This document shows positions 1 through 64,000 of a stretch of DNA of 64,000 nt, one piece after another. Under the pieces are notes generated by a model. It ran no database searches, had not been told where the DNA came from, and saw only the letters and a program-made list of their open reading frames with translations. Source of the stretch: a virus; the IMG/VR virus record IMGVR_UViG_3300033273_000282, positions 62,001 to 126,000 of that record. The stretch is one strand, 5' to 3'. A program made the position numbers and the translations under genes. Each line of letters begins with the position of its first letter. Positions within the stretch are counted from its first letter, which is position 1.

Positions 1-1
1 A

Positions 2-217
2 CTCCCTAGAAATTCATACTTAGTAACCTACATGATCAACGGTGTCGTTCATTACGACATCGCTGTAGGTCTAAGGTCTAATATATTTGACTGCTACTAT
101 GACAAACTCGGAAGAGGAGCTATTCGGGGGATCGTCTGGACCGATGGAAAAGTTGTCGCTAAGCTCTTTAACAAAAAAGAATATCTCAAAGAACATAGAG
201 GAACTACTAAAACGTAA
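2..217 (+). CDS. C-terminal part of an unrecognised cyanophage protein, cut by the window edge
   Basis: The frame is open from the first bases and ends at 217, so the true start may lie left of the window; an internal ATG is at 32. The visible 71 residues read as a small mixed alpha/beta protein (VTYMINGVVHYD, then WTDGKVVAKLF) with no domain I can name. Its last 119 nt overlap the next gene in another frame, which is unusually long for this genome, so one of the two calls may be wrong. Confidence 0.5.
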   Translation, partial: LPRNSYLVTYMINGVVHYDIAVGLRSNIFDCYYDKLGRGAIRGIVWTDGKVVAKLFNKKEYLKEHRGTTKT

Positions 218-347
218 AGACGATACGTTTAATTTCTCATCTGAAACTGAGGATCTCGAAGAACTAGCCGACGAGATCTTCGACGCACTTTATTACCACA
301 CCCTGAAACAAAATGAAGACACGTCAAGCGATTCGCAAAGCACTTGA
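99..347 (+). CDS. small acidic conserved-type phage protein
   Basis: 82 residues, acidic in the C-terminal half (ETEDLEELADEIFDALYYH), with no recognised domain. ATG 99 is chosen; an in-frame TTG at 87 and ATG at 144 are alternatives, and none has a clear ribosome site. The 3' end overlaps the following small gene, as is usual for this tightly packed block leading into thyX. The overlap with the frame ending at 217 remains unexplained. Confidence 0.6.
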   Translation: MTNSEEELFGGSSGPMEKLSLSSLTKKNISKNIEELLKRKDDTFNFSSETEDLEELADEIFDALYYHTLKQNEDTSSDSQST

Positions 348-483
348 ACAGCCTTGGCTTTATGATGACAATGAGTTAGAATACATGAAGGCTAAGCTTA
401 AAGAGCGTACCCTTAAGAGGAAGAAGGAACTCTGGGCACGCCGCTGTGGTCAAGGATTTAGTAATTATGAGTGCCCTGAATGA
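313..483 (+). CDS. small basic protein upstream of thyX
   Basis: 56 residues, rich in Lys/Arg in the centre (KAKLKERTLKRKKELWARR), probably one long helix. Its ATG lies inside the preceding gene, and its stop overlaps the thyX start as GAATGA. The overlaps on both sides support it as a real member of the operon. Function unknown. Confidence 0.65.
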   Translation: MKTRQAIRKALEQPWLYDDNELEYMKAKLKERTLKRKKELWARRCGQGFSNYECPE

Positions 484-1169
484 ACGTACGCCTTATCTCT
501 GTAACCCCTGACGCTGAGAAAACGATGGGGTATGTTGCTCGTGTGAGTAACCCTGCTAACCAAGAGAATCCGAACGTCGCTGGTCTGCTGAAGTATTGTA
601 TCAAGCACAACCACTGGTCTGTGTTCGAGCAATCCTTCATGACGTTGGAGATTGAGACGAATCGTGGTATCGCAGCTCAAATACTGCGCCACCGTTCGTT
701 CACATATCAAGAGTTCTCTCAACGGTATGCTGATTCTTCCTTACTCTCGGAGAACATTCCTCTTCCAGAACTCCGTCGTCAGGACACCAAGAATCGTCAG
801 AATTCCATTGACGATATTGATGATTGGACTCAGACGAGGTTCAACATGAAGATGACTAGACTCTTCACTCAATCCATGGATTTGTACAAAGAGATGTTGG
901 ATGCTGGCATTGCTAAGGAGTGTGCCCGTTTTGTTTTACCTCTCGCTACTCCTACTCGCATCTATATGAGTGGCTCATGTCGCTCATGGATCCACTATAT
1001 AGATTTACGTTCCGCCCATGGAACTCAGAAGGAACACATGGAGATTGCTGAGGCTTGCCGACGTATCTTCATTTGTAAGTTTCCCACCGTCGCAGAAGCA
1101 CTCGGATGGTCTTGTCCTAATAATGACTGTGAATGTGATGATATCCAACCCGCACTAAGGATTGACTGA
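480..1169 (+). CDS. thyX: flavin-dependent thymidylate synthase ThyX
   Basis: Makes dTMP from dUMP using FAD and methylenetetrahydrofolate, supplying thymidine for phage DNA synthesis in the cytoplasm. The 229-residue length is normal for the family. The ThyX signature is at residues 70-83 (RHRSFTYQEFSQRY). It departs from the textbook RHRxxSxNxxSxRY by Ser to Thr and Asn to Gln. The C-terminal region with RSWIHYIDLRS and TQKEHMEIA matches the usual dUMP/FAD-binding end. ATG 480 overlaps the upstream stop; the stop codon shares one base with the next ATG. Confidence 0.95.
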   Translation: MNVRLISVTPDAEKTMGYVARVSNPANQENPNVAGLLKYCIKHNHWSVFEQSFMTLEIETNRGIAAQILRHRSFTYQEFSQRYADSSLLSENIPLPELRRQDTKNRQNSIDDIDDWTQTRFNMKMTRLFTQSMDLYKEMLDAGIAKECARFVLPLATPTRIYMSGSCRSWIHYIDLRSAHGTQKEHMEIAEACRRIFICKFPTVAEALGWSCPNNDCECDDIQPALRID

Positions 1170-1408
1170 TGGCTTGTTATCCTGTAAAAAACTTGAAAAC
1201 GGGAGAGACCATGGAACTCTTCATGCCTCTCGCTGAGTATGAACAATGGAGAAAAGACAATCCCGACTGGGATAAGGACTGGGAAGCAGGGACAGCTGGT
1301 GCTGTCTCTGGTGTGGGGGATTACCAAGACAAACTCCCACAAGGTTTCAAAGACCGTCTGAACAACGTCAAAAAACACCACCCTTACGCTAAATTCGATA
1401 GAATCTAA
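1169..1408 (+). CDS. small conserved cyanophage protein between thyX and phoH
   Basis: 79 residues starting with a short beta-like segment (YPVKNLKTGETMELFMPL) followed by a charged, Trp-containing helix and a Gly-rich turn. The N-terminus resembles the FmdB-type 'zinc ribbon' phage proteins, but no CxxC pairs are present, so zinc binding is unlikely. It is translationally coupled to thyX (TGATG). Function unknown. Confidence 0.75.
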   Translation: MACYPVKNLKTGETMELFMPLAEYEQWRKDNPDWDKDWEAGTAGAVSGVGDYQDKLPQGFKDRLNNVKKHHPYAKFDRI

Positions 1409-1412
1409 GCCT

Positions 1413-2156
1413 ATGCCCGCAACCAAAAAGCAACCCTCAATGGTCGGACTCACCAAAAGACAGATGAAACGGAAACCAATCGGAACACAACACCTCATAG
1501 ACATTAAACCTATGACTCCTGCTCAGGAGAAGGTGTTTGAGGCTTATGCTCAGCAAAAGAATCTGTTCCTCTACGGGGCTGCTGGTACTGGTAAATCATT
1601 CGTGGCAATGTATCTCGCACTGAAGGAGATCCTTCAGGAGAACAGTCAGTACGAGAAACTATACATCGTTCGCTCTCTGGTTCCCACTCGTGAGATCGGC
1701 TTCCTCCCTGGTGATCATGAGGACAAGTCCAACTTGTATCAGATCCCATACAAGAACATGGTCAAATACATGTTCGAGATGCCTGATGACAGCTCCTTTG
1801 ACATGCTGTATCAGAACCTGAAGGGTCAAGATACTATCTCCTTCTGGTCTACATCATTCATTCGTGGCACTACTATTGACAATGCTATCGTTATTGTTGA
1901 TGAGTGTCAGAACCTCAACTTCCACGAGCTTGACTCCATCATCACCCGTCTTGGTGTCAACTCTAAGATTATTTTCGCAGGTGATATTGCTCAGACTGAT
2001 CTGATCAAGACCTATGAAAAGAATGGTATCCTTGACTTCCAGAAGATCATTGATAACATGGAAGAGTTTGCCAGCATTGAGTTTGGCGTACAGGACATTG
2101 TTCGTTCTGGTCTAGTGAAGTCCTATCTTATTAGTAAAATCAATCTTGGCATTTAA
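1413..2156 (+). CDS. phoH: PhoH-like P-loop ATPase
   Basis: PhoH-family ATPase of 247 residues, very common in cyanomyoviruses, where it is often grouped with the phosphate-stress (Pho) genes although its role is unproven. Walker A GAAGTGKS is at residues 55-62, and Walker B with the DECQN motif is at about 157-167 (IVIVDECQN). The later FAGDIAQTDL segment is typical of PhoH and of related SF1 helicase cores. The start at ATG 1413 follows the preceding stop by 4 nt; the end overlaps the nuclease gene by 11 nt. No pho-box was identified upstream. Confidence 0.92.
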   Translation: MPATKKQPSMVGLTKRQMKRKPIGTQHLIDIKPMTPAQEKVFEAYAQQKNLFLYGAAGTGKSFVAMYLALKEILQENSQYEKLYIVRSLVPTREIGFLPGDHEDKSNLYQIPYKNMVKYMFEMPDDSSFDMLYQNLKGQDTISFWSTSFIRGTTIDNAIVIVDECQNLNFHELDSIITRLGVNSKIIFAGDIAQTDLIKTYEKNGILDFQKIIDNMEEFASIEFGVQDIVRSGLVKSYLISKINLGI

Positions 2157-2814
2157 TCACGTTGACATACACAATTTCGTTGATCTGGTAGCAGAAACGA
2201 CTGAGAAGGGTAGGACCTATTCCGTTGGGGACAAGTCCTACCCCTCTGTCACCACTGTGATTGGTGAGATGAAAAAGAAGTCCATCATGGAGTGGCGACA
2301 GAGAGTTGGTCCTGAAGAAGCCAACCGTGTCAGTAAGCGGGCAACAACTCGTGGTAACAAAGTACACAAACTTGCTGAGGATTATCTCAACAACTTAGAC
2401 TTGTCTAAGTACAGGGATGATCCTCTTTCCCTTGGACTCTTCCATACTGTCAAGCCTTATCTTGACAGGATAAATAATATACATGCGCTTGAAGCGCCGT
2501 TGTATTCGCACTTGCTCAAACTCGCTGGACGAGTTGACTGTATTGCCGAGTACAATGGAGAGTTATCCATCATTGATTTCAAGACCAGCAGCAAGCCCAA
2601 AAGAGAGGAGTGGATTCAAGACTACTTCTCACAGGAAACTGCTTATGCTATAATGTTTCAAGAATTGACTGGTTTACAGGTCAAGAAACTTGTCACCATC
2701 ATTGCTGTTGAAAAGAGTGAACCTCAAGTCTTTGTGATCACTGATATTAAAAAGTATGTTCACAAGTTGAAAGAGTTCATCGATTATTACAGGAGTGTTC
2801 ATGGGGACTGGTAA
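2146..2814 (+). CDS. PD-(D/E)XK exonuclease, MGME1/Cas4-like
   Basis: Predicted RecB/MGME1-type single-strand DNA exonuclease of 222 residues. RGNKVH (residues 69-74), D131 in GRVDCIA and the D-x-K pair at 144/146 in IIDFKTS form the expected metal site, followed by a helix with the QExAYA signature (QETAYAIMF). The start is TTG 2146: it gives the N-terminus MAFNH expected for cyanophage homologues, and no suitable ATG exists. It lies between phoH and the gp33-gp59-gp32 cluster, so a role in phage recombination or host DNA degradation is likely. Confidence 0.85.
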   Translation: MAFNHVDIHNFVDLVAETTEKGRTYSVGDKSYPSVTTVIGEMKKKSIMEWRQRVGPEEANRVSKRATTRGNKVHKLAEDYLNNLDLSKYRDDPLSLGLFHTVKPYLDRINNIHALEAPLYSHLLKLAGRVDCIAEYNGELSIIDFKTSSKPKREEWIQDYFSQETAYAIMFQELTGLQVKKLVTIIAVEKSEPQVFVITDIKKYVHKLKEFIDYYRSVHGDW

Positions 2815-2842
2815 AATAAATGATGTACTTGAGGAAAACTTT

Positions 2843-3058
2843 ATGACCGCTGCTAAATTTTCTCTAGAGATAGAGAAGATTGTGAAAGAATCTGAACTAA
2901 ACTATATCGAAGCAGTTGTGATGTTCTGTGAAGACAAGAACATTGAGATCGAAACGGTTGGTAAACTTATCAACAAGCCACTCAAGGAAAAGATCAAGTA
3001 CGAAGCACAACGGTTAAACTTTATCAAGAGAGGATCGAGAGGTTTCTTATCACTGTGA
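2843..3058 (+). CDS. 33: late promoter transcription accessory protein gp33
   Basis: Small coactivator that in T4 links RNA polymerase beta flap to the sliding clamp, allowing late transcription with gp55. The 71-residue product is all-helical (FSLEIEKIVKESELNYIEAV). It keeps the T4 gene order 33-59-32, the main evidence for identity along with recalled cyanophage gp33 sequences. ATG 2843 is preferred over the upstream in-frame TTG because GAGG lies 8 nt before it. It is shorter than T4 gp33 (112 residues), as usual in cyanophages. The stop overlaps gp59 as GTGA. Confidence 0.8.
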   Translation: MTAAKFSLEIEKIVKESELNYIEAVVMFCEDKNIEIETVGKLINKPLKEKIKYEAQRLNFIKRGSRGFLSL

Positions 3059-3624
3059 CAGGCATTGACGCTTTTAGAATGTACCTCGCAATGAGGAATC
3101 ATTTTAATTCTAAATCATACAATTTTCTGAAAAGTCCTTACAGCAAAGCTAAACCAGAGACATATGATAAGAGGAAGGATAAGTATTTCTTTGTTAAACT
3201 TTCTCGTAAGTATGATGAGCAGCAACTAGCACAGTTCTACCTGGCTAATTTTGTTGCCGATAACTGTGAGTGGATAGGCGCGATGTCTGCTCATGGAGAA
3301 AAGAATTACATCTCATACCAGAAGAAGATTCAGTCCCTGTCATACACCTTCAGGGAGGATGCTTCTATAATGAGAGAGGTCTGCGATGACTTCGATTGCC
3401 TCTTCAGAGGATCTCCTCACCCTACCCTGATTAAACTTTGGTTGGGTAATAAGATTTCTTTGGAGAGCGTTGTTATTATGGAGAAGTTGTTCGGTTTTGT
3501 GAACAATGTCTCATCTTCCGATCCCGTATGGGAGACAGTGAAGAAAAAAATCCTCAAGTACGAGCCATTGTTGTCAGTGGACACCACGAAACAGAAGAAC
3601 ATCTTACGGGAACTATTCCTATGA
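3055..3624 (+). CDS. 59: gp59 loader of gp41 DNA helicase
   Basis: Helicase assembly factor that binds replication forks covered by gp32 and loads the replicative helicase. The 189 residues align by eye with T4 gp59 through the block at 39-75: KRKDKYFFVKLSRKY matches T4 RRDKYFFQKLSEKY, followed by ANFVADNCEWIG versus SNLVANQDAWIG. The start is a GTG overlapping the gp33 stop (GTGA). It sits between gp33 and gp32, as in T4. Confidence 0.92.
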   Translation: MTGIDAFRMYLAMRNHFNSKSYNFLKSPYSKAKPETYDKRKDKYFFVKLSRKYDEQQLAQFYLANFVADNCEWIGAMSAHGEKNYISYQKKIQSLSYTFREDASIMREVCDDFDCLFRGSPHPTLIKLWLGNKISLESVVIMEKLFGFVNNVSSSDPVWETVKKKILKYEPLLSVDTTKQKNILRELFL

Positions 3625-3950
3625 CCAAATTTTTCGAGTCGGACGTAGTACAAAACGAACTGCGTGAAATGCAAGAGTTGTACATCGATATCAACCGAAT
3701 GGGTCTTGTCCTCTCAGTTGAAGCCAAGATCGAACAACTCACTAAACTGCTGCGACTCATCGAGATCCAGCAGACCATGTTCATGCGAGTCACCCTGTCC
3801 GACCAAGAGGATGCTCAGCAGCTCTTGTCACAGGTCAGGGAAGCTGCTACAATGATTGGTATGAAAGCCGAGGACGTGAACCCTCAGTTTTATGAGGCAC
3901 TGAAGTCGGATGTTCATAAAATGATCGACGAGCTTGAACGATCTAAATAA
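3621..3950 (+). CDS. DUF1825 family protein
   Basis: 109-residue helical protein of the DUF1825 family, found in cyanobacteria and their phages; function unknown. The N-terminus TKFFESDVVQNELREMQELY and the central EQLTKLLRLIEIQQTMFMR are characteristic. ATG 3621 overlaps the gp59 stop (ATGA). The gene sits inside the replication cluster immediately before the gp32 promoter. Predicted coiled-coil segments suggest it oligomerises, which is inference. Confidence 0.85.
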   Translation: MTKFFESDVVQNELREMQELYIDINRMGLVLSVEAKIEQLTKLLRLIEIQQTMFMRVTLSDQEDAQQLLSQVREAATMIGMKAEDVNPQFYEALKSDVHKMIDELERSK

Positions 3951-3962
3951 GTATGCTATGAT
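3934..3962 (+). promoter_or_regulatory. sigma70-type promoter for gp32
   Basis: TTGAAC (3934-3939), a 17-bp spacer, then TATGAT (3957-3962), ending 45 nt before the gp32 start. The spacing is ideal for host RNA polymerase. It would give gp32 an early or middle transcript independent of the upstream operon. Confidence 0.65.
3943..3949 (+). promoter_or_regulatory. possible late promoter CTAAATA
   Basis: CTAAATA overlaps the stop codon of the DUF1825 gene. It resembles the T4 late element TATAAATA and the variants recalled from cyanophages. It lies in the spacer of the sigma70-type promoter, so gp32 may have overlapping early and late starts. Confidence 0.4.
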
Positions 3963-4007
3963 TCCACATAGCACTCAAGCCAAATACAAAACACACGGAG
4001 AATACGA

Positions 4008-4901
4008 ATGTCCTTTGCTTCCCTCAAAAAGTCCAACTTCACTGACCTGCTTGCTAAGGCAGAGAATCTGAACAAGACTGAAACCAAAGGTGGTGCTGAT
4101 GAGCGCCTCTGGAAGCCAGAAGTAGATAAAGCAGGCAACGGTTACGCGGTCATCCGCTTCCTCCCTGCTCCCGAGGGCGAAGACCTGCCCTGGGCACAAG
4201 TTTGGAGTCATGCCTTCCAAGGTCCTGGTGGATGGTATATCGAAAACTCCTTGACCACTTTGGGCAAGAAAGATCCTGTCTCTGACCTGAACAGGCAGCT
4301 TTGGAACAGCGGTGCTGACAGCGACAAAGAGATTGCCCGTAAGCAGAAGCGTAAGCTCTCTTACTACAGCAACATCTACGTTGTCAAGGATCCTGCTAAT
4401 CCTCAGAACGAAGGTAAAGTCTTCCTGTACAAGTTCGGTAAGAAGATCTTTGATAAGATTACCGAAGCAATGCAGCCCGCCTTTGCTGATGAGACTCCCA
4501 TCAACCCCTTCGATTTCTGGAAGGGTGCTGACTTCAAAGTGAAGATCCGTAAGGTTGAAGGTTACTGGAACTACGACAAGTCGGAGTTCGATGCCCCCAG
4601 CACTCTCGGTTCCTTTGATGATAGTGATCTTGAAGCCATCTGGAAGAAGCAGTATAGTTTGACTGCTTTCACCTCTGATGATCAGTTCAAGACCTATGAG
4701 CAGCTCAAAGAGCGTCTCGACACCGTGCTGAACTCTTCTTACCAGAAGCGTGACGCCGAGACCGAAGAGGCAGAATATGAAGCAGCACCTGCTGCTCCCG
4801 AGCCTTCTTTCGCTCCTTCCTTCCGCAGTGCTCCTGCTCCTGCCGCCGAGGAAGACAACGATGCTCTCTCTTATTTCGCAAAGCTTGCTGCTGAAGACTG
4901 A
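4008..4901 (+). CDS. 32: gp32 single-stranded DNA-binding protein
   Basis: Coats single-stranded DNA during phage replication, recombination and repair. The 297 residues show the T4 layout: a basic N-terminal LAST-like region (residues 1-30), a core with KRKLSYYSNIYVVKDPANP and FLYKFGKKIFDKI, and an acidic C-terminal tail ending in LAAED for protein contacts. The T4 zinc ligands are not conserved: the block after WSHAFQG reads ENSLTTLGKKDPVSD with no cysteines. A GGAG ribosome site precedes ATG 4008. The stop overlaps talC (TGATG), so DNA-binding and carbon-metabolism genes are coupled. Confidence 0.95.
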   Translation: MSFASLKKSNFTDLLAKAENLNKTETKGGADERLWKPEVDKAGNGYAVIRFLPAPEGEDLPWAQVWSHAFQGPGGWYIENSLTTLGKKDPVSDLNRQLWNSGADSDKEIARKQKRKLSYYSNIYVVKDPANPQNEGKVFLYKFGKKIFDKITEAMQPAFADETPINPFDFWKGADFKVKIRKVEGYWNYDKSEFDAPSTLGSFDDSDLEAIWKKQYSLTAFTSDDQFKTYEQLKERLDTVLNSSYQKRDAETEEAEYEAAPAAPEPSFAPSFRSAPAPAAEEDNDALSYFAKLAAED

Positions 4902-5572
4902 TGTTCAAGATTTTCCTTGATACGGCGGACGTTACCGACATCCGCCGTCGGACCTTCACTGGTCTCATTGACGGGGTTACTACTAACCCCACCTTGATTA
5001 AGAAAAGCGGTAAAGATCCTCTTGATGTTTATCGTGAGATCCAAGATCTCGGTGTCAAAGACATCAGTATGGAGATCGCTGGAGTTGAGGACCACAAGGA
5101 CATGATCATTGAGGCTCTCAAACTCCATACTGAGTTTGGTAACCGAGCAACCATCAAGTTGCCTATGGGTTACCAAGGATTGCTTGCCTGCTCCGAGTTG
5201 AGTAAGCAGAGAATCCGCACCAACATCACGCTGATTTTCAACGCAGCACAAGCCATTCTCGCCGCTAAGGCAGGTGCTACCTACGTTTCTCCTTTCGTGG
5301 GTCGCTGTGACGATAACTCTGTCGCAGGTGTTGAGGTAGTACGCTCTATTGCTGAGGTCTACCGTGTACACGGAGCAAAGACACAAGTTCTTGCTGCTTC
5401 AATCCGAGACGTGTACAAAGTCACCCGTGCTTTCTATAACGGTGCTGACATTGTGACCATGCCACCCGCTGTCTTTGACAAGATGTACGGTCACGTTCTT
5501 ACCCGAGAGGGACTCGCTATCTTTGAAAAGGATTGGGCAGACGTATGTGGAGAATCTGGGCAAAAGCCCTAG
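4901..5572 (+). CDS. talC: transaldolase TalC (auxiliary metabolic gene)
   Basis: Small transaldolase/fructose-6-phosphate-aldolase-type enzyme of the pentose phosphate pathway. Cyanophages use it to redirect host carbon toward NADPH and ribose for nucleotides. The 223 residues cover the full length of the family. TTNPTL is at 27-32, the Schiff-base lysine K86 is in ATIKLPM, and NITLIF and VSPFVGR follow in order. Its start overlaps the gp32 stop by one base, placing it in the replication operon. The C-terminus overlaps the next small gene. Confidence 0.95.
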   Translation: MFKIFLDTADVTDIRRRTFTGLIDGVTTNPTLIKKSGKDPLDVYREIQDLGVKDISMEIAGVEDHKDMIIEALKLHTEFGNRATIKLPMGYQGLLACSELSKQRIRTNITLIFNAAQAILAAKAGATYVSPFVGRCDDNSVAGVEVVRSIAEVYRVHGAKTQVLAASIRDVYKVTRAFYNGADIVTMPPAVFDKMYGHVLTREGLAIFEKDWADVCGESGQKP

Positions 5573-5745
5573 GGGCAAAGGAGGGGAATAATGACCGAGA
5601 GGCAGATTGTATTGCTGGTATACGGACTATTATACTTCTCACTTATCTTGTCACTAATGTGGCCATTGTTGCTAACGCAGTAAGGCACTGGAATGATATG
5701 GAACCTGAACCGTATCCATCTCCACCAGCAAAAACGACTTTTTAG
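5545..5745 (+). CDS. small membrane protein after talC
   Basis: 66 residues with an N-terminal WRIWAKALG segment, a hydrophobic stretch at about 28-45 (IIILLTYLVTNVAIVANAV-like) and a Pro-rich tail. This pattern matches a small cyanophage protein I recall but cannot name. ATG 5545 overlaps the talC end by 28 nt; TTG 5533 is an alternative. It is the last gene before the terminator. A predicted single membrane helix is the only functional hint. Confidence 0.65.
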   Translation: MWRIWAKALGAKEGNNDREADCIAGIRTIILLTYLVTNVAIVANAVRHWNDMEPEPYPSPPAKTTF

Positions 5746-5750
5746 TTACC

Positions 5751-5785
5751 AAATACCCCGAAAAATTTTTCGGGGTATTTTTTTG
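5751..5785. terminator. bidirectional intrinsic terminator
   Basis: A perfect 30-bp inverted repeat (arms AAATACCCCGAAAAA and its complement, 5751-5780) with a T-tract on the plus side and A-rich flanks on the other. It separates the plus-strand replication operon from the convergent minus-strand gp53 operon, so it probably stops both. Confidence 0.9.
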
Positions 5786-5795
5786 TCTGTAGGGT

Positions 5796-6422
5796 TTACT
5801 CCATTTTGACGCTTTGGGGTTCATATCCAACAGCGTACTCACCAGCGTTTTTGAGAGTGCGAACATATTCTTCAGCAAACTCTCTAACGTAACTTGGACG
5901 AATTAGTTTGATTTTCTCTTTTGCTTCATTTAGCCTATACTCGTAATCACGGTAAGATATCGAATTTACGGGATTGACGGTGACACCAGCAGATGCCGTA
6001 CCGTCATAATAGGTGATCTGGAAGTTTGAGGGAACAACTGTCCCAGAGTTTACAATTACTCTACCCAGAGCATCTTTGACTTCGTAGGTTTCGTAATGCT
6101 TGGTGTCATCGGGGTTTTCATACTTACCATTGACATAATCTACCAATGACGCTGAACTCTTTGGCCAATCAGCGTGGAAGTTGGTAATGTCGTTCACTAC
6201 AAGGATAGTCCAGCCAAAGAATGGATCTTCATATTGGTTGAATGAGATCGTTTCTGGCGTTTCTCCTTCTTTGATGATATACTCGTCAAAGAGAGTGACT
6301 GAAGTGAGGTACTTTTCAAGAACCTCATTTCTTCTCCAGATGTTTTTCATCACAACAAACTCTGGATCTGCCAGAGAGTCTGTGTAGTTGTATACTACTG
6401 TCGGTGCGTTTTTGAATAACAT
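5796..6422 (-). CDS. 53: gp53 baseplate wedge subunit
   Basis: Component of the baseplate wedge that joins gp6/gp25 to the hub. The 208 residues compare with 196 in T4. The N-terminal FKNAPTVVYNYTDSL is followed by a LysM-like segment in which YIIKEGETPETISFNQYEDPFFGWTILVVND (cut here for length at the key residues GETPE and WTILVVND) matches the T4 GSPRPEE-YWVLLMCND pattern. The C-terminal EKIKLIRPSYVREF corresponds to the T4 IKIIAKSDINSF region. It is last in the minus-strand block gp4-unknown-gp48-gp53. Confidence 0.85.
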   Translation of the reverse strand: MLFKNAPTVVYNYTDSLADPEFVVMKNIWRRNEVLEKYLTSVTLFDEYIIKEGETPETISFNQYEDPFFGWTILVVNDITNFHADWPKSSASLVDYVNGKYENPDDTKHYETYEVKDALGRVIVNSGTVVPSNFQITYYDGTASAGVTVNPVNSISYRDYEYRLNEAKEKIKLIRPSYVREFAEEYVRTLKNAGEYAVGYEPQSVKME

Positions 6423-7636
6423 TAGAAGACTCCTGACTTCATGTCGCTCTGAGTCAGAGCAGTGATTTCATTGAATGACAAGGTAATTGTTTGAAGTGGA
6501 AGAGCACCAGTGTAAGTGGTTTGGAACGAGTTGGAAGGTGATGTATTTACTGTAACTCTAGTCAAAGCACAAGTCTTGGATCTTGGCATTTGTGGGTGAT
6601 CTTCAATGTTAGCCGTTACCTGTGAACCGACTCTATCTGTTACATTGACAAATTTTGGTTTTAACTCAAAGACATCGGGGAATCCTAGTACACCACCAAC
6701 TCCTTGAGGTGAACTATAAGGATGCATTCCGACTTTTAGGAACTGAACGATAGCGTCAATATCTCTTGCTTCGTCAGCATTTCTAGCAAACAGTTCAAAC
6801 GAAAGATCAAAGGTTCTCATCTCCATCTTGGAGAAGAACATGATTGCGTTTTCGTTAGGAGCCAGACCACCTAGACCCAAGAGGTTTGTTGGTGTCAGTT
6901 CGCTATTGACTCCCAGTGGATTAAATGCTCCTTTACCAGCAGCACCTGCCGCACTTCCAACACTCAAAGGAATACCAGCACCTTGACTCAATGCTTCGGA
7001 GAATGTACCTTCCAACCCACTTAAGAGTTGACCAGCAACGTTACCAGCAAGACTTAATGTACCAGTTGCCAATGCTTGACCACCAAAGGAAAAAGGGTTC
7101 TCTAGGATACGAGCCATCGTACCCAATTTGAACTCATTGGACCATGCTGCGCCATATGAGTATTGAAACTCATTTGGCATTGGTAAGATTACAGAGTTTC
7201 TCTGACTACCACCATATTTACTTCCAGCAGCCTTGATTGCTTTTAATTGATCGGCATTTTCAATTACTTGACCATTCTGAAGAGTGATTGGGAAGTTTAC
7301 ATTACTGTAATCATTATTTGGAGTGCCGTTTTGTTTTCTAGTTGTTTGGATTCTAGTTCTTTTGGTTGCCTTAGCAACGGCTTCATTCAATTTACTTTCA
7401 TCATATGAGTCATTGAACAGAAACAATCCAGCGCCACGAATAGTATTTACTGCTGCTTCTCCAATACCAGATCTGGTAAGAGCAGAAAACACATCATTTC
7501 TATCGCTGTCATTCTTAGCGCGTTCTAGACCTGCTTTATAACTGTACTTCGTGATCTCCATACACGAAGCAAAGGGAACCGTATTGATTCCCTTTGGATA
7601 AATCAGGGTGTTTCCCGCTAGATTACCTGGAGCCAT
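6422..7636 (-). CDS. 48: gp48 baseplate tail-tube cap
   Basis: Tube-junction protein that sits on the hub and starts the tail tube with gp54. The 404 residues are slightly longer than T4 gp48 (364). The ILPMPNEFQYSYG block, the MEMRTFDLSFELFARN strand-rich region and the C-terminal LPLQTITLSFNEI are consistent with the tube-fold gp48/gp54 family. Central residues about 190-270 are Gly/Ala/Leu-rich and low in complexity. The start overlaps the upstream gene by 14 nt; the stop abuts the gp53 start. Confidence 0.85.
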   Translation of the reverse strand: MAPGNLAGNTLIYPKGINTVPFASCMEITKYSYKAGLERAKNDSDRNDVFSALTRSGIGEAAVNTIRGAGLFLFNDSYDESKLNEAVAKATKRTRIQTTRKQNGTPNNDYSNVNFPITLQNGQVIENADQLKAIKAAGSKYGGSQRNSVILPMPNEFQYSYGAAWSNEFKLGTMARILENPFSFGGQALATGTLSLAGNVAGQLLSGLEGTFSEALSQGAGIPLSVGSAAGAAGKGAFNPLGVNSELTPTNLLGLGGLAPNENAIMFFSKMEMRTFDLSFELFARNADEARDIDAIVQFLKVGMHPYSSPQGVGGVLGFPDVFELKPKFVNVTDRVGSQVTANIEDHPQMPRSKTCALTRVTVNTSPSNSFQTTYTGALPLQTITLSFNEITALTQSDMKSGVF

Positions 7637-8138
7637 TTGTTACTCGGTTTCTGTTGTGGAACTTTTCTAAGGGTAGTTGACTTAGAAGTTGTGCGTCGGA
7701 TTCGGTGACCTCAAAGAAAAGATTGTCAGCTCTTTTGGGGATGTAATAATGTAAAGTAGGTGTAGGCATCCTATTATTATTTAGAGCAGATAATCTCTCC
7801 TTGGGACTAATATAATGTAAATTAGCCCCTAAATACTGACCACCCTTCTTTTCTAGTAACTGAATCAGAGGGTATTGGTCCCATCGAGACAGTATATCTC
7901 TGAATTTTGGGTCATACTCGAAGAAGTAGAACTTGCCTTCTTCTGGATTATCTGTTACACTATCAAAAAGAACATCCATAACTCTGGATCTCAAATCAGA
8001 GTTACTGATGCCCTTTCCTCTTAAATCTTTCAGCAAGTCTTCAAATTTTGAGATCTGCTTCGGTGATGATTTTGAATTCCCAAAGCCTGTCCCTGCAGTA
8101 TTCTCTCGCTGCTTCCCATTTCGCTTGATTTTTGGCAT
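7623..8138 (-). CDS. conserved-type structural-operon protein of unknown function
   Basis: 171 residues: a basic N-terminus (MPKIKRNGKQ), then a compact region with FYFFEYDPKFRDILSRWDQYP and a C-terminal PKRADNLFFEVTESD block. I recall similar cyanomyovirus proteins without assigned function; it is neither gp2 nor gp3 by anything I can see. ATG at 8138 is chosen because GGAGG (8148-8152) lies 9 nt upstream on the minus strand. This start makes the gene overlap the gp4 coding end by 98 nt in a different frame. Its position between gp4 and gp48 suggests a head- or baseplate-related role. Confidence 0.75.
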   Translation of the reverse strand: MPKIKRNGKQRENTAGTGFGNSKSSPKQISKFEDLLKDLRGKGISNSDLRSRVMDVLFDSVTDNPEEGKFYFFEYDPKFRDILSRWDQYPLIQLLEKKGGQYLGANLHYISPKERLSALNNNRMPTPTLHYYIPKRADNLFFEVTESDAQLLSQLPLEKFHNRNRVTNGSR

Positions 8139-8478
8139 AAGTCGCAACCTCCGTTATGTAACGCTTGGTCTTGCGTTGCTGAGGTTTGGGACCCTCGACT
8201 TGTGCCTTAGGCTTTACCTCAACAAGATAGGACTGTGTACTTCCATTCGTGTTCTTTACTTTCATGTAAAAGTCGGGAAAATAGAGATGATACTTACCAT
8301 CAGTGGGGCATTTGTATGGTATAGTAATCTCTTCAGATGACCACTCGATCACATTAGCATTATTATCACAGTAGTACATAAACTTGCGCTCCCAGAGGGA
8401 ACGGTATATGATATTAGTGGGATCGCCTTTGTACTTCCTGTAATTTGAAGGACGGTATTTTCCCTTATATGACGGCAT
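8041..8478 (-). CDS. 4: gp4 head completion protein
   Basis: T4 gp4 (gp50) completes filled heads before tail joining and carries a nuclease-like fold. The 145-residue product has the diagnostic order YKGKYRPSNYRKYKGDPTN, SLWERKFMYYCD, VIEWSSEEITIPY, YFPDFYMKV, then VEVKPKAQ and the C-terminal WEFKIITEADL. The residues D-F-Y and E-V-K (PDFY...LVEVKPK) make a PD-(D/E)XK-like pattern. ATG at 8478 is preferred over an upstream extension because it matches the T4 N-terminus and leaves room for the divergent promoters. Confidence 0.92.
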   Translation of the reverse strand: MPSYKGKYRPSNYRKYKGDPTNIIYRSLWERKFMYYCDNNANVIEWSSEEITIPYKCPTDGKYHLYFPDFYMKVKNTNGSTQSYLVEVKPKAQVEGPKPQQRKTKRYITEVATYAKNQAKWEAAREYCRDRLWEFKIITEADLKI

Positions 8479-8487
8479 AAATAAATA
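8477..8487 (+). promoter_or_regulatory. late promoter(s) ATAAATA for the tail-hub operon
   Basis: Two overlapping ATAAATA copies (8477-8483 and 8481-8487) end 22 nt before the plus-strand ATG at 8510, with AGGG at 8501-8504 as ribosome site. They match the cyanophage late element. Confidence 0.65.
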
Positions 8488-8504
8488 TGGTTCACCCCAT
8501 AGGG

Positions 8505-8511
8505 TATTTAT
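8505..8511 (-). promoter_or_regulatory. late promoter ATAAATA for the gp4-gp53 operon
   Basis: On the minus strand ATAAATA runs from 8511 to 8505, 27 nt before the gp4 ATG at 8478. It is arranged back-to-back with the plus-strand element, and each promoter overlaps the start region of the opposite gene. Confidence 0.6.
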
Positions 8512-9226
8512 GGCTCCCCTTAAGACCGTATCCCAATTTATCTCAACAATTATTGGTGATGGCGGTCCTTCATCGTCCACTCATTATGACATTTACTTTG
8601 GGTTAAATTTACAACTTTCTCAGTATCTGAGAAAGCACTGTCAGATAGATTCTGCTCAGGGAACTGGTCCCAACAGTCTTGACAAAGTGACGATGCTTGC
8701 CAATGAGGTCCAGATTCCTGGCGTCTCTATGACAAGTCAAGACGTTAGGAGCGTCAATAAGGGTATTAACATGAAGCCAGCGATGGCGAAAGTATATAAT
8801 GAGATGGATATGTCATTCATCCTTGACGTTGACTCCATGCCATATAGATTCTGGAGAGGGTGGCAGGATTATATCCTTGGAGGATATGATTTCAAAGCAT
8901 ATGGTGGCAGTGATGCCTTTGACAACTCCAATACAAATACCGTGAGAAAGGCTTTCGCTACTCAATGGTATGATGACTACACTTGTGACATTTACGTTCA
9001 CAAGTATGAGAAAGAAATTGGTGCGTTAGGTAAACAAGGAAATAGAGGACTGTTAGTTCCAGACGCTAACAGAATCTATGAACCATTCCGAATCAAACTT
9101 GTCAACGCATATCCATATATGCTATCATCTATTCCATATAGTTCAGCCGCTTCTCAAGCCGTAAAACTTAGTGTTGGCGTTTACTACGAGTACGCTCAAT
9201 TCATTGATGTAAGACAGTTTATCTAA
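8510..9226 (+). CDS. tail-tube-fold protein, probably the gp54-like tube initiator
   Basis: 238 residues with tail-tube family features: an N-terminal YDIYFGLNLQLSQYL, LANEVQIPGVSM (the common 'IPG' turn of gp19/gp54 proteins), MDMSFILDVDSMPYRFWRGWQDYI and a C-terminal LSSIPYSSAASQAVKLSVG strand pair. In T4, gp54 caps the hub together with gp48, and gp48 lies just across the divergent promoter here. It could instead be a second tube-like protein. AGGG sits 5 nt upstream of ATG 8510. The stop shares a base with the gp26 start. Confidence 0.65.
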   Translation: MAPLKTVSQFISTIIGDGGPSSSTHYDIYFGLNLQLSQYLRKHCQIDSAQGTGPNSLDKVTMLANEVQIPGVSMTSQDVRSVNKGINMKPAMAKVYNEMDMSFILDVDSMPYRFWRGWQDYILGGYDFKAYGGSDAFDNSNTNTVRKAFATQWYDDYTCDIYVHKYEKEIGALGKQGNRGLLVPDANRIYEPFRIKLVNAYPYMLSSIPYSSAASQAVKLSVGVYYEYAQFIDVRQFI

Positions 9227-9924
9227 TGCCTTTACCTAAAATTACTACTCCAGTCTATGAACTGGAGGTGCCTTCGTCAAAAAAGAAATTTAAGTATCGT
9301 CCCTTCCTAGTGAAGGAGCAAAAGGTTCTCATCATTGCCATGGAATCTGGCGATGAGAAGCAGATCGTAGAAGCAATCAAGACCATCTTCAAGAACTGTA
9401 TCCAGACGCGATTCAGGATGGAGGACTTGGCTATCTTTGATGTGGAGTATATTTTCCTCCAACTTCGCGGGCGCTCTGTGATGGAAATCATCGAACTGGA
9501 GATTCCATGTGATGATGACGAGAATACTAAGGTTCCTGTCACTATTCCAGTGGATGCTGTCAAGGTTCACTTCCCTGAAGGTCATGAAAGAATTCTCAAG
9601 TTGACTGATAGTATTATTGTTGAGATGAAGTATCCCAACCTGGAATACTTCGCTAAGGTCAACTTTGGTGATGAAGAACCAGATCCCTATGATCTTGTCG
9701 CTGAGTGTGTTGACAAGGTATATAATGATGGTGAGGATTGTGGTTCGTTCACTGTTGATGAGGTGAAGGAGTGGTTGGAGAGCCTTACGAACGATCAGTT
9801 TGAAAAGGTACAGGACTTCTTTAATACTATGCCTGTTCTTAAGCATGAGATCACTGTAACCAATCCAAACACAGGAGTTAAGACTACTTCTGTTCTGGAA
9901 GGTCTGGTTAATTTTTTCGGATAG
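9226..9924 (+). CDS. 26: gp26 baseplate hub assembly protein (T4_baseplate family)
   Basis: Member of the T4 base-plate family PF12322, needed for hub assembly. The 232 residues have the family features: an N-terminal YELEVPSSKKKFKYRPFLVKEQK and a central YIFLQLRGRSVMEIIEL with an adjacent acidic stretch. The ending FF-G-stop falls on a TTTTTTC slippery run. The gene precedes the long hub/tape protein, the same relative position as the lambda G gene, and appears to be extended by -1 frameshifting (see the element at 9912-9941). Overlaps of one base link it to the upstream gene. Confidence 0.82.
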   Translation: MPLPKITTPVYELEVPSSKKKFKYRPFLVKEQKVLIIAMESGDEKQIVEAIKTIFKNCIQTRFRMEDLAIFDVEYIFLQLRGRSVMEIIELEIPCDDDENTKVPVTIPVDAVKVHFPEGHERILKLTDSIIVEMKYPNLEYFAKVNFGDEEPDPYDLVAECVDKVYNDGEDCGSFTVDEVKEWLESLTNDQFEKVQDFFNTMPVLKHEITVTNPNTGVKTTSVLEGLVNFFG

Positions 9925-9941
9925 CCCTCTTTCATGAGGGC
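9912..9941 (+). promoter_or_regulatory. programmed -1 ribosomal frameshift signal
   Basis: The last gp26 codons are AAT TTT TTC GGA TAG, giving the slippery heptamer T-TTT-TTC (9912-9918). Five nucleotides later a hairpin GCCCTC-TTTCAT-GAGGGC (9924-9941) forms. A -1 shift bypasses the TAG and enters an open frame that runs to 10112. Slippery site, spacer and stem match the canonical bacterial and viral -1 frameshift layout. Confidence 0.75.
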
Positions 9942-10112
9942 ATTGAGAGGTTTTACAGTACCAACTTTGCTCTACTACAACACCATAAATATACATTAGC
10001 TGATATTGAAGGTATGATCCCGTGGGAACGGGATGTTTACGTTAACATGCTTGCTAAGTGGCTCAAGGAAGAAAGAGAACGCATAGAAGAACAAAGACGT
10101 AAACGTAAATGA
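9918..10112 (+). CDS. 51: gp51-like extension reached by -1 frameshift from gp26
   Basis: This frame adds 64 residues after gp26, beginning RIALFHEGIERFY and ending in the very charged KEERERIEEQRRKRK. It has no usable start codon of its own near the 5' end (the first in-frame ATG is at 10014), so translation most likely comes from frameshifting. FALLQHHKYTLADIE and MIPWERDVYVNML are reminiscent of the cyanophage gp51 'hub assembly catalyst'. By analogy with lambda G/GT, the short and long products would act as chaperones of the tape-measure/hub protein encoded next. The stop overlaps that gene's start (AATGA). Confidence 0.75.
   Translation, partial: RIALFHEGIERFYSTNFALLQHHKYTLADIEGMIPWERDVYVNMLAKWLKEERERIEEQRRKRK
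9985..9991 (+). promoter_or_regulatory. possible late promoter ATAAATA
   Basis: ATAAATA lies inside the frameshift extension, about 120 nt before the hub/tape gene. It matches the late element seen at 8477 and 24750, but its location within coding sequence makes function uncertain. Confidence 0.35.
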
Positions 10113-12700
10113 ACAAAGCACGCTTATCTAGATTCTTTGGTGCCAAACTGACGAAGCCGTCGGTCGGGACACTGAAGGCTGCCGATAAGATGCTTCAGAC
10201 TGAGCATGAGTATCTGACATTCCTGAGGAATAGGAAGAAGTTCTTCTTCATGACTCAGATTCAGCAAACTCGTGTTCAGGTTGCGAAGAAGGGCAAATAT
10301 AAACAGGGCGATGCCCCCAGAGGGCGCGGTTTAGGATTACCACGCCTACCCCGTGTAAGGAGACCTAGAGGTAAGAAAGGTAGATGGGGAAGTAGGGGTA
10401 AGAATACCCGAGTCGGACGCTTCATGCGTAATGTCCGAGCCAAAGGACTTCGTATAGGTAGAGGACTTAAAAGAGGACCACTCGGTAGAGGTGTTAACTT
10501 CCTTAAGGGAAAGGGAACCCAGATTGGTCGTAATGCGAAAGCATTTGGTCTAAAAAGTGCCCGAAAAGCAGGGGGGATGCTTCCTAGGGGTGGTATAAAA
10601 CCACCATCAACGACTAAACTGCCTACACAAGCAGGTAAAGGGGTAAATCTTTTAAGTAAGGGTAGGGGAATGTTTGGCGCTGTAGCCAAATCTCCCTTAG
10701 GAAAAACTGTTGGTAGATTTCTACCTGGAGCAAACATTGCGATTGGTGGTGCTCTCACAGCATCTAGACTAGCATCGGGCGATTACGGCGGCGCTTTACT
10801 GGCTGCTGGTAGCATGATCCCTGGTCCACTCGGCTGGGCGTTCTTGGGTGCCGAGATGATCGGTCCAGTGTTGTCCAAGATTGGCAAAGCCAAGATGGAC
10901 AATGTAATTGCTACTGATAATACAAAACGCCAAGCAATTTCTGAAGCACCTAGTACAGCAGGATTGTCTGCTGGTGAACGTGAAGCTTTAGTTCAGGGTG
11001 CTCGTATTCGAGATGCTGGTGGTTCTGGTTCTCTCAATGGTCTGGGTGATCAGTTTAATAATCCACTAGGACTTTCTGCGGGTGGGGTTGTTAGTTCTCC
11101 CACTCGTGCCCTGGTCGGTGAAGGTGGTGAGCCTGAGATAGTCGTTCCCCAGTCTAAACTGGGCGAAATGTTCCAGAATCTCATCAAACAAGTTGGTGGG
11201 ATGTTGGGTGGTGTCACCCGTGGATTTGTAATGAGTCTGCCCACACCAGACAGTGCTCTGAGTGGAGTTAAATCTAGTCTTGCTAAGATTGGAAATAAGT
11301 TTGGTGGTCTTGGTGGATTCCCAGTCATCAAGATGTTCACTGGTGGTACAGTTCCTAACCTGATGGTTGACATCGGGAACAAAATTAAGGGTCTTGTCGG
11401 TGGAGCAATCAACACTGTTCTTGGTGGACCTGCCTATGCTGGCGGCATGGGTATAAGCCCACAGGGATACCCCACTGCTAGCAGTGCTCCCATTCCTGTT
11501 GGTGGTCTCACCCCTGGAAAGTGGGGTCCTCTGCTGGACCTGATTGCTGGCAAGGAGTCGGGTGGTAACTATGAGGCGATGTATCCCTCAACCACACTGC
11601 CTGGCGCTACAAAAATGACTATCGCTGAGGTAGCGAGAGTTGCTACTGGTGCGGTTGGTAAGTATCAACAACTCCCCAGGTTCTTGGTTGCTAGAGCCAA
11701 GGCAGCAGGTCTCAATCCTGATAAAGATCTGTACAGTCCAAAGAATCAGGATCTTATCGTAACTAAGGTCAATATCGGACAGAACCGTAGAGGTGATAAA
11801 TGGCTTCGTGGTGAGATTTCTGACGAAGCATTTATGGATGGACTCGCATATGAGTTCGCTTCGTTGCCTGATGCCTACGGTAGATTTAAGTATCCTAATC
11901 AAAGCAGTGCCATGACTCCTGGTAAGATCAGGCAGGCACTTCAAAAAGTGAAGGGTGGCGGTTACTCTCAGAAAGAGATGGAGTCGTCTGGTAACGCCCA
12001 TACTAATATGGAAGCGTCAACTTCAAGTGCTGGTCAGAATGTTGCTGGTAGTGGTAAAACTGGAAGTGGTAAGGTATCTGGATTCCCAATTACCAGTTAT
12101 TATGGTCCACGTTGGGGGAGACTCCATGGTGGTGTGGACGTTGGAACTCCTGTAGGAACAGCGCTGTCACTTGCTGAGGATGGTGAAATTGTTGCTGCTG
12201 GTAAGTTTGGTGGATATGGTTATATGATTGACGCCTGGCTACCAGGATCAAAAGTACAAATCCGTTTGGCACACTTGTCTCAGTTTGCTAAGAGAAGTGG
12301 TAAGTTCAAAGCAAGAGAACTTCTGGGTAAGACGGGTGGTGCTAAAGGTCATCCTGGTGCTGGTAGTTCTACTGGTCCACACCTTCACTTTGAAGCAGAT
12401 ACATCTAAGGGTTCTACAAGGTATGGTGGTTCTGGCAACCCACTTCCATACGCAAGTAAGATTGTGCTTGGAAGTGCTCAACCAGCAAACAAAAAAGGTG
12501 AAGAGGGTAAGGGTGGTACTGGAGCACCATTGGCACCAAATAGAAAGCCCACTAGTGGAGCACCACAAGTTGTTATGGTTCCAATGCCAGTCGCACAACC
12601 AGTACCTGTACAAGTAAGGGTTCCTGTACCAGCTGGTGCTAAAAAACAGCCTAAATTATATGGTATAGACCCATTCTCAGGTCGATACGGAGCTATCTAA
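10109..12700 (+). CDS. baseplate hub / tape-measure-like protein with muramidase-like and M23 endopeptidase domains
   Basis: 863 residues. Residues 60-160 are strongly Lys/Arg/Gly-rich. A hydrophobic Gly/Ala region (about 195-255) and a RALVGEGGEPEIVVP segment (about 333-347, common in tape-measure proteins) follow. A muramidase/SLT-like segment begins near 475 (LIAGKESGGNYEAMYP, likely catalytic Glu in GKESG; then GAVGKYQQLP). An M23 peptidase occupies about 655-765 with both metal motifs: HGGVD and HLHFE. It probably opens the peptidoglycan during infection and may set tail length. It follows the gp26/gp51 chaperone pair and precedes gp27, and may replace the lysozyme that is missing from this phage's gp5. 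Confidence 0.8.
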   Translation: MNKARLSRFFGAKLTKPSVGTLKAADKMLQTEHEYLTFLRNRKKFFFMTQIQQTRVQVAKKGKYKQGDAPRGRGLGLPRLPRVRRPRGKKGRWGSRGKNTRVGRFMRNVRAKGLRIGRGLKRGPLGRGVNFLKGKGTQIGRNAKAFGLKSARKAGGMLPRGGIKPPSTTKLPTQAGKGVNLLSKGRGMFGAVAKSPLGKTVGRFLPGANIAIGGALTASRLASGDYGGALLAAGSMIPGPLGWAFLGAEMIGPVLSKIGKAKMDNVIATDNTKRQAISEAPSTAGLSAGEREALVQGARIRDAGGSGSLNGLGDQFNNPLGLSAGGVVSSPTRALVGEGGEPEIVVPQSKLGEMFQNLIKQVGGMLGGVTRGFVMSLPTPDSALSGVKSSLAKIGNKFGGLGGFPVIKMFTGGTVPNLMVDIGNKIKGLVGGAINTVLGGPAYAGGMGISPQGYPTASSAPIPVGGLTPGKWGPLLDLIAGKESGGNYEAMYPSTTLPGATKMTIAEVARVATGAVGKYQQLPRFLVARAKAAGLNPDKDLYSPKNQDLIVTKVNIGQNRRGDKWLRGEISDEAFMDGLAYEFASLPDAYGRFKYPNQSSAMTPGKIRQALQKVKGGGYSQKEMESSGNAHTNMEASTSSAGQNVAGSGKTGSGKVSGFPITSYYGPRWGRLHGGVDVGTPVGTALSLAEDGEIVAAGKFGGYGYMIDAWLPGSKVQIRLAHLSQFAKRSGKFKARELLGKTGGAKGHPGAGSSTGPHLHFEADTSKGSTRYGGSGNPLPYASKIVLGSAQPANKKGEEGKGGTGAPLAPNRKPTSGAPQVVMVPMPVAQPVPVQVRVPVPAGAKKQPKLYGIDPFSGRYGAI

Positions 12701-12704
12701 CTAA

Positions 12705-14264
12705 ATGGCAGACAATAATTTTCCCAGTATAGAAACAGTACATGAGGTTCTACAGAGCCTCGAAAAACTGTTTGAGGATAGAAATAATATACTTAACCTC
12801 ATGTTCCGTGAGGATAAGTATAAAGAATTCCTCCTGGCAGAAAATATACAGTCTCTGGTTGAGGCTGACAAGCGTGATGATGCCACTAACAACAGGATCA
12901 AAGCCGATCTTGCTGATGGTTATGAAGTTCTGAAGGCAAGAACTTCCCTTAAGAAGTTTTCTAACTTTATTAGTCCTGCTTCTCTTCCACCTCTGGACCT
13001 GGAAGAACCTGTTGATGAGCAGGATCTCCCCACTCAGGTAGAATCTCAGGCAGCAGAAGAACCTGAGGTAAAAGAGGAAGAGAAGGAGGAAAGAGAACCT
13101 GCTAAGCCACAACCACCTAGCAGACCTGCCCCACCAGTAATACCACCACCAGGATTTAATCCTCCTGCTGCGTCTCAAACAACTCCAACTAAACTTGCCG
13201 AAGGTGGTGTTGTTCCAGCATCACCTATGATGAACTCCCTTACTGGGAGACCTAAAACTGATGCGACTGGAGTTACTCCTACTAAGAAGTCTTCTGTAAG
13301 ATCTCTTGAGAAGAGTGGTCTTGTAGGTGATAAGAATCCAGTTCAAAAACTTGTAGACGATCTTGGGCTTTCTAAGTATCAGAAGGCACTTGCTGAAGCA
13401 ATGGGACTGCCACTCAAGGCAGTTGCTGCTGGTCTTAGTGGACTCCTTGGTAGAATGGCTCTACCTGGAATCCCAGCGTTTGATTCTGTCCAGAAAAATC
13501 TGGGCAATATCATGCGTGTTTTTGGTTTGCCTACTATCAAGGCACCTGAGATCCCTGGTGTCAGCAATCTCTTTAATAGTGTAAGTAATTTCTTCAGCAA
13601 CATTGGTAATAATGTAAGGAACTTCTTTACTGGTGGTGGCAATACCCCAGATTTAAGTCCTCCTTCTGGTGGAGATGATACTGGCAGCGGTGATACTGGT
13701 AGTGGTGGTGGAGATAATAAGACAACAACATCATCGTCACCATCTACAAGAAGAAGAAAGCGTAGAAATCGTGCTAGTGCTGCTCCTACAGCTGCTGGTG
13801 GTCAGGGTGGACCAGAGATGGATCTGGAGAATCCAACAGCAGGATCCACTACTATCAACACCAGTTTCTCCAATCTTCAGAACTCTCTTTTGAATGTTGG
13901 TAAGAGTACACCACCTTCCACTAACTACAGCAGCAGTCTGGTTGGTTCCAACTTGGCTAACATCTTTAGTGCTAGTGAGGGTAGTGTTAATAACATGCAG
14001 GATATCAACTTCCTGACTAATCAGGTGTTGATGGAAAATGAGCAGATGTTGTACTCCAACACAGAGAATCATACGAGTGTACAGCAAAGCGTCATCGCAG
14101 CGGCTTCTAAGAAAGCGCAGGCAGTCGCAGCTGCTGGAATGAATAAAACCAAACCTATCTCTGATGCTAATGCTCTCGCACCCACTGAACTTCATGTAAG
14201 TCCATACTTACTTTCTGCTATTACTATTACTAGGGGCGGGGAGACTCCACTGGACGTTCTATGA
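12705..14264 (+). CDS. large Pro/Ser-rich hub-operon structural protein
   Basis: 519 residues: a helical N-terminal third (about 1-85), an acidic then Pro-rich linker (about 95-150, EEPEVKEEEKEE and PPSRPAPPVIPPP), a hydrophobic Leu/Gly section (about 220-310), and a Ser/Gly/Thr-rich low-complexity part with RRRKRRNR (about 345). The C-terminus ALAPTELHVSPYLLSAI looks folded. KLAEGGVVPASPMMN echoes the 'GGVV' tape-measure-like motif in the preceding gene. I do not recognise it; by position it could be part of the hub or gp29-type ruler. It overlaps gp27 by 4 nt. Confidence 0.7.
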   Translation: MADNNFPSIETVHEVLQSLEKLFEDRNNILNLMFREDKYKEFLLAENIQSLVEADKRDDATNNRIKADLADGYEVLKARTSLKKFSNFISPASLPPLDLEEPVDEQDLPTQVESQAAEEPEVKEEEKEEREPAKPQPPSRPAPPVIPPPGFNPPAASQTTPTKLAEGGVVPASPMMNSLTGRPKTDATGVTPTKKSSVRSLEKSGLVGDKNPVQKLVDDLGLSKYQKALAEAMGLPLKAVAAGLSGLLGRMALPGIPAFDSVQKNLGNIMRVFGLPTIKAPEIPGVSNLFNSVSNFFSNIGNNVRNFFTGGGNTPDLSPPSGGDDTGSGDTGSGGGDNKTTTSSSPSTRRRKRRNRASAAPTAAGGQGGPEMDLENPTAGSTTINTSFSNLQNSLLNVGKSTPPSTNYSSSLVGSNLANIFSASEGSVNNMQDINFLTNQVLMENEQMLYSNTENHTSVQQSVIAAASKKAQAVAAAGMNKTKPISDANALAPTELHVSPYLLSAITITRGGETPLDVL

Positions 14265-15502
14265 AACAGCAAAGTACCGTCAATTTTTCATTACAGGAGT
14301 TTGAGATTACGGTTTCGGGTCAACCATTTAACCTTACCCCGAATCATCTCTTAGAACTTCACTACATTGAAGATATTACTAAGACTAACAATGTCATGAT
14401 CGTCAAGATCAATGACACTGAGAGTGGATTGGTGTCTGAGATATTTGGTCTTGAGCCTATTAGAATTAGGTTCGTTGATCATGAGGGCAATGCTATCGTC
14501 GCTGACATGGTTGTCTATGAAGTCAGAGACAGGATGATCGTTAGTGGTAAGAAAATGCAGGCGACTCTCTATTGTGTGAGTAGAGATGCTGTCAACAATG
14601 CTGCTGCTAAGATATCCCAGAGATTTGGTAAAGGTGATGGTGAGAAAATCTCCACTATCACTAACAATCTCATCAAAAAAATTCTTGGGTCGAAAAAACC
14701 ACTGGAAGTTGATACGACTGCCACTAAGATCTCTTTTGTAAGTCCATACTGGGATCCATTTACTATCATTCAGTGGATGGCGTGGAGAGCCATTCCTGAG
14801 AAGGGTAGTGGATCAAACGTCAGTGCTGGATACCTGTTCTATGAGACACCAGAGAAGTATTACTTCAAGTCCATGGATGAACTGGTCAAAGGTGAAGTCA
14901 CTAAGACTGTTAGGGTGAACTTTCAGTCGGAGGAAGAAGATACTGATAATCTATTCATTGACATTGAGTCACTCTCCATGCCTGGTACCAGTGATGTGTT
15001 CCGTGGATTTAACTTGGGATCGTATAGTAGTGTCATGATGACACTGGATATTAAAGACTTTACCTATACTGAATTACCTTTTAATGTGAATGAATATTAT
15101 TCACAGATGGAAAAATTAAATCCAGAAATGGAACTTCCTGAGTTTTACAGTATTTTTGGGGAAACCAGTCAAAATAGCCAACCCACAAGAATCATGAGTT
15201 CGGTTATTGACCTCGCCATGTACACCGAGGGAACCTACACCGAAGACTTGACAAAGCAACTTTCTCAGTCTATGCTGAGGAATCAGTTCTTCTTTAATCA
15301 ATCTTGTACCTTTGAGTATGAGGGTACAAACGATCTAAGAATCGGTGACGTTGTAGCAGTTGAGACTTACAAAGGTAAGGCACTCGACAAAGATGAGAGT
15401 CAAAGTGGTAAATATATAGTAGGTAAAATTTACCGTCAATTCCTCACCGACAGAGACATGATGTCTACAAGGGTGACACTCTATAGGGACAGTTTGGGAT
15501 GA
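14261..15502 (+). CDS. 27: gp27-like baseplate hub subunit
   Basis: Forms the trimeric hub ring that holds gp5. The 413 residues start with strand-rich FSLQEFEITVSGQPFNLTPNHLLELHYIED (key residues EFEITVSG and LHYIED), followed by SEIFGLEPIRIRFVD, SPYWDPFTIIQWMAWRA and a C-terminal RIGDVVAVETYKG ... SGKYIVGKIYR segment typical of gp27/VgrG-like hub proteins. It overlaps the upstream gene (ATGA) and the gp5-like gene (GATGAG), as expected for co-translated hub partners. Confidence 0.82.
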   Translation: MKQQSTVNFSLQEFEITVSGQPFNLTPNHLLELHYIEDITKTNNVMIVKINDTESGLVSEIFGLEPIRIRFVDHEGNAIVADMVVYEVRDRMIVSGKKMQATLYCVSRDAVNNAAAKISQRFGKGDGEKISTITNNLIKKILGSKKPLEVDTTATKISFVSPYWDPFTIIQWMAWRAIPEKGSGSNVSAGYLFYETPEKYYFKSMDELVKGEVTKTVRVNFQSEEEDTDNLFIDIESLSMPGTSDVFRGFNLGSYSSVMMTLDIKDFTYTELPFNVNEYYSQMEKLNPEMELPEFYSIFGETSQNSQPTRIMSSVIDLAMYTEGTYTEDLTKQLSQSMLRNQFFFNQSCTFEYEGTNDLRIGDVVAVETYKGKALDKDESQSGKYIVGKIYRQFLTDRDMMSTRVTLYRDSLG

Positions 15503-18018
15503 GCGCGAATCTAGAATCCTCAGCACATTTTATTGGTAAGGAAGGACTCAACTGGTGGATCGGTCAGATTGAAAATGATGGATCGGCACCAGATGATTAC
15601 GACTATACTGGTAAAGTAAAAGTCCGCATCGTAGGATACCACAATCCATCCAAGGCAATCCTTCCAACAAAGGATCTTCCCTGGGCTACTTGTATCATGC
15701 CTGTCACTGAGGCTCAGCGTGGTGGTATTGGTTCTATTCATCAACTTCAGATTAGTTCTTGGGTTGTTGGATTCTTTATGGATGGCTCTTCGGCACAGAT
15801 TCCTGTTATCATGGGTACCATCTCTGATGAGAATCCCAAGGGTAAGTATGTAAAGGAGGGAGATAACACTAAGGGTTATCAACCACTTCTGCCTCCCGAT
15901 TACAAGCCAGCGAAGCATGGTACAGGTGGTGGATCTACCGTTGCTGGTACTGCTTCGACCGTAAGCACTACTTCCACTGGTGGTAAGACTCAACCTCCTC
16001 CTGTGGATGGTTCTACCGCTGGTCAAACGAAGTCGGGATCAAAGAATCCTCGTGGTGAAGGATCTGGACAATCTGATGTACAGAAGCAGGCGGATAAGGA
16101 TAGATGCTATACCATTGATGTTGCCAATGGTAAGTGTGGCACTCCCCCAGACAAAAAGATGGAGGGTGCTCTCGCTGAGTTCATGAAGTTCGCTCGTGGT
16201 ATCGAGAAGAACGAGATTGGTCAGTTCATCAACAAAACCACAGGAAAGGTTGAGGATCTCGCTGGTGAGATTGAAGCCATGGCTGGTAGAATCCAAGCAA
16301 TGCAGAAAGGTTTGCTTGGTAACATCAAGGGTACCGTTCTCAAAGAGGTTGAGAAGTTCATCCAGAAACAACTGGAGGCTATTCAGATTCCAGATCCAGA
16401 CGCCTTGGATCCAGTTAGAGAACAACTGAAGACTTTTAGTGATCTGATTAACTGCCTGTTTAAGCAGATTCTGGAGGAACTTCTTAGTGTCATCACAGGC
16501 ATGTTGATGGATCTACTGGAGCAGGCTCTAGATGTTACTCTATGCCTGGTCCAAGATCTCGTCATGGATATGTTGGGTCAGATGATGGACAAAATCATGG
16601 AGGGTGTTCAGAACATCCTTGGTATTGTCAGTGGCGTTCTCAGCGCTATCAAGGGTGCTGCTGCCATGATTCAGGGTCTTGCTTCTAAGGTCCTTGCTCT
16701 GATCGACATGGTTTGTGACGGCGATCTCTCCTGTTCCTTGGGTCTGTCTACCTTTGAGACCTGCCATGGTGCGAAGGAAAGTGAGGATGATAAAAACAAG
16801 AAGCAGCAGTCTCAGTATGGAGATGTTGCCAAGGAGAAGATTAAGAACACCAAGGCAAGAGTTATTGGTACAGGTAAGCCTAACTCTCGTGGATATGTTC
16901 CTGTTGAAATCTTTAACAAAGAAACTGGTCTATACGAGAAGAAGGGTCTTAATACCAAGACTGGTGAGATAACGGAGGTAGGGGCTTCTGGTACTGGTAT
17001 TAGTTCTGGTAGTTTTGAGAAGGGCAAATCCCTGATTGAAAAGTTTGATTCTGTCTATCCTATCCGTGACTCGGATGGTAACATCAATCAAGCAAGTCTC
17101 AACTGTAGTCCTGGTAACCTCAATAAGAAGCCATGCTTCCCTGAACTTATCTTTGATAATGCTCAGTCAACGTCTCTTATTAGAGCATTGCCCATCATCG
17201 ATGACATTGGATCTATCGTTGGTGTCTACATGAAGAACAAAGGTTCTGAGATTAACACCTCTGCTACTGTTCGTGCTATGTTCACTTGTAACGAGCCAGA
17301 GGGTACAGGTGCTAGAATGACACCTATCATTAAGAATGGTTCTATTGATAGAATCCGAGTTGACTCTCCTGGTGTTGGATATGGACTGGATCCAGACAAT
17401 ACTTACTGCCCAACTGAGCAGAGAATCTATCTGGTTGACAATCTAGAGATTCAGGATTATGTTGAAGAGGGTGGATTCCTGTATGTTGATGAGACAGTAC
17501 AGTCAGATCCTAACAAACCCTTCATGCAAGTCATGGAGTTTAACTATAACAACACTAATCTAGTTGGCATTGCTACCTTGGATAAGGATCAATTTGTTCC
17601 TGCTGGTGTTACCCTGTACACCGCAGGCAATGCCTATAAGTTTATTCTCAATCCTAAGGAGGTGTTCTATGATCTGGCTATCCCAGCAAATGCTGTGGCA
17701 CTCTATGCTGGATGCCCTGATCTGATTCCTATCTTGGATCAGATTGATGTGACTAACGTTGGTTCTGGATATACAGATCCTAAGATTGTAGTTGGTGATG
17801 AGGAGATTGGTACCATTGGTACAGATAAGAAGGGTAGACTACTTGAACCTGTCATCAATGTGAAGGCAGTTGGTAACGTTAGACCTACTATTAAAGATCC
17901 TACAGGATTTGGTGCGGAGATCGTACCTACATATAGTTACGTTGGACCTACCAAGTTCAAGGAAGTGTACAGCGTTAATGAATATGTTGACTGTGTTGGT
18001 CACCCAGGAGTTAAATAA
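15499..18018 (+). CDS. 5: gp5-like hub protein with N-terminal OB domain, no lysozyme domain
   Basis: 839 residues. The first about 115 match the T4 gp5 OB-fold: LNWWIGQIEND, VKVRIVGYHNPSKA, LPWATCIMPVTEAQRGGIG and VVGFFMDGSSAQIPVIMGT. In T4 this is followed by a lysozyme domain, but here a Gly/Ser/Thr linker leads to long amphipathic helices (about 220-410) and a C-terminal region with repeated GVGYGLDP and GSGYTDPKIVV strands like those in the giant gp7-like protein. The T4-type beta-helix needle is in the next, separate gene. Peptidoglycan hydrolysis is probably done by the hub protein at 10109. Confidence 0.8.
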   Translation: MSANLESSAHFIGKEGLNWWIGQIENDGSAPDDYDYTGKVKVRIVGYHNPSKAILPTKDLPWATCIMPVTEAQRGGIGSIHQLQISSWVVGFFMDGSSAQIPVIMGTISDENPKGKYVKEGDNTKGYQPLLPPDYKPAKHGTGGGSTVAGTASTVSTTSTGGKTQPPPVDGSTAGQTKSGSKNPRGEGSGQSDVQKQADKDRCYTIDVANGKCGTPPDKKMEGALAEFMKFARGIEKNEIGQFINKTTGKVEDLAGEIEAMAGRIQAMQKGLLGNIKGTVLKEVEKFIQKQLEAIQIPDPDALDPVREQLKTFSDLINCLFKQILEELLSVITGMLMDLLEQALDVTLCLVQDLVMDMLGQMMDKIMEGVQNILGIVSGVLSAIKGAAAMIQGLASKVLALIDMVCDGDLSCSLGLSTFETCHGAKESEDDKNKKQQSQYGDVAKEKIKNTKARVIGTGKPNSRGYVPVEIFNKETGLYEKKGLNTKTGEITEVGASGTGISSGSFEKGKSLIEKFDSVYPIRDSDGNINQASLNCSPGNLNKKPCFPELIFDNAQSTSLIRALPIIDDIGSIVGVYMKNKGSEINTSATVRAMFTCNEPEGTGARMTPIIKNGSIDRIRVDSPGVGYGLDPDNTYCPTEQRIYLVDNLEIQDYVEEGGFLYVDETVQSDPNKPFMQVMEFNYNNTNLVGIATLDKDQFVPAGVTLYTAGNAYKFILNPKEVFYDLAIPANAVALYAGCPDLIPILDQIDVTNVGSGYTDPKIVVGDEEIGTIGTDKKGRLLEPVINVKAVGNVRPTIKDPTGFGAEIVPTYSYVGPTKFKEVYSVNEYVDCVGHPGVK

Positions 18019-19016
18019 TGGCACATAATGATCTCCATGCTAAGACCGAGGCGAGAGCCAAAGCAGCACAAACTCCAAGACCAGACACTTCGGTGGTTGA
18101 TCTTCAGATGGGTGGGGGTACAGAAACTCCCAATACCAATCCACAATCAATCACAGAGTATCCCAAGAACTTTGTAAAGACCACATCTGCTGGTCATGTC
18201 TTGGAACTGAACAACTCTGGCGGTGGTGAGCGAGTACGCTTTATCAATGGTGCTACTGGCTCTTTCTTTGACATGGGTCATGATGGTAAAACGTTTATTC
18301 AATCTAAGAATGAACTACATCTTAAGTCGGATCATTCCACAACTATCACTGTTGGGAAGGATCTCAAGAAAGACAAACTTATTATCAAGGTTGTAGGTGA
18401 TGCTCACCTCATGGTTGAGGGTGACCTACATACTGAGGTCAATGGAAACAAGTATGACCACATCTCTGGTGAGTGGAGAGTAGAATCGAAAGGCTCTACG
18501 TTCATTTCATCTAGAGAGAACATTGGTGTTGAGGCGGATAGCGAACTCCGTGTCATCGCTAATGAAGTTAACCAGAAAATGACATTCGCCAAAGTCGATA
18601 TGAAGGCTGGCGGACAGGTTGTCGAAGAAATTAACGGCAACCGTGTGATTAGAATGAGTAAAGAAGGTGGTACCTTTGCTATCGAGAGCGAGGGTGACCT
18701 TCGATTTAATGTCAAGGGTTGTCGTTACGACAAGATTGGAAGAAATTACTTTACTGAAGTTCAGGGCAAAATCAAGATCAATGCGATTGGAGATGATGTC
18801 GATTGTATCGAAGGTGGTGCCCCTCCTGGAATGGATGTTGAAAAACCAGAAGATTCTCCCTATGGCAATCCAACTGGTTGGGAACTAACAACAGGTGAAA
18901 CTTCAGTACGCATTACAGCCGAAGACTTCTACATGGCTGCGAATGGATCAGCCAAGATGGAAGCAGGCGGTGACGAGTTTAAGATTGTCTGCGACAACGG
19001 TATCTACCTTAATTGA
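18018..19016 (+). CDS. gp5 C-terminal-like cell-puncturing needle
   Basis: 332 residues dominated by short repeated strands with Gly and Asn turns (VVGDAHLMVEGDLHTEVNGNKYDHISGEW), the pattern of the triple-stranded beta-helix in T4 gp5C. Tip segments include NGIYLN at the extreme C-terminus. It starts one base into the preceding gp5-like stop, so OB domain and needle are separate but coupled polypeptides. A PAAR protein encoded at 48973 is the likely sharp tip. Confidence 0.78.
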   Translation: MAHNDLHAKTEARAKAAQTPRPDTSVVDLQMGGGTETPNTNPQSITEYPKNFVKTTSAGHVLELNNSGGGERVRFINGATGSFFDMGHDGKTFIQSKNELHLKSDHSTTITVGKDLKKDKLIIKVVGDAHLMVEGDLHTEVNGNKYDHISGEWRVESKGSTFISSRENIGVEADSELRVIANEVNQKMTFAKVDMKAGGQVVEEINGNRVIRMSKEGGTFAIESEGDLRFNVKGCRYDKIGRNYFTEVQGKIKINAIGDDVDCIEGGAPPGMDVEKPEDSPYGNPTGWELTTGETSVRITAEDFYMAANGSAKMEAGGDEFKIVCDNGIYLN

Positions 19017-19041
19017 CATTCACCCGTGAATGTTGTATAGT
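19013..19041 (+). promoter_or_regulatory. consensus sigma70 promoter with palindromic spacer
   Basis: TTGACA (19013-19018), a 17-bp spacer, TATAGT (19036-19041). The spacer contains the inverted repeat ACATTCAC-CC-GTGAATGT (19016-19033), overlapping the -35, which could bind a dimeric regulator or act as a weak hairpin at the end of the hub operon. It drives the accessory block starting at 19056. Confidence 0.8.
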
Positions 19042-19055
19042 AAAAAGCGTAACTA

Positions 19056-19346
19056 ATGTACGGTATGCCTTTAACATTACATCAGGCACACGTTCTTTCT
19101 TCATTCATCGAAGAGAAGTGTGATGAGTACGTGGAGGAACTGATGAAAGAAAAGTTTTCATCACCCCACGCAGACCAAACCCAAGCAGGGGCTTACTTCA
19201 TGACCACAAGGAGGGCGCTCTTGGCAACGAAGGAATACGCCGACAAGGTGATCCAACATGCCAAACTCCAAAGTGGCACAGCCACTAACGCAGGTTTCAT
19301 GTGGGTGCCCTATGATGTGGGGGAAGACAACGCCGAATCATCATGA
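19056..19346 (+). CDS. small helical protein, first gene of the accessory block
   Basis: 96 residues, mainly helical (LHQAHVLSSFIEEKCDEYVEELM), no recognised domain. It begins 14 nt after the -10 of a strong promoter. ATG 19065 is an alternative start. Its stop region overlaps the next gene (ATGA). Confidence 0.7.
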   Translation: MYGMPLTLHQAHVLSSFIEEKCDEYVEELMKEKFSSPHADQTQAGAYFMTTRRALLATKEYADKVIQHAKLQSGTATNAGFMWVPYDVGEDNAESS

Positions 19347-19522
19347 CGAAAGAAACCTGCCTCTCCAAGTGTGTCGTGAACATCCCCACCCGCACTTTCA
19401 CTCTGTTCTCTGATGATGCCCAAGTCAAGGAGCTGGTGTGTGACTCCTCTGAGCAGTTTGAGCGTGTGCTCGATGTAGTCCGTTCCTCTTGTAACCACGA
19501 CGAAGTTCAATACATTTACTGA
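19343..19522 (+). CDS. small conserved-type cyanophage protein
   Basis: 59 residues with three cysteines and a [16 protein letters not shown] strand pair followed by an acidic helix ([11 protein letters not shown]). I recall cyanophage relatives with the same NxxTRTFTL pattern, without known function. It overlaps the preceding stop, and the acyl carrier protein gene follows 2 nt later, so it is part of the same transcript. Confidence 0.75.
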
Positions 19523-19524
19523 TT

Positions 19525-20025
19525 ATGTCACAAGTAGTTGCCCTTGCGGAGATCCGTGAGGTTCTGAAGAACTCGAAGCGGGTCACCGATAAGGTACTGC
19601 TTCAAGTAGCCACCATTGCTATCAAAGAAACCCTAGGTGATCGTCTGACCGCAGAGATCACCATGGAGTCCAAGTTCGTAGACGATCTGGAAGCAGACTC
19701 TCTTGACCTTGTGGAACTGGTTATGTTCCTTGAGGAAGCCTTTGGTATCGAGATTCCTGATGAGTATTCGATGGAGATTGTCACCGTTGGTGATGCTATC
19801 AAAGTCATCAAGGAATGTAAGAGGAACAAAGGCAAGAAGCGTAAGATCGACAAGTCTAAGTATCTTAAGAAGCCTAACCCAGAAGGTCCTATTGGACAGA
19901 CTCCCAAGCAGTTCCGTGGTGACGCTACTGCCAAGAAAACCCAAGAAATCGCAGATGAAATCGAAAAGTTTTTATCAGAACCTGACCCTTACGAAGGTGG
20001 AGACGACTCCAAAGCTGGTGGATGA
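19525..20025 (+). CDS. acpP: acyl carrier protein with a basic C-terminal extension
   Basis: Carries acyl chains as thioesters on a phosphopantetheine arm. Residues about 22-99 are a canonical [24 protein letters not shown] with Ser59 of the DSL motif as the attachment site, then FGIEIPDE and the [10 protein letters not shown] helix IV. This is very close to bacterial AcpP. The 166-residue length is about twice normal because of a C-terminal extension (about 100-166) that begins [14 protein letters not shown] and ends acidic. I know of no family role for this tail; it may direct a phage-specific partner. A phosphopantetheinyl transferase gene is present at 47470. A fatty-acid, lipid or other thioester role is inference. 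Confidence 0.88.
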
Positions 20026-20053
20026 ATCCAATCAAGCTTTGTATCGTGCTACA

Positions 20054-20185
20054 ATGAACGTACCTAACGCTGCTGCTCATTGTGGCATGACAAAGCGTGA
20101 GATGAAGATGACGTTTAGAGAGTTTCTCAAGCACCATCCACCAGACTATAAGAACATGGAACAGTTGGAATTGGTAATGAAATGA
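20054..20185 (+). CDS. very small protein
   Basis: 43 residues starting MNVPNAAAHCGMTKREM, including a basic helix (MTFREFLKHHPPDYKN). The frame is open further upstream through the ACP gene without a better start. Its stop overlaps the next ATG (ATGA). Real but uncharacterised, judging by tight packing. Confidence 0.55.
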   Translation: MNVPNAAAHCGMTKREMKMTFREFLKHHPPDYKNMEQLELVMK

Positions 20186-20919
20186 AGACTAAGAAGGTAT
20201 ATTATAACTATGTCCTGGCAGGGTCTGAGGAGTCTTTCCTCGACCCTAAGGAGATTGACTTCTTCGCAGAAGATTACTTTGAGCCTCCTAGTCCTGCTCT
20301 CAAAGGATATGACATGGGGTATCGCCATGCTAAATGTCCAGCATGGAAAGAGTATTATAAGAATACCTTCGCGCTTCATCAAACTTTTCCTTTAGGTATA
20401 AAATATAGATCTGCCGATAAATATCTTGAGTCTAACTTATCCCAAGACTGTTTCGACCAATACTTTATGTTGGGCGATGGTTGGCTCGACGGGGAACACC
20501 CCGAGATACAATTCAAACAAGGTTATTGTTTCTGGACAGAAGATAAGGATGTATGGATTGAACAGTTCCAACACCCTGAAATGACTAGACTCGGATTAGA
20601 CGTTGTATGTGGTACATTTCCTATTTCAGTATGGCAACGTCCGATCAACCTTGGATTCAAAATCACAAAGTATGACCAAAACATCTGGCTCCCAAAAGGA
20701 GCGCCTCTCTGCTATGTACGCTTTAGTTCAGCAAGAACTAGAGATGTCAAAATCATCCTTGAAAAACGACCAGTCCCTGAAAGAGTGGCTAAGCGACAGC
20801 TACAGGATCTCTGGCTCAAGGACTGGCACAACAACTACTCATGGGACTTAATTAAGCAGAGACTTAAAAAAGAGGAGGAGAGCAGCAAGTGCCCCTTCTC
20901 ATCACTTTGGAGAAAGTAA
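20182..20919 (+). CDS. unrecognised 245-residue accessory protein
   Basis: Begins VYYNYVLAGSEESFLDP and contains CPAWKEYYKNTFALHQTFPLG (key residues CPAW and HQTFPLG), a central aromatic-rich region and FKITKYDQNIWLPKGAPLCYVRFSS, which looks like a double-stranded beta-helix end (paired 'GxP' turns). I recall similar cyanophage hypotheticals next to oxygenase genes, but cannot name the fold. A cupin- or DUF6065-like identity is only a guess. It is coupled to its neighbours on both sides by overlaps. Confidence 0.7.
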   Translation: MKTKKVYYNYVLAGSEESFLDPKEIDFFAEDYFEPPSPALKGYDMGYRHAKCPAWKEYYKNTFALHQTFPLGIKYRSADKYLESNLSQDCFDQYFMLGDGWLDGEHPEIQFKQGYCFWTEDKDVWIEQFQHPEMTRLGLDVVCGTFPISVWQRPINLGFKITKYDQNIWLPKGAPLCYVRFSSARTRDVKIILEKRPVPERVAKRQLQDLWLKDWHNNYSWDLIKQRLKKEEESSKCPFSSLWRK

Positions 20920-21191
20920 TGTCAGAAACCCTCTTTAAGTTACACTGGGACTATAGGAATCTTGAAGGTGTAGGCACCGTCAAGATGTTCTATCTTAACG
21001 GTATGCCATTCACCTTTGATGATGAGGACATTCCCGTCATTGACGAGGTGGCAAAGTTGCTGGCAGAACAGAAACCAATTATCACACATGAGGAAATCTA
21101 TAAGGGTTCCTCATATCTCATTGAAGAGGGTTTACACCCTCTCCTCGATGCTGTAGACTTGGATAACTGTTCAGAGTTGCCCTTGGAATGA
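20919..21191 (+). CDS. small acidic protein
   Basis: 90 residues (KLHWDYRNLEGVGTVKMFYLNG, then an acidic helix-rich second half). It starts at the TAATG overlap with the upstream gene and its stop overlaps the AbrB-like gene. No domain recognised. Confidence 0.65.
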   Translation: MSETLFKLHWDYRNLEGVGTVKMFYLNGMPFTFDDEDIPVIDEVAKLLAEQKPIITHEEIYKGSSYLIEEGLHPLLDAVDLDNCSELPLE

Positions 21192-21337
21192 AAGCCACAC
21201 TAACTGTTGATGACGATGGTATCCTGACATTTCCCCCTGAGATGCTCGAAGAGCTTGGGTGGAAAGAGGGTGATATGCTAGAGTGGATTGACAACAACGA
21301 TGGTTCTTTCACACTGAAGAAGCATGAAAGAGTTTGA
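21188..21337 (+). CDS. AbrB/SpoVT-like small DNA-binding protein
   Basis: 49 residues forming one swapped-hairpin AbrB domain: ATLTVDDDGILTFPPEMLEELGW, then KEGDMLEW and a final beta strand FTLKK (only the key residues are given). The fold is used by transition-state regulators and MazE-like antitoxins, but no toxin gene is adjacent. It overlaps both neighbours (ATGA, and 14 nt with the DUF4385 gene). It may regulate phage or host promoters. Confidence 0.7.
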   Translation: MKATLTVDDDGILTFPPEMLEELGWKEGDMLEWIDNNDGSFTLKKHERV

Positions 21338-21785
21338 TTATGACCTCGACTATAAGTCACTTGACTTTACAAATCCAGAAACTCGCAAACTTTATCGTAT
21401 TGGAAGGGGAGAGCAAGGAGTTCTACTGGTACGCCCTTATACAGACGACATTTGTACTCACTGGAGGTTTGTAGATGAGGTTACGGCTCACAAATCTGCT
21501 AATAAAATATACTCCATGTTCTGTGACTACAAGTCCAGACAAGATTTCATTGGCATGGACATGGCTAGGAAGTTCCTTGAAATGGGATTTACTCGCGCCC
21601 GACGATATGCTAATCATAGTTCGGGGAAAAAGTATGACTCCAAGGGTAATATCCGTCCCCAAGAGTCAGACTGGGCAACAAGTGAAAAGGCTAAATCCGC
21701 CAAAGTCTTTAAGCAAAAGAGAGACTTGGCAGCTAAAGATCCGATTTATTTGGAGATGAGACAAAAGTGGCGCAAAGCAGAGTGA
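21324..21785 (+). CDS. DUF4385 family protein
   Basis: 153 residues with the family hallmarks YDLDYKSLDFTNPE, YRIGRGEQGVLLVRPY, HWRFVDEVTAHKSANKIY and GMDMARKFLEMGFTRARRYANH. DUF4385 occurs in cyanophages and some bacteria; its function is unknown. The basic C-terminus (KAKSAKVFKQKRD) suggests nucleic acid contact, which is inference. It ends in a GTGA overlap with the oxygenase gene. Confidence 0.85.
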   Translation: MKEFDYDLDYKSLDFTNPETRKLYRIGRGEQGVLLVRPYTDDICTHWRFVDEVTAHKSANKIYSMFCDYKSRQDFIGMDMARKFLEMGFTRARRYANHSSGKKYDSKGNIRPQESDWATSEKAKSAKVFKQKRDLAAKDPIYLEMRQKWRKAE

Positions 21786-22345
21786 CAGTGGTTAAGCAAC
21801 TCCCCGATGAGTTGTTTTCGGAATTGAAAGAGACATGTGCTAAGCGTCGCTTAGATGAAGAGTGGAACTTGGCTGACCGTTTGGTTGGTGCTATGCTTCA
21901 GCAGTCTAGTCTTGAGGTGTCGTCAGCACTTCAAGACTGGATTGTTGACCAAACGTCAAATCTATGGTACGATATTAAGGCAACGTGTCCATGGAACCCA
22001 AATTATTTTTTCCGAGATTATTTGAGACTCAGGGATTTGTGGGTGAACTACCAACGACCTGGAGAGTTTAACCCAGTACACTGTCACAATGGTGTTGTAA
22101 GTTTTGTCATCTTTGTAGACATTCCTTACGGTGCTAGCGAACGTCAGTATCATCGGGCAAGCGGCAACTTCCAACTGGAAGATCAGATACTCGATGTAGA
22201 TGCTAAATGGAATGGAACACTACTCATGTTCCCTTCTTACACTCAGCACGCAGTATATCCTTATCAATCCACCGATAAAGAACGCATTACTGTTGCTGGT
22301 AATATCTATTGGAATGTCGATGAAGTGGAGGATCAATGGTGGTAA
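21782..22345 (+). CDS. 2-oxoglutarate/Fe(II)-dependent oxygenase (first of four)
   Basis: Putative hydroxylase of the jelly-roll 2OG-Fe(II) superfamily, 187 residues. In NPVHCHNGVVSF the residues H100/H102, with distal H156 in FPSYTQHAVYP and R168 in KERITVAGNIYW, form the expected metal and 2OG-binding set. Start GTG 21782 is chosen because it gives the GTGA overlap typical here; GTG 21767 is possible. The substrate is unknown; in cyanophages these enzymes are frequent and mostly uncharacterised. Confidence 0.8.
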   Translation: MTVVKQLPDELFSELKETCAKRRLDEEWNLADRLVGAMLQQSSLEVSSALQDWIVDQTSNLWYDIKATCPWNPNYFFRDYLRLRDLWVNYQRPGEFNPVHCHNGVVSFVIFVDIPYGASERQYHRASGNFQLEDQILDVDAKWNGTLLMFPSYTQHAVYPYQSTDKERITVAGNIYWNVDEVEDQWW

Positions 22346-22351
22346 TAAATA
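22345..22351 (+). promoter_or_regulatory. possible late promoter ATAAATA before the tRNA
   Basis: ATAAATA overlaps the stop of the oxygenase gene and ends 9 nt before the tRNA, so tRNA and downstream genes could also be transcribed late. Confidence 0.4.
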
Positions 22352-22360
22352 CTGAGGTGC

Positions 22361-22432
22361 GCCAGTTTAGCTCAGTGGTAGAGCAGCTGTCTTGTAAACA
22401 GCAGGTCACTGGTTCAAGTCCTGTAACTGGCT
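22361..22432 (+). tRNA. tRNA-Thr, anticodon TGT
   Basis: A complete cloverleaf can be drawn: acceptor GCCAGTT with AACTGGC (7 of 7 pairs), D arm GCTC/GAGC, anticodon stem GCTGT/ACAGC with loop CTTGTAA (anticodon TGT, reading ACA), T arm ACTGG/CCTGT with one T-T mismatch around TTCAAGT, and discriminator T. The 3' CCA is not encoded. It probably supplements rare ACA decoding for AT-richer phage genes. Confidence 0.9.
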
Positions 22433-22446
22433 CTGATATTTCTCCT

Positions 22447-22617
22447 ATGAATGTCAATCTCTGGTACTGTGAGTCTATGAAGCAATGGCGTTGGTCATTG
22501 ACTGATGAAAAAGACTGTATGCGCCAAGAGACTGGACAACGACCATTTCTTAGAGATGCTATGAATGATGTTGCTAACACTGTTGAGTATCTACTAAAAA
22601 CTAAGCAGGAAGAGTGA
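22447..22617 (+). CDS. small protein downstream of tRNA-Thr
   Basis: 56 residues: NVNLWYCESMKQWRWSLTDE and a C-terminal helix MNDVANTVEYLLKTKQ. I recall the same WYCExxKQWRW arrangement in other cyanophages, without known function. It starts 15 nt after the tRNA, so it is probably co-transcribed. Confidence 0.7.
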   Translation: MNVNLWYCESMKQWRWSLTDEKDCMRQETGQRPFLRDAMNDVANTVEYLLKTKQEE

Positions 22618-22778
22618 TAGACGAAAATACCCCAGAAAAACTAAGAGTGATTATTATGGACACATGGCCAAATCTGTTTAGACCACCTAAACTTCCATGG
22701 GATACTACGACACCATCTTCTCCTCATACGATCTCGGACCAGGATTCTGGAACCGAACACTCAAAACCGACAACTTAG
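22614..22778 (+). CDS. doubtful small reading frame
   Basis: A GTG start overlapping the previous stop (GTGATAG) opens 54 residues including MDTWPNLFRPPKLPWDT. It overlaps the next, better-supported gene by 82 nt. Only the first half reads protein-like; the gene may be a short peptide ending elsewhere or spurious. Confidence 0.3.
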   Translation: MIDENTPEKLRVIIMDTWPNLFRPPKLPWDTTTPSSPHTISDQDSGTEHSKPTT

Positions 22779-23038
22779 ATAACATATTCAGTGAGTATTG
22801 GATCGATCCTAAAGGAAGACTCTGGAGCATCGATTATACTGGCACATATGATTTTGAGGACAATGGCAACTTTAAGGTTGTCAAGTCTACAAACAACGGT
22901 AGGGTCTTACCATTCAATCTCACCAAACAAATTGAGGTTTATCCTGCTGTGTGGGCGTCTTGGTACTCTCCAACGCCCAGAGCCATAGTTAATTTTGAGT
23001 ATGGTATTGTCACAAACTGTTTCTATGCGGGTAACTAA
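22697..23038 (+). CDS. conserved-type cyanophage protein
   Basis: 113 residues starting GYYDTIFSSYDLGPGFWNRTL, with SEYWIDPKGRLWSIDYTGTYDF (key residues YWIDPKG and IDYTGT) and IEVYPAVWASWYSP. The same DLGPGFWN opening and IDYSGT block occur in cyanophage hypotheticals that I recall. Function unknown. Last gene before a strong terminator. Confidence 0.78.
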   Translation: MGYYDTIFSSYDLGPGFWNRTLKTDNLDNIFSEYWIDPKGRLWSIDYTGTYDFEDNGNFKVVKSTNNGRVLPFNLTKQIEVYPAVWASWYSPTPRAIVNFEYGIVTNCFYAGN

Positions 23039-23059
23039 ATAAATCGTGTGAAGGAAGTG

Positions 23060-23091
23060 CGAAAGGGGGTCTTGACGACCCCCTTTCTTTT
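23060..23091 (+). terminator. intrinsic terminator
   Basis: An 11-bp GC-rich stem GAAAGGGGGTC / GACCCCCTTTC with loop TTGAC, followed by TTTTT. It closes the transcript from 19056 or the tRNA region. Confidence 0.9.
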
Positions 23092-23099
23092 TGCTATGA
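23071..23099 (+). promoter_or_regulatory. promoter embedded in the terminator
   Basis: TTGACG (23071-23076) is the loop plus first stem base of the terminator; after a 17-bp spacer comes TATGAT (23094-23099). It starts the next transcript 24 nt before ATG 23123. One DNA segment thus ends one operon and starts the next. Confidence 0.72.
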
Positions 23100-23122
23100 T
23101 GGGTTGGTAAGCGATAAATGAC

Positions 23123-23392
23123 ATGACTATCGAAGAACGCCCTGCTTTCGCAAGTATCAATAAAACTTATGCGGCTCAGCGTAGAGATCGCATGAGTGAC
23201 TGTATCGGTGATTATTTGAACGATGAGGAAGTGGATCCCAGGCAGTGTTATGAGGAGATGCTGGCAGATATTCAGTCTTGGATTGATTATCATGAAAATA
23301 ACCTGAGGCGAGCAACGACTCTCAAATCCCTGATGATGGGTAATCGTGAGATTGATCTCGATACATACAAAGAGATTCCTGAGCGATTCTAA
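23123..23392 (+). CDS. small acidic helical protein
   Basis: 89 residues, charged and helical (AAQRRDRMSDCIGDYLNDEEVD, then a helix ending NNLRRATTLKSLMMGN). No domain recognised. First gene after the terminator-promoter element; its stop overlaps the next ATG (TAATGG). Confidence 0.7.
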   Translation: MTIEERPAFASINKTYAAQRRDRMSDCIGDYLNDEEVDPRQCYEEMLADIQSWIDYHENNLRRATTLKSLMMGNREIDLDTYKEIPERF

Positions 23393-23571
23393 TGGGTAAG
23401 TACGAAGATCTGGACCAGTATGAGCTAGCCATCGTTCACTTTGGAAACCGAGTAGAAGTTATCTGTGCCATGGAAATGGCAGGCAAGTTGGAATTTAATT
23501 CTGCGTTTGACTTAATTAAGGCAGAATATAAAGAACTGAAGAAAATCAGAAAAAAGTATGAATCTGATTAA
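23392..23571 (+). CDS. small helical protein
   Basis: 59 residues; the C-terminal half is a Lys-rich helix (FDLIKAEYKELKKIRKKYE). It is coupled to the gene before it and overlaps the following oxygenase start by 14 nt. Function unknown. Confidence 0.65.
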   Translation: MGKYEDLDQYELAIVHFGNRVEVICAMEMAGKLEFNSAFDLIKAEYKELKKIRKKYESD

Positions 23572-24136
23572 CTTATTCCCCACACCAATAATCCATACTG
23601 AAATTGCTCCCAGGGAAAAGTTGCTCTGGTTTGCCCGCGAGTATTCCAAGGAAGGTGCCCACGATCCTAACTCTAGCAGCGCAGGATGGCACTCACAATA
23701 TGATCTCCATCTTAAGCCAGAGTTTGGTGTATTTTGGGATGATATTTGGTATGAGATTACACACGCTGCCTATCATTTGGTAAGCGATGAGCATGAGATT
23801 GTTCCTGCTTCAATGTGGTTGAATAAGAATGATCCTGGGGATTATAATGTATCCCACAAGCATTATAAAGTAGATCTATCTGGTGTATTGTGGCTTCAAA
23901 CACCACCAAAGTCAGGTAGAATTGTTTTTGAAAATCATAACGACATTACTCGTTACAACCTAATTGATAAATCTGATAGGGATTATCAAAACGCAGCATC
24001 ATTTCACCATACCGTATGGTTTGAACCAGTAGAGTGGAACATGATAATTTTTCCTGCTGATCTGCGTCACAGTGTTGAGCGTAACATGTCAAATGAATCT
24101 AGACTATCTCTTGGATTTAACCTGAACGTTATATGA
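23558..24136 (+). CDS. 2-oxoglutarate/Fe(II) oxygenase, TIGR02466-like (second of four)
   Basis: 192 residues with the typical start NLINLFPTPIIHTEI, then NDPGDYNVSHKHYKVDLSGVLWL containing H100/H102 and the SGV strand, IIFPADLRHSVERN with H171, and SRLSLGFN with R182. This matches the putative 2OG-Fe(II) family found in many cyanophages and alphaproteobacteria. The likely activity is hydroxylation of an unknown substrate. It is encoded two genes before a bilin lyase homologue. Confidence 0.88.
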   Translation: MNLINLFPTPIIHTEIAPREKLLWFAREYSKEGAHDPNSSSAGWHSQYDLHLKPEFGVFWDDIWYEITHAAYHLVSDEHEIVPASMWLNKNDPGDYNVSHKHYKVDLSGVLWLQTPPKSGRIVFENHNDITRYNLIDKSDRDYQNAASFHHTVWFEPVEWNMIIFPADLRHSVERNMSNESRLSLGFNLNVI

Positions 24137-24327
24137 AGCCAGATATTCAACAATACTTCTCCTATCAATATGACCCCTGTGGTCATTTACATGTTAGAAT
24201 ACATAAAGACTTTATTGATGAACTTGGTTGGTCAAATAAAGACTTAGAGTTATCCTTCGGTGGTATTCGTAAGATGAACGACTGGGGGAGTGATGCTACC
24301 CTAACCTTACACAAGAAAAATGCTTGA
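24133..24327 (+). CDS. small AbrB/swapped-hairpin-like protein
   Basis: 64 residues; GHLHVRIHKDFIDELGW followed by a short strand is similar to the hairpin-helix start of AbrB-type domains, but the C-terminal half is atypical. It overlaps both neighbours (ATGA, and 8 nt with cpeT). DNA binding is a weak inference. Confidence 0.55.
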   Translation: MKPDIQQYFSYQYDPCGHLHVRIHKDFIDELGWSNKDLELSFGGIRKMNDWGSDATLTLHKKNA

Positions 24328-24754
24328 CGAGTTTATAGAGTGGTTTGAAGGTAACTACAACAACTGGAAGCAAGCGTCCAGTTGGCCGAGTCACTATGCT
24401 CACATTTTACTCAAACATGAACGAATTGATGATAATACGTTCTATTGTGAGCAAAAGTTCAAACACGACGGGCAAATCTACCGTAAGAAAGAGATCAAAC
24501 TAGAGTGGGTGGGTGATGAGATCATTGCCTGCAACCCAGTTTGTGACATTCATTTTCACAGAGTTCCTTCACCTGAAGGATGGGCATATGTTGGTAGAAA
24601 TATCAAGAGTCCATTTGTGAATGGTGGGTATCTTCGCAGTGAAGCCATCCTCCAATACAACAAATATATTGTTATTGACAGGGGTTACGATGAGAAGGGA
24701 AAGCAGGTATGGGGAAGTGAATATGGTCCATTCGTCTTTGATAAAAAGGTATAA
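24320..24754 (+). CDS. cpeT: CpeT/CpcT-like phycobilin lyase (auxiliary metabolic gene)
   Basis: CpeT/CpcT proteins attach bilins to phycobiliprotein beta subunits, and cyanophages carry short homologues. The 144 residues begin LDEFIEWFEGNYNNWKQA and contain SHYAHILLKHERI, FYCEQKFKHDG, YIVIDRGYDEKGKQVWGS, all in family order. It may help keep or modify phycobilisome antennae during infection. The presence of phycoerythrin-type lyase supports a Synechococcus host. A late promoter overlaps its end. Confidence 0.82.
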   Translation: MLDEFIEWFEGNYNNWKQASSWPSHYAHILLKHERIDDNTFYCEQKFKHDGQIYRKKEIKLEWVGDEIIACNPVCDIHFHRVPSPEGWAYVGRNIKSPFVNGGYLRSEAILQYNKYIVIDRGYDEKGKQVWGSEYGPFVFDKKV

Positions 24755-24757
24755 ATA
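24750..24757 (+). promoter_or_regulatory. late promoter TATAAATA
   Basis: An exact match to the T4 late consensus TATAAATA, 28 nt before the GTG start of the first fibre gene. AGGG near 24778 serves as ribosome site. The best late-promoter match in the window. Confidence 0.8.
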
Positions 24758-24785
24758 ACACAGAAGATCTTCATGTAGGGACAGC

Positions 24786-26546
24786 GTGGCAACTCGCAAA
24801 ATATCAGACCTAACCCTACTGACTGATGTTTCAAGCTCAGATACTCTGCTGCTGCTTGATAATTCAGATCCAGTAGATACTAATAAAAAGTCATTAGTTG
24901 GCTCAATCTTCAAAGCTGTACCTGGAGGCACTCAAAACGCCCCTGGTCTTTCCATTGAGCTGAAGACTGCTACTGGTGTCTATTCCGAAACCCAAGGATC
25001 CATTGGATTCTCTATGGGTGATGCGAAACTTCAACTTGAAAAGCAATCCACCTCACTGATTATCTCTGCTAGAGATAGTGCGGATGCTAACCTGGACCTT
25101 TCTTTCCAGGCTCTTGGTACTGGTACTATTAGATTCAACTCACCTATCGCCATTGACGATAGTGTGTTCCAGTTGCCTAATAGTTCTGACCAAACAAAAG
25201 TTGTTAAGTTCTCTGCTGCTCAGATTCCTACTGGAGTAACTAGAACCTTTGTTCTTCCTGATCCTGGTGCTACTGACACTATTGTCACACTCACCACGAC
25301 TCAGACACTTACCAACAAAACCCTGACTTCGCCTATTATTACAGGCAGTCTTCAGGGTGAGAGCCTAACCCTCACTGGTAATCTTCAGGTAGATAACAAC
25401 ACAACCCTTGGTTCTTCTCCTGTTGATACTCTGGCTGTTACTGCTACATCTACATTTAACAGTAACACAACTTTCAACCAAGTGATGACTGTGAACGCAG
25501 TCTCCACTCACGCTGAGAATATCAGATTCAACGTCAATAGTGATACACAATTATATAAATCTCTTGAGTGGTTTGACGCAGCACAAGCAACTAACGCAGG
25601 TAAAGTAGTTCTTGATGCTCAGGTACAGTCTAGTGAAGCAACTCGCTACGCTGACTTTACCTACTATGATAGAGACACAGACTATACTTCCACAGATACA
25701 TCTTACGGACTGAGAATTGCCAGCATTGGCTATACTCTCCCCCAGGCAACTGTCGTACTTAATGGTGACGCAGTTGATAGTTTTGTTATTAACGATCCTG
25801 GATCTGGTCTGTTGGGAACAGTAACCGCTACTATTTCAGGTGATGGAACTAACGCCCAGGTTACACCAGTTATTATCAACGGTCAACTCAGCAGCATCAC
25901 AGTTGATGCTGGCGGCGCTAACTACACTACTGCTACTATTAGTTTCAGTGCTAGCGGTGGTGCTCTTGAGTATCGTACTTATGACTACACTGGTACCGCA
26001 GAATCTAAGCATACTCTTATTCACACTGGTAACCTAGAACTGATCAGTCAGATTGGCTCTATTACTAATCTGGTTACTACTGGTGATGTCAACTTTGACG
26101 GGGGTACATTCCGACTCGATTCTGCTAACAATCGTATTGGTATTAACCGTGCTCCTGCTGCTTACGACCTTGAAGTTGCTGGAGATATATACTTTGAGGG
26201 TACAAGCCTCATTGGTGGTGACAACACAAGTTTCGTCATTAAGAAGAGACTTCAGTCGATTCCTCTCACCTTCGCTGACTATTCTGGCGCAACCGAGATG
26301 ATCATCGATACCAGCGGAGACGTTGGTATTGGTAAGCTTCCAACTGCTAAACTCGACGTTGCTGGTAGTGCTGCGATTCAAGGTGATCTGTCAGTTAATG
26401 AAACTGATCCAGTTAATAAACTTGGTGGCGGTATTACCGCTAAGAGAATTAACCTGATTGACCTCAACAATCAGACTCAAACTATTACATCGGAACAGAT
26501 TGCTGCTTCTAGCAGACTCAAGACCTACTTCCACGCATATTCTTAA
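24786..26546 (+). CDS. fibre or baseplate-associated structural protein
   Basis: 586 residues starting at GTG 24786. The N-terminus ATRKISDLTLLTDVSSSDTLLLLD is a common attachment motif of cyanophage virion proteins. LTTTQTLTNKTLTSPIITGS near residue 170 is a widespread fibre motif. The rest is strand-rich with Ser/Thr/Asn repeats, ending in an SRLKTYFHAYS-like segment. A gp10/gp12-type or fibre role fits, but the exact T4 counterpart cannot be decided. Confidence 0.75.
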   Translation: MATRKISDLTLLTDVSSSDTLLLLDNSDPVDTNKKSLVGSIFKAVPGGTQNAPGLSIELKTATGVYSETQGSIGFSMGDAKLQLEKQSTSLIISARDSADANLDLSFQALGTGTIRFNSPIAIDDSVFQLPNSSDQTKVVKFSAAQIPTGVTRTFVLPDPGATDTIVTLTTTQTLTNKTLTSPIITGSLQGESLTLTGNLQVDNNTTLGSSPVDTLAVTATSTFNSNTTFNQVMTVNAVSTHAENIRFNVNSDTQLYKSLEWFDAAQATNAGKVVLDAQVQSSEATRYADFTYYDRDTDYTSTDTSYGLRIASIGYTLPQATVVLNGDAVDSFVINDPGSGLLGTVTATISGDGTNAQVTPVIINGQLSSITVDAGGANYTTATISFSASGGALEYRTYDYTGTAESKHTLIHTGNLELISQIGSITNLVTTGDVNFDGGTFRLDSANNRIGINRAPAAYDLEVAGDIYFEGTSLIGGDNTSFVIKKRLQSIPLTFADYSGATEMIIDTSGDVGIGKLPTAKLDVAGSAAIQGDLSVNETDPVNKLGGGITAKRINLIDLNNQTQTITSEQIAASSRLKTYFHAYS

Positions 26547-26552
26547 TTACTC

Positions 26553-27560
26553 ATGGCAAACGGAGTTCTCGCTAGTTTCCACTCAGCGACATCAAAATAC
26601 GCAAACCAATTTCTAGATAGGGCGGTAAGTCCTAATGGATTGGTTCGTGCGGATTTCCCTATGTACACCTGCCCTGGTGCTAGAATTGCTAGTGGCTCGT
26701 TGAGAATCATGAACACCACTGGTGCTAGTCTAACCGTAGATGTGGGTATTCAGGATTACAGTGATGCGATTCAGTTTGCTGCTCCTGCTTCGCAGGTCCC
26801 TGTAGTTAGTAACTTTGAAGCGTTTAGTTTCCCTGTCGGTACATACACCACCAGTTCCTACATTGTCATCAACGCACATAACGGAACTGCTTTCCAAGAT
26901 GGTGAGACAGTAACGATTACTGAACCTTCCTCTACTCTCACTGGTACACAAACTGCTGTAGTTTGTAAGTGGGATCAATCCAACCTTAAGATTTGGCTCA
27001 AGGACTTCGTTGGTAACTGGCCAACAACAGTTCTTGCTAACATGACCGTAACTGGTGATAACTCTGGTGCTACTGGTACTATTACTGATAGTGCTGTAGG
27101 TACATGGGGTCGTGTTATTTACTATGATTTCAACACTGGTACTCTGCTGCTCCAGAATAGCACCCTGAAGAATAATATCTTCAACACTGCTGCTACATAC
27201 GGTGATCAAAACACCATGTATGTGTCTGCTATTGGTGGTGCTGGTCAGCTCAGTGTACAATCTCGTGCTATTGAATGGCTCCCATCTTTGTCAACGGTAA
27301 CCCTCTACAATTCTGCCAACCTTAACGGTACGGCAGTAACTGCTGAGTGGGTATCTGAAAACCTTGCTGAAGTTGTTGTAGCATCAGTAAGTTACTCCGA
27401 GTCTGCTAATCAGATTCTAAAATCATACACCGTTCCTAACGGTTCTGAAGTGAGTTTGACTGGTCTGGTACTTGAACAGTATCAGAATCTCTACGTCAAT
27501 GCGTCTTCTGGCGCAGTGTTTAATTTCATTGGCTTTGAAGAAGCAACCTCTATTTACTAA
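26553..27560 (+). CDS. virion structural protein
   Basis: 335 residues, low in charge, rich in Thr/Ser/Val strands. The N-terminus ANGVLASFHSATSKYANQFLDRAV is a type I recall from cyanophage structural genes. The C-terminus ends FNFIGFEEATSIY. Lying between two fibre-like genes in a late operon, it is probably a fibre-linked or baseplate-peripheral component. Confidence 0.7.
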   Translation: MANGVLASFHSATSKYANQFLDRAVSPNGLVRADFPMYTCPGARIASGSLRIMNTTGASLTVDVGIQDYSDAIQFAAPASQVPVVSNFEAFSFPVGTYTTSSYIVINAHNGTAFQDGETVTITEPSSTLTGTQTAVVCKWDQSNLKIWLKDFVGNWPTTVLANMTVTGDNSGATGTITDSAVGTWGRVIYYDFNTGTLLLQNSTLKNNIFNTAATYGDQNTMYVSAIGGAGQLSVQSRAIEWLPSLSTVTLYNSANLNGTAVTAEWVSENLAEVVVASVSYSESANQILKSYTVPNGSEVSLTGLVLEQYQNLYVNASSGAVFNFIGFEEATSIY

Positions 27561-27570
27561 TATAATCTAG

Positions 27571-30500
27571 ATGGCACTTACTAGACTCAAGAACGTTTTC
27601 ACATCGAAGACGGGACGTTGTTTGTATGTCAACCCAGACGACTTCGACGCATCGGATTCGTTTGAGAATAGGGGTAACTCGCCCAATCGTCCGTTCAAAA
27701 CGATTCAGAGGGCGCTGCTTGAGTCAGCCAGATTCTCCTACAGAACTGGTCAGTTTAACGATGCGTTTGAAGCATTTACCATCGTACTGTATCCTTCTGA
27801 GTATGTAATCGATAACCGTCCTGGTCAGAATACTGCTGGACAGGCTTTCATCGATGATGATATTCCTATCCTGAACAGTAGTTCTAACCTGGAACTACAG
27901 AACTCTGACGGTACACCTAACCCTAATAACCTGCTGTATAGGTTTAACTCTACTGAGGGTGGTGTTATCGTACCCAGAGGTACATCTCTGGTTGGTATGG
28001 ATCTTAGAAAGACTAAGATTCGTCCTTTGTATGTTCCCGATCCTGCCTCTGGTAGTATCGAACGTGCTGCTATCTTCCGTGTAACTGGTGGTTGCTACTT
28101 CTGGCAGTTCTCCTTCTTTGATGGTCCTCCTGCTGGTGTCTATAAAGACCCTGCTCAGCCATCTGCTAGTTCCCCACCATCATTCTCCCACCACAAACTC
28201 ACTTGCTTTGAGTATGCTGATGGTAGAAATGTTCAGAGTTCCAAAAACGATACCACTGGTAACCCTCTGACAATTACTGACCTTGACCTGTATTATCAGA
28301 AGGTCGCTAAGGCTTTTGATGATATTCCTGACACCACTGGTGTTATCTCTGCTGACGAGTTCCAGAAGAGAGTTGAAGAAAACAGAATTGTTGGTCCTAA
28401 CACCTCAGGTCCGATCACAATTTCCAGTATTGTTACTGACTTTGTGAACCAGGGTGTTTATACCACAACCGCTGAGGTTACAACTACAACTCCTCACGGA
28501 TTCTCAAATGGTACGCCTGTACAAATCGAAGGTGTATCTGGTGCTGTCGCTGATAGATTCAATGGATCTTACTTTATTACAGAAGTTCCCACAACAACGA
28601 CATTTAGATATGTCATTAAGGATCCAAATGCTGCGGCTCCTGCTAATAACCCTGTTGCCACTGGATCTACTGTTAAAGTTGAAATCGATAACGTAGATTC
28701 TGCTTCTCCATACATCTTCAACATCTCGTTGAGATCTACATGGGGTACCTGTGGTATGCATGCTGACGGTGCTAAATCGACTGGTTTCAAGTCGATGGTT
28801 GTGGCACAGTTCACGGGTGTTTCTCTCCAGAAGGACGACAACGCATTTATTAAGTGGGATGGATCAGCATATATTGCTGGTAATCACACAGATGGTGACT
28901 CTATCTATAAGCCAACCTATAGAAATTTCCACGTTAAATGTTCTAATGACGCCGTTATTCAGGCGGTGTCTGTGTTCGCTGTGGGTTTTGCGGATCACTT
29001 CGTTGCTCTCAACGGTGGTGACCAATCTATCACCAACTCGAACTCTAACTTCGGTTCTTGTGCTCTGAGAGCAAAAGGATTTAAGACTCTGCCATTTACT
29101 CAGGATAAAGCAGGTACAGTCACCCACATTATCCCACCGAAGAAACTCTCAAGATCATATGATCTGATCAACAACTATACCTGGACACTCACCCAGAACA
29201 ACAGAACTGTAACTCCAACCCCACTGAATAATAATCATGGGTTGGAAGTTAATCAGTATATTCGTGTAGGTGCTATTGATGCTACCGAATCTTATCAGAT
29301 TGAGACAGTCAACACTGATGGCTCACTGATACTGAATCGTGGTTATCGTGGTACTAGTGGTAGTGGTCAGAGTGTATATGCTGGTAGTATTGATGAGATC
29401 GCTGTTGGTTACATTGCTCTTGATGTACAGAAGATCAAGAATAATTCTTCCCAACAAAACCAGACTTGGACATCTTCTACTAACTTTGCTGCTGGTAGTT
29501 CCTGTATCTACAACGGCAACTCATACTATACTGCTGCTGGTGGTACAACTGGTGCTATTCCTCCCACATGGACAACAACACCATTCGCAAGATCTGATGG
29601 TGGTGTAACATGGTCCTACATTGGTGCGGTCAATACTAGACTGTACATTTATGGATATAATAGTGAAGCAACCAAGCCACCATATAAACTTCAGGGTTTC
29701 AACCTTGGTGCTAGAATCAATGAAGTTCTATATGTTTCGCTGATTGATTCCAGCGGTGGTAGTTCTGTTCCAAAAACATATAGTGCTGCTCTGACTCCAA
29801 CTGGTAGCGCTACAGTCGCTGATGATGACTTCACCAGCATTACTACACAGGCTTTTGTACCTGGAGATCCAGAACATCCCCTTCAGTTTGACACTGAACT
29901 GAGTACATGGTATATTAGAGTTACTGCTGCTACTTCTAGCAACAGTACAACTGGTATCCACTATCATCTTGGTCAGGACACTTTCTATACCAACTCTTTG
30001 TTCACTGGTGCTTCGTTCCTGAAGCGTATTGCTGACAACAGATCTTCTAGAGACAGAACATATCGTCTGCGTTATGTTGTTGACTCTTCGGTTCTTTCCA
30101 GAGATCCTATCAATGGTTACATTCTCCAACAGAGAAACGTACCATCTGGTCAAGGATACACTGGTGTGTACTACATCTATGACATTCAGAAGGTACAAGA
30201 ACTCAAGGCTGGTGCTCAGAATGGTATCTACTATCTGACTGTATTGGATGGTAGAATTACACCAACTGACCTCAACCTGACTGGATTCTCGTTCTCTCAG
30301 AACGTCAACAATCTCTATCCTACCTTAGATAAGGATAACCCAACTGAAGATCCAGCCGCTGCGGTATCATCTGCTTCTAATGTTGTTATTGGTCTTGTTA
30401 CTACCACTGATGGTGGTGGTAACGCTGACGATTCTAGATCCATCACCAAAGAGGTAATGGGTCGTTGGATTCTTGAGAGCAAGAACAACTATACTAACTT

Positions 30501-32100
30501 TAGTTCTGCTGATCCTGCTACAGCAAACTACATCACTCTTGAAGCAAGAGATGGTGATGCTGAGGAATTGGATCTGGCTCTCAGAATGATCCCCCTGAAC
30601 GGTTCAGGTGGTACTAATCTTGAACTTAGAAGACCATCGATCCTTAGATCTGGTAACCACACATTTGAATATGTTGGTTTCGGTCCTGGTAACTACTCTA
30701 CTGGTCTTCCTTCTGTACAAAATAGAGTTCTCACTGAAGAAGAAGTTCTTCTGGCTCAGTCACAGAAAGAAGAAGGAGGTATTGCTTTCTACTCTGGTCT
30801 GAACTCTAACGGTGACCTGTTCATTGGTAACACTAAGATTAGTTCGGTTACTGGTGAAGAAGAATCACTGGATACACCAGTTCTGAGTGTTGTTGGTGAA
30901 ACTGCTAACCTTCGTCCTACATTTGATGAAATCATCGTCAGGGACAAGATTACAGTTGAATCTAACACTCTGACCACTGAGTTCAAAGGTAAGTTGCTTG
31001 TTCAGAATGAATCTCTGATCAACAATAAACTTACCGTTGCTGACATCACGATCGGTATTACTGGTGAGTCTGCTAAGAACATTGACGTTATCTCTACTCA
31101 GCCAGGTGTATCATCTGCTAATGATGGTGACTGGAAACTGCTCGAACTGCCTGTTCGTGGTGAATATCAGGGTTGGTATTGGACTGGTGGTAACTGGACT
31201 AAGTTCGGTCTGAGTGATACTGGTAACCTCAAGATTACTGGTGGCTCGGGTAACTCTGACGCTACAGGTGATCTCCAGTTTAAGAATGGTTTAGGCATCG
31301 ACATTCAGTCTACTGGTACACTGAATGTCAACAGTGGTGCTACTACTCTTGGTGGTACACTTGCTGTTACTGGTAATGTTACTCTGACCGCTGACCTTGC
31401 TGTCAATGGTGGTGACATTACAACCAATCAGACCACATTTAATCTACTTGACACTACAGTTACCACACTGAGATTAGCACGCGCTGCTACATCTGTGACA
31501 ATCGGTGCTACATCTGGTACTACAACTATCAGAAATAACCTCAACATTAGTGGTGACCTTGATGTTCAGGGTAACCAGATTAAGGTTGGTGGTCAGCAGG
31601 TTCTGTCTGACAATGGCAGTGGTACTACCACACTCCAGAGAATTGATGCTCTGGATGCTACAACTGAGGCAACGATTGAAGCCGCTATCGATACTCTCGG
31701 TAACCTGACTTCTGCCTCATCTTTGAACACTGTTGGTACAATCTCCAGTGGTACATGGGCAGCAACGATCATCAATCGTGCCTATGGTGGTACTGGCATC
31801 AACACATCATCCTTGTCTAATGGTCAACTGCTCATTGGTTCTTCCTCTGGATTTGCCAAAGCAACACTGACACAGGGTAGTGGTATTACTATTACTAACG
31901 CTGCTAATAGTATTACTATTGCTAACGCTGGTGTCAGATCACTTGCTGTTAGCAACTCTGGTAGCAGTATCAGTCTTAACTCTAGCACTGGTGCTCTTAC
32001 ACTCACCATTGGATCTAGTTCTAATGCTTATGGTAACAGAACTATATCTACTTCCTCACCATCTGGCGGTAGCAATGGTGATGTCTGGTATAGATACTAA
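27571..32100 (+). CDS. large tail fibre-like protein
   Basis: 1509 residues. The N-terminal LYVNPDDFDASDSFENRG and NRPFKTIQRALLESARFSY resemble the start of parallel beta-helix (pectin-lyase-like) cyanophage fibre proteins. The middle contains Gly/Ser-rich strands; the C-terminus has GGTGINTSSLSNGQLLIG and GSGITITNAANSITI, motifs common in phage fibre shafts, ending NGDVWYRY. Probably the main long fibre or a baseplate-attached fibre. It precedes a glycine-rich tip protein. Confidence 0.82.
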   Translation: MALTRLKNVFTSKTGRCLYVNPDDFDASDSFENRGNSPNRPFKTIQRALLESARFSYRTGQFNDAFEAFTIVLYPSEYVIDNRPGQNTAGQAFIDDDIPILNSSSNLELQNSDGTPNPNNLLYRFNSTEGGVIVPRGTSLVGMDLRKTKIRPLYVPDPASGSIERAAIFRVTGGCYFWQFSFFDGPPAGVYKDPAQPSASSPPSFSHHKLTCFEYADGRNVQSSKNDTTGNPLTITDLDLYYQKVAKAFDDIPDTTGVISADEFQKRVEENRIVGPNTSGPITISSIVTDFVNQGVYTTTAEVTTTTPHGFSNGTPVQIEGVSGAVADRFNGSYFITEVPTTTTFRYVIKDPNAAAPANNPVATGSTVKVEIDNVDSASPYIFNISLRSTWGTCGMHADGAKSTGFKSMVVAQFTGVSLQKDDNAFIKWDGSAYIAGNHTDGDSIYKPTYRNFHVKCSNDAVIQAVSVFAVGFADHFVALNGGDQSITNSNSNFGSCALRAKGFKTLPFTQDKAGTVTHIIPPKKLSRSYDLINNYTWTLTQNNRTVTPTPLNNNHGLEVNQYIRVGAIDATESYQIETVNTDGSLILNRGYRGTSGSGQSVYAGSIDEIAVGYIALDVQKIKNNSSQQNQTWTSSTNFAAGSSCIYNGNSYYTAAGGTTGAIPPTWTTTPFARSDGGVTWSYIGAVNTRLYIYGYNSEATKPPYKLQGFNLGARINEVLYVSLIDSSGGSSVPKTYSAALTPTGSATVADDDFTSITTQAFVPGDPEHPLQFDTELSTWYIRVTAATSSNSTTGIHYHLGQDTFYTNSLFTGASFLKRIADNRSSRDRTYRLRYVVDSSVLSRDPINGYILQQRNVPSGQGYTGVYYIYDIQKVQELKAGAQNGIYYLTVLDGRITPTDLNLTGFSFSQNVNNLYPTLDKDNPTEDPAAAVSSASNVVIGLVTTTDGGGNADDSRSITKEVMGRWILESKNNYTNFSSADPATANYITLEARDGDAEELDLALRMIPLNGSGGTNLELRRPSILRSGNHTFEYVGFGPGNYSTGLPSVQNRVLTEEEVLLAQSQKEEGGIAFYSGLNSNGDLFIGNTKISSVTGEEESLDTPVLSVVGETANLRPTFDEIIVRDKITVESNTLTTEFKGKLLVQNESLINNKLTVADITIGITGESAKNIDVISTQPGVSSANDGDWKLLELPVRGEYQGWYWTGGNWTKFGLSDTGNLKITGGSGNSDATGDLQFKNGLGIDIQSTGTLNVNSGATTLGGTLAVTGNVTLTADLAVNGGDITTNQTTFNLLDTTVTTLRLARAATSVTIGATSGTTTIRNNLNISGDLDVQGNQIKVGGQQVLSDNGSGTTTLQRIDALDATTEATIEAAIDTLGNLTSASSLNTVGTISSGTWAATIINRAYGGTGINTSSLSNGQLLIGSSSGFAKATLTQGSGITITNAANSITIANAGVRSLAVSNSGSSISLNSSTGALTLTIGSSSNAYGNRTISTSSPSGGSNGDVWYRY

Positions 32101-32116
32101 TAGGTTGAATTAAATC

Positions 32117-33040
32117 ATGTCGATTCCATATGATGCCGCTGCTGCGGCATACTTAAGTAGAGGATTCCATGCTAACGTTAAGAGCGGTGGTTCTTGGCGT
32201 TACGTTGATAAATTATCTGTGCGTTCTGGTGGATCCTGGCGCACAGTTAAACAGGCTTATGTTAAATCTGGTGGGACCTGGCGAAAGTTTTATGATCAGG
32301 AGAATGTATTTACTTTTACTGTAAGTACAGGCGGTGGTACTCAAACCGATGGATTCAACCTTGGTACCTGGCTCACAACCAGTAACTATGTCTCACCTAC
32401 ACTAGGTAGAACATATAATAGTGGTGACAGAATCCGTGGATTGATTACAGTCAATGGCAAGCGTGGTGGCAATCCTGGTATCTACATTGGAGCATATCCA
32501 GCTGGATCTGCTGTTTATATCAGAGTTAATTCTAGTGCTAGAGTGGCAGGATTCGGTGGCAATGGTGGTAATGTAAATAACTCTGGTCAGACTGGTGGCA
32601 CTGCTCTATACACTCGCACAGGTGTATGGATAGAGAACAACGGTCAAGTCTGGGGTGGCGGCGGTGGTGGTCGCGGTGGTAATAATGGTCAGTGCGTTGG
32701 TACTTACTACTACAATTACAACTGCGGTAAGAACTGCTATCGTCAAGGTTCAGGCAATAACTATAACTCTGCCCAAGGTGGCGGAGGTGGCGGTGGCGGT
32801 GGTATTCCTGCTGGAAATGCTGGTAACCGTGCTTCTGCTGGTAGTTACAATTCTGGTGGAAATGGTGGCGGTGGATCAGGATGTGGATCCAATGGTGGTG
32901 GTCGCGGTGGTGACCCAGGAGCCGCAGGATCTGGTGGTAACAGAGGATCAAATGGCAATAGTGGATTCTATGTTGATGGTAACAGCTACATATATTCGTG
33001 GATCGCAACTGGAGACCGTAGAGGTAGGACAACTAACTAA
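32117..33040 (+). CDS. glycine-rich fibre tip adhesin
   Basis: 307 residues. Three tandem motifs at about 20-60 (KSGGSWRYVDK, RSGGSWRTVKQ, KSGGTWRKFYD) lead into a strand region and then a C-terminal half full of Gly runs (GGGGGGRGG, GGGGGGGGG, GGNGGGGSGCGSNGGG), with paired cysteines (CVGTYYYNYNCGKNC). This resembles polyglycine-rich adhesins such as T-even gp38, which decide host receptor choice. It directly follows the fibre gene, consistent with a receptor-binding tip. Confidence 0.75.
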   Translation: MSIPYDAAAAAYLSRGFHANVKSGGSWRYVDKLSVRSGGSWRTVKQAYVKSGGTWRKFYDQENVFTFTVSTGGGTQTDGFNLGTWLTTSNYVSPTLGRTYNSGDRIRGLITVNGKRGGNPGIYIGAYPAGSAVYIRVNSSARVAGFGGNGGNVNNSGQTGGTALYTRTGVWIENNGQVWGGGGGGRGGNNGQCVGTYYYNYNCGKNCYRQGSGNNYNSAQGGGGGGGGGIPAGNAGNRASAGSYNSGGNGGGGSGCGSNGGGRGGDPGAAGSGGNRGSNGNSGFYVDGNSYIYSWIATGDRRGRTTN

Positions 33041-33516
33041 TGGCACAATCAGAAGTAAAACAAGAAGCTCAGTTCAAAGTTTATGGAGCTGACTGTGTAA
33101 AGTTCACCGTCGATCGTGTTGACAGTGAAACTGGCAGAGTATATGTCACAATGAAATGTGATGAACTGAAAGAAGAAAGTTATGCGATGGAGGTAGACGC
33201 CTGCTCATTCAATGATGATGAGCCCGTTCGTCTCCAACTCGCTAATGATGTATTCAACTATGTAAAACAGTTGAAGGATCAAGAAAGAGATTTAACTCAG
33301 ACATTGAATGGTTTCAACAATCTGAGAGGACAAGAACAAACAGTAACTGCTAGTGAACTTGAAGTACACCAGTGCGAGATGCATAAACTTCAAGCCAATC
33401 ATTTTGATCCACTCTTGACACAAACGCAGATTACTACCATCTTCCACGAAGATGATTTTGATTTCCAATTTGAACAACTTCAGCAACAACTTGCTGAGAT
33501 GGATGAAGCAGAGTAA
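33040..33516 (+). CDS. unrecognised protein after the adhesin
   Basis: 158 acidic residues: a strand-rich N-terminal part (FKVYGADCVKFTVDRVD) and a helical, Gln-rich C-terminal half (FDFQFEQLQQQLAEMDEAE). It overlaps both neighbours by one base. Position right behind the fibre tip suggests a fibre assembly chaperone, which is inference only. Confidence 0.65.
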   Translation: MAQSEVKQEAQFKVYGADCVKFTVDRVDSETGRVYVTMKCDELKEESYAMEVDACSFNDDEPVRLQLANDVFNYVKQLKDQERDLTQTLNGFNNLRGQEQTVTASELEVHQCEMHKLQANHFDPLLTQTQITTIFHEDDFDFQFEQLQQQLAEMDEAE

Positions 33517-34244
33517 TGTACGATCTTTCCGAAACACAGAGCTACCAAATCGCACAGTATGGATTTGGTAAGGTAATTGAACAGCACGGATTTTCGGTGC
33601 TGAGTTGTGAGAACGCTCGACTTCATAAAAAGATTTTCGGGCATGATCCTGACATACAACAAATCCAACCAGACTTCGATGTCTTGACTGACTGGATTGA
33701 GAAGAATCCAGACGGTAAGGTGGCTGCTGATGAGGAAGTCATGCGGAAGTATTATCATGAAAACCACAGAATGACTGTCCACCACAGGTCACTGGTCTTT
33801 ACAAGTGAGTGGAGATCTGATAGTATTAACGTGCCGTGGTATAGTATTATCTACAAGAAAGGTGCTAGCACTCACATCAAACTTCCTGGTGTAACTCGTC
33901 TAATTTCACAAGAAGCAGGCGGTTCTAGTTTTTGTGCTGGTCCTGATGACTTTACTCAATATGAACGATTTGTACACAAATATGAGACTAATGGTAAGTT
34001 CAGACCAAAAACTTTAGGCTCAATTATTATTCCCAGTGAGGACTGTTTCATTCAGGGAACCCTGATGAAAAAACATTTCGCTTTCAAATGTACAGTGGAC
34101 AGGGAGCAATCCTTGGTTGTAACTAAACCCACCTACATTCTTGAGTTTACAACAAACCCAGTCAATACTCTTCAACTGTGTAGAGATTGGTTCCAACAAT
34201 ACGAAGACGGACTAATTAAAATCGTTGACAGATCTACTTTATGA
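33516..34244 (+). CDS. unknown protein, paralogue A
   Basis: 242 residues. It shares a scaffold with the next gene: an H-x-R-x-LVFT segment (HHRSLVFTSEW), VP-x3-IYKKG, TRLISQEAGGSSFCAGPDD and YERFVHKYE. No known family comes to mind; the spaced strands suggest a beta-rich fold. Translationally linked to both neighbours. Probably arose with its neighbour by tandem duplication. Confidence 0.68.
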   Translation: MYDLSETQSYQIAQYGFGKVIEQHGFSVLSCENARLHKKIFGHDPDIQQIQPDFDVLTDWIEKNPDGKVAADEEVMRKYYHENHRMTVHHRSLVFTSEWRSDSINVPWYSIIYKKGASTHIKLPGVTRLISQEAGGSSFCAGPDDFTQYERFVHKYETNGKFRPKTLGSIIIPSEDCFIQGTLMKKHFAFKCTVDREQSLVVTKPTYILEFTTNPVNTLQLCRDWFQQYEDGLIKIVDRSTL

Positions 34245-34933
34245 TTGAGGCTGGAGTAGCAATTCGTGATTTTGGACATAAATTAACCACACTATTCTAC
34301 AGTGATTGTCCAAAAGGTTTTAAGTTTATTGGTGACGACCCAGAGAATCAAGTAATCAAGATTCCACCAGAGGTTATTCAATACGGTTTAGACATTCGTG
34401 GTCTTACAGGTGATGAGCCTAAGAGACCTGTTAATCAATACTTACATCAATTCTATCTACACAATAGATGTTTGGTGTTCACAAAAGGCATTTGGATGTC
34501 AGAGACAGCAGGCGTTCCTCATGCTTTGGTGTACAAACCAGGCACACATCTCAGTTTTAAGATGGCTGGTATGACACGATTGACCTGCCTAACTGATGGT
34601 GGGGAGTGTATGTGCGTTGGTCCAGATCCTGCTGATCCTGAACTTGGATATTATGACCGCAAGGTACATAAGGTTGATAGTAAGATCGAACTCAACCCAG
34701 AGTCTGATAAGATCGATGTAATCATCGCCACACAACATATGAGGTATGGTGATAAAGAGATCGGTCCTGGTACACCATTTCGTGTCACGAAACCAGATAC
34801 ATTGAGGTTGTTAAAACCTGGATATGTGGTAGAATATTGGCTGGCAGACGTGGATTTCTATCGCACGATGCATGAATACTTTGAGATGTGGGAAAGTGAC
34901 CGCATTACTTTTGTGGAGCGTAGACCAAAATGA
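34241..34933 (+). CDS. unknown protein, paralogue B
   Basis: 230 residues. Similarities to the preceding gene: HNRCLVFTKGIW, VPHALVYKPG, TRLTCLTDGGECMCVGPDP and YDRKVHKVD in the same order and spacing. The N-terminus differs. ATGA overlaps link the pair and the following gene. A role in fibre maturation or host-surface modification is possible. Confidence 0.68.
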   Translation: MIEAGVAIRDFGHKLTTLFYSDCPKGFKFIGDDPENQVIKIPPEVIQYGLDIRGLTGDEPKRPVNQYLHQFYLHNRCLVFTKGIWMSETAGVPHALVYKPGTHLSFKMAGMTRLTCLTDGGECMCVGPDPADPELGYYDRKVHKVDSKIELNPESDKIDVIIATQHMRYGDKEIGPGTPFRVTKPDTLRLLKPGYVVEYWLADVDFYRTMHEYFEMWESDRITFVERRPK

Positions 34934-35205
34934 TTCCTCACAAGCACCTGAAAAGAGAACAACTGGAAGAGTTGTATTCTATTCTGGATGATTATGATAG
35001 TGAGCATGAGCTTACTGAATGGTTTAGATATGTTCTGTGTATGAATGATGGAGACTCCACAATTCATGCGTGTTCTGCTCAAGGACTCCACGTTATTCAG
35101 TGGCATCTAGATGAATGGGATGAAGAAGATGAGGAAAACTATAGATTATGGTGGACCGATGACGATGAGCCTGAGTGGGACTTCGACGATGACGAAGAAG
35201 AGTGA
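34930..35205 (+). CDS. small very acidic protein
   Basis: 91 residues; the C-terminal third is almost entirely Asp/Glu with Trp (DEWDEEDEENYRLWW, DDDEPEWDFDDDEEE). Such acidic tails can mimic DNA or bind basic proteins, so it might inhibit a DNA-binding host protein; this is speculative. Last gene of the fibre operon, ahead of the nuclease/methyltransferase pair. Confidence 0.6.
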   Translation: MIPHKHLKREQLEELYSILDDYDSEHELTEWFRYVLCMNDGDSTIHACSAQGLHVIQWHLDEWDEEDEENYRLWWTDDDEPEWDFDDDEEE

Positions 35206-35252
35206 CAGTTCTCAAACTGGCTGGCATTGTGGCATGAGGTACCAGAATCCGC

Positions 35253-35258
35253 TATACT
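35253..35258 (+). promoter_or_regulatory. -10 element TATACT before the nuclease gene
   Basis: TATACT directly precedes the ATG at 35259. No clear -35 (TTGTGG lies 19 bp upstream). If active, transcription would start within the first codons, favouring an internal start (ATG 35274 or 35289) or a leaderless mRNA. Confidence 0.4.
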
Positions 35259-35822
35259 ATGAATGTCAACGAAATGACCCACTGTCCAATGAAAGCATTT
35301 TTCGAGGACGTTCTGACCCTCCCATTCAAGACCAACAGTCAGGACAATCCGCTTCACGAGTTACAGGTGAAGGACCTGCTCGATAAGCATAACATTAAGT
35401 ACGAATGGCAGCCCAATGGTAGCCAGAACTTCCCTGATTTCCGTGTTCATCTTGCTAACGGGAAGACCCTTGATCTAGAATGTAAGTCCTCTCAGCAGGC
35501 ACATCCTACTTACAATGGTGGTCTCCCTCATGAAGGTGCTGTGTATATTTTCAGCAGCAAGAAGTACAATGAGACTACAGTATTCTTTGCGGACGATGTA
35601 GTCTCTCAGTCTAAGCGCAATATGTACAACTCCCTGGTGGCAGATCTTCGCGCTGTTCTCAAGACTTATCAGATGGATGATGAGTGGCAGAATGATGAGC
35701 GTGGATTTGACTTCTACGTTCGTAACATGTACACTCAGTCTGGTGGTAAAGAAAAGACTGACTATTTCACCCACGCTGCCCGCTCTCTCTGCGAATCCAA
35801 TGTTCTCAATCATAACTGGTGA
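35259..35822 (+). CDS. PD-(D/E)XK restriction-like endonuclease
   Basis: 187 residues. The nuclease core is visible as NFPDFRVHLANGKTLDLECKSS: D60 in PDF and E74-C-K76 in LECKSS give the P-D-X(13)-E-X-K metal site of type II restriction enzymes. A preceding helix (HELQVKDLLDKHNI) fits the conserved N-terminal helix. The gene overlaps the following methyltransferase by 23 nt, indicating an R-M pair or a nuclease for host DNA that the methylase guards against. The start may be 35274 or 35289. Confidence 0.75.
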   Translation: MNVNEMTHCPMKAFFEDVLTLPFKTNSQDNPLHELQVKDLLDKHNIKYEWQPNGSQNFPDFRVHLANGKTLDLECKSSQQAHPTYNGGLPHEGAVYIFSSKKYNETTVFFADDVVSQSKRNMYNSLVADLRAVLKTYQMDDEWQNDERGFDFYVRNMYTQSGGKEKTDYFTHAARSLCESNVLNHNW

Positions 35823-36678
35823 TTGCCAGGAAAAGTTGAAAGCCTTTGATGACAACTCTTTCCAGTCATGTATCACTGATCCACCATACGGTATGGGTAT
35901 GGAACACTGGGATCATTCTGTCCCCAATGTAGACGTTTGGCGTGAAGTATTTCGTGTGCTTCGCCCTGGTGCGTTCTGTCTTGCCTTCTGTTCTCCTGAG
36001 TTGTATCACCGTCTCGCATGTAATGTTGAGGACGCTGGTTTCAACATCAAAGATCAGATTATGTGGATGACCACCACAAAGATGCCCAAGCCCAATAGAC
36101 TCAAGCCAGCACATGAGCCTATTGTTGTAGCACAGAAGCCCTACACAGGTAGTATCAAATCCTGTATGGAAAAGTGGGGATGTGGTATGATTGACACTGA
36201 GACCACTCGTATCCCATGGGATAAGTTACCTCCGAAAGGTTGGGTAAAGGGTGGTGGTAAGCGTCGTACATTTGGTAAAGATGGAAACACTAAAGGTTCT
36301 GGTGCTGAGTATGGCACTGTGGATGCTAATCCTGCTGGTCGCTATCCCTCAAACATTATTGGGGAAGTAGAGAGTGAGCATCAGAAGTATTTCTATGCTC
36401 CTCGTGCTACTCGTAAAGAGAAAGGTGAGGACAATAATCACCCTACGGTCAAGCCAGTCTCACTGATGGAGTATCTCATTCGTGTCTATTCTCCTGCTGG
36501 TAGTATTGTTCTGGATCCTTTCTGTGGTTCTGGGAGTACAGGTGTCGCGGCACTCAATGTAAATCGTGATTTCTATGGGATCGAGATTGATTCCAATTAT
36601 GCTGCCATCGCTGAGCGGCGGTGTGCGGATGTTAAAGTGGACGATGTGATCATGGTCGCCACGATCCCTGGTGTATAG
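35800..36678 (+). CDS. DNA methyltransferase, beta-class N4-cytosine/N6-adenine
   Basis: Transfers methyl from SAM to an amino group on a DNA base. 292 residues with catalytic DPPY at 27-30, KPAHEPIVV at about 102-110, HPTVKPVSLMEYLIR at 214-228, and the SAM-binding DPFCGSGSTG at 239-248. The order DPPY before the FxGxG motif makes it beta class; DPPY leaves adenine or N4-cytosine open. A middle section (about 140-200) is a likely target-recognition part. ATG 35800 is inside the endonuclease gene, so the two are translationally coupled. Confidence 0.9.
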   Translation: MFSIITGDCQEKLKAFDDNSFQSCITDPPYGMGMEHWDHSVPNVDVWREVFRVLRPGAFCLAFCSPELYHRLACNVEDAGFNIKDQIMWMTTTKMPKPNRLKPAHEPIVVAQKPYTGSIKSCMEKWGCGMIDTETTRIPWDKLPPKGWVKGGGKRRTFGKDGNTKGSGAEYGTVDANPAGRYPSNIIGEVESEHQKYFYAPRATRKEKGEDNNHPTVKPVSLMEYLIRVYSPAGSIVLDPFCGSGSTGVAALNVNRDFYGIEIDSNYAAIAERRCADVKVDDVIMVATIPGV

Positions 36679-36699
36679 TATTTCTGTTGAGGCAATCCA

Positions 36700-36849
36700 A
36701 TGAATCTCACTAAAGTCGAAGTTCAGGCAATCATCACTGCTCTCCAGTTGATGAACATTCGTGACCAGAACAATCAGGAGAGGATTCATGGTGTAGACTA
36801 CAGCGACATCGCTAAGAAGATGGAAGACTATCTCTATCGCATGTCGTGA
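36700..36849 (+). CDS. small helical protein
   Basis: 49 residues: LTKVEVQAIITALQLMNIRDQ and a C-terminal helix. No domain recognised. It follows the methyltransferase by 21 nt. Confidence 0.6.
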   Translation: MNLTKVEVQAIITALQLMNIRDQNNQERIHGVDYSDIAKKMEDYLYRMS

Positions 36850-36892
36850 AGTTACTCTTTGTCGTGAGCGGAGTCTGGACACTCCATAACCT

Positions 36893-37333
36893 ATGTCAGT
36901 TGCCATCTCTTTTTCAGGCTATAATCAGCAGCGGAGACTCACCCGCACTGTCATTGATTGGTTTTGCCCCAGATTTATTGGGAAGCATAACATTGCCATT
37001 GATGTAGTAACTCGTGGCATGTTGCGTGAGGGTAACTATGGATCATGTGCTATCATGGATTCATGCTCACGCCCCCGAGAGTTTGAGATTGAGTTACATG
37101 CTCGTCTCAACAAGTTTGACTATCTCACGACGCTGATTCATGAGTTGATTCATGTCAAGCAGCGTGTAAAGCGTGAGCATGTCACAAAATACGATAAGAA
37201 CTATTGGTTCTCTCGTATGATCCCCGATGAGACATCATATGATGATGAGCCATGGGAGATCGAAGCACATAGAGATGAATCATGGATCACAAAGATCTGT
37301 ATTCACGAACTGGGGCTTGACATCCCCGCCTAA
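36893..37333 (+). CDS. zinc metalloprotease-like protein (HExxH)
   Basis: 146 residues with a LIHELIHVKQ helix (HELIH at 83-87), the typical zinc-binding HExxH, and a third candidate ligand in the downstream EIEAH. Similar SprT-type or 'metallopeptidase' proteins are common in cyanophages. It may cleave a host protein or act in virion maturation, but no substrate is evident. Confidence 0.72.
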   Translation: MSVAISFSGYNQQRRLTRTVIDWFCPRFIGKHNIAIDVVTRGMLREGNYGSCAIMDSCSRPREFEIELHARLNKFDYLTTLIHELIHVKQRVKREHVTKYDKNYWFSRMIPDETSYDDEPWEIEAHRDESWITKICIHELGLDIPA

Positions 37334-37405
37334 TACTGGTAAAGTAGTTAAGTTGCTCAGGCAAGTCTGCCCCCAGCAACACCAAAGCAAATCTGCTAAA
37401 TTAAC

Positions 37406-38410
37406 ATGCCTAACAAAGCACATTTTGTCAACATCTCCAAGATCTCTGGTCCTTCAGTTAATGACTGTCAGGCTCCGATGATTGATGGTCGTAGTTATAG
37501 CGTCCTGCGTCGTGAGTCTCGTACGCTCAGTAGCATCATCACCGAGAATGAGAGTGGACAGACTTACAATGTCTTCCGCGCTACTGGTACTGACCAAGAG
37601 AATCTGAAGCGCATCCGTAATGCCCTTCGCGTCTTTGGTTATAAAGTCGATGAGGACATTCCCTACATCTTTGATGATGGTCAGTTGATCGATGGTTACA
37701 CTCGTTTCGAGGCTATCGAGCAAGAGGGTTATTCTTCCTGGATCTTTAACGTGGTCCAAGCCAAAGAAGGATTCAACCGTGAAGATGTAGCACGAGAGAT
37801 CGGTCTCGGTAAGAACAACCACTGGAACGCATTTAAGGCAGCCACTCTTAACGACTGGCAGAAAGTGATCGCCGCTCGTATTGAAGAGTTGTGTGATAAT
37901 GATGCTGCCAATATGCCCACCGTGGGTCAGATTGTGGATTTCATTAACACCATCGATCACTCCTTTACTCAGAAGAAGGTAGCCACTCTCGCTGAAGAGT
38001 GTATTGCCAAGAAGATGAGTTCTCTCACCATGGAGAGTTTCAGCACTCGTTCTGCTCGTAAGAAAGCAGTATCTATGCTCGCTGAAGAAGGACGTGCCAG
38101 CAAGAATCTTGTGGTGCTGAATGGATCTGGTGACCGTACTTACATCTACCGTACTATCGTAGAGATCATGGAGAAGTTCTACGCTACTGGTGAAGTTCCT
38201 GATCTAGTCTCCTTCCTCCAAGATGTTCCCGCAGAGGAAGCCGAAGACATGCGCCGTGAGATTCGTCAGAAGATGGATCATTTCAACAACATCATCGATG
38301 CTGTTGTTGCTGCTCGCATGGAGCAAGGCGCATCCTTTAAGCTCTTTGATCTTAAGGGATTCCTGCCCCAGGTGATCGGAGTTGAGAAGAACAGCATCAT
38401 CTCGGTGTGA
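37406..38410 (+). CDS. ParB/Srx-like domain protein
   Basis: 334 residues. Residues about 65-105 carry a ParB-like core, with PYIFDDGQLIDGYTRFEAI equal to the family's 'xxDGxxRxxA' box. This fold supports CTP or nucleotide hydrolysis, or DNA nicking. The rest is helical (EEAEDMRREIRQKMDHF) and may bind DNA. Position next to a helicase and methyltransferase suggests a DNA-targeting role. A strong terminator follows. Confidence 0.72.
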   Translation: MPNKAHFVNISKISGPSVNDCQAPMIDGRSYSVLRRESRTLSSIITENESGQTYNVFRATGTDQENLKRIRNALRVFGYKVDEDIPYIFDDGQLIDGYTRFEAIEQEGYSSWIFNVVQAKEGFNREDVAREIGLGKNNHWNAFKAATLNDWQKVIAARIEELCDNDAANMPTVGQIVDFINTIDHSFTQKKVATLAEECIAKKMSSLTMESFSTRSARKKAVSMLAEEGRASKNLVVLNGSGDRTYIYRTIVEIMEKFYATGEVPDLVSFLQDVPAEEAEDMRREIRQKMDHFNNIIDAVVAARMEQGASFKLFDLKGFLPQVIGVEKNSIISV

Positions 38411-38424
38411 CACTCACCTGAACC

Positions 38425-38465
38425 GTCCACTGACCCCGCTTCGGCGGGGTTTTTTAGTTTATACT
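38425..38465 (+). promoter_or_regulatory. GTCCAC-box promoter for the SF2 helicase
   Basis: GTCCAC (38425-38430), then 29 bp, then TATACT (38460-38465). The stretch contains the upstream terminator hairpin. The SD-less leader CATCAACGCAAG leads to ATG 38488. One of five promoters with this box spacing. Confidence 0.6.
38433..38456 (+). terminator. intrinsic terminator after the ParB-like gene
   Basis: ACCCCGC-TTCG-GCGGGGT stem (38433-38450) with a very stable TTCG tetraloop, followed by TTTTTT. Confidence 0.95.
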
Positions 38466-38487
38466 GATTTCATCAACGCAAGACACG

Positions 38488-39738
38488 ATGTTCACCCTCC
38501 GTCCTCACCAACAGCGTACCGTCAATGCTCTCGCTGCTGCTGACCGTGGCACTGTCTACATCCCCACTGGTGGCGGCAAGACTCTCTGTATCATGGAAGA
38601 CCTCGCTCGCTTCCTCAGCAGCGCCCAGGGACCCTCTGTGACCGTTGTGGTTGCCCCGCGCATCATGCTGGCTCTTCAGCTGTGTGAAGAGTTCCGTGAG
38701 CATCCTGGTGTGATGCGTTCTGACGTGTTCATGGGGCATGTTCACAGCGGCGAGACTCCCCATTTCCGTACAACTAACAGCGACAAGATCGGTCTGTTTG
38801 TTGATATGTGTAAGTCTGCTCAGGCTCACGCTATCATCTTCACCACCTACAACTCTCTGAACAAGATTGTTGACGCTGGTATTCAGATCGACAATCTGTA
38901 TTGTGATGAGGCACACAACAGCGTACAGCGTAACTTCTTCCCTGTTGTTGCTCTCGCTGCTATAGACGCTGCTCGCGCATATTTCTTCACTGCGACTCCT
39001 AAGTATGCTAAGAATGGCAAGCGTGGCATGAACAATGGTCAGATCTACGGCACCAATCTTATCACTGTTGCTGCTCAAGAGTTGATTGAGTGTGGTAGCA
39101 TTGTTGCTCCCACCATCATTACTCACAAGACTGAGGCAATTCGCAACAAAGAGACGATTGCTTTCGTCGATGCTGACACTGTGACTGGTGTGATTGACAC
39201 TCTCGATGAGGATCAAGCCACCAAAGTTCTGGTTGCTGCTCCTTCTGCGCGGAACATCATGAACATGTTTGTCAAGACTGGTCTCAAGCAAGATCTTATT
39301 GAGCGTGGTTATTCTTGGATGATGATTACATCCAAGCATGGCGCAATCATTGACGGTAAGAAGGTCACTCGTGACCAATTCTTTGACACTCTCCACGCTT
39401 GGGGACTCGATGAGGACAAGAAGTTTGTTCTCTTCCACTATTCTATTCTCTCTGAAGGTATCAACGTGCCTGGTCTTACGCACGTTATTCTCCTTCGCCA
39501 GTTGCCAATTATCGAGATGGCGCAGACTATTGGTCGTGTGATTCGTCTTGATCGTGATGACGCGCAAGCAATCTCTAGTGGTGCGCTCACCCCTGGTAAC
39601 TGGGCTAACTATAAGAAAGGCACTGGCTTTGTTACTGTTCCTATCTACAGCAACCACGGTGCTCAGATTGCTTCACGTCTACAGCGTGTGGTAGATTGTA
39701 TCTTCACTAAGGGTAACCCTGCTGCGGCATGGGTCTGA
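38488..39738 (+). CDS. SF2 helicase (UvsW/DEAH-like)
   Basis: 416 residues. Motif I PTGGGKT is at 26-32, motif II with CDEAHNSV near 138, motif III FTATPKY near 165, and motif VI QTIGRVIRLDRD near 346. The product is a compact DEAH ATPase similar to T4 UvsW, which unwinds branched DNA and R-loops and shifts replication from origin- to recombination-dependent mode. It begins after a terminator-promoter pair, and its leader lacks a Shine-Dalgarno site. Confidence 0.88.
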   Translation: MFTLRPHQQRTVNALAAADRGTVYIPTGGGKTLCIMEDLARFLSSAQGPSVTVVVAPRIMLALQLCEEFREHPGVMRSDVFMGHVHSGETPHFRTTNSDKIGLFVDMCKSAQAHAIIFTTYNSLNKIVDAGIQIDNLYCDEAHNSVQRNFFPVVALAAIDAARAYFFTATPKYAKNGKRGMNNGQIYGTNLITVAAQELIECGSIVAPTIITHKTEAIRNKETIAFVDADTVTGVIDTLDEDQATKVLVAAPSARNIMNMFVKTGLKQDLIERGYSWMMITSKHGAIIDGKKVTRDQFFDTLHAWGLDEDKKFVLFHYSILSEGINVPGLTHVILLRQLPIIEMAQTIGRVIRLDRDDAQAISSGALTPGNWANYKKGTGFVTVPIYSNHGAQIASRLQRVVDCIFTKGNPAAAWV

Positions 39739-39771
39739 CCCCTTACAGGCGATTCTAGGAGGGTCTCACGA

Positions 39772-40380
39772 GTGATTAACACGATGTTCTCTATACCTCT
39801 GGTGAGGTACAGTTTGAGTGATTGGAGCAGCAAAAAGCAGTTCCTAATGTCTACTTTGGAATCTAGGCAGCTCACGATGGGTAGCGAGAGGGTATGGTCA
39901 GACTACGCGGAGAAAAGCTCAGAAAATCTATTGTTGAGCACTATCACAGGTACATTGCGCGATGAGTTAGATCAATTCGCGCAAGACTTCAGGTGTGATC
40001 CATCAATAGTGCATGCTTGGTTCGAGAAAGCATATCAAACCAACCATCACCCAGTACATAATCATGGGCATGGTGGTTGGAGTGCGGTATTGTACCTAGA
40101 TTACGATCCTGATGAGCACACACCCACCATATTTGTCAGTCCGTTTGATCATTTCATCACAGGTGAGCAGTTGACATATTTTCCCGACGTGAAAGAAGGG
40201 GATCTTATTCTATTTCCTAGTTTCCTCCACCATTACACACAGCCAAATGAGAGTCAGATCCCTCGTGCTGTGTTGTCATTCAACCTGACAGTGGATGAGC
40301 ACAATACACCATTGGCATGGGAGAGCAAGGTGGACAGTCAGAGAGCTGGACTACCACGCGACCTTTTGCCCTACTGGTGA
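39772..40380 (+). CDS. 2-oxoglutarate/Fe(II) oxygenase (third of four)
   Basis: 202 residues with IPLVRYSLSDW at the N-terminus and NHHPVHNHGHGGWSAVLYLDYD (H96/H98/H100), LFPSFLHHYTQPN (H153/H154) and RAVLSFNL (R165) in the usual order. GTG 39772 is chosen over ATG 39784 because a perfect AGGAGGG (39757-39763) lies 8 nt upstream, the strongest SD in the small-gene region. Substrate unknown. Confidence 0.85.
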   Translation: MINTMFSIPLVRYSLSDWSSKKQFLMSTLESRQLTMGSERVWSDYAEKSSENLLLSTITGTLRDELDQFAQDFRCDPSIVHAWFEKAYQTNHHPVHNHGHGGWSAVLYLDYDPDEHTPTIFVSPFDHFITGEQLTYFPDVKEGDLILFPSFLHHYTQPNESQIPRAVLSFNLTVDEHNTPLAWESKVDSQRAGLPRDLLPYW

Positions 40381-40383
40381 CTC

Positions 40384-40389
40384 TATAAT
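40384..40389 (+). promoter_or_regulatory. -10 element TATAAT
   Basis: TATAAT, then 5 nt, then the leader CATCAGCAAACAACCCC and ATG at 40414. Same layout as 42529, 42248 and 41406. No -35 consensus. Confidence 0.55.
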
Positions 40390-40413
40390 AACTACATCAG
40401 CAAACAACCCCAG

Positions 40414-40584
40414 ATGACTCGCATCGAGATCAACCGTGAGCTCACCCGACTCCGCTTCGAGCGTGAGAAAGCCCAGCGTGAGGTTGACAACATCCAAGCC
40501 TGTATGAACGCTCTCATCCAGAAGCGTAACGACATGGATTTCGAGGCTAAGCACGGCGATCTGTACACCGCAATGTTCTCCTGA
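40414..40584 (+). CDS. small helical/coiled-coil protein
   Basis: 56 residues, one long charged helix (EINRELTRLRFEREKAQREV). Function unknown. Starts the run of tiny genes up to 43 kb. Confidence 0.7.
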   Translation: MTRIEINRELTRLRFEREKAQREVDNIQACMNALIQKRNDMDFEAKHGDLYTAMFS

Positions 40585-40586
40585 TC

Positions 40587-40799
40587 ATGCTTTTCCAAGT
40601 TACTGACATTCAATTCGACTGCTATCTTGACGACGAAGATTGGAATGAATCCGATCAAGTCTGTACCGAAGAAAAGCTCAGTGAAGAATACACTGGTTCG
40701 ATCTGGGAAGCAGATGATGGTGATGATCTAATCGAAGAGATCACTGCTGCTTCAGGTTGGTGTATTAAGTCCATTGATTATCGCAACGTTCTAAAATGA
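40587..40799 (+). CDS. small acidic conserved-type cyanophage protein
   Basis: 70 residues: MLFQVTDIQFDCYLDDEDW, an acidic middle and the ending EITAASGWCIKSIDYRNVL. I recall cyanophage relatives with the same ADDxDDLIxEITxATGWCVxSIDY pattern. Function unknown. Stop overlaps the next ATG. Confidence 0.78.
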   Translation: MLFQVTDIQFDCYLDDEDWNESDQVCTEEKLSEEYTGSIWEADDGDDLIEEITAASGWCIKSIDYRNVLK

Positions 40800-40930
40800 C
40801 ACCCGAAGAGTTTGAAGAAAACGCACGCATTGTCAGTGGTAATCCACTCTGGACACTTGACAATCGCATTGAAGATGTAACTGACTCCCCTGAAGATTGG
40901 GAAGACTTCTGGCACAATGAAGCCAAGTGA
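40796..40930 (+). CDS. very small acidic protein
   Basis: 44 residues (TPEEFEENARIVSGN ... EDWEDFWHNEAK). ATGA overlap with the previous gene and a 14-nt overlap with the next. Unknown. Confidence 0.6.
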   Translation: MTPEEFEENARIVSGNPLWTLDNRIEDVTDSPEDWEDFWHNEAK

Positions 40931-41141
40931 TTTAATGCACTATCGCATCCAAGCAGCGATGCGAGAGAATACTTTTCCTCCTGAGGAGTTAGAGTATCTT
41001 GGTAAGCGTGGTGATGAGCACTGGTATAGAATTGCTGGTGAGCATGACGTACCAGTGAGCCATATTACCATGTTTGAAGACTGTGACGATCCTGGAACTG
41101 ACCCAGGTGACCTCCATGACCTTTTCGATCCATTAGACTAA
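40917..41141 (+). CDS. small protein
   Basis: 74 residues with HYRIQAAMRENTFPPEELEYLG and an acidic tail (DPGTDPGDLHDLFDPLD). ATG 40935 is an alternative start. Unknown. Confidence 0.62.
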   Translation: MKPSDLMHYRIQAAMRENTFPPEELEYLGKRGDEHWYRIAGEHDVPVSHITMFEDCDDPGTDPGDLHDLFDPLD

Positions 41142-41145
41142 CAGC

Positions 41146-41355
41146 ATGAACAACGCATCCACCATGCCCATCATTGACCGCGACGCTCTCCAGCAAGCCT
41201 ACATCGATCGTATCCTGGATGGTATGGACATCAAAGATATGATGACCATTATTGCTGAGCAATTCGATGAGAATCTCGACAAGTATAGTGTCGATGAGCT
41301 GATTGAAGAGGTTGAGCAATACTATCCTGATCTGCTGGAGGACTCGGCTATCTGA
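41146..41355 (+). CDS. small conserved-type cyanophage protein
   Basis: 69 residues; LQQAYIDRILDGMDIKDMM and a helix ending YYPDLLED match a cyanophage family I recall (xxSYIDRLVDGMDLKDL...APDLLEE). Function unknown. Confidence 0.78.
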   Translation: MNNASTMPIIDRDALQQAYIDRILDGMDIKDMMTIIAEQFDENLDKYSVDELIEEVEQYYPDLLEDSAI

Positions 41356-41371
41356 CCAGTTCAAGAACTGG
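41356..41371. repeat. palindrome abutting a promoter box
   Basis: CCAGTTC-AA-GAACTGG overlaps the first base of the GTCCAC box of the next promoter. It could be a weak terminator hairpin or an operator. Confidence 0.5.
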
Positions 41372-41411
41372 TCCACTGCTCCTCCAGTCAGCACTGACCT
41401 GGCTCTATACT
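41371..41411 (+). promoter_or_regulatory. GTCCAC-box promoter
   Basis: GTCCAC (41371-41376), 29 bp, TATACT (41406-41411), leader CATCAACGCAAGAGACC before ATG 41435. Confidence 0.62.
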
Positions 41412-41434
41412 AAGTTCATCAACGCAAGAGACCA

Positions 41435-41614
41435 ATGCCTCTGATCAGCGACGACACCATCGATCTCCAGCTGCGCCGCACCATCATCAAGAGTATTGAG
41501 AGTTACGACATCGGCACTCTAAAGCGTATTGCCTATGAGGTACGATGTGAAGAGATGGGATTGTTTCCCGACAACACTTACATTGAGTACGGTATCACTG
41601 ACATGGAGTATTGA
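41435..41614 (+). CDS. small protein
   Basis: 59 residues (LISDDTIDLQLRRTIIKSIE ... YGITDMEY). Transcribed from its own promoter with an SD-less leader. Stop overlaps the next ATG (TGATG). Unknown. Confidence 0.68.
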   Translation: MPLISDDTIDLQLRRTIIKSIESYDIGTLKRIAYEVRCEEMGLFPDNTYIEYGITDMEY

Positions 41615-41781
41615 TGATTACTTCCAAAGCACAGATGCTCAAGGTGATTGCTACTACTTCTAAAGAGTACAATCTCACCCGAGAGGAAAAGTTTCAAGTC
41701 TTCTGTAACGTGTGTGACAACATGTTGAAGGAAGGACGCATCTCCAAGGTACAGCACGAACGCTGGACTGAGATCTTCTGA
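41614..41781 (+). CDS. small helical protein
   Basis: 55 residues: helices ITSKAQMLKVIATTSKEYN and EKFQVFCNVCDNMLKEG with two cysteines. Coupled to the preceding gene. Unknown. Confidence 0.66.
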   Translation: MITSKAQMLKVIATTSKEYNLTREEKFQVFCNVCDNMLKEGRISKVQHERWTEIF

Positions 41782-41789
41782 GGACATTT

Positions 41790-41816
41790 GCGGAAGTGGC
41801 ACACCACCGCTTCCGC
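41790..41816 (+). terminator. hairpin after a small-gene pair
   Basis: GCGGAAGTGG / CCGCTTCCGC, a 10-bp stem with one G-T pair and a 7-nt loop. No T-tract follows, so it may be factor-dependent or an mRNA-stabilising 3' end. Confidence 0.5.
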
Positions 41817-41832
41817 TGCTCACCATCTACCC

Positions 41833-41838
41833 TATAAT
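41833..41838 (+). promoter_or_regulatory. -10 element TATAAT
   Basis: TATAAT followed by a 26-nt leader ending AAGGGAACCACTCC before ATG 41865. The leader end is shared with that of 42279 (AAGGGAACCACCC). Confidence 0.55.
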
Positions 41839-41864
41839 ACAAAGGTAATCAAGGGAACCACTCC

Positions 41865-42233
41865 ATGACCACCATCAACACTGCTGATTCCTTCTTCGAT
41901 TTCATTCAGACTGCTGATGCTCGCAACACGATTCAGCTCAACATTGTCAAGTATTGCCTGATGCTGTGTGATGCTCTAGAGCAAGGTGCGCCGAAGGATT
42001 ATACCTTCCGTCTTGATAGTTCTGGGCGTAAGTATCACAGAATCCACATGTGGATTGGTGAGCGTCGTGATAGTATTCATGCGTTCATTGATAAGAAGAC
42101 TGGTGAAGTGTACAAGCCCGCATCAATCAAGGGACCAGCCAAAGGAGTGCGCTTTAACCTGTGTATCATCTCCGATCGTGAGAAGTGCCTGGAGTGTGCC
42201 GATTGGGCAGGTGGCTACCTTTACGCTCGCTGA
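41865..42233 (+). CDS. unrecognised protein of the small-gene region
   Basis: 122 residues; contains FRLDSSGRKYHRIHMWIGERRDSIHAFIDKKTGEVYKPAS (key residues RKYHRIHMW and HAFIDKKTGEVYKPAS), a strand pattern I recall from cyanophage hypotheticals. Unknown function; own promoter upstream and downstream. Confidence 0.75.
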   Translation: MTTINTADSFFDFIQTADARNTIQLNIVKYCLMLCDALEQGAPKDYTFRLDSSGRKYHRIHMWIGERRDSIHAFIDKKTGEVYKPASIKGPAKGVRFNLCIISDREKCLECADWAGGYLYAR

Positions 42234-42247
42234 GTGTTCAGCCACCC

Positions 42248-42253
42248 TATAAT
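42248..42253 (+). promoter_or_regulatory. -10 element TATAAT
   Basis: TATAAT, 5 nt, CATCGACAAGGGAACC leader, ATG 42279. Member of the shared leader set. Confidence 0.55.
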
Positions 42254-42278
42254 AAGCACATCGACAAGGGAACCACCC

Positions 42279-42506
42279 ATGGGCAACACCAACGTCTTCT
42301 ACAGGGTTGAGATCGACTTCTACGAGTCTCCCGAGCATCCCATCATCTACTTCCGCAAGGCAAAGCGTTGTAAGACTGCTAAGGGTGCCGACCGTCAAGC
42401 CAATCGCATGGTGAACGAGGCAGTGGAGGCATGGCGTCCATTCTCTCAGCAGATCATGCGCTACACCGTCTCCCGTGTGCCAGCGAGCGAAGTGGTGGAG
42501 GCATGA
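42279..42506 (+). CDS. small basic protein
   Basis: 75 residues: VFYRVEIDFYESPEHPIIYFRK, then a Lys/Arg-rich helix (KRCKTAKGADRQANRM). May bind nucleic acid. ATG 42279 follows the leader; upstream in-frame codons are not needed. Confidence 0.68.
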   Translation: MGNTNVFYRVEIDFYESPEHPIIYFRKAKRCKTAKGADRQANRMVNEAVEAWRPFSQQIMRYTVSRVPASEVVEA

Positions 42507-42528
42507 CCCACAGACCACCATTTCACCC

Positions 42529-42534
42529 TATACT
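42529..42534 (+). promoter_or_regulatory. -10 element TATACT
   Basis: TATACT, 5 nt, CATCAGCAAACGACCC, ATG 42556. Overlaps the end of the preceding gene's 3' region. Confidence 0.55.
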
Positions 42535-42555
42535 AAGCACATCAGCAAACGACCC

Positions 42556-42795
42556 ATGCGACTCCACACCTCCGCCACCCAGATCGACTTCTATCCCATT
42601 GGCACTGGCAAGCGTTTCGTCAAGCGTGTCATCTGGCATCCTGGTGATGAGCAGACTGAGATGACTTCATTCTCCACCCGTAACAAGACCGACATGGTGT
42701 ATGATGTGAACTGCTACCTTGCTAATGGTGCTACTATCAGTGACTTCAACCTCAACGAATACACTGGCACTGACTACACTCCCATGTATGTCTAA
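42556..42795 (+). CDS. small protein
   Basis: 79 residues, strand-rich (IDFYPIGTGKRFVKRVIWHPGD; NEYTGTDYTPMYV). Unknown. Shared-leader promoter. Confidence 0.65.
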   Translation: MRLHTSATQIDFYPIGTGKRFVKRVIWHPGDEQTEMTSFSTRNKTDMVYDVNCYLANGATISDFNLNEYTGTDYTPMYV

Positions 42796-42801
42796 GCCAC
42801 T

Positions 42802-42993
42802 ATGGATGACCGTAAGTATTCCCCATTTGACAAAGGTGACCGAGTTACCTATAATAACCTAACTGGAGTCGTTAATTTCATTTGTGACCGCTACATTACT
42901 ATCACCACTCGCAATGGAGAGCACAAATCCCAAGACACCAATCTCGTTGTGTTCAATGATGACTGGTGCGATGTACAGCCAGTATGTAAATAA
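42802..42993 (+). CDS. small KOW/SH3-like protein
   Basis: 63 residues; FDKGDRVTYNNLTGVVNFICDRYITITT looks like an SH3/KOW-type beta-barrel start. Could bind RNA or protein. Two cysteines near the C-terminus. The next gene has an AAGGAG site just after its stop. Confidence 0.6.
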   Translation: MDDRKYSPFDKGDRVTYNNLTGVVNFICDRYITITTRNGEHKSQDTNLVVFNDDWCDVQPVCK

Positions 42994-43007
42994 TAAGGAG
43001 CTGTACA

Positions 43008-43181
43008 ATGAGGTATGCCGTTATTTTGAAGAGACAGAAGAAGAGAAAGGTATCTACTGTAAAGATACCATTTCTGTCTATCACGGACGCAATACACTAC
43101 GAAAGTAATATAAGACTCCACGACCCCAAAGTAACACACACCGAAGTTATTCCTCTATTTTCTGATGAAGCACCAGTTTGA
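43008..43181 (+). CDS. small basic protein with strong ribosome site
   Basis: 57 residues beginning RYAVILKRQKKRKVSTVKIP. AAGGAG at 42995-43000 lies 7 nt upstream of ATG 43008, one of the few good SD sites in this region. Unknown; overlaps the next start. Confidence 0.65.
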   Translation: MRYAVILKRQKKRKVSTVKIPFLSITDAIHYESNIRLHDPKVTHTEVIPLFSDEAPV

Positions 43182-43362
43182 AGTCAACAACACTCAGATC
43201 GTCATTGATCTCAAGCAAAAGCGTAAAGGTGTGTATTGGTCTTATCAAGACACCCCATATAACTATGGACCATTCAAGAGTGACCAACAAGCCCTGAATG
43301 ATGCTAAACTCTACTCCCAGTATGGAACAACAAATAAACTCCTCATTCCTGAATCCAAGTAA
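43165..43362 (+). CDS. small protein
   Basis: 65 residues (KHQFEVNNTQIVIDLKQKRKG, then WSYQDTPYNYGPF). Overlaps its neighbours. Unknown. Confidence 0.62.
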   Translation: MKHQFEVNNTQIVIDLKQKRKGVYWSYQDTPYNYGPFKSDQQALNDAKLYSQYGTTNKLLIPESK

Positions 43363-43942
43363 AGTAGAGCCACGCTTACTTGTACTCAAACGGTTCAATG
43401 ATCAGATCAGAAAGGAGTTTGACAAAGCATTACCTAATCTAGAGTTTAGAGACTTTGCTTCCTATCAAGAGAACTATATCTCTAAAGAAGGCAAGGGATT
43501 TCCTATACTAGAGAAAGAGTACTATCAGGCACCACAAAGAACAACAACGAATCCTAGTTGGTGTATTGCTCCGATCCTATACAACAGCCAACGCTATAAA
43601 CGTAATAGCGTACTGATGCCTAAACTAACCAAGATGATTGAGTTCATTGGTCATACCACATATGCTGGTATTACTGTACTCGATCCTGGCTATGGATTAG
43701 ATTGGCACTATGATGATGACCCATGTGAAGGAGTCATCCAATTCAGATCTTTCTATAATATCTCTACTGACAATGGTACATTCCTAGAAGTACAAGAGAC
43801 AGAGAAGAGAGTCGTAAGAAAGTATTTCATGGAGTCAGAGTATATGATCTTCAGAGCAAAGAAGAAACATAGAGTGTACAATGAGGGTAAGGCTCCGCGT
43901 TATTCTGTGGTGATAGATGTACTCAAACAACAGTTAATCTAA
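43322..43942 (+). CDS. 2-oxoglutarate/Fe(II) oxygenase (fourth of four)
   Basis: 206 residues from ATG 43322 (43298 is an alternative, overlapping the previous gene more). H129-Y-D131 in GLDWHYDDDP, H183 in KKKHRVYN and R193 in RYSVVIDV form the HxD...H...R set of aspartyl/prolyl-hydroxylase-type enzymes. It is unlike the other three in order and spacing, so a different origin is likely. It is the last gene before the DnaA-box array. Confidence 0.8.
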   Translation: MEQQINSSFLNPSKVEPRLLVLKRFNDQIRKEFDKALPNLEFRDFASYQENYISKEGKGFPILEKEYYQAPQRTTTNPSWCIAPILYNSQRYKRNSVLMPKLTKMIEFIGHTTYAGITVLDPGYGLDWHYDDDPCEGVIQFRSFYNISTDNGTFLEVQETEKRVVRKYFMESEYMIFRAKKKHRVYNEGKAPRYSVVIDVLKQQLI

Positions 43943-43949
43943 ACAACCC

Positions 43950-44003
43950 TGTGGAAAACCCTGTGGAATCTGTGGAAAAACCTGTGGAAAACTCTGTGGA
44001 AAA
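43950..44003. repeat. array of five DnaA-type boxes
   Basis: TGTGGAAAA occurs at 43950, 43971, 43983 and 43995 and a near copy (TGTGGAATC) at 43962; on the other strand this is TTTTCCACA, which fits the DnaA consensus TTWTNCACA and is the form I recall from Synechococcus origins. Spacing is 12, 9, 12, 12 nt with all boxes in one orientation. No coding frame explains the array. See Findings. Confidence 0.85.
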
Positions 44004-44029
44004 AAATGTATTAAAAAATGTGTTTGTGT
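44000..44029. other. AT-rich stretch beside the DnaA boxes
   Basis: About 30 nt with poly-A and TTAAAAAATGTGTTTGTG, no gene. Possible DNA-unwinding element of an origin. Confidence 0.5.
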
Positions 44030-44050
44030 GAGCTAGTCGGCGGAAAGGGA

Positions 44051-44084
44051 TGGGAATGTCTGGGAATGTCTAGGATTGTCTAGG
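44051..44084. repeat. 10-bp iterons
   Basis: TGGGAATGTC, TGGGAATGTC, TAGGATTGTC and TAGG in exact 10-nt register, i.e. on one face of the helix. Typical of protein-binding iterons. Confidence 0.75.
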
Positions 44085-44154
44085 TGCCTTTGGGGCTTAG
44101 CACGCAACCTATCGAAAGTCAACCACTCGAAGTACACTTTGAGAACTGTCACAG

Positions 44155-44188
44155 AACCCTCCGAAACCCTCCGAATTGGCTGTATAAT
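44155..44188 (+). promoter_or_regulatory. direct repeats and -10 before the KTSC-like gene
   Basis: Two tandem AACCCTCCGA copies (44155-44174) are followed by TATAAT (44183-44188), with no -35, suggesting activator-dependent initiation. The leader holds AAGGG 8 nt before TTG 44216. Confidence 0.6.
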
Positions 44189-44215
44189 TACAGAGTAATC
44201 AAAAGGGATCAAACC

Positions 44216-44503
44216 TTGGCACCACGAAAGAAAAAAGCAACTCCGCCGAAAGCTGCCACAATTGTGAGTCCTGTTACTTTTGATGTAAAAGAGTACAGCA
44301 CAGCTATTGACACCATTTCGGTAGACTCTGAGAAAGTTAGTGTAACCTTCGCAAGTCAAGAGAAAGTGTATGATTATACTTTCTCAGGGGATTTGAAAGA
44401 ATTTGTTGAAACCCTTGAAAAGTATACAAAAGAGCAGCATTTGTCTCTTGGTAAGTATTTCAATGGTTTGGTGAAAGATGGTAGTCTTTCTCAAAAAGTA
44501 TAA
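44216..44503 (+). CDS. KTSC-like small protein with basic tail
   Basis: 95 residues starting at TTG 44216, chosen because AAGGG and a -10 lie just upstream. A basic N-terminus (APRKKKATPPKAAT) precedes a segment with VSVTFASQEKVYDYTFSGD and LSLGKYFNGLVKDGSL, which fits the KTSC pattern (VxF...YxY...SxGxYFN). KTSC domains occur in nucleic-acid-associated proteins, with unknown function. Adjacent to the DnaA-box locus, so a replication or binding role is possible. Confidence 0.6.
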   Translation: MAPRKKKATPPKAATIVSPVTFDVKEYSTAIDTISVDSEKVSVTFASQEKVYDYTFSGDLKEFVETLEKYTKEQHLSLGKYFNGLVKDGSLSQKV

Positions 44504-44543
44504 CTATTAGTGAAACCTTTGAGTTTAGACAAAAGTAACACAA

Positions 44544-44735
44544 ATGGCTAAAACCTGGAACAATAGAGGTAGTAATCGCAATTCCTCTTTTAGTAAGAAG
44601 AAGAGAGAATATGCTGAGTATCTTGATCTTGAGAGCAGTGGCTATCTTGATCAGATTGCCAATGCTAAGAGGATCAAGAACTATAGCAAAGACATCACCA
44701 ACTACGATGACATCGATGACTACTACTCTGAATGA
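44544..44735 (+). CDS. small basic protein
   Basis: 63 residues, Asn/Ser/Lys-rich N-terminus (KTWNNRGSNRNSSFSKKKREY) then an acidic tail. Probably unstructured in part. Overlaps the next frame. Confidence 0.62.
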   Translation: MAKTWNNRGSNRNSSFSKKKREYAEYLDLESSGYLDQIANAKRIKNYSKDITNYDDIDDYYSE

Positions 44736-44895
44736 GTTTGTAACACCAACTGATCAGGTAGATTATGTTCAGTATCTGTTGGACACTGATTTGATCAACG
44801 ATCATCCTGAATATCGGAAGATTGCTGACTACTACCTGATGGAGGGTTTGTGTTACGAAGTGTTTGTGGGAGACGATTACAACAACTCTCAGTGA
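44707..44895 (+). CDS. small acidic protein
   Basis: 62 residues (EFVTPTDQVDYVQYLLDTDL; YYLMEGLCYEVFVGDD). ATG 44707 or 44716; the overlap with the previous gene is about 29 nt. Unknown. Confidence 0.55.
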   Translation: MTSMTTTLNEFVTPTDQVDYVQYLLDTDLINDHPEYRKIADYYLMEGLCYEVFVGDDYNNSQ

Positions 44896-44981
44896 GTTTG
44901 TGTTAGTAACTGTGTCCGACTAATTGACACTATGCGATGAGCCGCCCGATCGCAAGGGGTTGTGTGCCACTTTAATGAACT

Positions 44982-45023
44982 GTCCACCTAACCCCCCAGA
45001 TCGCGGGTGCCTGTGCCTATACT
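44982..45023 (+). promoter_or_regulatory. GTCCAC-box promoter (leaderless type)
   Basis: GTCCAC (44982-44987), 30 bp, TATACT (45018-45023), then only six nt before ATG 45030. Transcription would begin at or next to the start codon. The upstream 44896-44981 stretch has no gene. Confidence 0.65.
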
Positions 45024-45029
45024 AGTCAC

Positions 45030-45197
45030 ATGAACAAAACCACCAACCCCTACGCTCAGCAGATCCTCGCTAAGGGACGCGACCTGCCCACGACCCCCGC
45101 ACCTAAGCGGGAGTTCCCCTGTACTATCCACGGTCGCCGCTTCGAGACTCAAGAAGAGTATAACGAAGCACTCGCAGATTTCCTGAACGGTAACTGA
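45030..45197 (+). CDS. small protein
   Basis: 55 residues (YAQQILAKGRDLPTTPAPKREF; IHGRRFETQEEYNEALADFL). Leaderless transcript predicted. Unknown. Confidence 0.68.
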   Translation: MNKTTNPYAQQILAKGRDLPTTPAPKREFPCTIHGRRFETQEEYNEALADFLNGN

Positions 45198-45201
45198 AAC
45201 T

Positions 45202-45381
45202 ATGTCTGACATGTTTAACTCTGTTCTCGAATCTCTGCCTCAATTCATCTCTGAAATGGAGGCAGATTGGTGTATGGTTTATGACTTCATGGAAGCACAG
45301 ATTGGTGTGCTTACTGAAGATCAATGGGATCAAGTTGAGATGGTATACTGGCAGCATGGTCTAGAAGATCAGCGCTTCTGA
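45202..45381 (+). CDS. small acidic protein
   Basis: 59 residues, helical, rich in Met, Trp and acidic residues (FISEMEADWCMVYDFMEAQI). Follows the previous gene by 4 nt. Unknown. Confidence 0.66.
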   Translation: MSDMFNSVLESLPQFISEMEADWCMVYDFMEAQIGVLTEDQWDQVEMVYWQHGLEDQRF

Positions 45382-45433
45382 GTATACCTTACTCACTCCT
45401 GAGTTCTTTATACTTAGGGCGGCTCGCATGGGG

Positions 45434-45491
45434 TGCCAGCTGGCATACTGTCCACCAAACACCCCAAAGCAGCATCCCCTGGCTCTATACT
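45434..45491 (+). promoter_or_regulatory. palindrome plus GTCCAC-box promoter (leaderless type)
   Basis: Palindrome TGCCAGCTGGCA (45434-45445), GTCCAC (45450-45455), 30 bp, TATACT (45486-45491), six nt, ATG 45498. Confidence 0.65.
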
Positions 45492-45497
45492 CATTCC

Positions 45498-45698
45498 ATG
45501 ATCAACATCAACTGCAGCACGTCCACCTCAGTCTGGACTCTCAAGGTCAATCCCCTGACTGGCACATGTAAGGTACGCTGGTTCAAAGGGTGCCTGACTG
45601 AGTATACGTTCAAAGCATCCAAGCGTGCCATCCTAGCGCTGCTGATCGCCCACGACCGTTCCTTGGGACAGTGGGTGAACTGGCACTGCTTCGCTTGA
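45498..45698 (+). CDS. KTSC-like small protein
   Basis: 66 residues; LKVNPLTGTCKVRWFKGCLTEYTF and the end SLGQWVN match the KTSC pattern (VxFxxG...Y.F...SxGxxxN) loosely. The second KTSC-like gene after 44216. Predicted leaderless. Confidence 0.5.
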   Translation: MININCSTSTSVWTLKVNPLTGTCKVRWFKGCLTEYTFKASKRAILALLIAHDRSLGQWVNWHCFA

Positions 45699-45716
45699 TC
45701 TGCCAGCTCCTGGCTC

Positions 45717-45722
45717 TATACT
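45717..45722 (+). promoter_or_regulatory. -10 element TATACT
   Basis: TATACT with a 28-nt leader rich in C and A, no SD, before ATG 45751. The preceding GGCTC matches the other promoters in this set. Confidence 0.55.
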
Positions 45723-45750
45723 AAGCACAGTTCAAACAACCACCGCAACC

Positions 45751-46077
45751 ATGCGTAAGATCGAACGCCTGATGAACGACGCCATTTCCGAGGGTCGCAA
45801 CTGGACCAGCGGTAACACTAGCGTTACTCACACCGACGAGGTGGCAGAGGTTCGCCTTCACGGAAACCTGATCGCTGAGGTGGGAGACACCTTTATCCGT
45901 CTCTTTGATGGCGGTTGGCAGTCGAATACCACGAAGTCACGCCTTAACGCGATCCTGCGGGAGCATGGCGAGCAGGGCGACGGCGTGTTCCAGAAGGACT
46001 GGGCATGGTTCGTCACCATGAACACCGCCCAGGGACTGACGACCGTCCCATTCTTCTCTTCCATGCGTCTCGGGTGA
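45751..46077 (+). CDS. conserved-type cyanophage protein
   Basis: 108 residues with KIERLMNDAISEGRNW, VRLHGNLIAEVGDTFIRLFDGGWQSNTTKSRLNAI (key residues LHGNxIAxVGD and DGGWQSxTTKSRLNA) and GVFQKDWAWFV, all of which I recall from cyanophage proteins of unknown function. Promoter and hairpin border it. Confidence 0.8.
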   Translation: MRKIERLMNDAISEGRNWTSGNTSVTHTDEVAEVRLHGNLIAEVGDTFIRLFDGGWQSNTTKSRLNAILREHGEQGDGVFQKDWAWFVTMNTAQGLTTVPFFSSMRLG

Positions 46078-46099
46078 GACATTACAGAGTGTAACAACA

Positions 46100-46120
46100 G
46101 GGTGCCACCAGGCACCCTTT
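46100..46120 (+). terminator. short hairpin terminator
   Basis: GGGTGCC-ACCA-GGCACCC followed by TTT; a weak intrinsic terminator before the next gene. Confidence 0.6.
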
Positions 46121-46136
46121 CCTATAGAATGAACCC

Positions 46137-46358
46137 ATGAAACAAATCAAGATGAGGCAGGCACGCAAGATGCTCGCCAAGGTGCCAGGCGTTCAGATCC
46201 GCAGGGGTCGCTCAGGTCATGACAAGATCTCGCACCCTAACCTCAGTGAGACATTCCCCCTCCCTATCCATGGATCAGGCAGCAGCCACGAGCTTTCCCC
46301 TGGGGTAACGAAGAACTTCATGAAGTTCTACGATCGCCTGGTGGCAGCAGCCAATTGA
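46137..46358 (+). CDS. HicA-like mRNA interferase domain
   Basis: 73 residues: KMLAKVPGVQIRRGRSGHDKISHP, then PLPIHG and ELSPGVTKNFMKF, the order of the HicA dsRBD-like toxin (putative catalytic His28 in SGHDKI). A TATAGA -10 lies 8 nt before the ATG. No HicB antitoxin is next to it. It may cleave host mRNA, or be an inactive RNA-binding relative. Confidence 0.65.
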   Translation: MKQIKMRQARKMLAKVPGVQIRRGRSGHDKISHPNLSETFPLPIHGSGSSHELSPGVTKNFMKFYDRLVAAAN

Positions 46359-46364
46359 GGCACT

Positions 46365-46405
46365 GTCCACCATTTCCCCCAAAGCACCCCAGGACCTGCC
46401 ATACT
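46365..46405 (+). promoter_or_regulatory. GTCCAC-box promoter (leaderless type)
   Basis: GTCCAC (46365-46370), 29 bp, CATACT (46400-46405), six nt, ATG 46412. Confidence 0.58.
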
Positions 46406-46411
46406 AAGAGC

Positions 46412-46594
46412 ATGACAAACGAAACCAACTTCGACCGCTTCACCTTCGCCGCTCTCGCTGGTCGGGCAGGTCAGACCCCCGCCAACTACGCCAACGACAT
46501 GGGCGACGGCGACTTCGACGACTACTTCACCGCTGAGGATTACGACCGACGCCGCTACGAGACCGAGCGACGCCGCCAGCGTTACGGGTACTGA
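46412..46594 (+). CDS. small protein
   Basis: 60 residues, helical with a basic C-terminus (DRRRYETERRRQRYGY) and an acidic centre. Predicted leaderless. Unknown. Confidence 0.65.
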   Translation: MTNETNFDRFTFAALAGRAGQTPANYANDMGDGDFDDYFTAEDYDRRRYETERRRQRYGY

Positions 46595-46596
46595 TC

Positions 46597-46764
46597 ATGT
46601 GGGCAGCACTGACTAAACCCCGCTCTCCATCCTACCACCGACGCGCCATGCTTAAGGTTGCCCTGATCGCCCTTGTCCTCTATGTTGCCTGGGAGCCAAT
46701 CCGTCCCCTTCGGGTGATCACCGCTGATATCATCCTGGCAGCACAGCACGAGCTCAGGAAGTAG
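46597..46764 (+). CDS. small membrane protein
   Basis: 55 residues with one hydrophobic segment (LKVALIALVLYVAWEP at about 19-34) and flanking basic residues. Probably a single-pass inner membrane protein; may affect host membranes. Overlaps nothing; short gap to the preceding gene. Confidence 0.6.
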   Translation: MWAALTKPRSPSYHRRAMLKVALIALVLYVAWEPIRPLRVITADIILAAQHELRK

Positions 46765-46841
46765 GGCAGTCGGCAAGGTGTCCCCTCTGCCGCTGGATTG
46801 GCAGGGGGAGCGCCTAGGATACATACAACAAAGCAAAGCAC

Positions 46842-47063
46842 ATGAACCACACCTTCGCAGTCCAACCCGCAGCATGGGGCAAGTTCGATCCTCACGGGTG
46901 CGACTGGGCAACGGACATCAACCACGCCTACCGCATCGCTAAGCAATGGGGCGAATCCTGCATGATCTGGATGTGCCCCCCTTCTGGTGATCCGATCCGT
47001 TGGTGCCGCGCCGATGCCAACACGAACGCCATCGCTGATCTGGTCTTTGGGGTTGACCGCTGA
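46842..47063 (+). CDS. small protein
   Basis: 73 residues, aromatic and Cys-rich (WGKFDPHGCDW; CMIWMCPPSGDPIRWCRAD). Unknown. A possible weak promoter (TAGGAT) precedes it. Confidence 0.64.
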   Translation: MNHTFAVQPAAWGKFDPHGCDWATDINHAYRIAKQWGESCMIWMCPPSGDPIRWCRADANTNAIADLVFGVDR

Positions 47064-47081
47064 CCCCAGACCCTGTACAAT
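47053..47081 (+). promoter_or_regulatory. promoter TTGACC-17-TACAAT
   Basis: TTGACC (47053-47058), 17 bp, TACAAT (47076-47081), leader rich in CA repeats before ATG 47107. Confidence 0.6.
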
Positions 47082-47106
47082 ACACACAACACACACAAAC
47101 GACACG

Positions 47107-47355
47107 ATGAACGGTTGGGCAAATTACGAGACCTGGAACGCTGCCCTCTGGGTTGGCAACGACGAGTTCCTCTACAACACCGCCAAGGCGTGCGTGGAGT
47201 TCGCCGCTGAGGGTGAGAGTCCCTGGGCGAAGTTCGTCCGCTGTATGACCGACGGGCAGATCGGACGCCACCTCGTCACCACTGGCGACGGCGTGCGTTG
47301 GGATGACCCCGCCATCAACGTGGCAGAGATGGAAGACATGATGACCGACCTCTGA
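47107..47355 (+). CDS. small conserved-type cyanophage protein (YETWN family)
   Basis: 82 residues; NGWANYETWNAALWVGNDEFLYNTA is characteristic of a small protein family of phages and bacteria that I recall by the YETWNxALWxxND motif. Function unknown. Followed by a G/C hairpin. Confidence 0.8.
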   Translation: MNGWANYETWNAALWVGNDEFLYNTAKACVEFAAEGESPWAKFVRCMTDGQIGRHLVTTGDGVRWDDPAINVAEMEDMMTDL

Positions 47356-47377
47356 TCCTACCACTGACAGAGGCACT

Positions 47378-47396
47378 GGGGGGTTGGTCGCCCCCC
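47378..47396 (+). terminator. G-C hairpin between the small-gene region and the PPTase gene
   Basis: GGGGGG-TTGGTCG-CCCCCC, no T-tract. Might be a pause site or an mRNA end. Confidence 0.4.
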
Positions 47397-47469
47397 GCCC
47401 CCCCTAGCTAAAAGGGACCCGCAAGCCTAATCTATAAAGTCTTGCTCTCGCCCACCCGATAGAACGTCA

Positions 47470-47931
47470 ATGCTTTTTCATAGGATCCCTATTTTCAAAA
47501 TTTTTTCCGAGAAAAAATTCCGAGTATACCTTTTTGATAACCCCAAGGAGAGTCATTCCGAGATTATCCGACTGTGTATCGCAGACTGGCTGGATGGTCG
47601 GTTAGACTGTTTTGCGCCCGCCCATGTCCATTGGAGTAAGTCCGACACAGGCACATGGCTTGCTGTTGCGGTGAGTTCCAAGCGTATTGGGGTAGACATT
47701 GAAACAATGCGAGAGCGCAACTATGAAAAAATTTCAAAAAGATTCTTTGACCCATCCGAGGTTACCGACGATATAGAAAAGTTCTACATAGAATGGGTAA
47801 GGAAAGAAGCGTACTGGAAGAAAGCTAAAAAAGGTATCGGAGGGCGCTTAGGGGTTGCTATTCCAAAAGGTCACGGTATAATTACATTAGAGGGATTACC
47901 CGACAACCTTGCTGGAGCAGTTTCACTATGA
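47470..47931 (+). CDS. Sfp-type 4'-phosphopantetheinyl transferase
   Basis: Transfers phosphopantetheine from CoA to a carrier-protein serine, making holo-ACP. 153 residues. Key features: GVDIE at 74-78 (Mg-binding Asp76/Glu78), then FYIEWVRKEAYWKKAKKGIG at about 105-124 with the diagnostic W-x2-KE-A-x2-K (K112-E113-x3-K117). Upstream HVHWSKSDTGTWLAVAVS fits the usual HxS/W substrate segment. Compact compared with Sfp (224 residues). The gene is AT-rich against its GC-rich neighbours, suggesting separate acquisition. The phage's ACP at 19525 is the obvious substrate. Confidence 0.88.
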   Translation: MLFHRIPIFKIFSEKKFRVYLFDNPKESHSEIIRLCIADWLDGRLDCFAPAHVHWSKSDTGTWLAVAVSSKRIGVDIETMRERNYEKISKRFFDPSEVTDDIEKFYIEWVRKEAYWKKAKKGIGGRLGVAIPKGHGIITLEGLPDNLAGAVSL

Positions 47932-48128
47932 TCAACCTGGACGACCGCTTTCACTCATACCTCGCAGGTACAAAGCAGTTCTGTATCGACGGTATATGCG
48001 AGAGAGTGAGAACGTACGGCTTCCATTCTTCTGATGATCAAAACGTAGACGGCTTTTATGTTGTCACTGACAATCACAAGCTGATTTACAATCTACAAGA
48101 GCAGTGTATTTCCTGTGAGACTCTATGA
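47928..48128 (+). CDS. small protein coupled to PPTase
   Basis: 66 residues with three cysteines (FCIDGICERVR; CISCETL). The start overlaps the PPTase stop (ATGA), so it may be functionally linked, but no domain is recognised. Confidence 0.65.
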   Translation: MINLDDRFHSYLAGTKQFCIDGICERVRTYGFHSSDDQNVDGFYVVTDNHKLIYNLQEQCISCETL

Positions 48129-48292
48129 ATGAACTCGAAATGATTCTTCTACTAAAGAGTCAGGTAGAAGCACTTGAAAAGCGTTTGAATGATATGACAC
48201 TCCTCATGAAGCGCCCAGGCTCAGAGGAATATGAAAAACTCGTTGATGTCGTTTGTGACCATGAAAATCGGTTAAATAAACTTGAGGCTTAA
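48125..48292 (+). CDS. short coiled-coil protein
   Basis: 55 residues: a leucine-rich heptad pattern (LLLKSQVEALEKRLNDMTLLM and ENRLNKLEA) predicts a dimeric coiled coil. Overlaps its upstream neighbour. Unknown. Confidence 0.7.
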   Translation: MNELEMILLLKSQVEALEKRLNDMTLLMKRPGSEEYEKLVDVVCDHENRLNKLEA

Positions 48293-48325
48293 AAATCGCG
48301 TAAAAACCCGCGAACTCTAAGGGTC

Positions 48326-48973
48326 ATGGCAACGTTATCAAAATCATCATTCAATGACGCCACGATAGGTGTACCATTCAGTGATTCCATTACTATTATT
48401 CCAGAAATCTGTACTGGTACCACTCTAGAGGTGTTTGTGTCAGTATCGATGACTTCGGTATCACCATCAATACCTACTGGGATCGAGCCTGGGTTGTGCC
48501 CAGGTTTTCCTGTAGGTGGATTAACATACGTACCTACAGAAACTCCTCTTAGTACCAGTCCAATATTGACCATCAATGGGACGTTTAATGAAACGTACTT
48601 TGATGAGCGTGAGTGGGAGTACAGGGACGATACAACAGGTAAGAGTATCCATACCCCTATCATTGAGTTAGAGTCTACTGAGAGCGACGGTGGACGTATC
48701 TACAACGTCACTAAGAACAGTGCTGCCAATCCATACAGTACAGGTGGTCAATTTGAAGATGAGATTCCAGATCCTTGCGACACTCTGATCAGATACAAGC
48801 CTGACTTCAGGTCACAGAGGGTTGTGACATATACATATACAGTGAACCTGCTCTGTGCGGGTGCTCCATTTACCCAAGTATTCAATATTCCTCATACTAT
48901 CCTGAATAATTGGGATCTAGGGCGCGATAAAATGAAAGATATCCTAGCAAACAAGATTAGGTACGGTACGTAA
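48326..48973 (+). CDS. virion-associated protein before the PAAR tip
   Basis: 215 residues, strand-rich with Thr/Ser/Pro, containing several cysteines (CTGTTLEVFVSV, PGLCPGFPVGG, PDPCDTLIRY). The C-terminal helix ends WDLGRDKMKDILANKIRYG. Overlaps the PAAR gene by one base, so it is probably a spike- or baseplate-linked component. No family recognised. Confidence 0.7.
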   Translation: MATLSKSSFNDATIGVPFSDSITIIPEICTGTTLEVFVSVSMTSVSPSIPTGIEPGLCPGFPVGGLTYVPTETPLSTSPILTINGTFNETYFDEREWEYRDDTTGKSIHTPIIELESTESDGGRIYNVTKNSAANPYSTGGQFEDEIPDPCDTLIRYKPDFRSQRVVTYTYTVNLLCAGAPFTQVFNIPHTILNNWDLGRDKMKDILANKIRYGT

Positions 48974-49287
48974 TGGCATCAACTCCAGCAGTACAAGGTG
49001 GTTATTCCACTGGTCATGGGTGTTTCCCCCCAACAGCCTGTATAGAAGGGTCTCCAAACGTCTTTGCGGGCGGTCAGAACGTCGCTAGAGTGGGTGACAG
49101 GTACGCTGCTCACAGTTGTGGCAACACTACACACCCTACAAGTAGCAGAAATATCACCAATGGGTCCACTACTGTCTACGTAAACGGCATTTTGTGCGGC
49201 AGATTGGGCTCAGATCACGGTTGTGGAGACGCAACAGGCAACCATGGACTGTCAGAGGGTGCTAAAAAGGTGTACATCGGGGACTGA
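48973..49287 (+). CDS. 5.4: PAAR-type tail spike tip
   Basis: 104 residues with the PAAR arrangement: GSPNVFAGGQNVARVGDRYAAH, C49, TTVYVNGILCGRLGSDHGCG. His/Cys residues (H47, C49, H82, C84) are suited to bind the single metal at the tip. In T4 gp5.4 caps the gp5 needle. It pairs with the needle gene at 18018, thirty kilobases away. Confidence 0.88.
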   Translation: MASTPAVQGGYSTGHGCFPPTACIEGSPNVFAGGQNVARVGDRYAAHSCGNTTHPTSSRNITNGSTTVYVNGILCGRLGSDHGCGDATGNHGLSEGAKKVYIGD

Positions 49288-49288
49288 G

Positions 49289-49317
49289 TTGACAAAAAAC
49301 CCTTTTGGCTCTATCAT
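49289..49317 (+). promoter_or_regulatory. sigma70 promoter TTGACA-17-TATCAT
   Basis: TTGACA (49289-49294) right after the PAAR stop, 17-bp spacer, TATCAT (49312-49317), 28 nt before ATG 49346. Confidence 0.75.
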
Positions 49318-49345
49318 TTCTAGGTAAAACACACGAAAAACGACC

Positions 49346-49489
49346 ATGGCAAAGCGTCCTTCCCTGACTGGTGGTAAGAAAATCGAGACTAAGCCCAAGA
49401 CTACTCGCCAGGGAGACTCTAAAAACACCAAATACTCTGCTACTGCTCGTAACAAAGCGAAGAAAAAGTACCGTGGACAGGGTAAGTAG
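49346..49489 (+). CDS. very basic small conserved-type cyanophage protein
   Basis: 47 residues, almost one-third Lys/Arg, ending NKAKKKYRGQGK. I recall this K/R-rich peptide with the same YSATARNKAKKKYRGQGK-like end in other cyanophages (shown here in part). Probably binds nucleic acid; function unknown. Own promoter. Confidence 0.78.
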   Translation: MAKRPSLTGGKKIETKPKTTRQGDSKNTKYSATARNKAKKKYRGQGK

Positions 49490-49491
49490 GT

Positions 49492-49498
49492 CTAAATA
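49492..49498 (+). promoter_or_regulatory. late promoter CTAAATA
   Basis: CTAAATA just after the basic-protein stop, 64 nt before ATG 49562. Would start the wedge operon late. Confidence 0.5.
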
Positions 49499-49518
49499 AC
49501 TACTCACGGAGATAGCAA

Positions 49519-49561
49519 CCTCCTAAAAAGTTCTCTTTTGAGACTTTTAGGAGGATTTTTT
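49519..49561 (+). terminator. terminator whose 3' arm contains the next gene's ribosome site
   Basis: CCTCCTAAAA pairs with TTTTAGGAGG (49519-49528 / 49545-49554), with an inner TCTC/GAGA stem, then ATTTTTT. AGGAGG in the 3' arm is the SD for ATG 49562, paired to a perfect anti-SD (CCTCCT). Formation both stops transcription and hides translation. Confidence 0.82.
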
Positions 49562-49750
49562 ATGGCTAATTCACCTGTAGACTTGGGAAAAGAGTTTATC
49601 GAGAGCGGAATGACGCTAATTACGTCTCCAGCTGCCGATAAATACCTCAATAGGGTTCGGAAAAAGCGTAATGATCCCCCACAAGACCGCCTGTCGCGTC
49701 AATGTGGTGGTAAAGACGGGTTCGACGACTATGTTGAACGCTGGGAATGA
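49562..49750 (+). CDS. small protein heading the wedge operon
   Basis: 62 residues (SPVDLGKEFIESGMTLITSP; DRLSRQCGGKDGFDDYVERWE). AGGAGG lies 7 nt upstream of ATG 49562 but inside the hairpin. Unknown. Short gap, then gp25. Confidence 0.72.
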   Translation: MANSPVDLGKEFIESGMTLITSPAADKYLNRVRKKRNDPPQDRLSRQCGGKDGFDDYVERWE

Positions 49751-49769
49751 GGCACCTTTCTGAAACCTG

Positions 49770-49776
49770 CTAAATA
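49770..49776 (+). promoter_or_regulatory. late promoter CTAAATA before gp25
   Basis: CTAAATA, 21 nt before the gp25 ATG at 49798. Second late element in the wedge operon. Confidence 0.55.
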
Positions 49777-49797
49777 CATCAGGTCGAATTGTGGCAA

Positions 49798-50187
49798 ATG
49801 GCATCCACCAGCCGTTCGTTTAAGGATTTTGATCTTTCCTTTAGGAAAAATCCTGTAACGAAGGACGTTAACACCCTAAAAAACGAAGCGGCGATCAAAG
49901 AGGCTGTAAAGAACATCGTTCGTTACAACTTCTATGAGAAGCCATTTTTGCCAGCCTTTGGTGGAAACTTATATACGCCTCTTTTTGAGCTTTGGACTTC
50001 AGGTAACAAAATCCAGTTTGAGGAAAGAGTAAAAACTCTTATCAATGCTTATGAACCTCGCGTCGTATGTTATGACGTTAAAGTGAACTTCACTGAAGAC
50101 CAAAATGATCTTAACGTTGAGATCTATTATCTGATCACTGGTCTACCAAACGTTATTGACAACATCGCAGTCATCCTCAAGAAGTAA
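49798..50187 (+). CDS. 25: gp25 baseplate wedge (GPW/gp25 family)
   Basis: 129 residues; conserved sheath-initiating wedge protein with lysozyme-like fold but no activity. FDLSFRKNPVTKDVNTLKNEAAIKEAVKNI (key residues FRKNPVTKD and AIKEAVKNI), the EKPFLPAFGG turn, EERVKTLINAYEPRV and DLNVEIYYLI match the family in order. ATG 49798 is preferred over an upstream TTG. Stop shares a base with gp6. Confidence 0.92.
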   Translation: MASTSRSFKDFDLSFRKNPVTKDVNTLKNEAAIKEAVKNIVRYNFYEKPFLPAFGGNLYTPLFELWTSGNKIQFEERVKTLINAYEPRVVCYDVKVNFTEDQNDLNVEIYYLITGLPNVIDNIAVILKK

Positions 50188-52040
50188 TGGCACTTACCCA
50201 GGTAAACTCGTTAGAATTTAACGAGATCAAAGCCCAATTAAAAGCATATCTCTCTGGTCAGGATGAATTTTCTGATTATGACTTTGAAGGATCGTCCATG
50301 TCGGTCCTTTTGGACGTTCTTGCTTACAATACTTACTATTCGGCGGTCAGTTCCAACCTGATTGTCAATGAAAACTTCCTCGACAGCGCAATTTTACGCG
50401 AAAATGTCGTAAAACTGGCTAAACTGATCGGTTACACGCCCAGAAGCTACAGATCGGCGCGTGCTAACTTCACAGTTCAAGTCCAAACGCCTTATCCATA
50501 CCCACAATCGGTCCAAATCAACGCTGGAATCTTCGCAAGTTTCGTTGGCGAAGAAAATAGCAACTATATTTTCTCAATTCCCAAAGATTTGGTCGTTTCC
50601 GTGAACACTTTGAACGGAATTGCGACTTTTAATGATGTCGTTGCCTATGAGGGCATCTTCATTAAGGATACTTTTGTAAAAAACACCTCTGATCGCCAAA
50701 GATTTATTCTTGGTAACGAAAAAGCCGATACAACGACTCTAAAAGTTGAAGTTACTCGCGGTACCATAACTGACGCCTATCTTTTGGCGACTGATATTAC
50801 CAGAGTTGACAAAACTAGCAAAAACTTCTTTTTGGAAGAATCTGAGTATAGAAGATTTGAACTTATCTTCGGTGATGGCATCATCGGAGAGGCACTTTTG
50901 AATGGAGACGTGATTGAAGCGACATATTCGCTATCTAGCGGTTCTGGTGCTAACGGATTGGACGATTTTACGTTCGCTGGCACAATTAAGGACTCGGCTA
51001 ACAACCCAATCACCTCTGGAATCACTCTAACGCTCGATACACCTCCTGACGGCGGTTCTGAAGCGGAAACAGTGACTTCTATCAAGTATTCTGCTCCAAA
51101 ATTCTACTCTAGTTTCGGTAGAGCAGTAACTACGAAAGATTATGAGTCGATTATTCCTCAAATCTATCCAAACGTTCAATCTATTGTCGCATTTGGTGGA
51201 GAACAAGCAGAACCTCCAGAATACGGCAAAGTTATGATTGCCATTAAGCCTAAAAACGCAGATAAACTCTCTATCTCGGAAAAAGAGGCAGTTCTTAAGA
51301 AAATCCGTGATTATTCTGTAGGTGCGGTCGAGCCAAAGATCATAGATCCATCCGTTGTCTATATTGATCTTACCTCTTTTGTATATTTCAATCCAAACCT
51401 CACCAGACGCTCCCAGGAGGAGCTGAAACAGGTTATTTTCACAACTCTGACCTCTTTGAACCAGACGAAAGAGTTTAATAAGTTTGGAGGCAAATTTAAG
51501 TATTCCAAACTACAGAAAATTATCGATGATGCTGAAAAGTCAATTACGTCGAACATTACTCGCATCAGAATGCGTAAGAATGTCAACGTAACACTCAACC
51601 AGCGTTTTAACTACACCATTTGCTATGGTAATAGAATTAACGCTCAACTTGAATCGCCAAGTTTCCTCTCTAATGGATTTAAGAGAGTAGACGGCGGTAA
51701 TTTCATATATTATTTGAATGACGACGGTCTTGGCACCGTTAGGCTTTTTTACATCACCGATGCGGGTGCCACACAATATATTGGTGGCAACTGGGGGACT
51801 GTTGACTACGAAAGAGGCGAAATTACCATTAACGACTTGATCATTGATGAAGTTGTTGGTAGCAGCCAAAATACCCTCCAGTTCTCGGTCGTACCTGAGT
51901 CAAATGATCTCGTAGCACTCCGAGAAACCTATTTGACATTGGGTATAGATAACCTAGTGGTAAATGTAATAGATGATGAGATTGCGAGCGGTTCTAATAC
52001 CGCAGGTACAGGTATTATCCCAGAATCCAGCTATAGTTAA
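50187..52040 (+). CDS. 6: gp6 baseplate wedge subunit
   Basis: 617 residues (T4: 660). Forms the wedge backbone ring. N-terminal NEIKAQLKAYLSGQDEFSDYDFEGSS and LLDVLAYNTYYSAVSSNLIVNE are typical of gp6/J proteins; FYSSFGRAVTTKDYESIIPQIYP and VMIAIKPKNADKLSISEKEA follow in the Baseplate_J pattern. Position after gp25 and before gp7 equals the T4 order. Confidence 0.94.
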   Translation: MALTQVNSLEFNEIKAQLKAYLSGQDEFSDYDFEGSSMSVLLDVLAYNTYYSAVSSNLIVNENFLDSAILRENVVKLAKLIGYTPRSYRSARANFTVQVQTPYPYPQSVQINAGIFASFVGEENSNYIFSIPKDLVVSVNTLNGIATFNDVVAYEGIFIKDTFVKNTSDRQRFILGNEKADTTTLKVEVTRGTITDAYLLATDITRVDKTSKNFFLEESEYRRFELIFGDGIIGEALLNGDVIEATYSLSSGSGANGLDDFTFAGTIKDSANNPITSGITLTLDTPPDGGSEAETVTSIKYSAPKFYSSFGRAVTTKDYESIIPQIYPNVQSIVAFGGEQAEPPEYGKVMIAIKPKNADKLSISEKEAVLKKIRDYSVGAVEPKIIDPSVVYIDLTSFVYFNPNLTRRSQEELKQVIFTTLTSLNQTKEFNKFGGKFKYSKLQKIIDDAEKSITSNITRIRMRKNVNVTLNQRFNYTICYGNRINAQLESPSFLSNGFKRVDGGNFIYYLNDDGLGTVRLFYITDAGATQYIGGNWGTVDYERGEITINDLIIDEVVGSSQNTLQFSVVPESNDLVALRETYLTLGIDNLVVNVIDDEIASGSNTAGTGIIPESSYS

Positions 52041-52046
52041 ACCCTA

Positions 52047-55000
52047 ATGGCAGTTGAAAGGTCATCTTGGCGCGTAGCGTCTTGGCAGACTCCCTCCACC
52101 CAGGTGGGAGTCTCTCCAATTGATGCTACAGTCTCACCTGAGGTTAAAGACAGGATATCTGATAGAGTTGAGGAATTCTTACCCCAATTCATCAGAGAGG
52201 ATTATCCTGATTTCATTCAGTTCCTGAAGTATTACTACAGGAGTCAGGAACTGAAGGGTAACCCCCTGGACATCATTGGGAACTTTGATGACTACTATAA
52301 TATCGACAATCTTAATGATCTTGTCGAATCTACCGTCACCTCTGGTTCCGTAAGCATTGATGCGTCTATTATTGACGTACAGAACACTAAGGACTTCCCA
52401 TCTGAGGGTTTGATCCTTATTGACGAAGAAATTATATACTACAGAGAAAAAACTAACACTCAGTTTAGAGGGTGTGTTCGTGGCTTCCATGCGACCACGA
52501 ATATTGGTCTAATTAAGGAATATACGTTTGCTGAGTCTGAACCAGCAGAACATACGTTCCAATCTGAGGTAATTAACCTCAATAACTTCTTTGCGCTGTT
52601 TATTCTCGAAAGATTCAGAACTCAGTTCTCAGAATCGTTCCCTAACAAGTTTGCCGACGGTATTAGAGATTCTTCGGTCACAAAACGACTGAAAGACTTC
52701 TATGCGGCTAAAGGAACCTCCAGATCTTTCAAATATCTGATGAGGGTTCTCTTTGGTGTAGAATCTACCATTCTATATCCAAAAGATAGAATTTTCAAGC
52801 CATCTGATGCTTACTATAGCACCAGAGAGATTATTCGCGCTAAAGCCATCTCTGGTAACCCTGTAGAACTTACAGGGGAAGTTTTGTACCAAGATGCTGA
52901 CCCAAATGATCCAAATGTAGGCAATGCCCGCATTTACGTTAAAACTGTTGTAGAGGTTTTCACCGAAGACGGTAAAATCTACGAATTGGATGTAGATACC
53001 GAAAATGGCACTGGATCCTTCACCACACCTTACAAAACTATTCTTGCTGAAGATACCAGCTCAAACTTAAGTCAAGATTTCATTACTGTTGACTCCACAC
53101 TTGGTTGGCCAGAGACTAAAGGAAGTTTCCGAATCAATAATGAAGTCTTTGAGTATGACGAGAAAACTGTTACACAATTCCTTGGTGTAACCCGTGCTAG
53201 ACAAGATACTCTAGCAGCTAACCATCTTGCTGGTTCTGAGGTTATCTCTGCCTTTGGTATTTACGGTTATTCCAATGTAGATGGCAGTAGAATTGATATT
53301 GCTGTATTTGGCGGCACTAGAGGTGTCAATCTGACCAATGGAGGCAAATATTACGTACAAGACTCTAAAGTCACTACTCCTGCCGCTCCTGGCTTCGATT
53401 CACTCGATCCTATCTGGAGTTCCTTCATTTACAACGTTAGAAAGCTTCTGACGGGTACGAAGATCGAACTTTCTTCTCCAGACTCCCAAGGAAGAGTAGA
53501 AGCACTGATCACAACCTCCAAACCCCATGGTTTGAGACGTGATGACAAAGTGGTCGTTCTTAATGCTCCAGAAGACGTTTACAACAGAGAGTTTATTGTT
53601 GTTGGTACAGCAAACGATACTCAGTTTACTGTGCGTCTCCCAGTCATTCCTATTGCTGGTGTAAACGTTGATTTCTTAGTAACTAGAGAATTTGCGAAAT
53701 CTAGTTCTACAGACACAAGTATTAACCTGAATATTAAGGATGTTCCCGCAGACATCCAGAATACTTATAGATCAGATACCCACGCTATCGTAGCGTCTTC
53801 TGGTTTGCCAAGCCATCAAATTGGTCCATTCGCCCAAGGTATTGACCTTGATCCTGGCAACCAACGCTATCTGAAGCGTATCCCACTGACTACACTTACA
53901 AAATCGACAAAAACCCCAACTCCAGTTGGTCAAGTCGGTATTGGTGTTAATGGTGTACCATTTTTCTCATATAAGTCGGAAGACTTCCGACTTTATGGTG
54001 GTGTTAAAGAAATTAGCGTAATTAACGCTGGTGATGGTTACGACATCACCAATCCCCCTATTGTGGAGTTTGAGCAACTTTGGAAACCAGGAACTAACTA
54101 TTTCCTCAACCAAAGAGTCCGCAATAGCGTAGGTAACAGATATAAAAACCTTGGCAGTGGTAAATCCGCAGAACGTGGAACTGAACCCACTGCTACTGAC
54201 GGTAGCCTTACTGTAGACGGTTCCTGCCTTTGGGAACTTGAGGGTGTCTCTGCCGAGGCAACTGTTTCGGTTTCGGGTCGAGTTTTTGCGATTAACGTAA
54301 CAAATGGTGGTCAAAATTATACCACTGCTCCTACTGTCTCTATTAGTGGTGGTAACCCTACGGTTCAGGCAGCTGCTACTGCCACTATTACTTCTGGCGT
54401 GGTCACTGCTATTAGTGTCACTGCTGAGGGTTCTGGATACACTAGCGTCCCAGTTGTCACTCTAAGTGGTGGCGGCGGTAGTGGTGCTACAGCAGAAGCC
54501 GTTGTTCGTGGCGGTCTGGAAGCAGATGGCATTACTATTACAAACCCAGGTTCTAACTATTCAGAAAGACCTTCTATCACTCTGATTTCTGGTACAGGTG
54601 CTGTAGCATATCCTTCCATTGTTAATGGGAAGATTGCTTCTATCATTCTGACATATGGTGGTAAAAACTACTATGGTCCTCCTGACGTTATCATTACTGG
54701 TGATGGTGTAGGTGCTGTGGCATTTGCTGAGATTGATTCTAATACACAGCAAGTTACTTCTATTAGAGTTACAAACGGTGGTATTGGATATACCGCTGGT
54801 AAAACATTTGTAGATATTGTATATCCTGGTACTGGCGCTTCTTTCCAAGTAGAACTGCCCATCCTCAACTATAACAAAGCCGCAACTCCAGAAGAGTTTG
54901 GATTGACAAGTGCTCAGATGACTGCGTACAAGATTGCTGATGCTGCCAGTGGCGTTTCCATTAAAGGTGCCAACTTTGCCGTATATGGCGGTGAATATGG

Positions 55001-58000
55001 ATACATGTACAATCCCAAGAAGCTTCGCTTCTTACTGAAGGATAACGTCAGCGACGGAAACAACTCAGAACTCAATCCAACTAGACACTCACCTATTATT
55101 GGTTGGGCTTTTGATGGTCATCCCATCTATGGTCCTTACGGATACGCTGATAAAGAGAATAAAAACCCATTCAACCAATACAAGCAGATGGTTTCCAGCT
55201 ATAGGCTGAGAACCAACAGAGATGCGCTTGTACAAGGTTTAACTGACCGTATGGGTACGTATATTGAAGATTACGAATATGTTGAAGGGTCTGGTGACTT
55301 GGACCGATACAACGGGCGTTATTGCGTAACACCAGAATTTCCTAATGGCGTATACGCATACTTCTGTGCCATTGATGGTACAACTGGTAATCCCAAGTTC
55401 CCATACTTTATTGGTCCAGAATTCTACTCACAAGCAGACAGCATTAACTGGACAGGTAATGGTCTTCAGCGCCTCTTCACTGAAGACGCTGTACGTTACA
55501 AGGCTCCATATATTGCCGTTGATGAAGCCGTTGTTAGAAGAAAATATCTTGGGGAAGGAACTGAGTTCCTGTTGGCAATGGAAGATGCCACAACTCCCAT
55601 TGTTCTTGAAAACTACGCCAACAATAACACGGAACCTGTATATATTGTATTTGACGATGTTGGTATTGGATACTATGATTACTTCCCAACAATCAAGGGT
55701 GGTAAGACTGATTCTCTGTATGTTTCGGCTACAAACAGATACTTCTCCGAAGGTATTGACCAGTACCTGATCGAAGGTGCTGGATTTGGATATAAAGTCA
55801 ATGATAGACTTATATTTGACGAGACTGGCACTGGAGGCAGTGGCATTTCTGCTCGTGTTGGTAGAATTACTGGCGAAACTGTAAGTGGCATGACTTACTC
55901 CGTCAATCCCGACACTGATGTAATCACAGCAACCATTACAACTGAAAGTGACCACTTTATCAAGCCAGATGAATTTATTGATGTCACTATCACAGACAAT
56001 TATGTCAATGAAGACATCAAGGTCAAGATCATCAACGATAAGTACCACTTTAGCTATTTTGACGCTACTGACTATCGCCAAAGCAGCCCAGGTAGACTTC
56101 AGCAAGGTGATCTAACTATTACTGGCGGTCAAGATTATCTAAACGGCACTTATAACAATATTCGCCTCAGTGGTGGATCTGGCGAAGGTGCTATTGCTAA
56201 TATCATCGTTACTGGCGGAGCAGTCACCAATGTAACTATTACCGACCAAGGTAAGAACTATCTGGACAATGATGTCCTGACAGTTAACGATGCTCAACTC
56301 GGCGGGGGCGGTGGATCTGGCTTTAGTATTGATGTTGGTGAAGTTCTTAAGACTGGAGAACTGATCGATCAGAACTGGACCATTTTTGCTGGTAGTGGAT
56401 ACACTACAGGTGTATACTATAACGTTCCACTGTTCAATGGTCAGTCTTCTGGTGAAGGTGCTGAGTTTACTATTACAGTTAACAACAACCAAGAAGTTTC
56501 TAGTGTTGTTCTAACTAAGGCGGGTTCTGGATACAGAGCTGGAGAACCATTGACTGCCAACAATCTTGATATCGGTAATGGCAATGGTTTCACTCTTACA
56601 CCAACACAAGTTTCGATTGAATATACCCTAAGAGCCAGTGCTGCTCACAATCTTAAGGTTGGCGATACTGTTGTTATCACAAACAGCAATCCCGCTGAGT
56701 ATGATGGTACTTTTGTTGTTACAGGTACTTCTACTCAGAGAAGATTCCAATTTAAGAATCCAACAAGCCAGTTTGTTCCCAACGAAGCAATTCCAACAAC
56801 TACAGTCATTTACTGTAGGGAACCTAACCTTAATCTGATCAACGGACACGCTTACACCTTTGATACTTCTGATACCTCTAATACAGATAGAAGACTGGAG
56901 TTCACCTTCGATAAGGAGAATACCAATATCTTCACCTACAAGAATATCACCGATGTAGATAATGACCCTGTAACTGGACAACAACTGTCCACTCAGGTTC
57001 TCATTAAGGACATTCCTGGCACACTGTTCTATTTTGATATCAACGGCAACGTTGACGGTAGCTTCTTCAGCGTAATCCAAGATCCTTACATCGGATCGAA
57101 TACGGTCACATCTGTAACTGCTACAACTGTATCATTTGTACTTCCAAATGAGCCTGACTCTGGATATGCTAAGAGCAATGGTGTAATCTACTCTACAAGT
57201 TCCATTTACCCAAGCGGCGGTATCGCTTCTATCAATATTGGTGACAAAGGTAGAAACTATTCCACTCTTCCCAAATTCACCAGTGTTACTAGATCTGGTA
57301 ACGGTGCTACTGCTACATGTACTATTTCTGGTTTTGTAGAAGACGTTGCTGTTATTGAAAATGGAACTGGTTACGAATCTAGCCAACCACCCTCTGTATA
57401 CTGCTCACTTCCAGATTTTGTAGATCTTACCCTCGATAAAGTCTTTGGTACTTTCTCCACAGGTGATGTTGTCACCTCGGAGCAAGTCCTCACTGGAGAT
57501 AGTGCTCGTGGTAAGGTAATTAGCTGGGATGCTAACACATCGACTCTCAGAGTTCAACCCCTGAGAAATAATATTACTGGTGCTACAGATCGTGGCTTCC
57601 TGATGTTCAACCAAGGAATTGCTGCTCGTAAGAACGTCTTTAGTGGTCCAAACCAAGCAGAAATTACTAACGTTGTTGGTACACAGGCAACTGTTGCTGC
57701 TATTGTTCCTGCTTCTGGTCCTGAACTTGGTACTATCTCTAACATTGCTATTAACAATAGCGGTAGTCATTATAGAAAGGCACCTACAATTTACATTGAT
57801 GATCCTTACTATGGTGGCGTCAAAGCAGTTACTATCACCAATCAGAACACTTCTGCCAATTTCCAAGCTGGCACATACACTGGAGTAACTCAAAAATCCG
57901 TCGCACCTACTGGTGGTATTGGCGTTGAGTTTACAGTAGTAGTTGACGCTGCTACATTTGACATCACTTCGGTGACGGTGGAGAGTGGCGATGAGGGTAG

Positions 58001-61000
58001 TACATATTCTCTTGGTGACCTGATCACAATCTCTGGTGCCCAAATCACTGGTGGTGTTGATGGTACTGATGACTTTGTTGTGTCAGTTAGCGAACTGAAG
58101 TTTGTAAGACCTGCTCAAACTTCTACTACAATTAACGCATCTATTGATGAAGTTAAGCTGACCAGTGCTGGTTCTGGTTATTTGTCTGCTCCAGATGTCA
58201 CTATCTCTGGCGGTACTGGTATCGATGCAGTATTGAGAGCCGAAATTGTAGATGAATCTGTAACTAAAATTATTATTGAGAATGCTGGTTCTAAGTTCCA
58301 GAATGCTCCAATTATTGCTATTAGACAAGAAATAGGTAGAGGTGCTTCTATCTTGCTGAAATCTAGTAACCTCGGTAAGATCATCAACCTCGGTGGTGAC
58401 AACATCACCTACAACTATTCCCACGATAGAACCCTTAAACCAGAGGTTAATACCACCTACAACCTTCAATTGGTTAGAACTCAGATTGTTGACTTCTTCA
58501 CTGTAACTAACGGTGGATATTCCTTTGTTTCCACACCAACTATTGAGTTTGTTGGTGGTGGTGGATCTGGCTTTGAAGCAAAGGTAAATGTAGATAACGA
58601 AGTTATCCAAAGCATTGACGTAGTAAACCCAGGTAAGGGTTTCTCATCCACACCCGATGTTCTGGCTAGAGTTACTCACCAGTTTACACCACTAACTTCC
58701 AATAGCACTCTCAACTTCCCATACAATACTAAAATTCCTACAGGAACTAAAGTTACTTTGGTGGAAGTTGATGGAACTCTTCCAGCTCCACTTCTGACTG
58801 ATACTACTTACTACGCAATTGCTCCAACTACAGCAAACGGACTTGGTTCTAACCAGATGCTGCTTGCTACCACTTTGGCTAACGCAGTTAGTGGCAGTGC
58901 GATCACATTGACAGGCGTAGCTTCCGTTGGTAATGGAGGCACTGCTACTTTCCAACTTACAACTACGGACCTGGGAGACAATATCAGTGTCACATTGACA
59001 CCAGCATCTTTTGCTGTTGGTGAAAAAGTTTACCAAGGTGTTTCTACTGCTTCCTTCAATGCTGTCGGTATTGTTAAGGCATGGGATCCATTTGGTAGAA
59101 TTCTTTCGGTCGAAGTTCAGTCTGGCGAATTTGAACTCAACCAACCAGTCTTCGGTCTTGAAACTAAGGCATTTGGTGAGATTCACGACTTCGATAAAGC
59201 AGACGCTACTTTCCAAGTTTCTCCAATCGCTACTGCTACGGCTCAATTCAAGAGAACCACTGGTATTCTTGATCTTAATGAGCAGCGTTTGTATGACTCG
59301 GATAGATTCCAAGAATTCTCTTATGTTGTAAGTTCCCCCATCAACGTAAAAGAATGGAAGAACCAATTTAAGAAAACAGCACACCCTGCTGGATTTAAGG
59401 TTCTTGGTACTCAGATTATCTCTCAAACAGCGTTTAAGAGATACAACGCATCCTCCTTCTACAACCCAGCAAACCCAGATCCAAACAACTGGTGGGTACA
59501 AAGAACTGGAAATGAGTACCAATCCTTTAATGGAACCACGTTCTTTACTCCTAAGCCTTCTGCTTCTAACGCTGGTAAACTTTCTACCATCCAGAACTAC
59601 TTCATGGGCAAGCCAGACTATACAGCGTCTGTCCCAACCAATGTTCTAGTCGAAGGTAAGCAACTTCTGGATATCCAGAGAATCCTTAGCGCAATCGTCA
59701 ATAAGCTTGACAAGATTGAAAGCAGAACTATCACATTTGACGGTTCCGACAGCAATGTCGTTGTTACTGCTAGCGATCAACTTGCTGTAACTAACCACGG
59801 TTTCATTACTGGTCAAAAGGCAAATTACTCTGCTCCTGCTGACAGATATCAGGATGCTAGAGAACTGATCCTTCAGAACATCGACTATATTATTGACCAA
59901 TCTGTTCAGTATCTGGAAGCACAGTATCCTGCCCTGACGGATGGTACTAAGCCAGATTATGATAGAACTATCTGTGCTCGTGACTTGAGACTGGTAGTTG
60001 TTGCTTGGTGTAATGACCTCCGCTTTGGTGGCAACGCTTTTACTTGGGATGCTGTACAAGAATATATTGGTGGAGTCGGTACTATTGGTAACCGATATGC
60101 CAACGCTAGACAGAGCATCCTGGATAACAAGAAACTGATTGCTGAGGAAGCAGTCGGTAGAATGCTTGCTGATCCAAATAACATCGCATTTACGGTTCCC
60201 ACGGGAAACAATCAAGATTGTATTGATGACGTTATTGACGTTCTGGAAGCACTCGCTTATAACCTGTCATTTGGCGGAAACAGCGAGGTATACGATGCTG
60301 CTAACCTGTACATCACAGGAGCACACGTATCTGGTGAAGAAACTCAGACAGTTGAGGTATTCAACTACGCTAGAGACATGGCAATCCAAGCCATGCAGAA
60401 CTACCCAATCAATCCAACCTATACAGGAGAATCTCAAGTATTTGACCTTACTATCACTAAGGATCCTGCTGGTTACATTAGTGACAGACATGCTGATGCT
60501 AGAGATCTAATTCTCGCAAATAAGACTCAGATTGCGGTTACTGCTGTTGACAGAATGCTGGCTAACTTCCCAGTATTCTCTGTTCCAACTGGCAGAACTA
60601 ACTGTGAGGATGACATTGTAGATATCCTTGAAGCAGTTGCCGAGAACATGTCTCGCGGTGGCAACGACGAAGTTTGGGATGCCGCAAACTACTATGTCAC
60701 AGGAACACACATCCTGGGTGAAGAAGTAGAGTCCGTCTATGCTGTAGAGCAAGCAAGAGACATTGCTGTTTTGGTAATCCAAAACAAGGTTGTTAGTGAC
60801 ATGGCGGGTCAGGTATTTGATCTGACAATTACCGACGACACTGCTCCTCCTGACCAACCAGGCTATGTTAAGTGTGCTACTCAGGTAGCTGCCATCAATA
60901 CTTTGATGGATATGGTTACTGCTGCCATTCAGGCACCTCTGTCGCATCTTATTTCTAACAGAACTGAAAAGACTGGTGGTTATGTCGCATCCTGCCAGAA

Positions 61001-64000
61001 CGTTGCTAGCAGCATCACATCTCTGATGTCTATCGTAACCGATGCTGTTGCTTCTGGCGCTAACGGTCCATTCGCTAACATCACAAGAACTGTTCCTAAC
61101 AACAGCATCTACCATATCGGTGGAGAGGAAGAAGAGACTATCGTTGCTATTCAATATGCTAGAGATCTGGCTAAGCAAGCAGTTGTCAATCAACTCCCAT
61201 ACACTGATATTACGATTACCCTTGACATTGGTGGTTGTGCCGACGTTAAGTCCACGATTGATACCTTAGCTCAAGTTGTTTGGGGTGGTATTGATAATCC
61301 TTCCAGTATTCCCGATAGAAACCCAGGTTACTATCCAGAGGTTGCCAATTCTACTCCTATCGGCGGTCTAAACGCTGGTGAAGACTACTACATCATCAGA
61401 GTCGATGATGACAACCTTAAATTGGCAACAACTAAAGCTAATGCTCTTGCTGGTACCGCAGTTCCTCTGACTGGACTTTCAACTGGCGAGAAACACAAAC
61501 TGATTGTCGCATTCGACGATGAAACAACTGATTATCAGTTAAGATTTAGAGATGCTGCGGTAACACCACAAAACAAGAATCAGTTGATGGTTGTCATCAA
61601 CGGTATTGTTCAAAACCCCGTTTCCTACAGTGTATCTGGTAGCACGCTCACATTTACTGAGCCTCCTATCAAAAACTCTGTTTGTATCATCATGTACTAT
61701 CAACGTGCTGATATTAGCGGTAACTTCCAACTGGATGTCTTCGGTGATGTTATTACTTCGCTGAATACTACAGATGGCATCTATCAGGGCAGTGGTTATA
61801 CCGCTGGTGTTTATAATGCTGTTCCTCTGATCAATAAGCGTGGTAACACTGGTAGTGGTGCTACTGCCGACATTACAATCACCAATGTTCTCGATACGGC
61901 TACTAACGTAACCGCTGATAGATTTGGCGATGCTCGTGTACTGATCAACAACAACGCAGTTCTCATCGCAGATGTTGCTGTTGGTTTGATGAACAAGTTT
62001 GGTACTCCTGTAGCGAATCGTTTCGCTGATGCCGCTACTCTGATCACAACCAATAAGAACTTCATCGCTAACGAAGCCGTTGAGCGTATGCTGCTTGACA
62101 TTCCTTATGAGGTTCAGAGCAACAGACACTTTGACGCATACAACACAATCCTCGCTAATAAGAACCTGCTGGCACACGAAGCTTATCACCTGATGAGCAC
62201 CGTAGACTTCCCTGGTTTCACAACCCCAACAGGTGATCCTCAGGATTGTATTGATGACCTTCTGGACATCGTAGATGCTGTAGCATTTAACGTTCTCCAT
62301 GGTGCTAACAATAAAGTCTGGGATGCTGCCAATTATTACGTTGGCACAACCCACATTGATGGCGAAGAACAAGAAACTCTTGCTGCTATTGCCAGACTTG
62401 AAGAACTGATGGAACTGGCTATCGATAACCAGACAATTACCATCAGTGGTTCTCATGGATACACCCAGACGATCGATAGCGGAATCACCAACGTATCTGG
62501 CGGTTGTACAAACGTAATCGCTGGTGTCAATACTCTGATCAATATCATTGAGTTGGCAATCCAAACAGATCTGATGACTCATGCCACCAGAACTGAACCC
62601 GCTGCTTTCACTGTACCTAATGGCAATATCAACTGTATTGATGACGTTGTTGATGTTATGGAAGCGCTTTCCATCAATGTCAAGTATGGCTCTAACAGCG
62701 AGATCTATGATGCTGCTGCTTACTACGTAGGCACCTCACATCTGGATGGGGAAGAAATTCACTCTAAGTACGTTTATAGAGAAGCAACCAAAATTGCTAA
62801 GGAAGTAATCGACAATACTTCTGTTACCGTTCGCGGTAGTCATGGCATTGCTCAGGTTACAGATTCTAGCATCACTAACGTTGTTGGTGGTTGTACAAAC
62901 GTAACTGCTGCGATTGATACTCTGATGAACATCATCGAAGTTGCGATCGACACCGATTCCCTCTCTACATTTACTAGAACTGCTCCTACTGGATTTAACT
63001 CTCCTGGTATTGGTGATGCTCAGTGTAAATCTGACACTGTTGATATCCTGCGTGCTGTTGGCGTTAACGTAGCATTCGGTGGTAACCACATTCTGTGGGA
63101 TAACCTCGATATGTACTTCAATGGAGGTCATGTACAGGGTGAAGAAGCCGAGACTCAATACGTGTTTGAAGAAGCACGTCAGATGGTCAAGAAGGCAATT
63201 AACAATGAAACTTATGAGACCTATCCACAGTATAACTTCAGCACAAGAAGTCAGTATAAAGATCCTAGCATTACTTCAATTTCTGGCGGTTGTACAAATG
63301 TAATTTCTGCTATTGAAACCCTGATGGATTTTGCCTACACCGTTATCGGTCAGGGCAACTTTAATACCTTTACTAGAACTGTTGGTCAGTGTGGTGATGG
63401 TTATGAAAATTCTCCAACAATCACTCAATCTGGATACACTGCTGCTGTTGACGGTGAAGTTACTGCGGTTCTGTCTGCTGAAGGCTTCATTAAGAGCATC
63501 GCAGTTAACCAAGCAGGAGTTGGATACACCAATGCTCCAACTGTTGTAATTAAGTCTAACAGCGGTTTCAATGCCACTGCTACTGCTACAGTTTCTGGTG
63601 GTGCGGTCACTGGAATCAATGTTACTTACGGTGGATATGGTTATGATGATGTTGTTGTCGAACTGATACCAAACCCAGCAGACACAATTACAACTACCGC
63701 TCTGGCTTCTGCTACCGTCGGTAGATTTATCGAACGCCTTGAGGTTCAACTTACAGGTAAAGACTACAACCAAGCACCTACCCTGACATTCACTGGTGGC
63801 AATCCAACAACTGCTGCTACCAATCCTATTGCTAGACTCACAGGTGCCGTTACCGATATAACTCTGGTTAGCGGTGGTTCTGGTTACCTCAATACCGACA
63901 TGCTTGGCGTTGACGCTGCTGACGTTGGTGGCACTGTCGTCAACTCCTTCCAAGTTGAAGTTGGCACAGTTACCTTCGATGGCGTACAGACTGCGTTCAA
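52047..64000 (+). CDS. 7: giant gp7-like baseplate wedge initiator, 3' end outside the window
   Basis: The frame from ATG 52047 appears open to the window end, at least 3984 residues, far beyond T4 gp7 (1032). The N-terminus (DRISDRVEEFLPQFIREDYPDFIQF; FADGIRDSSVTKRLKDFY) matches cyanophage gp7. A GSGY/GG-type strand-repeat region (about 750-1000) precedes a YHYH-like domain (about 1010-1130, FDGHPIYGPYG). More GSGYxxxP repeats follow, and from about residue 2600 helical modules repeat (C-x-DD-[VIL]-x-D-[VIL]; GG-N-x-E-VYDAA; GEE). It follows gp6 by 6 nt without clear SD. No start codon outside this frame is needed. Confidence 0.85.
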   Translation, partial: MAVERSSWRVASWQTPSTQVGVSPIDATVSPEVKDRISDRVEEFLPQFIREDYPDFIQFLKYYYRSQELKGNPLDIIGNFDDYYNIDNLNDLVESTVTSGSVSIDASIIDVQNTKDFPSEGLILIDEEIIYYREKTNTQFRGCVRGFHATTNIGLIKEYTFAESEPAEHTFQSEVINLNNFFALFILERFRTQFSESFPNKFADGIRDSSVTKRLKDFYAAKGTSRSFKYLMRVLFGVESTILYPKDRIFKPSDAYYSTREIIRAKAISGNPVELTGEVLYQDADPNDPNVGNARIYVKTVVEVFTEDGKIYELDVDTENGTGSFTTPYKTILAEDTSSNLSQDFITVDSTLGWPETKGSFRINNEVFEYDEKTVTQFLGVTRARQDTLAANHLAGSEVISAFGIYGYSNVDGSRIDIAVFGGTRGVNLTNGGKYYVQDSKVTTPAAPGFDSLDPIWSSFIYNVRKLLTGTKIELSSPDSQGRVEALITTSKPHGLRRDDKVVVLNAPEDVYNREFIVVGTANDTQFTVRLPVIPIAGVNVDFLVTREFAKSSSTDTSINLNIKDVPADIQNTYRSDTHAIVASSGLPSHQIGPFAQGIDLDPGNQRYLKRIPLTTLTKSTKTPTPVGQVGIGVNGVPFFSYKSEDFRLYGGVKEISVINAGDGYDITNPPIVEFEQLWKPGTNYFLNQRVRNSVGNRYKNLGSGKSAERGTEPTATDGSLTVDGSCLWELEGVSAEATVSVSGRVFAINVTNGGQNYTTAPTVSISGGNPTVQAAATATITSGVVTAISVTAEGSGYTSVPVVTLSGGGGSGATAEAVVRGGLEADGITITNPGSNYSERPSITLISGTGAVAYPSIVNGKIASIILTYGGKNYYGPPDVIITGDGVGAVAFAEIDSNTQQVTSIRVTNGGIGYTAGKTFVDIVYPGTGASFQVELPILNYNKAATPEEFGLTSAQMTAYKIADAASGVSIKGANFAVYGGEYGYMYNPKKLRFLLKDNVSDGNNSELNPTRHSPIIGWAFDGHPIYGPYGYADKENKNPFNQYKQMVSSYRLRTNRDALVQGLTDRMGTYIEDYEYVEGSGDLDRYNGRYCVTPEFPNGVYAYFCAIDGTTGNPKFPYFIGPEFYSQADSINWTGNGLQRLFTEDAVRYKAPYIAVDEAVVRRKYLGEGTEFLLAMEDATTPIVLENYANNNTEPVYIVFDDVGIGYYDYFPTIKGGKTDSLYVSATNRYFSEGIDQYLIEGAGFGYKVNDRLIFDETGTGGSGISARVGRITGETVSGMTYSVNPDTDVITATITTESDHFIKPDEFIDVTITDNYVNEDIKVKIINDKYHFSYFDATDYRQSSPGRLQQGDLTITGGQDYLNGTYNNIRLSGGSGEGAIANIIVTGGAVTNVTITDQGKNYLDNDVLTVNDAQLGGGGGSGFSIDVGEVLKTGELIDQNWTIFAGSGYTTGVYYNVPLFNGQSSGEGAEFTITVNNNQEVSSVVLTKAGSGYRAGEPLTANNLDIGNGNGFTLTPTQVSIEYTLRASAAHNLKVGDTVVITNSNPAEYDGTFVVTGTSTQRRFQFKNPTSQFVPNEAIPTTTVIYCREPNLNLINGHAYTFDTSDTSNTDRRLEFTFDKENTNIFTYKNITDVDNDPVTGQQLSTQVLIKDIPGTLFYFDINGNVDGSFFSVIQDPYIGSNTVTSVTATTVSFVLPNEPDSGYAKSNGVIYSTSSIYPSGGIASINIGDKGRNYSTLPKFTSVTRSGNGATATCTISGFVEDVAVIENGTGYESSQPPSVYCSLPDFVDLTLDKVFGTFSTGDVVTSEQVLTGDSARGKVISWDANTSTLRVQPLRNNITGATDRGFLMFNQGIAARKNVFSGPNQAEITNVVGTQATVAAIVPASGPELGTISNIAINNSGSHYRKAPTIYIDDPYYGGVKAVTITNQNTSANFQAGTYTGVTQKSVAPTGGIGVEFTVVVDAATFDITSVTVESGDEGSTYSLGDLITISGAQITGGVDGTDDFVVSVSELKFVRPAQTSTTINASIDEVKLTSAGSGYLSAPDVTISGGTGIDAVLRAEIVDESVTKIIIENAGSKFQNAPIIAIRQEIGRGASILLKSSNLGKIINLGGDNITYNYSHDRTLKPEVNTTYNLQLVRTQIVDFFTVTNGGYSFVSTPTIEFVGGGGSGFEAKVNVDNEVIQSIDVVNPGKGFSSTPDVLARVTHQFTPLTSNSTLNFPYNTKIPTGTKVTLVEVDGTLPAPLLTDTTYYAIAPTTANGLGSNQMLLATTLANAVSGSAITLTGVASVGNGGTATFQLTTTDLGDNISVTLTPASFAVGEKVYQGVSTASFNAVGIVKAWDPFGRILSVEVQSGEFELNQPVFGLETKAFGEIHDFDKADATFQVSPIATATAQFKRTTGILDLNEQRLYDSDRFQEFSYVVSSPINVKEWKNQFKKTAHPAGFKVLGTQIISQTAFKRYNASSFYNPANPDPNNWWVQRTGNEYQSFNGTTFFTPKPSASNAGKLSTIQNYFMGKPDYTASVPTNVLVEGKQLLDIQRILSAIVNKLDKIESRTITFDGSDSNVVVTASDQLAVTNHGFITGQKANYSAPADRYQDARELILQNIDYIIDQSVQYLEAQYPALTDGTKPDYDRTICARDLRLVVVAWCNDLRFGGNAFTWDAVQEYIGGVGTIGNRYANARQSILDNKKLIAEEAVGRMLADPNNIAFTVPTGNNQDCIDDVIDVLEALAYNLSFGGNSEVYDAANLYITGAHVSGEETQTVEVFNYARDMAIQAMQNYPINPTYTGESQVFDLTITKDPAGYISDRHADARDLILANKTQIAVTAVDRMLANFPVFSVPTGRTNCEDDIVDILEAVAENMSRGGNDEVWDAANYYVTGTHILGEEVESVYAVEQARDIAVLVIQNKVVSDMAGQVFDLTITDDTAPPDQPGYVKCATQVAAINTLMDMVTAAIQAPLSHLISNRTEKTGGYVASCQNVASSITSLMSIVTDAVASGANGPFANITRTVPNNSIYHIGGEEEETIVAIQYARDLAKQAVVNQLPYTDITITLDIGGCADVKSTIDTLAQVVWGGIDNPSSIPDRNPGYYPEVANSTPIGGLNAGEDYYIIRVDDDNLKLATTKANALAGTAVPLTGLSTGEKHKLIVAFDDETTDYQLRFRDAAVTPQNKNQLMVVINGIVQNPVSYSVSGSTLTFTEPPIKNSVCIIMYYQRADISGNFQLDVFGDVITSLNTTDGIYQGSGYTAGVYNAVPLINKRGNTGSGATADITITNVLDTATNVTADRFGDARVLINNNAVLIADVAVGLMNKFGTPVANRFADAATLITTNKNFIANEAVERMLLDIPYEVQSNRHFDAYNTILANKNLLAHEAYHLMSTVDFPGFTTPTGDPQDCIDDLLDIVDAVAFNVLHGANNKVWDAANYYVGTTHIDGEEQETLAAIARLEELMELAIDNQTITISGSHGYTQTIDSGITNVSGGCTNVIAGVNTLINIIELAIQTDLMTHATRTEPAAFTVPNGNINCIDDVVDVMEALSINVKYGSNSEIYDAAAYYVGTSHLDGEEIHSKYVYREATKIAKEVIDNTSVTVRGSHGIAQVTDSSITNVVGGCTNVTAAIDTLMNIIEVAIDTDSLSTFTRTAPTGFNSPGIGDAQCKSDTVDILRAVGVNVAFGGNHILWDNLDMYFNGGHVQGEEAETQYVFEEARQMVKKAINNETYETYPQYNFSTRSQYKDPSITSISGGCTNVISAIETLMDFAYTVIGQGNFNTFTRTVGQCGDGYENSPTITQSGYTAAVDGEVTAVLSAEGFIKSIAVNQAGVGYTNAPTVVIKSNSGFNATATATVSGGAVTGINVTYGGYGYDDVVVELIPNPADTITTTALASATVGRFIERLEVQLTGKDYNQAPTLTFTGGNPTTAATNPIARLTGAVTDITLVSGGSGYLNTDMLGVDAADVGGTVVNSFQVEVGTVTFDGVQTAF

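Follow-up and report, generated by a model that had tools for sequence, protein, structure and literature searches.

A candidate DnaA double-box array within a conserved non-coding control element of T4-like cyanophages

The box array and its surroundings

The window, i.e., the entire 64-kb stretch of DNA analysed, carries a short array of repeats in the gap between two genes, upstream of a series of further short motifs and a promoter (Table 1). Four perfect copies of TGTGGAAAA in one orientation span 54 nt and, together with the near copy TGTGGAATC, form a five-box array with steps of 12, 9, 12 and 12 nt, exactly as a preliminary description of this DNA had placed them. On the minus strand TGTGGAAAA reads TTTTCCACA, the cyanobacterial DnaA box, which matches the consensus TTWTNCACA; the fit to DnaA proposed in that description is borne out, and the 2-3 bp spacing rule of DnaA double boxes is obeyed as well. 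Its further claim that no gene overlies the plus-strand array also holds, with 43943-44083 covered by no listed ORF of at least 30 aa. Across the window the consensus is not over-represented (6 matches as against 6.7 expected); four of these six fall inside the 54 nt, a cluster with a Poisson estimate of 2e-7 per window. As a feature of the DNA, the array is real.

The AT-rich run, the paired AACCCTCCGA and the TATAAT hexamer were likewise found at the places first given for them. The 10-bp iterons of the preliminary description are present too, but they fail as a conserved part of the locus, being missing from its nearest relatives, the IMG/VR contigs L084 and L085. These carry nearly the same locus, with neighbouring proteins 94% and 98% identical; the boxes and the AT-rich run are retained there, as is the segment between 44096 and the promoter, but the TGGGAATGTC iterons are not. 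At the -35 position, the window and its relatives display either TTGACA or a 10-bp ACCCTCNGAA-like direct repeat, which suggests two activation modes of the promoter. Farther downstream, a 4'-phosphopantetheinyl transferase-like gene (PF01648, phrog_23098; 47470-47931) lies near a GC-rich stretch, with about 55% GC at 45-48 kb.

Table 1. Features of the array locus, in window coordinates
Feature	Position	Strand	Remarks
Upstream gene, aspartyl/asparaginyl beta-hydroxylase-like (PF05118)	43298..43942	+	Not a conserved neighbour
Four perfect TTTTCCACA boxes and one near copy, probable DnaA double boxes	43950..44003	-	Conserved in relatives
Perfect boxes	43950-43958, 43971-43979, 43983-43991, 43995-44003		
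Near copy	43962-43970		
AT-rich run AAAAAAATGTATTAAAAAATGTG adjoining the array	44000..44022	none	Aligned in relatives; low duplex stability
10-bp direct repeats, TGGGAATGTC x2 and TAGGATTGTC	44051..44080	+	Local to the window phage; absent from L084/L085
Conserved core CTTAGC-N16-GTCAA	44096..44122	+	Shared with relatives
10-bp direct repeat AACCCTCCGA x2 at the -35 position	44155..44174	+	TTGACA instead in some relatives
TATAAT, -10 of a sigma70-like promoter	44183..44188	+	
Downstream gene, small KTSC-like protein (phrog_4357)	44216..44503	+	TTG start

The window comes from a virus record of 200,309 bp, in which it occupies 62001-126000; this record contains two T4-like structural gene sets, one Syn1/S-CAM1-like and the other P-HM1-like, with two copies of gp25 and one uvsY. 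The two sets are split between 1-60000 and 61000-200309 of the record (C1), placing the window within the P-HM1-like part; the record is probably a chimeric assembly, or else a large mosaic. Since the record is probably chimeric, a second array (C1:828-871), located in the other part, is not read as an intragenomic duplicate. The layout seen in the window is confirmed in the independent contigs L084 and L085. A Synechococcus host, as the preliminary description supposed, is not established, the window sitting in the part of the record most like the Prochlorococcus phage P-HM1.

A conserved element of T4-like cyanophages

Comparison across phages shows the array to be the left arm of a conserved, usually single-copy, non-coding element of T4-like cyanophages. 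Its shared layout, read upstream of the KTSC-like gene in named phages, consists of the boxes (where present), the AT-rich run, CTTAGC, a spacer of exactly 16 nt, GTCAA and a sigma70-like promoter, with a TGTGACA/TGTCACA-like dyad between GTCAA and the promoter in many phages. No part of the element is more regular than the promoter, and its spacing from the core is nearly fixed. A copy was identified in 28 of 30 records, S-PM2, Syn1, Syn9 and P-HM1 among them, whether by exact match, with one mismatch allowed or by profile; the pattern search, the sole search run on P-SSM2 and S-SSM7, found none in these two. Boxes are present in S-PM2, Syn1, S-RIM44, S-RIM32, S-CAM1, S-CAM3, Sf-CH3, Sf-FR1, AG-345-P14, Syn19, S-ShM2 and Syn9, and absent from P-HM1, P-HM2, MED4-213, P-SSM4, S-RSM4, ACG-2014e/j, S-CAM4, S-WAM2, S-MbCM7 and Sf-CH1b, with P-HM1 and P-SSM4 keeping the core without them. 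The more distant IMG/VR relatives of the window locus keep two boxes or none. The recurrence of the boxes in many related phages answers the scan of relatives that the preliminary description had proposed, and neither lack of conservation nor a conserved coding frame, both among the outcomes that it listed as refuting, overturned the array.

A profile of the leaders recovers one strong copy per genome in all eight isolate genomes; seven of the eight contributed their leaders to it, and the one left out, Syn9, was matched at E 3e-19. The element maps to 19.2-19.4 kb in S-PM2 (AJ630128), 58.7-58.9 kb in Syn1 (GU071105) and 52.55-52.77 kb in Syn9 (DQ149023). The promoter half alone gives weaker extra copies. 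Partial copies comprising the dyad and promoter half occur at 48393-48466 in Syn19 and 52995-53054 in Syn9, and perhaps constitute a family of co-regulated early promoters.

The element is independent of its neighbours. The upstream ones range over a 2OG oxygenase, an HNH nuclease, small ORFs and annotated tRNAs, and the downstream genes vary between phages as well, with the layout of the element unchanged. The element lies 1.6-9.5 kb upstream of gp25, which in the window is directly followed by gp6. The KTSC-like protein of the window has a paralogue at the record's other array, with relatives in 53 cyanophage records. A promoter specific to the KTSC gene is rejected, given that the element is present where this gene is undetected (Syn19, P-SSM4, S-ShM2). 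A structured RNA was also considered and dropped, as there was no Rfam match and no consensus pairing across 17 leaders; no structure was predicted for the core either. When a 2-kb piece of the window was compared with phages at the DNA level, no match was returned.

Several further observations concern the surroundings of the element. Some of the leaders lacking boxes, e.g., those of S-WAM2, S-MbCM7 and S-RSM4 (L111, L112, L211) and of L496 and L540, carry TTCTCAATA and TATTGAGAA-like inverted repeats where boxes would otherwise be, which could be a substitute binding module. In Syn1, S-RIM44, ACG-2014e/j and S-CAM4 (L106, L107, L105, L114, L110), another conserved motif, CTGCCTGTGGAAAACTTTTATTCCACAGG, which is likewise an inverted box pair, follows the start of the KTSC gene by about 700 bp; S-RIM32 (L101) has a similar facing pair. 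In S-PM2 (L113, AJ630128 19177-19333), an annotated tRNA-Asn and tRNA-Leu overlap the box array and the core, an annotation that merits a second look.

Box grammar and the probable binding protein

The prevalence of the boxes was estimated with the core pattern alone, scans that included boxes being discarded as biased. This box-blind scan yielded 107 stretches, which collapse into 53 clusters after removal of near-duplicates; boxes are found in 27 of the 53 and are absent from 26. Hence, with about half of the lineages having the core without them, the boxes are not essential to the element. In the same sample TGTGGAAAA is the most widespread upstream 9-mer, and box density in the leaders is 6.2/kb as against 0.022/kb elsewhere in the same contigs, an approximately 280-fold enrichment. 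Box and core stand together in at least 119 plus 80 contig stretches of IMG/VR, with the reverse box orientation found in 12. Tandem TGTGGAAAA pairs with spacers of 2-4 nt occur in the 30 phage records only at the element, always with 3-nt spacers, save for a single coding pair in AG-345-P14. Among 66 adjacent same-strand pairs, drawn with mixed ascertainment from 127 leader clusters, 45 recur at 12 bp and nine at 11 bp, so that 54 have spacers of 3 or 2 bp. Of the variants one base away, TTATCCACA, which is the classical bacterial DnaA box, occurs most often, with others differing at positions 1, 2 and 6. Additionally, inverted boxes precede the array by 13-14, 23-24 and 30-36 bp, i.e., in one-turn steps, with a best period of 10-10.5 bp (p of about 0.015 for distinct distances).

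The tandem spacers of 2-3 bp, the identity of the commonest variant and the facing boxes in helical phase make host DnaA the likely binder of the array. Tandem TTTTCCACA copies have been footprinted in vitro with domain IV of Cyanothece DnaA (PMC4674748), and in vivo E. coli DnaA prefers box pairs 2-3 bp apart, a single added bp greatly reducing binding (PMC11317965). The box-binding domain of DnaA is encoded in all ten picocyanobacterial genomes tested. The cyanobacterial oriC beside dnaN (Synechococcus PCC 7942, Anabaena PCC 7120, Cyanothece 51142) shares with the phage locus the TTTTCCACA boxes, a close tandem pair, an AT-rich neighbour and an intergenic position (PMC4674748). In contrast, the phage element has neither dnaN nor dnaA beside it, keeps its boxes in a 12-bp register, and joins a putative DnaA site to a phage core and early promoter. 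The double boxes of E. coli (e.g., purH, polA, DARS2, mioC) similarly comprise two tandem boxes with 2-3 bp between them (PMC11317965), whereas the phage locus has TTTTCCACA instead of TTATCCACA and up to four boxes. Taken at the level of sequence, the locus would be a DnaA double-box array inside a phage-specific control element.

It is improbable that the resemblance to DnaA boxes is fortuitous and that some other protein, such as a phage-encoded initiator or regulator, binds them. Such a binder would suit the lack of tandem TGTGGAAAA pairs in the ten host genomes searched and of any box within one mismatch ahead of dnaN in Synechococcus WH7803. It would also suit the fact that several Prochlorococcus phages are boxless even though a perfect TTTTCCACA is present at three of the four dnaN loci inspected in Prochlorococcus. 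However, the sequence, the 2-3 bp spacer rule and the commonest variant all agree with DnaA, and no phage gene accompanying the boxes came up in a search that was not systematic. Finally, the notion that the array encodes a C-terminal PVEN-type peptide repeat (12 nt being four codons) rather than a DNA site, prompted by the arrays of L002, L086 and L087, which close a long ORF in its reading frame, and by the AG-345-P14 pair, which encodes KPVEKPVEN, is contradicted by the frames, given that at 13 of 16 loci the GTG-GAA frame stays open for no more than 46 codons, and further leaves the differing upstream genes, the inverted boxes and their helical phasing unexplained.

Replication, transcription or titration

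With host DnaA as the likely binder, the element is best described, at a little short of an even chance, as a conserved non-coding DNA control element, the left arm of which, where present, is a putative host DnaA site that may serve the start of phage replication. Replication initiation as its purpose is the leading reading, though it too falls short of probable. It is favoured because the element is usually single-copy, intergenic and neighbour-independent, sets boxes beside AT-rich DNA, includes a promoter and has a position like that of T4 oriE. The AT-rich run next to the boxes is an oriC-like candidate unwinding element; in seven of eight genomes it ranks within the lowest 0.01-2% for duplex stability.

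Under this reading, cooperative binding of host DnaA to double or triple TTTTCCACA boxes set 3 bp apart, and in many lineages also to a facing box in helical phase, would bend or melt the adjoining AT-rich run. Deformed in this way, the DNA could aid initiation by the host polymerase at the sigma70-like promoter some 130-230 bp off, and either the melted DNA or the RNA made there might then prime the phage's own replisome, much like the R-loops at T4 oriF/oriG. By extension, marine T4-like cyanophages might share one conserved origin, which many lineages fire or time via DnaA at helically phased double boxes, others having swapped this module for different repeats; we regard this as possible rather than probable. 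Against a replication role stand the boxlessness of about half of the lineages and the unremarkable AT-rich run of Syn19, whose duplex stability ranks at 10%. T4-like phages also have their own replisome and helicase loader, and the AT-rich run flanks the boxes on the side opposite to that taken by the DUE of E. coli with respect to box R1. Near the element, six of eight genomes show a change in GC skew; as the change is a cumulative maximum and the genomes are syntenic and non-independent, it is ambiguous as an origin signature.

The T4 origins offer a partial parallel. Like T4 oriF and oriG, which are R-loop origins, the element joins a promoter to AT-rich DNA in a T4-like phage (PMC3016281). 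Unlike them, it has DnaA boxes, is common to phages with diverged gene content and would form an R-loop only putatively; its promoter is sigma70-like by its -10, with TTGACA in several phages, rather than a MotA-dependent middle promoter. Cyanomyoviruses lack motA (PMC2984593). T4 oriE, 1.7 kb upstream of T4 gene 6, shares the map position upstream of gene 6 and reported repeats in 12-nt steps (PMC3016281). However, the T4 repeats of that stretch lie in gene 5 and are unlike DnaA boxes, there is no tandem DnaA pair in the T4 genome and no core match in the T4 stretch searched; homology by sequence was not found, and the likeness is a positional lead only.

The strongest rival to a replication start is control of early transcription, whereby array-bound DnaA would activate, repress or time an early unit starting near 44190 and running towards gp25, with no role in replication. 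The regularity of the promoter and its near-fixed spacing from the core speak for it, as do the promoter-half copies elsewhere in these genomes and the known action of DnaA as a transcription regulator at double boxes (PMC11317965). Nonetheless, it is rather unlikely: the distance from the boxes down to the -10 is 130-230 bp and that to the core varies over 10-101 bp, with no clear helical phasing of array to core, and the downstream genes differ between phages. Less likely again is titration, with multiplying phage copies soaking up host DnaA and so halting new rounds of host chromosome replication. High-affinity-looking double boxes on many-copy DNA, dispensable to the rest of the element, would be apt for this, but a decoy needs no fixed place, orientation or AT-rich neighbour, whereas the boxes keep to the core in one prevailing orientation (at least 119 stretches versus 12), and there are only 2-5 of them per genome. 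This fixed place and polarity argue against a pure datA-like decoy, and titration fits the fixed architecture less well than DnaA control of early transcription does. Accordingly ranked, a replication start is the leading reading, ahead of DnaA-controlled early transcription and titration.

In the literature searched, no paper joins cyanophages with the DnaA box. A single theta origin for Syn9, as a prediction only, is cited in PMC2984593, and this prediction might already point to the place of the element. The element provides a precise place to test how T4-like cyanophages start replication, in cultured isolates such as S-PM2, Syn1 and Syn9. The presence of the array suggests that these phages may recruit or monitor host DnaA early in infection. 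DnaA dependence differs among cyanobacteria; if DnaA is indeed recruited, the cell cycle of the host and its dependence on DnaA would bear on when the phage replicates or transcribes its early genes.
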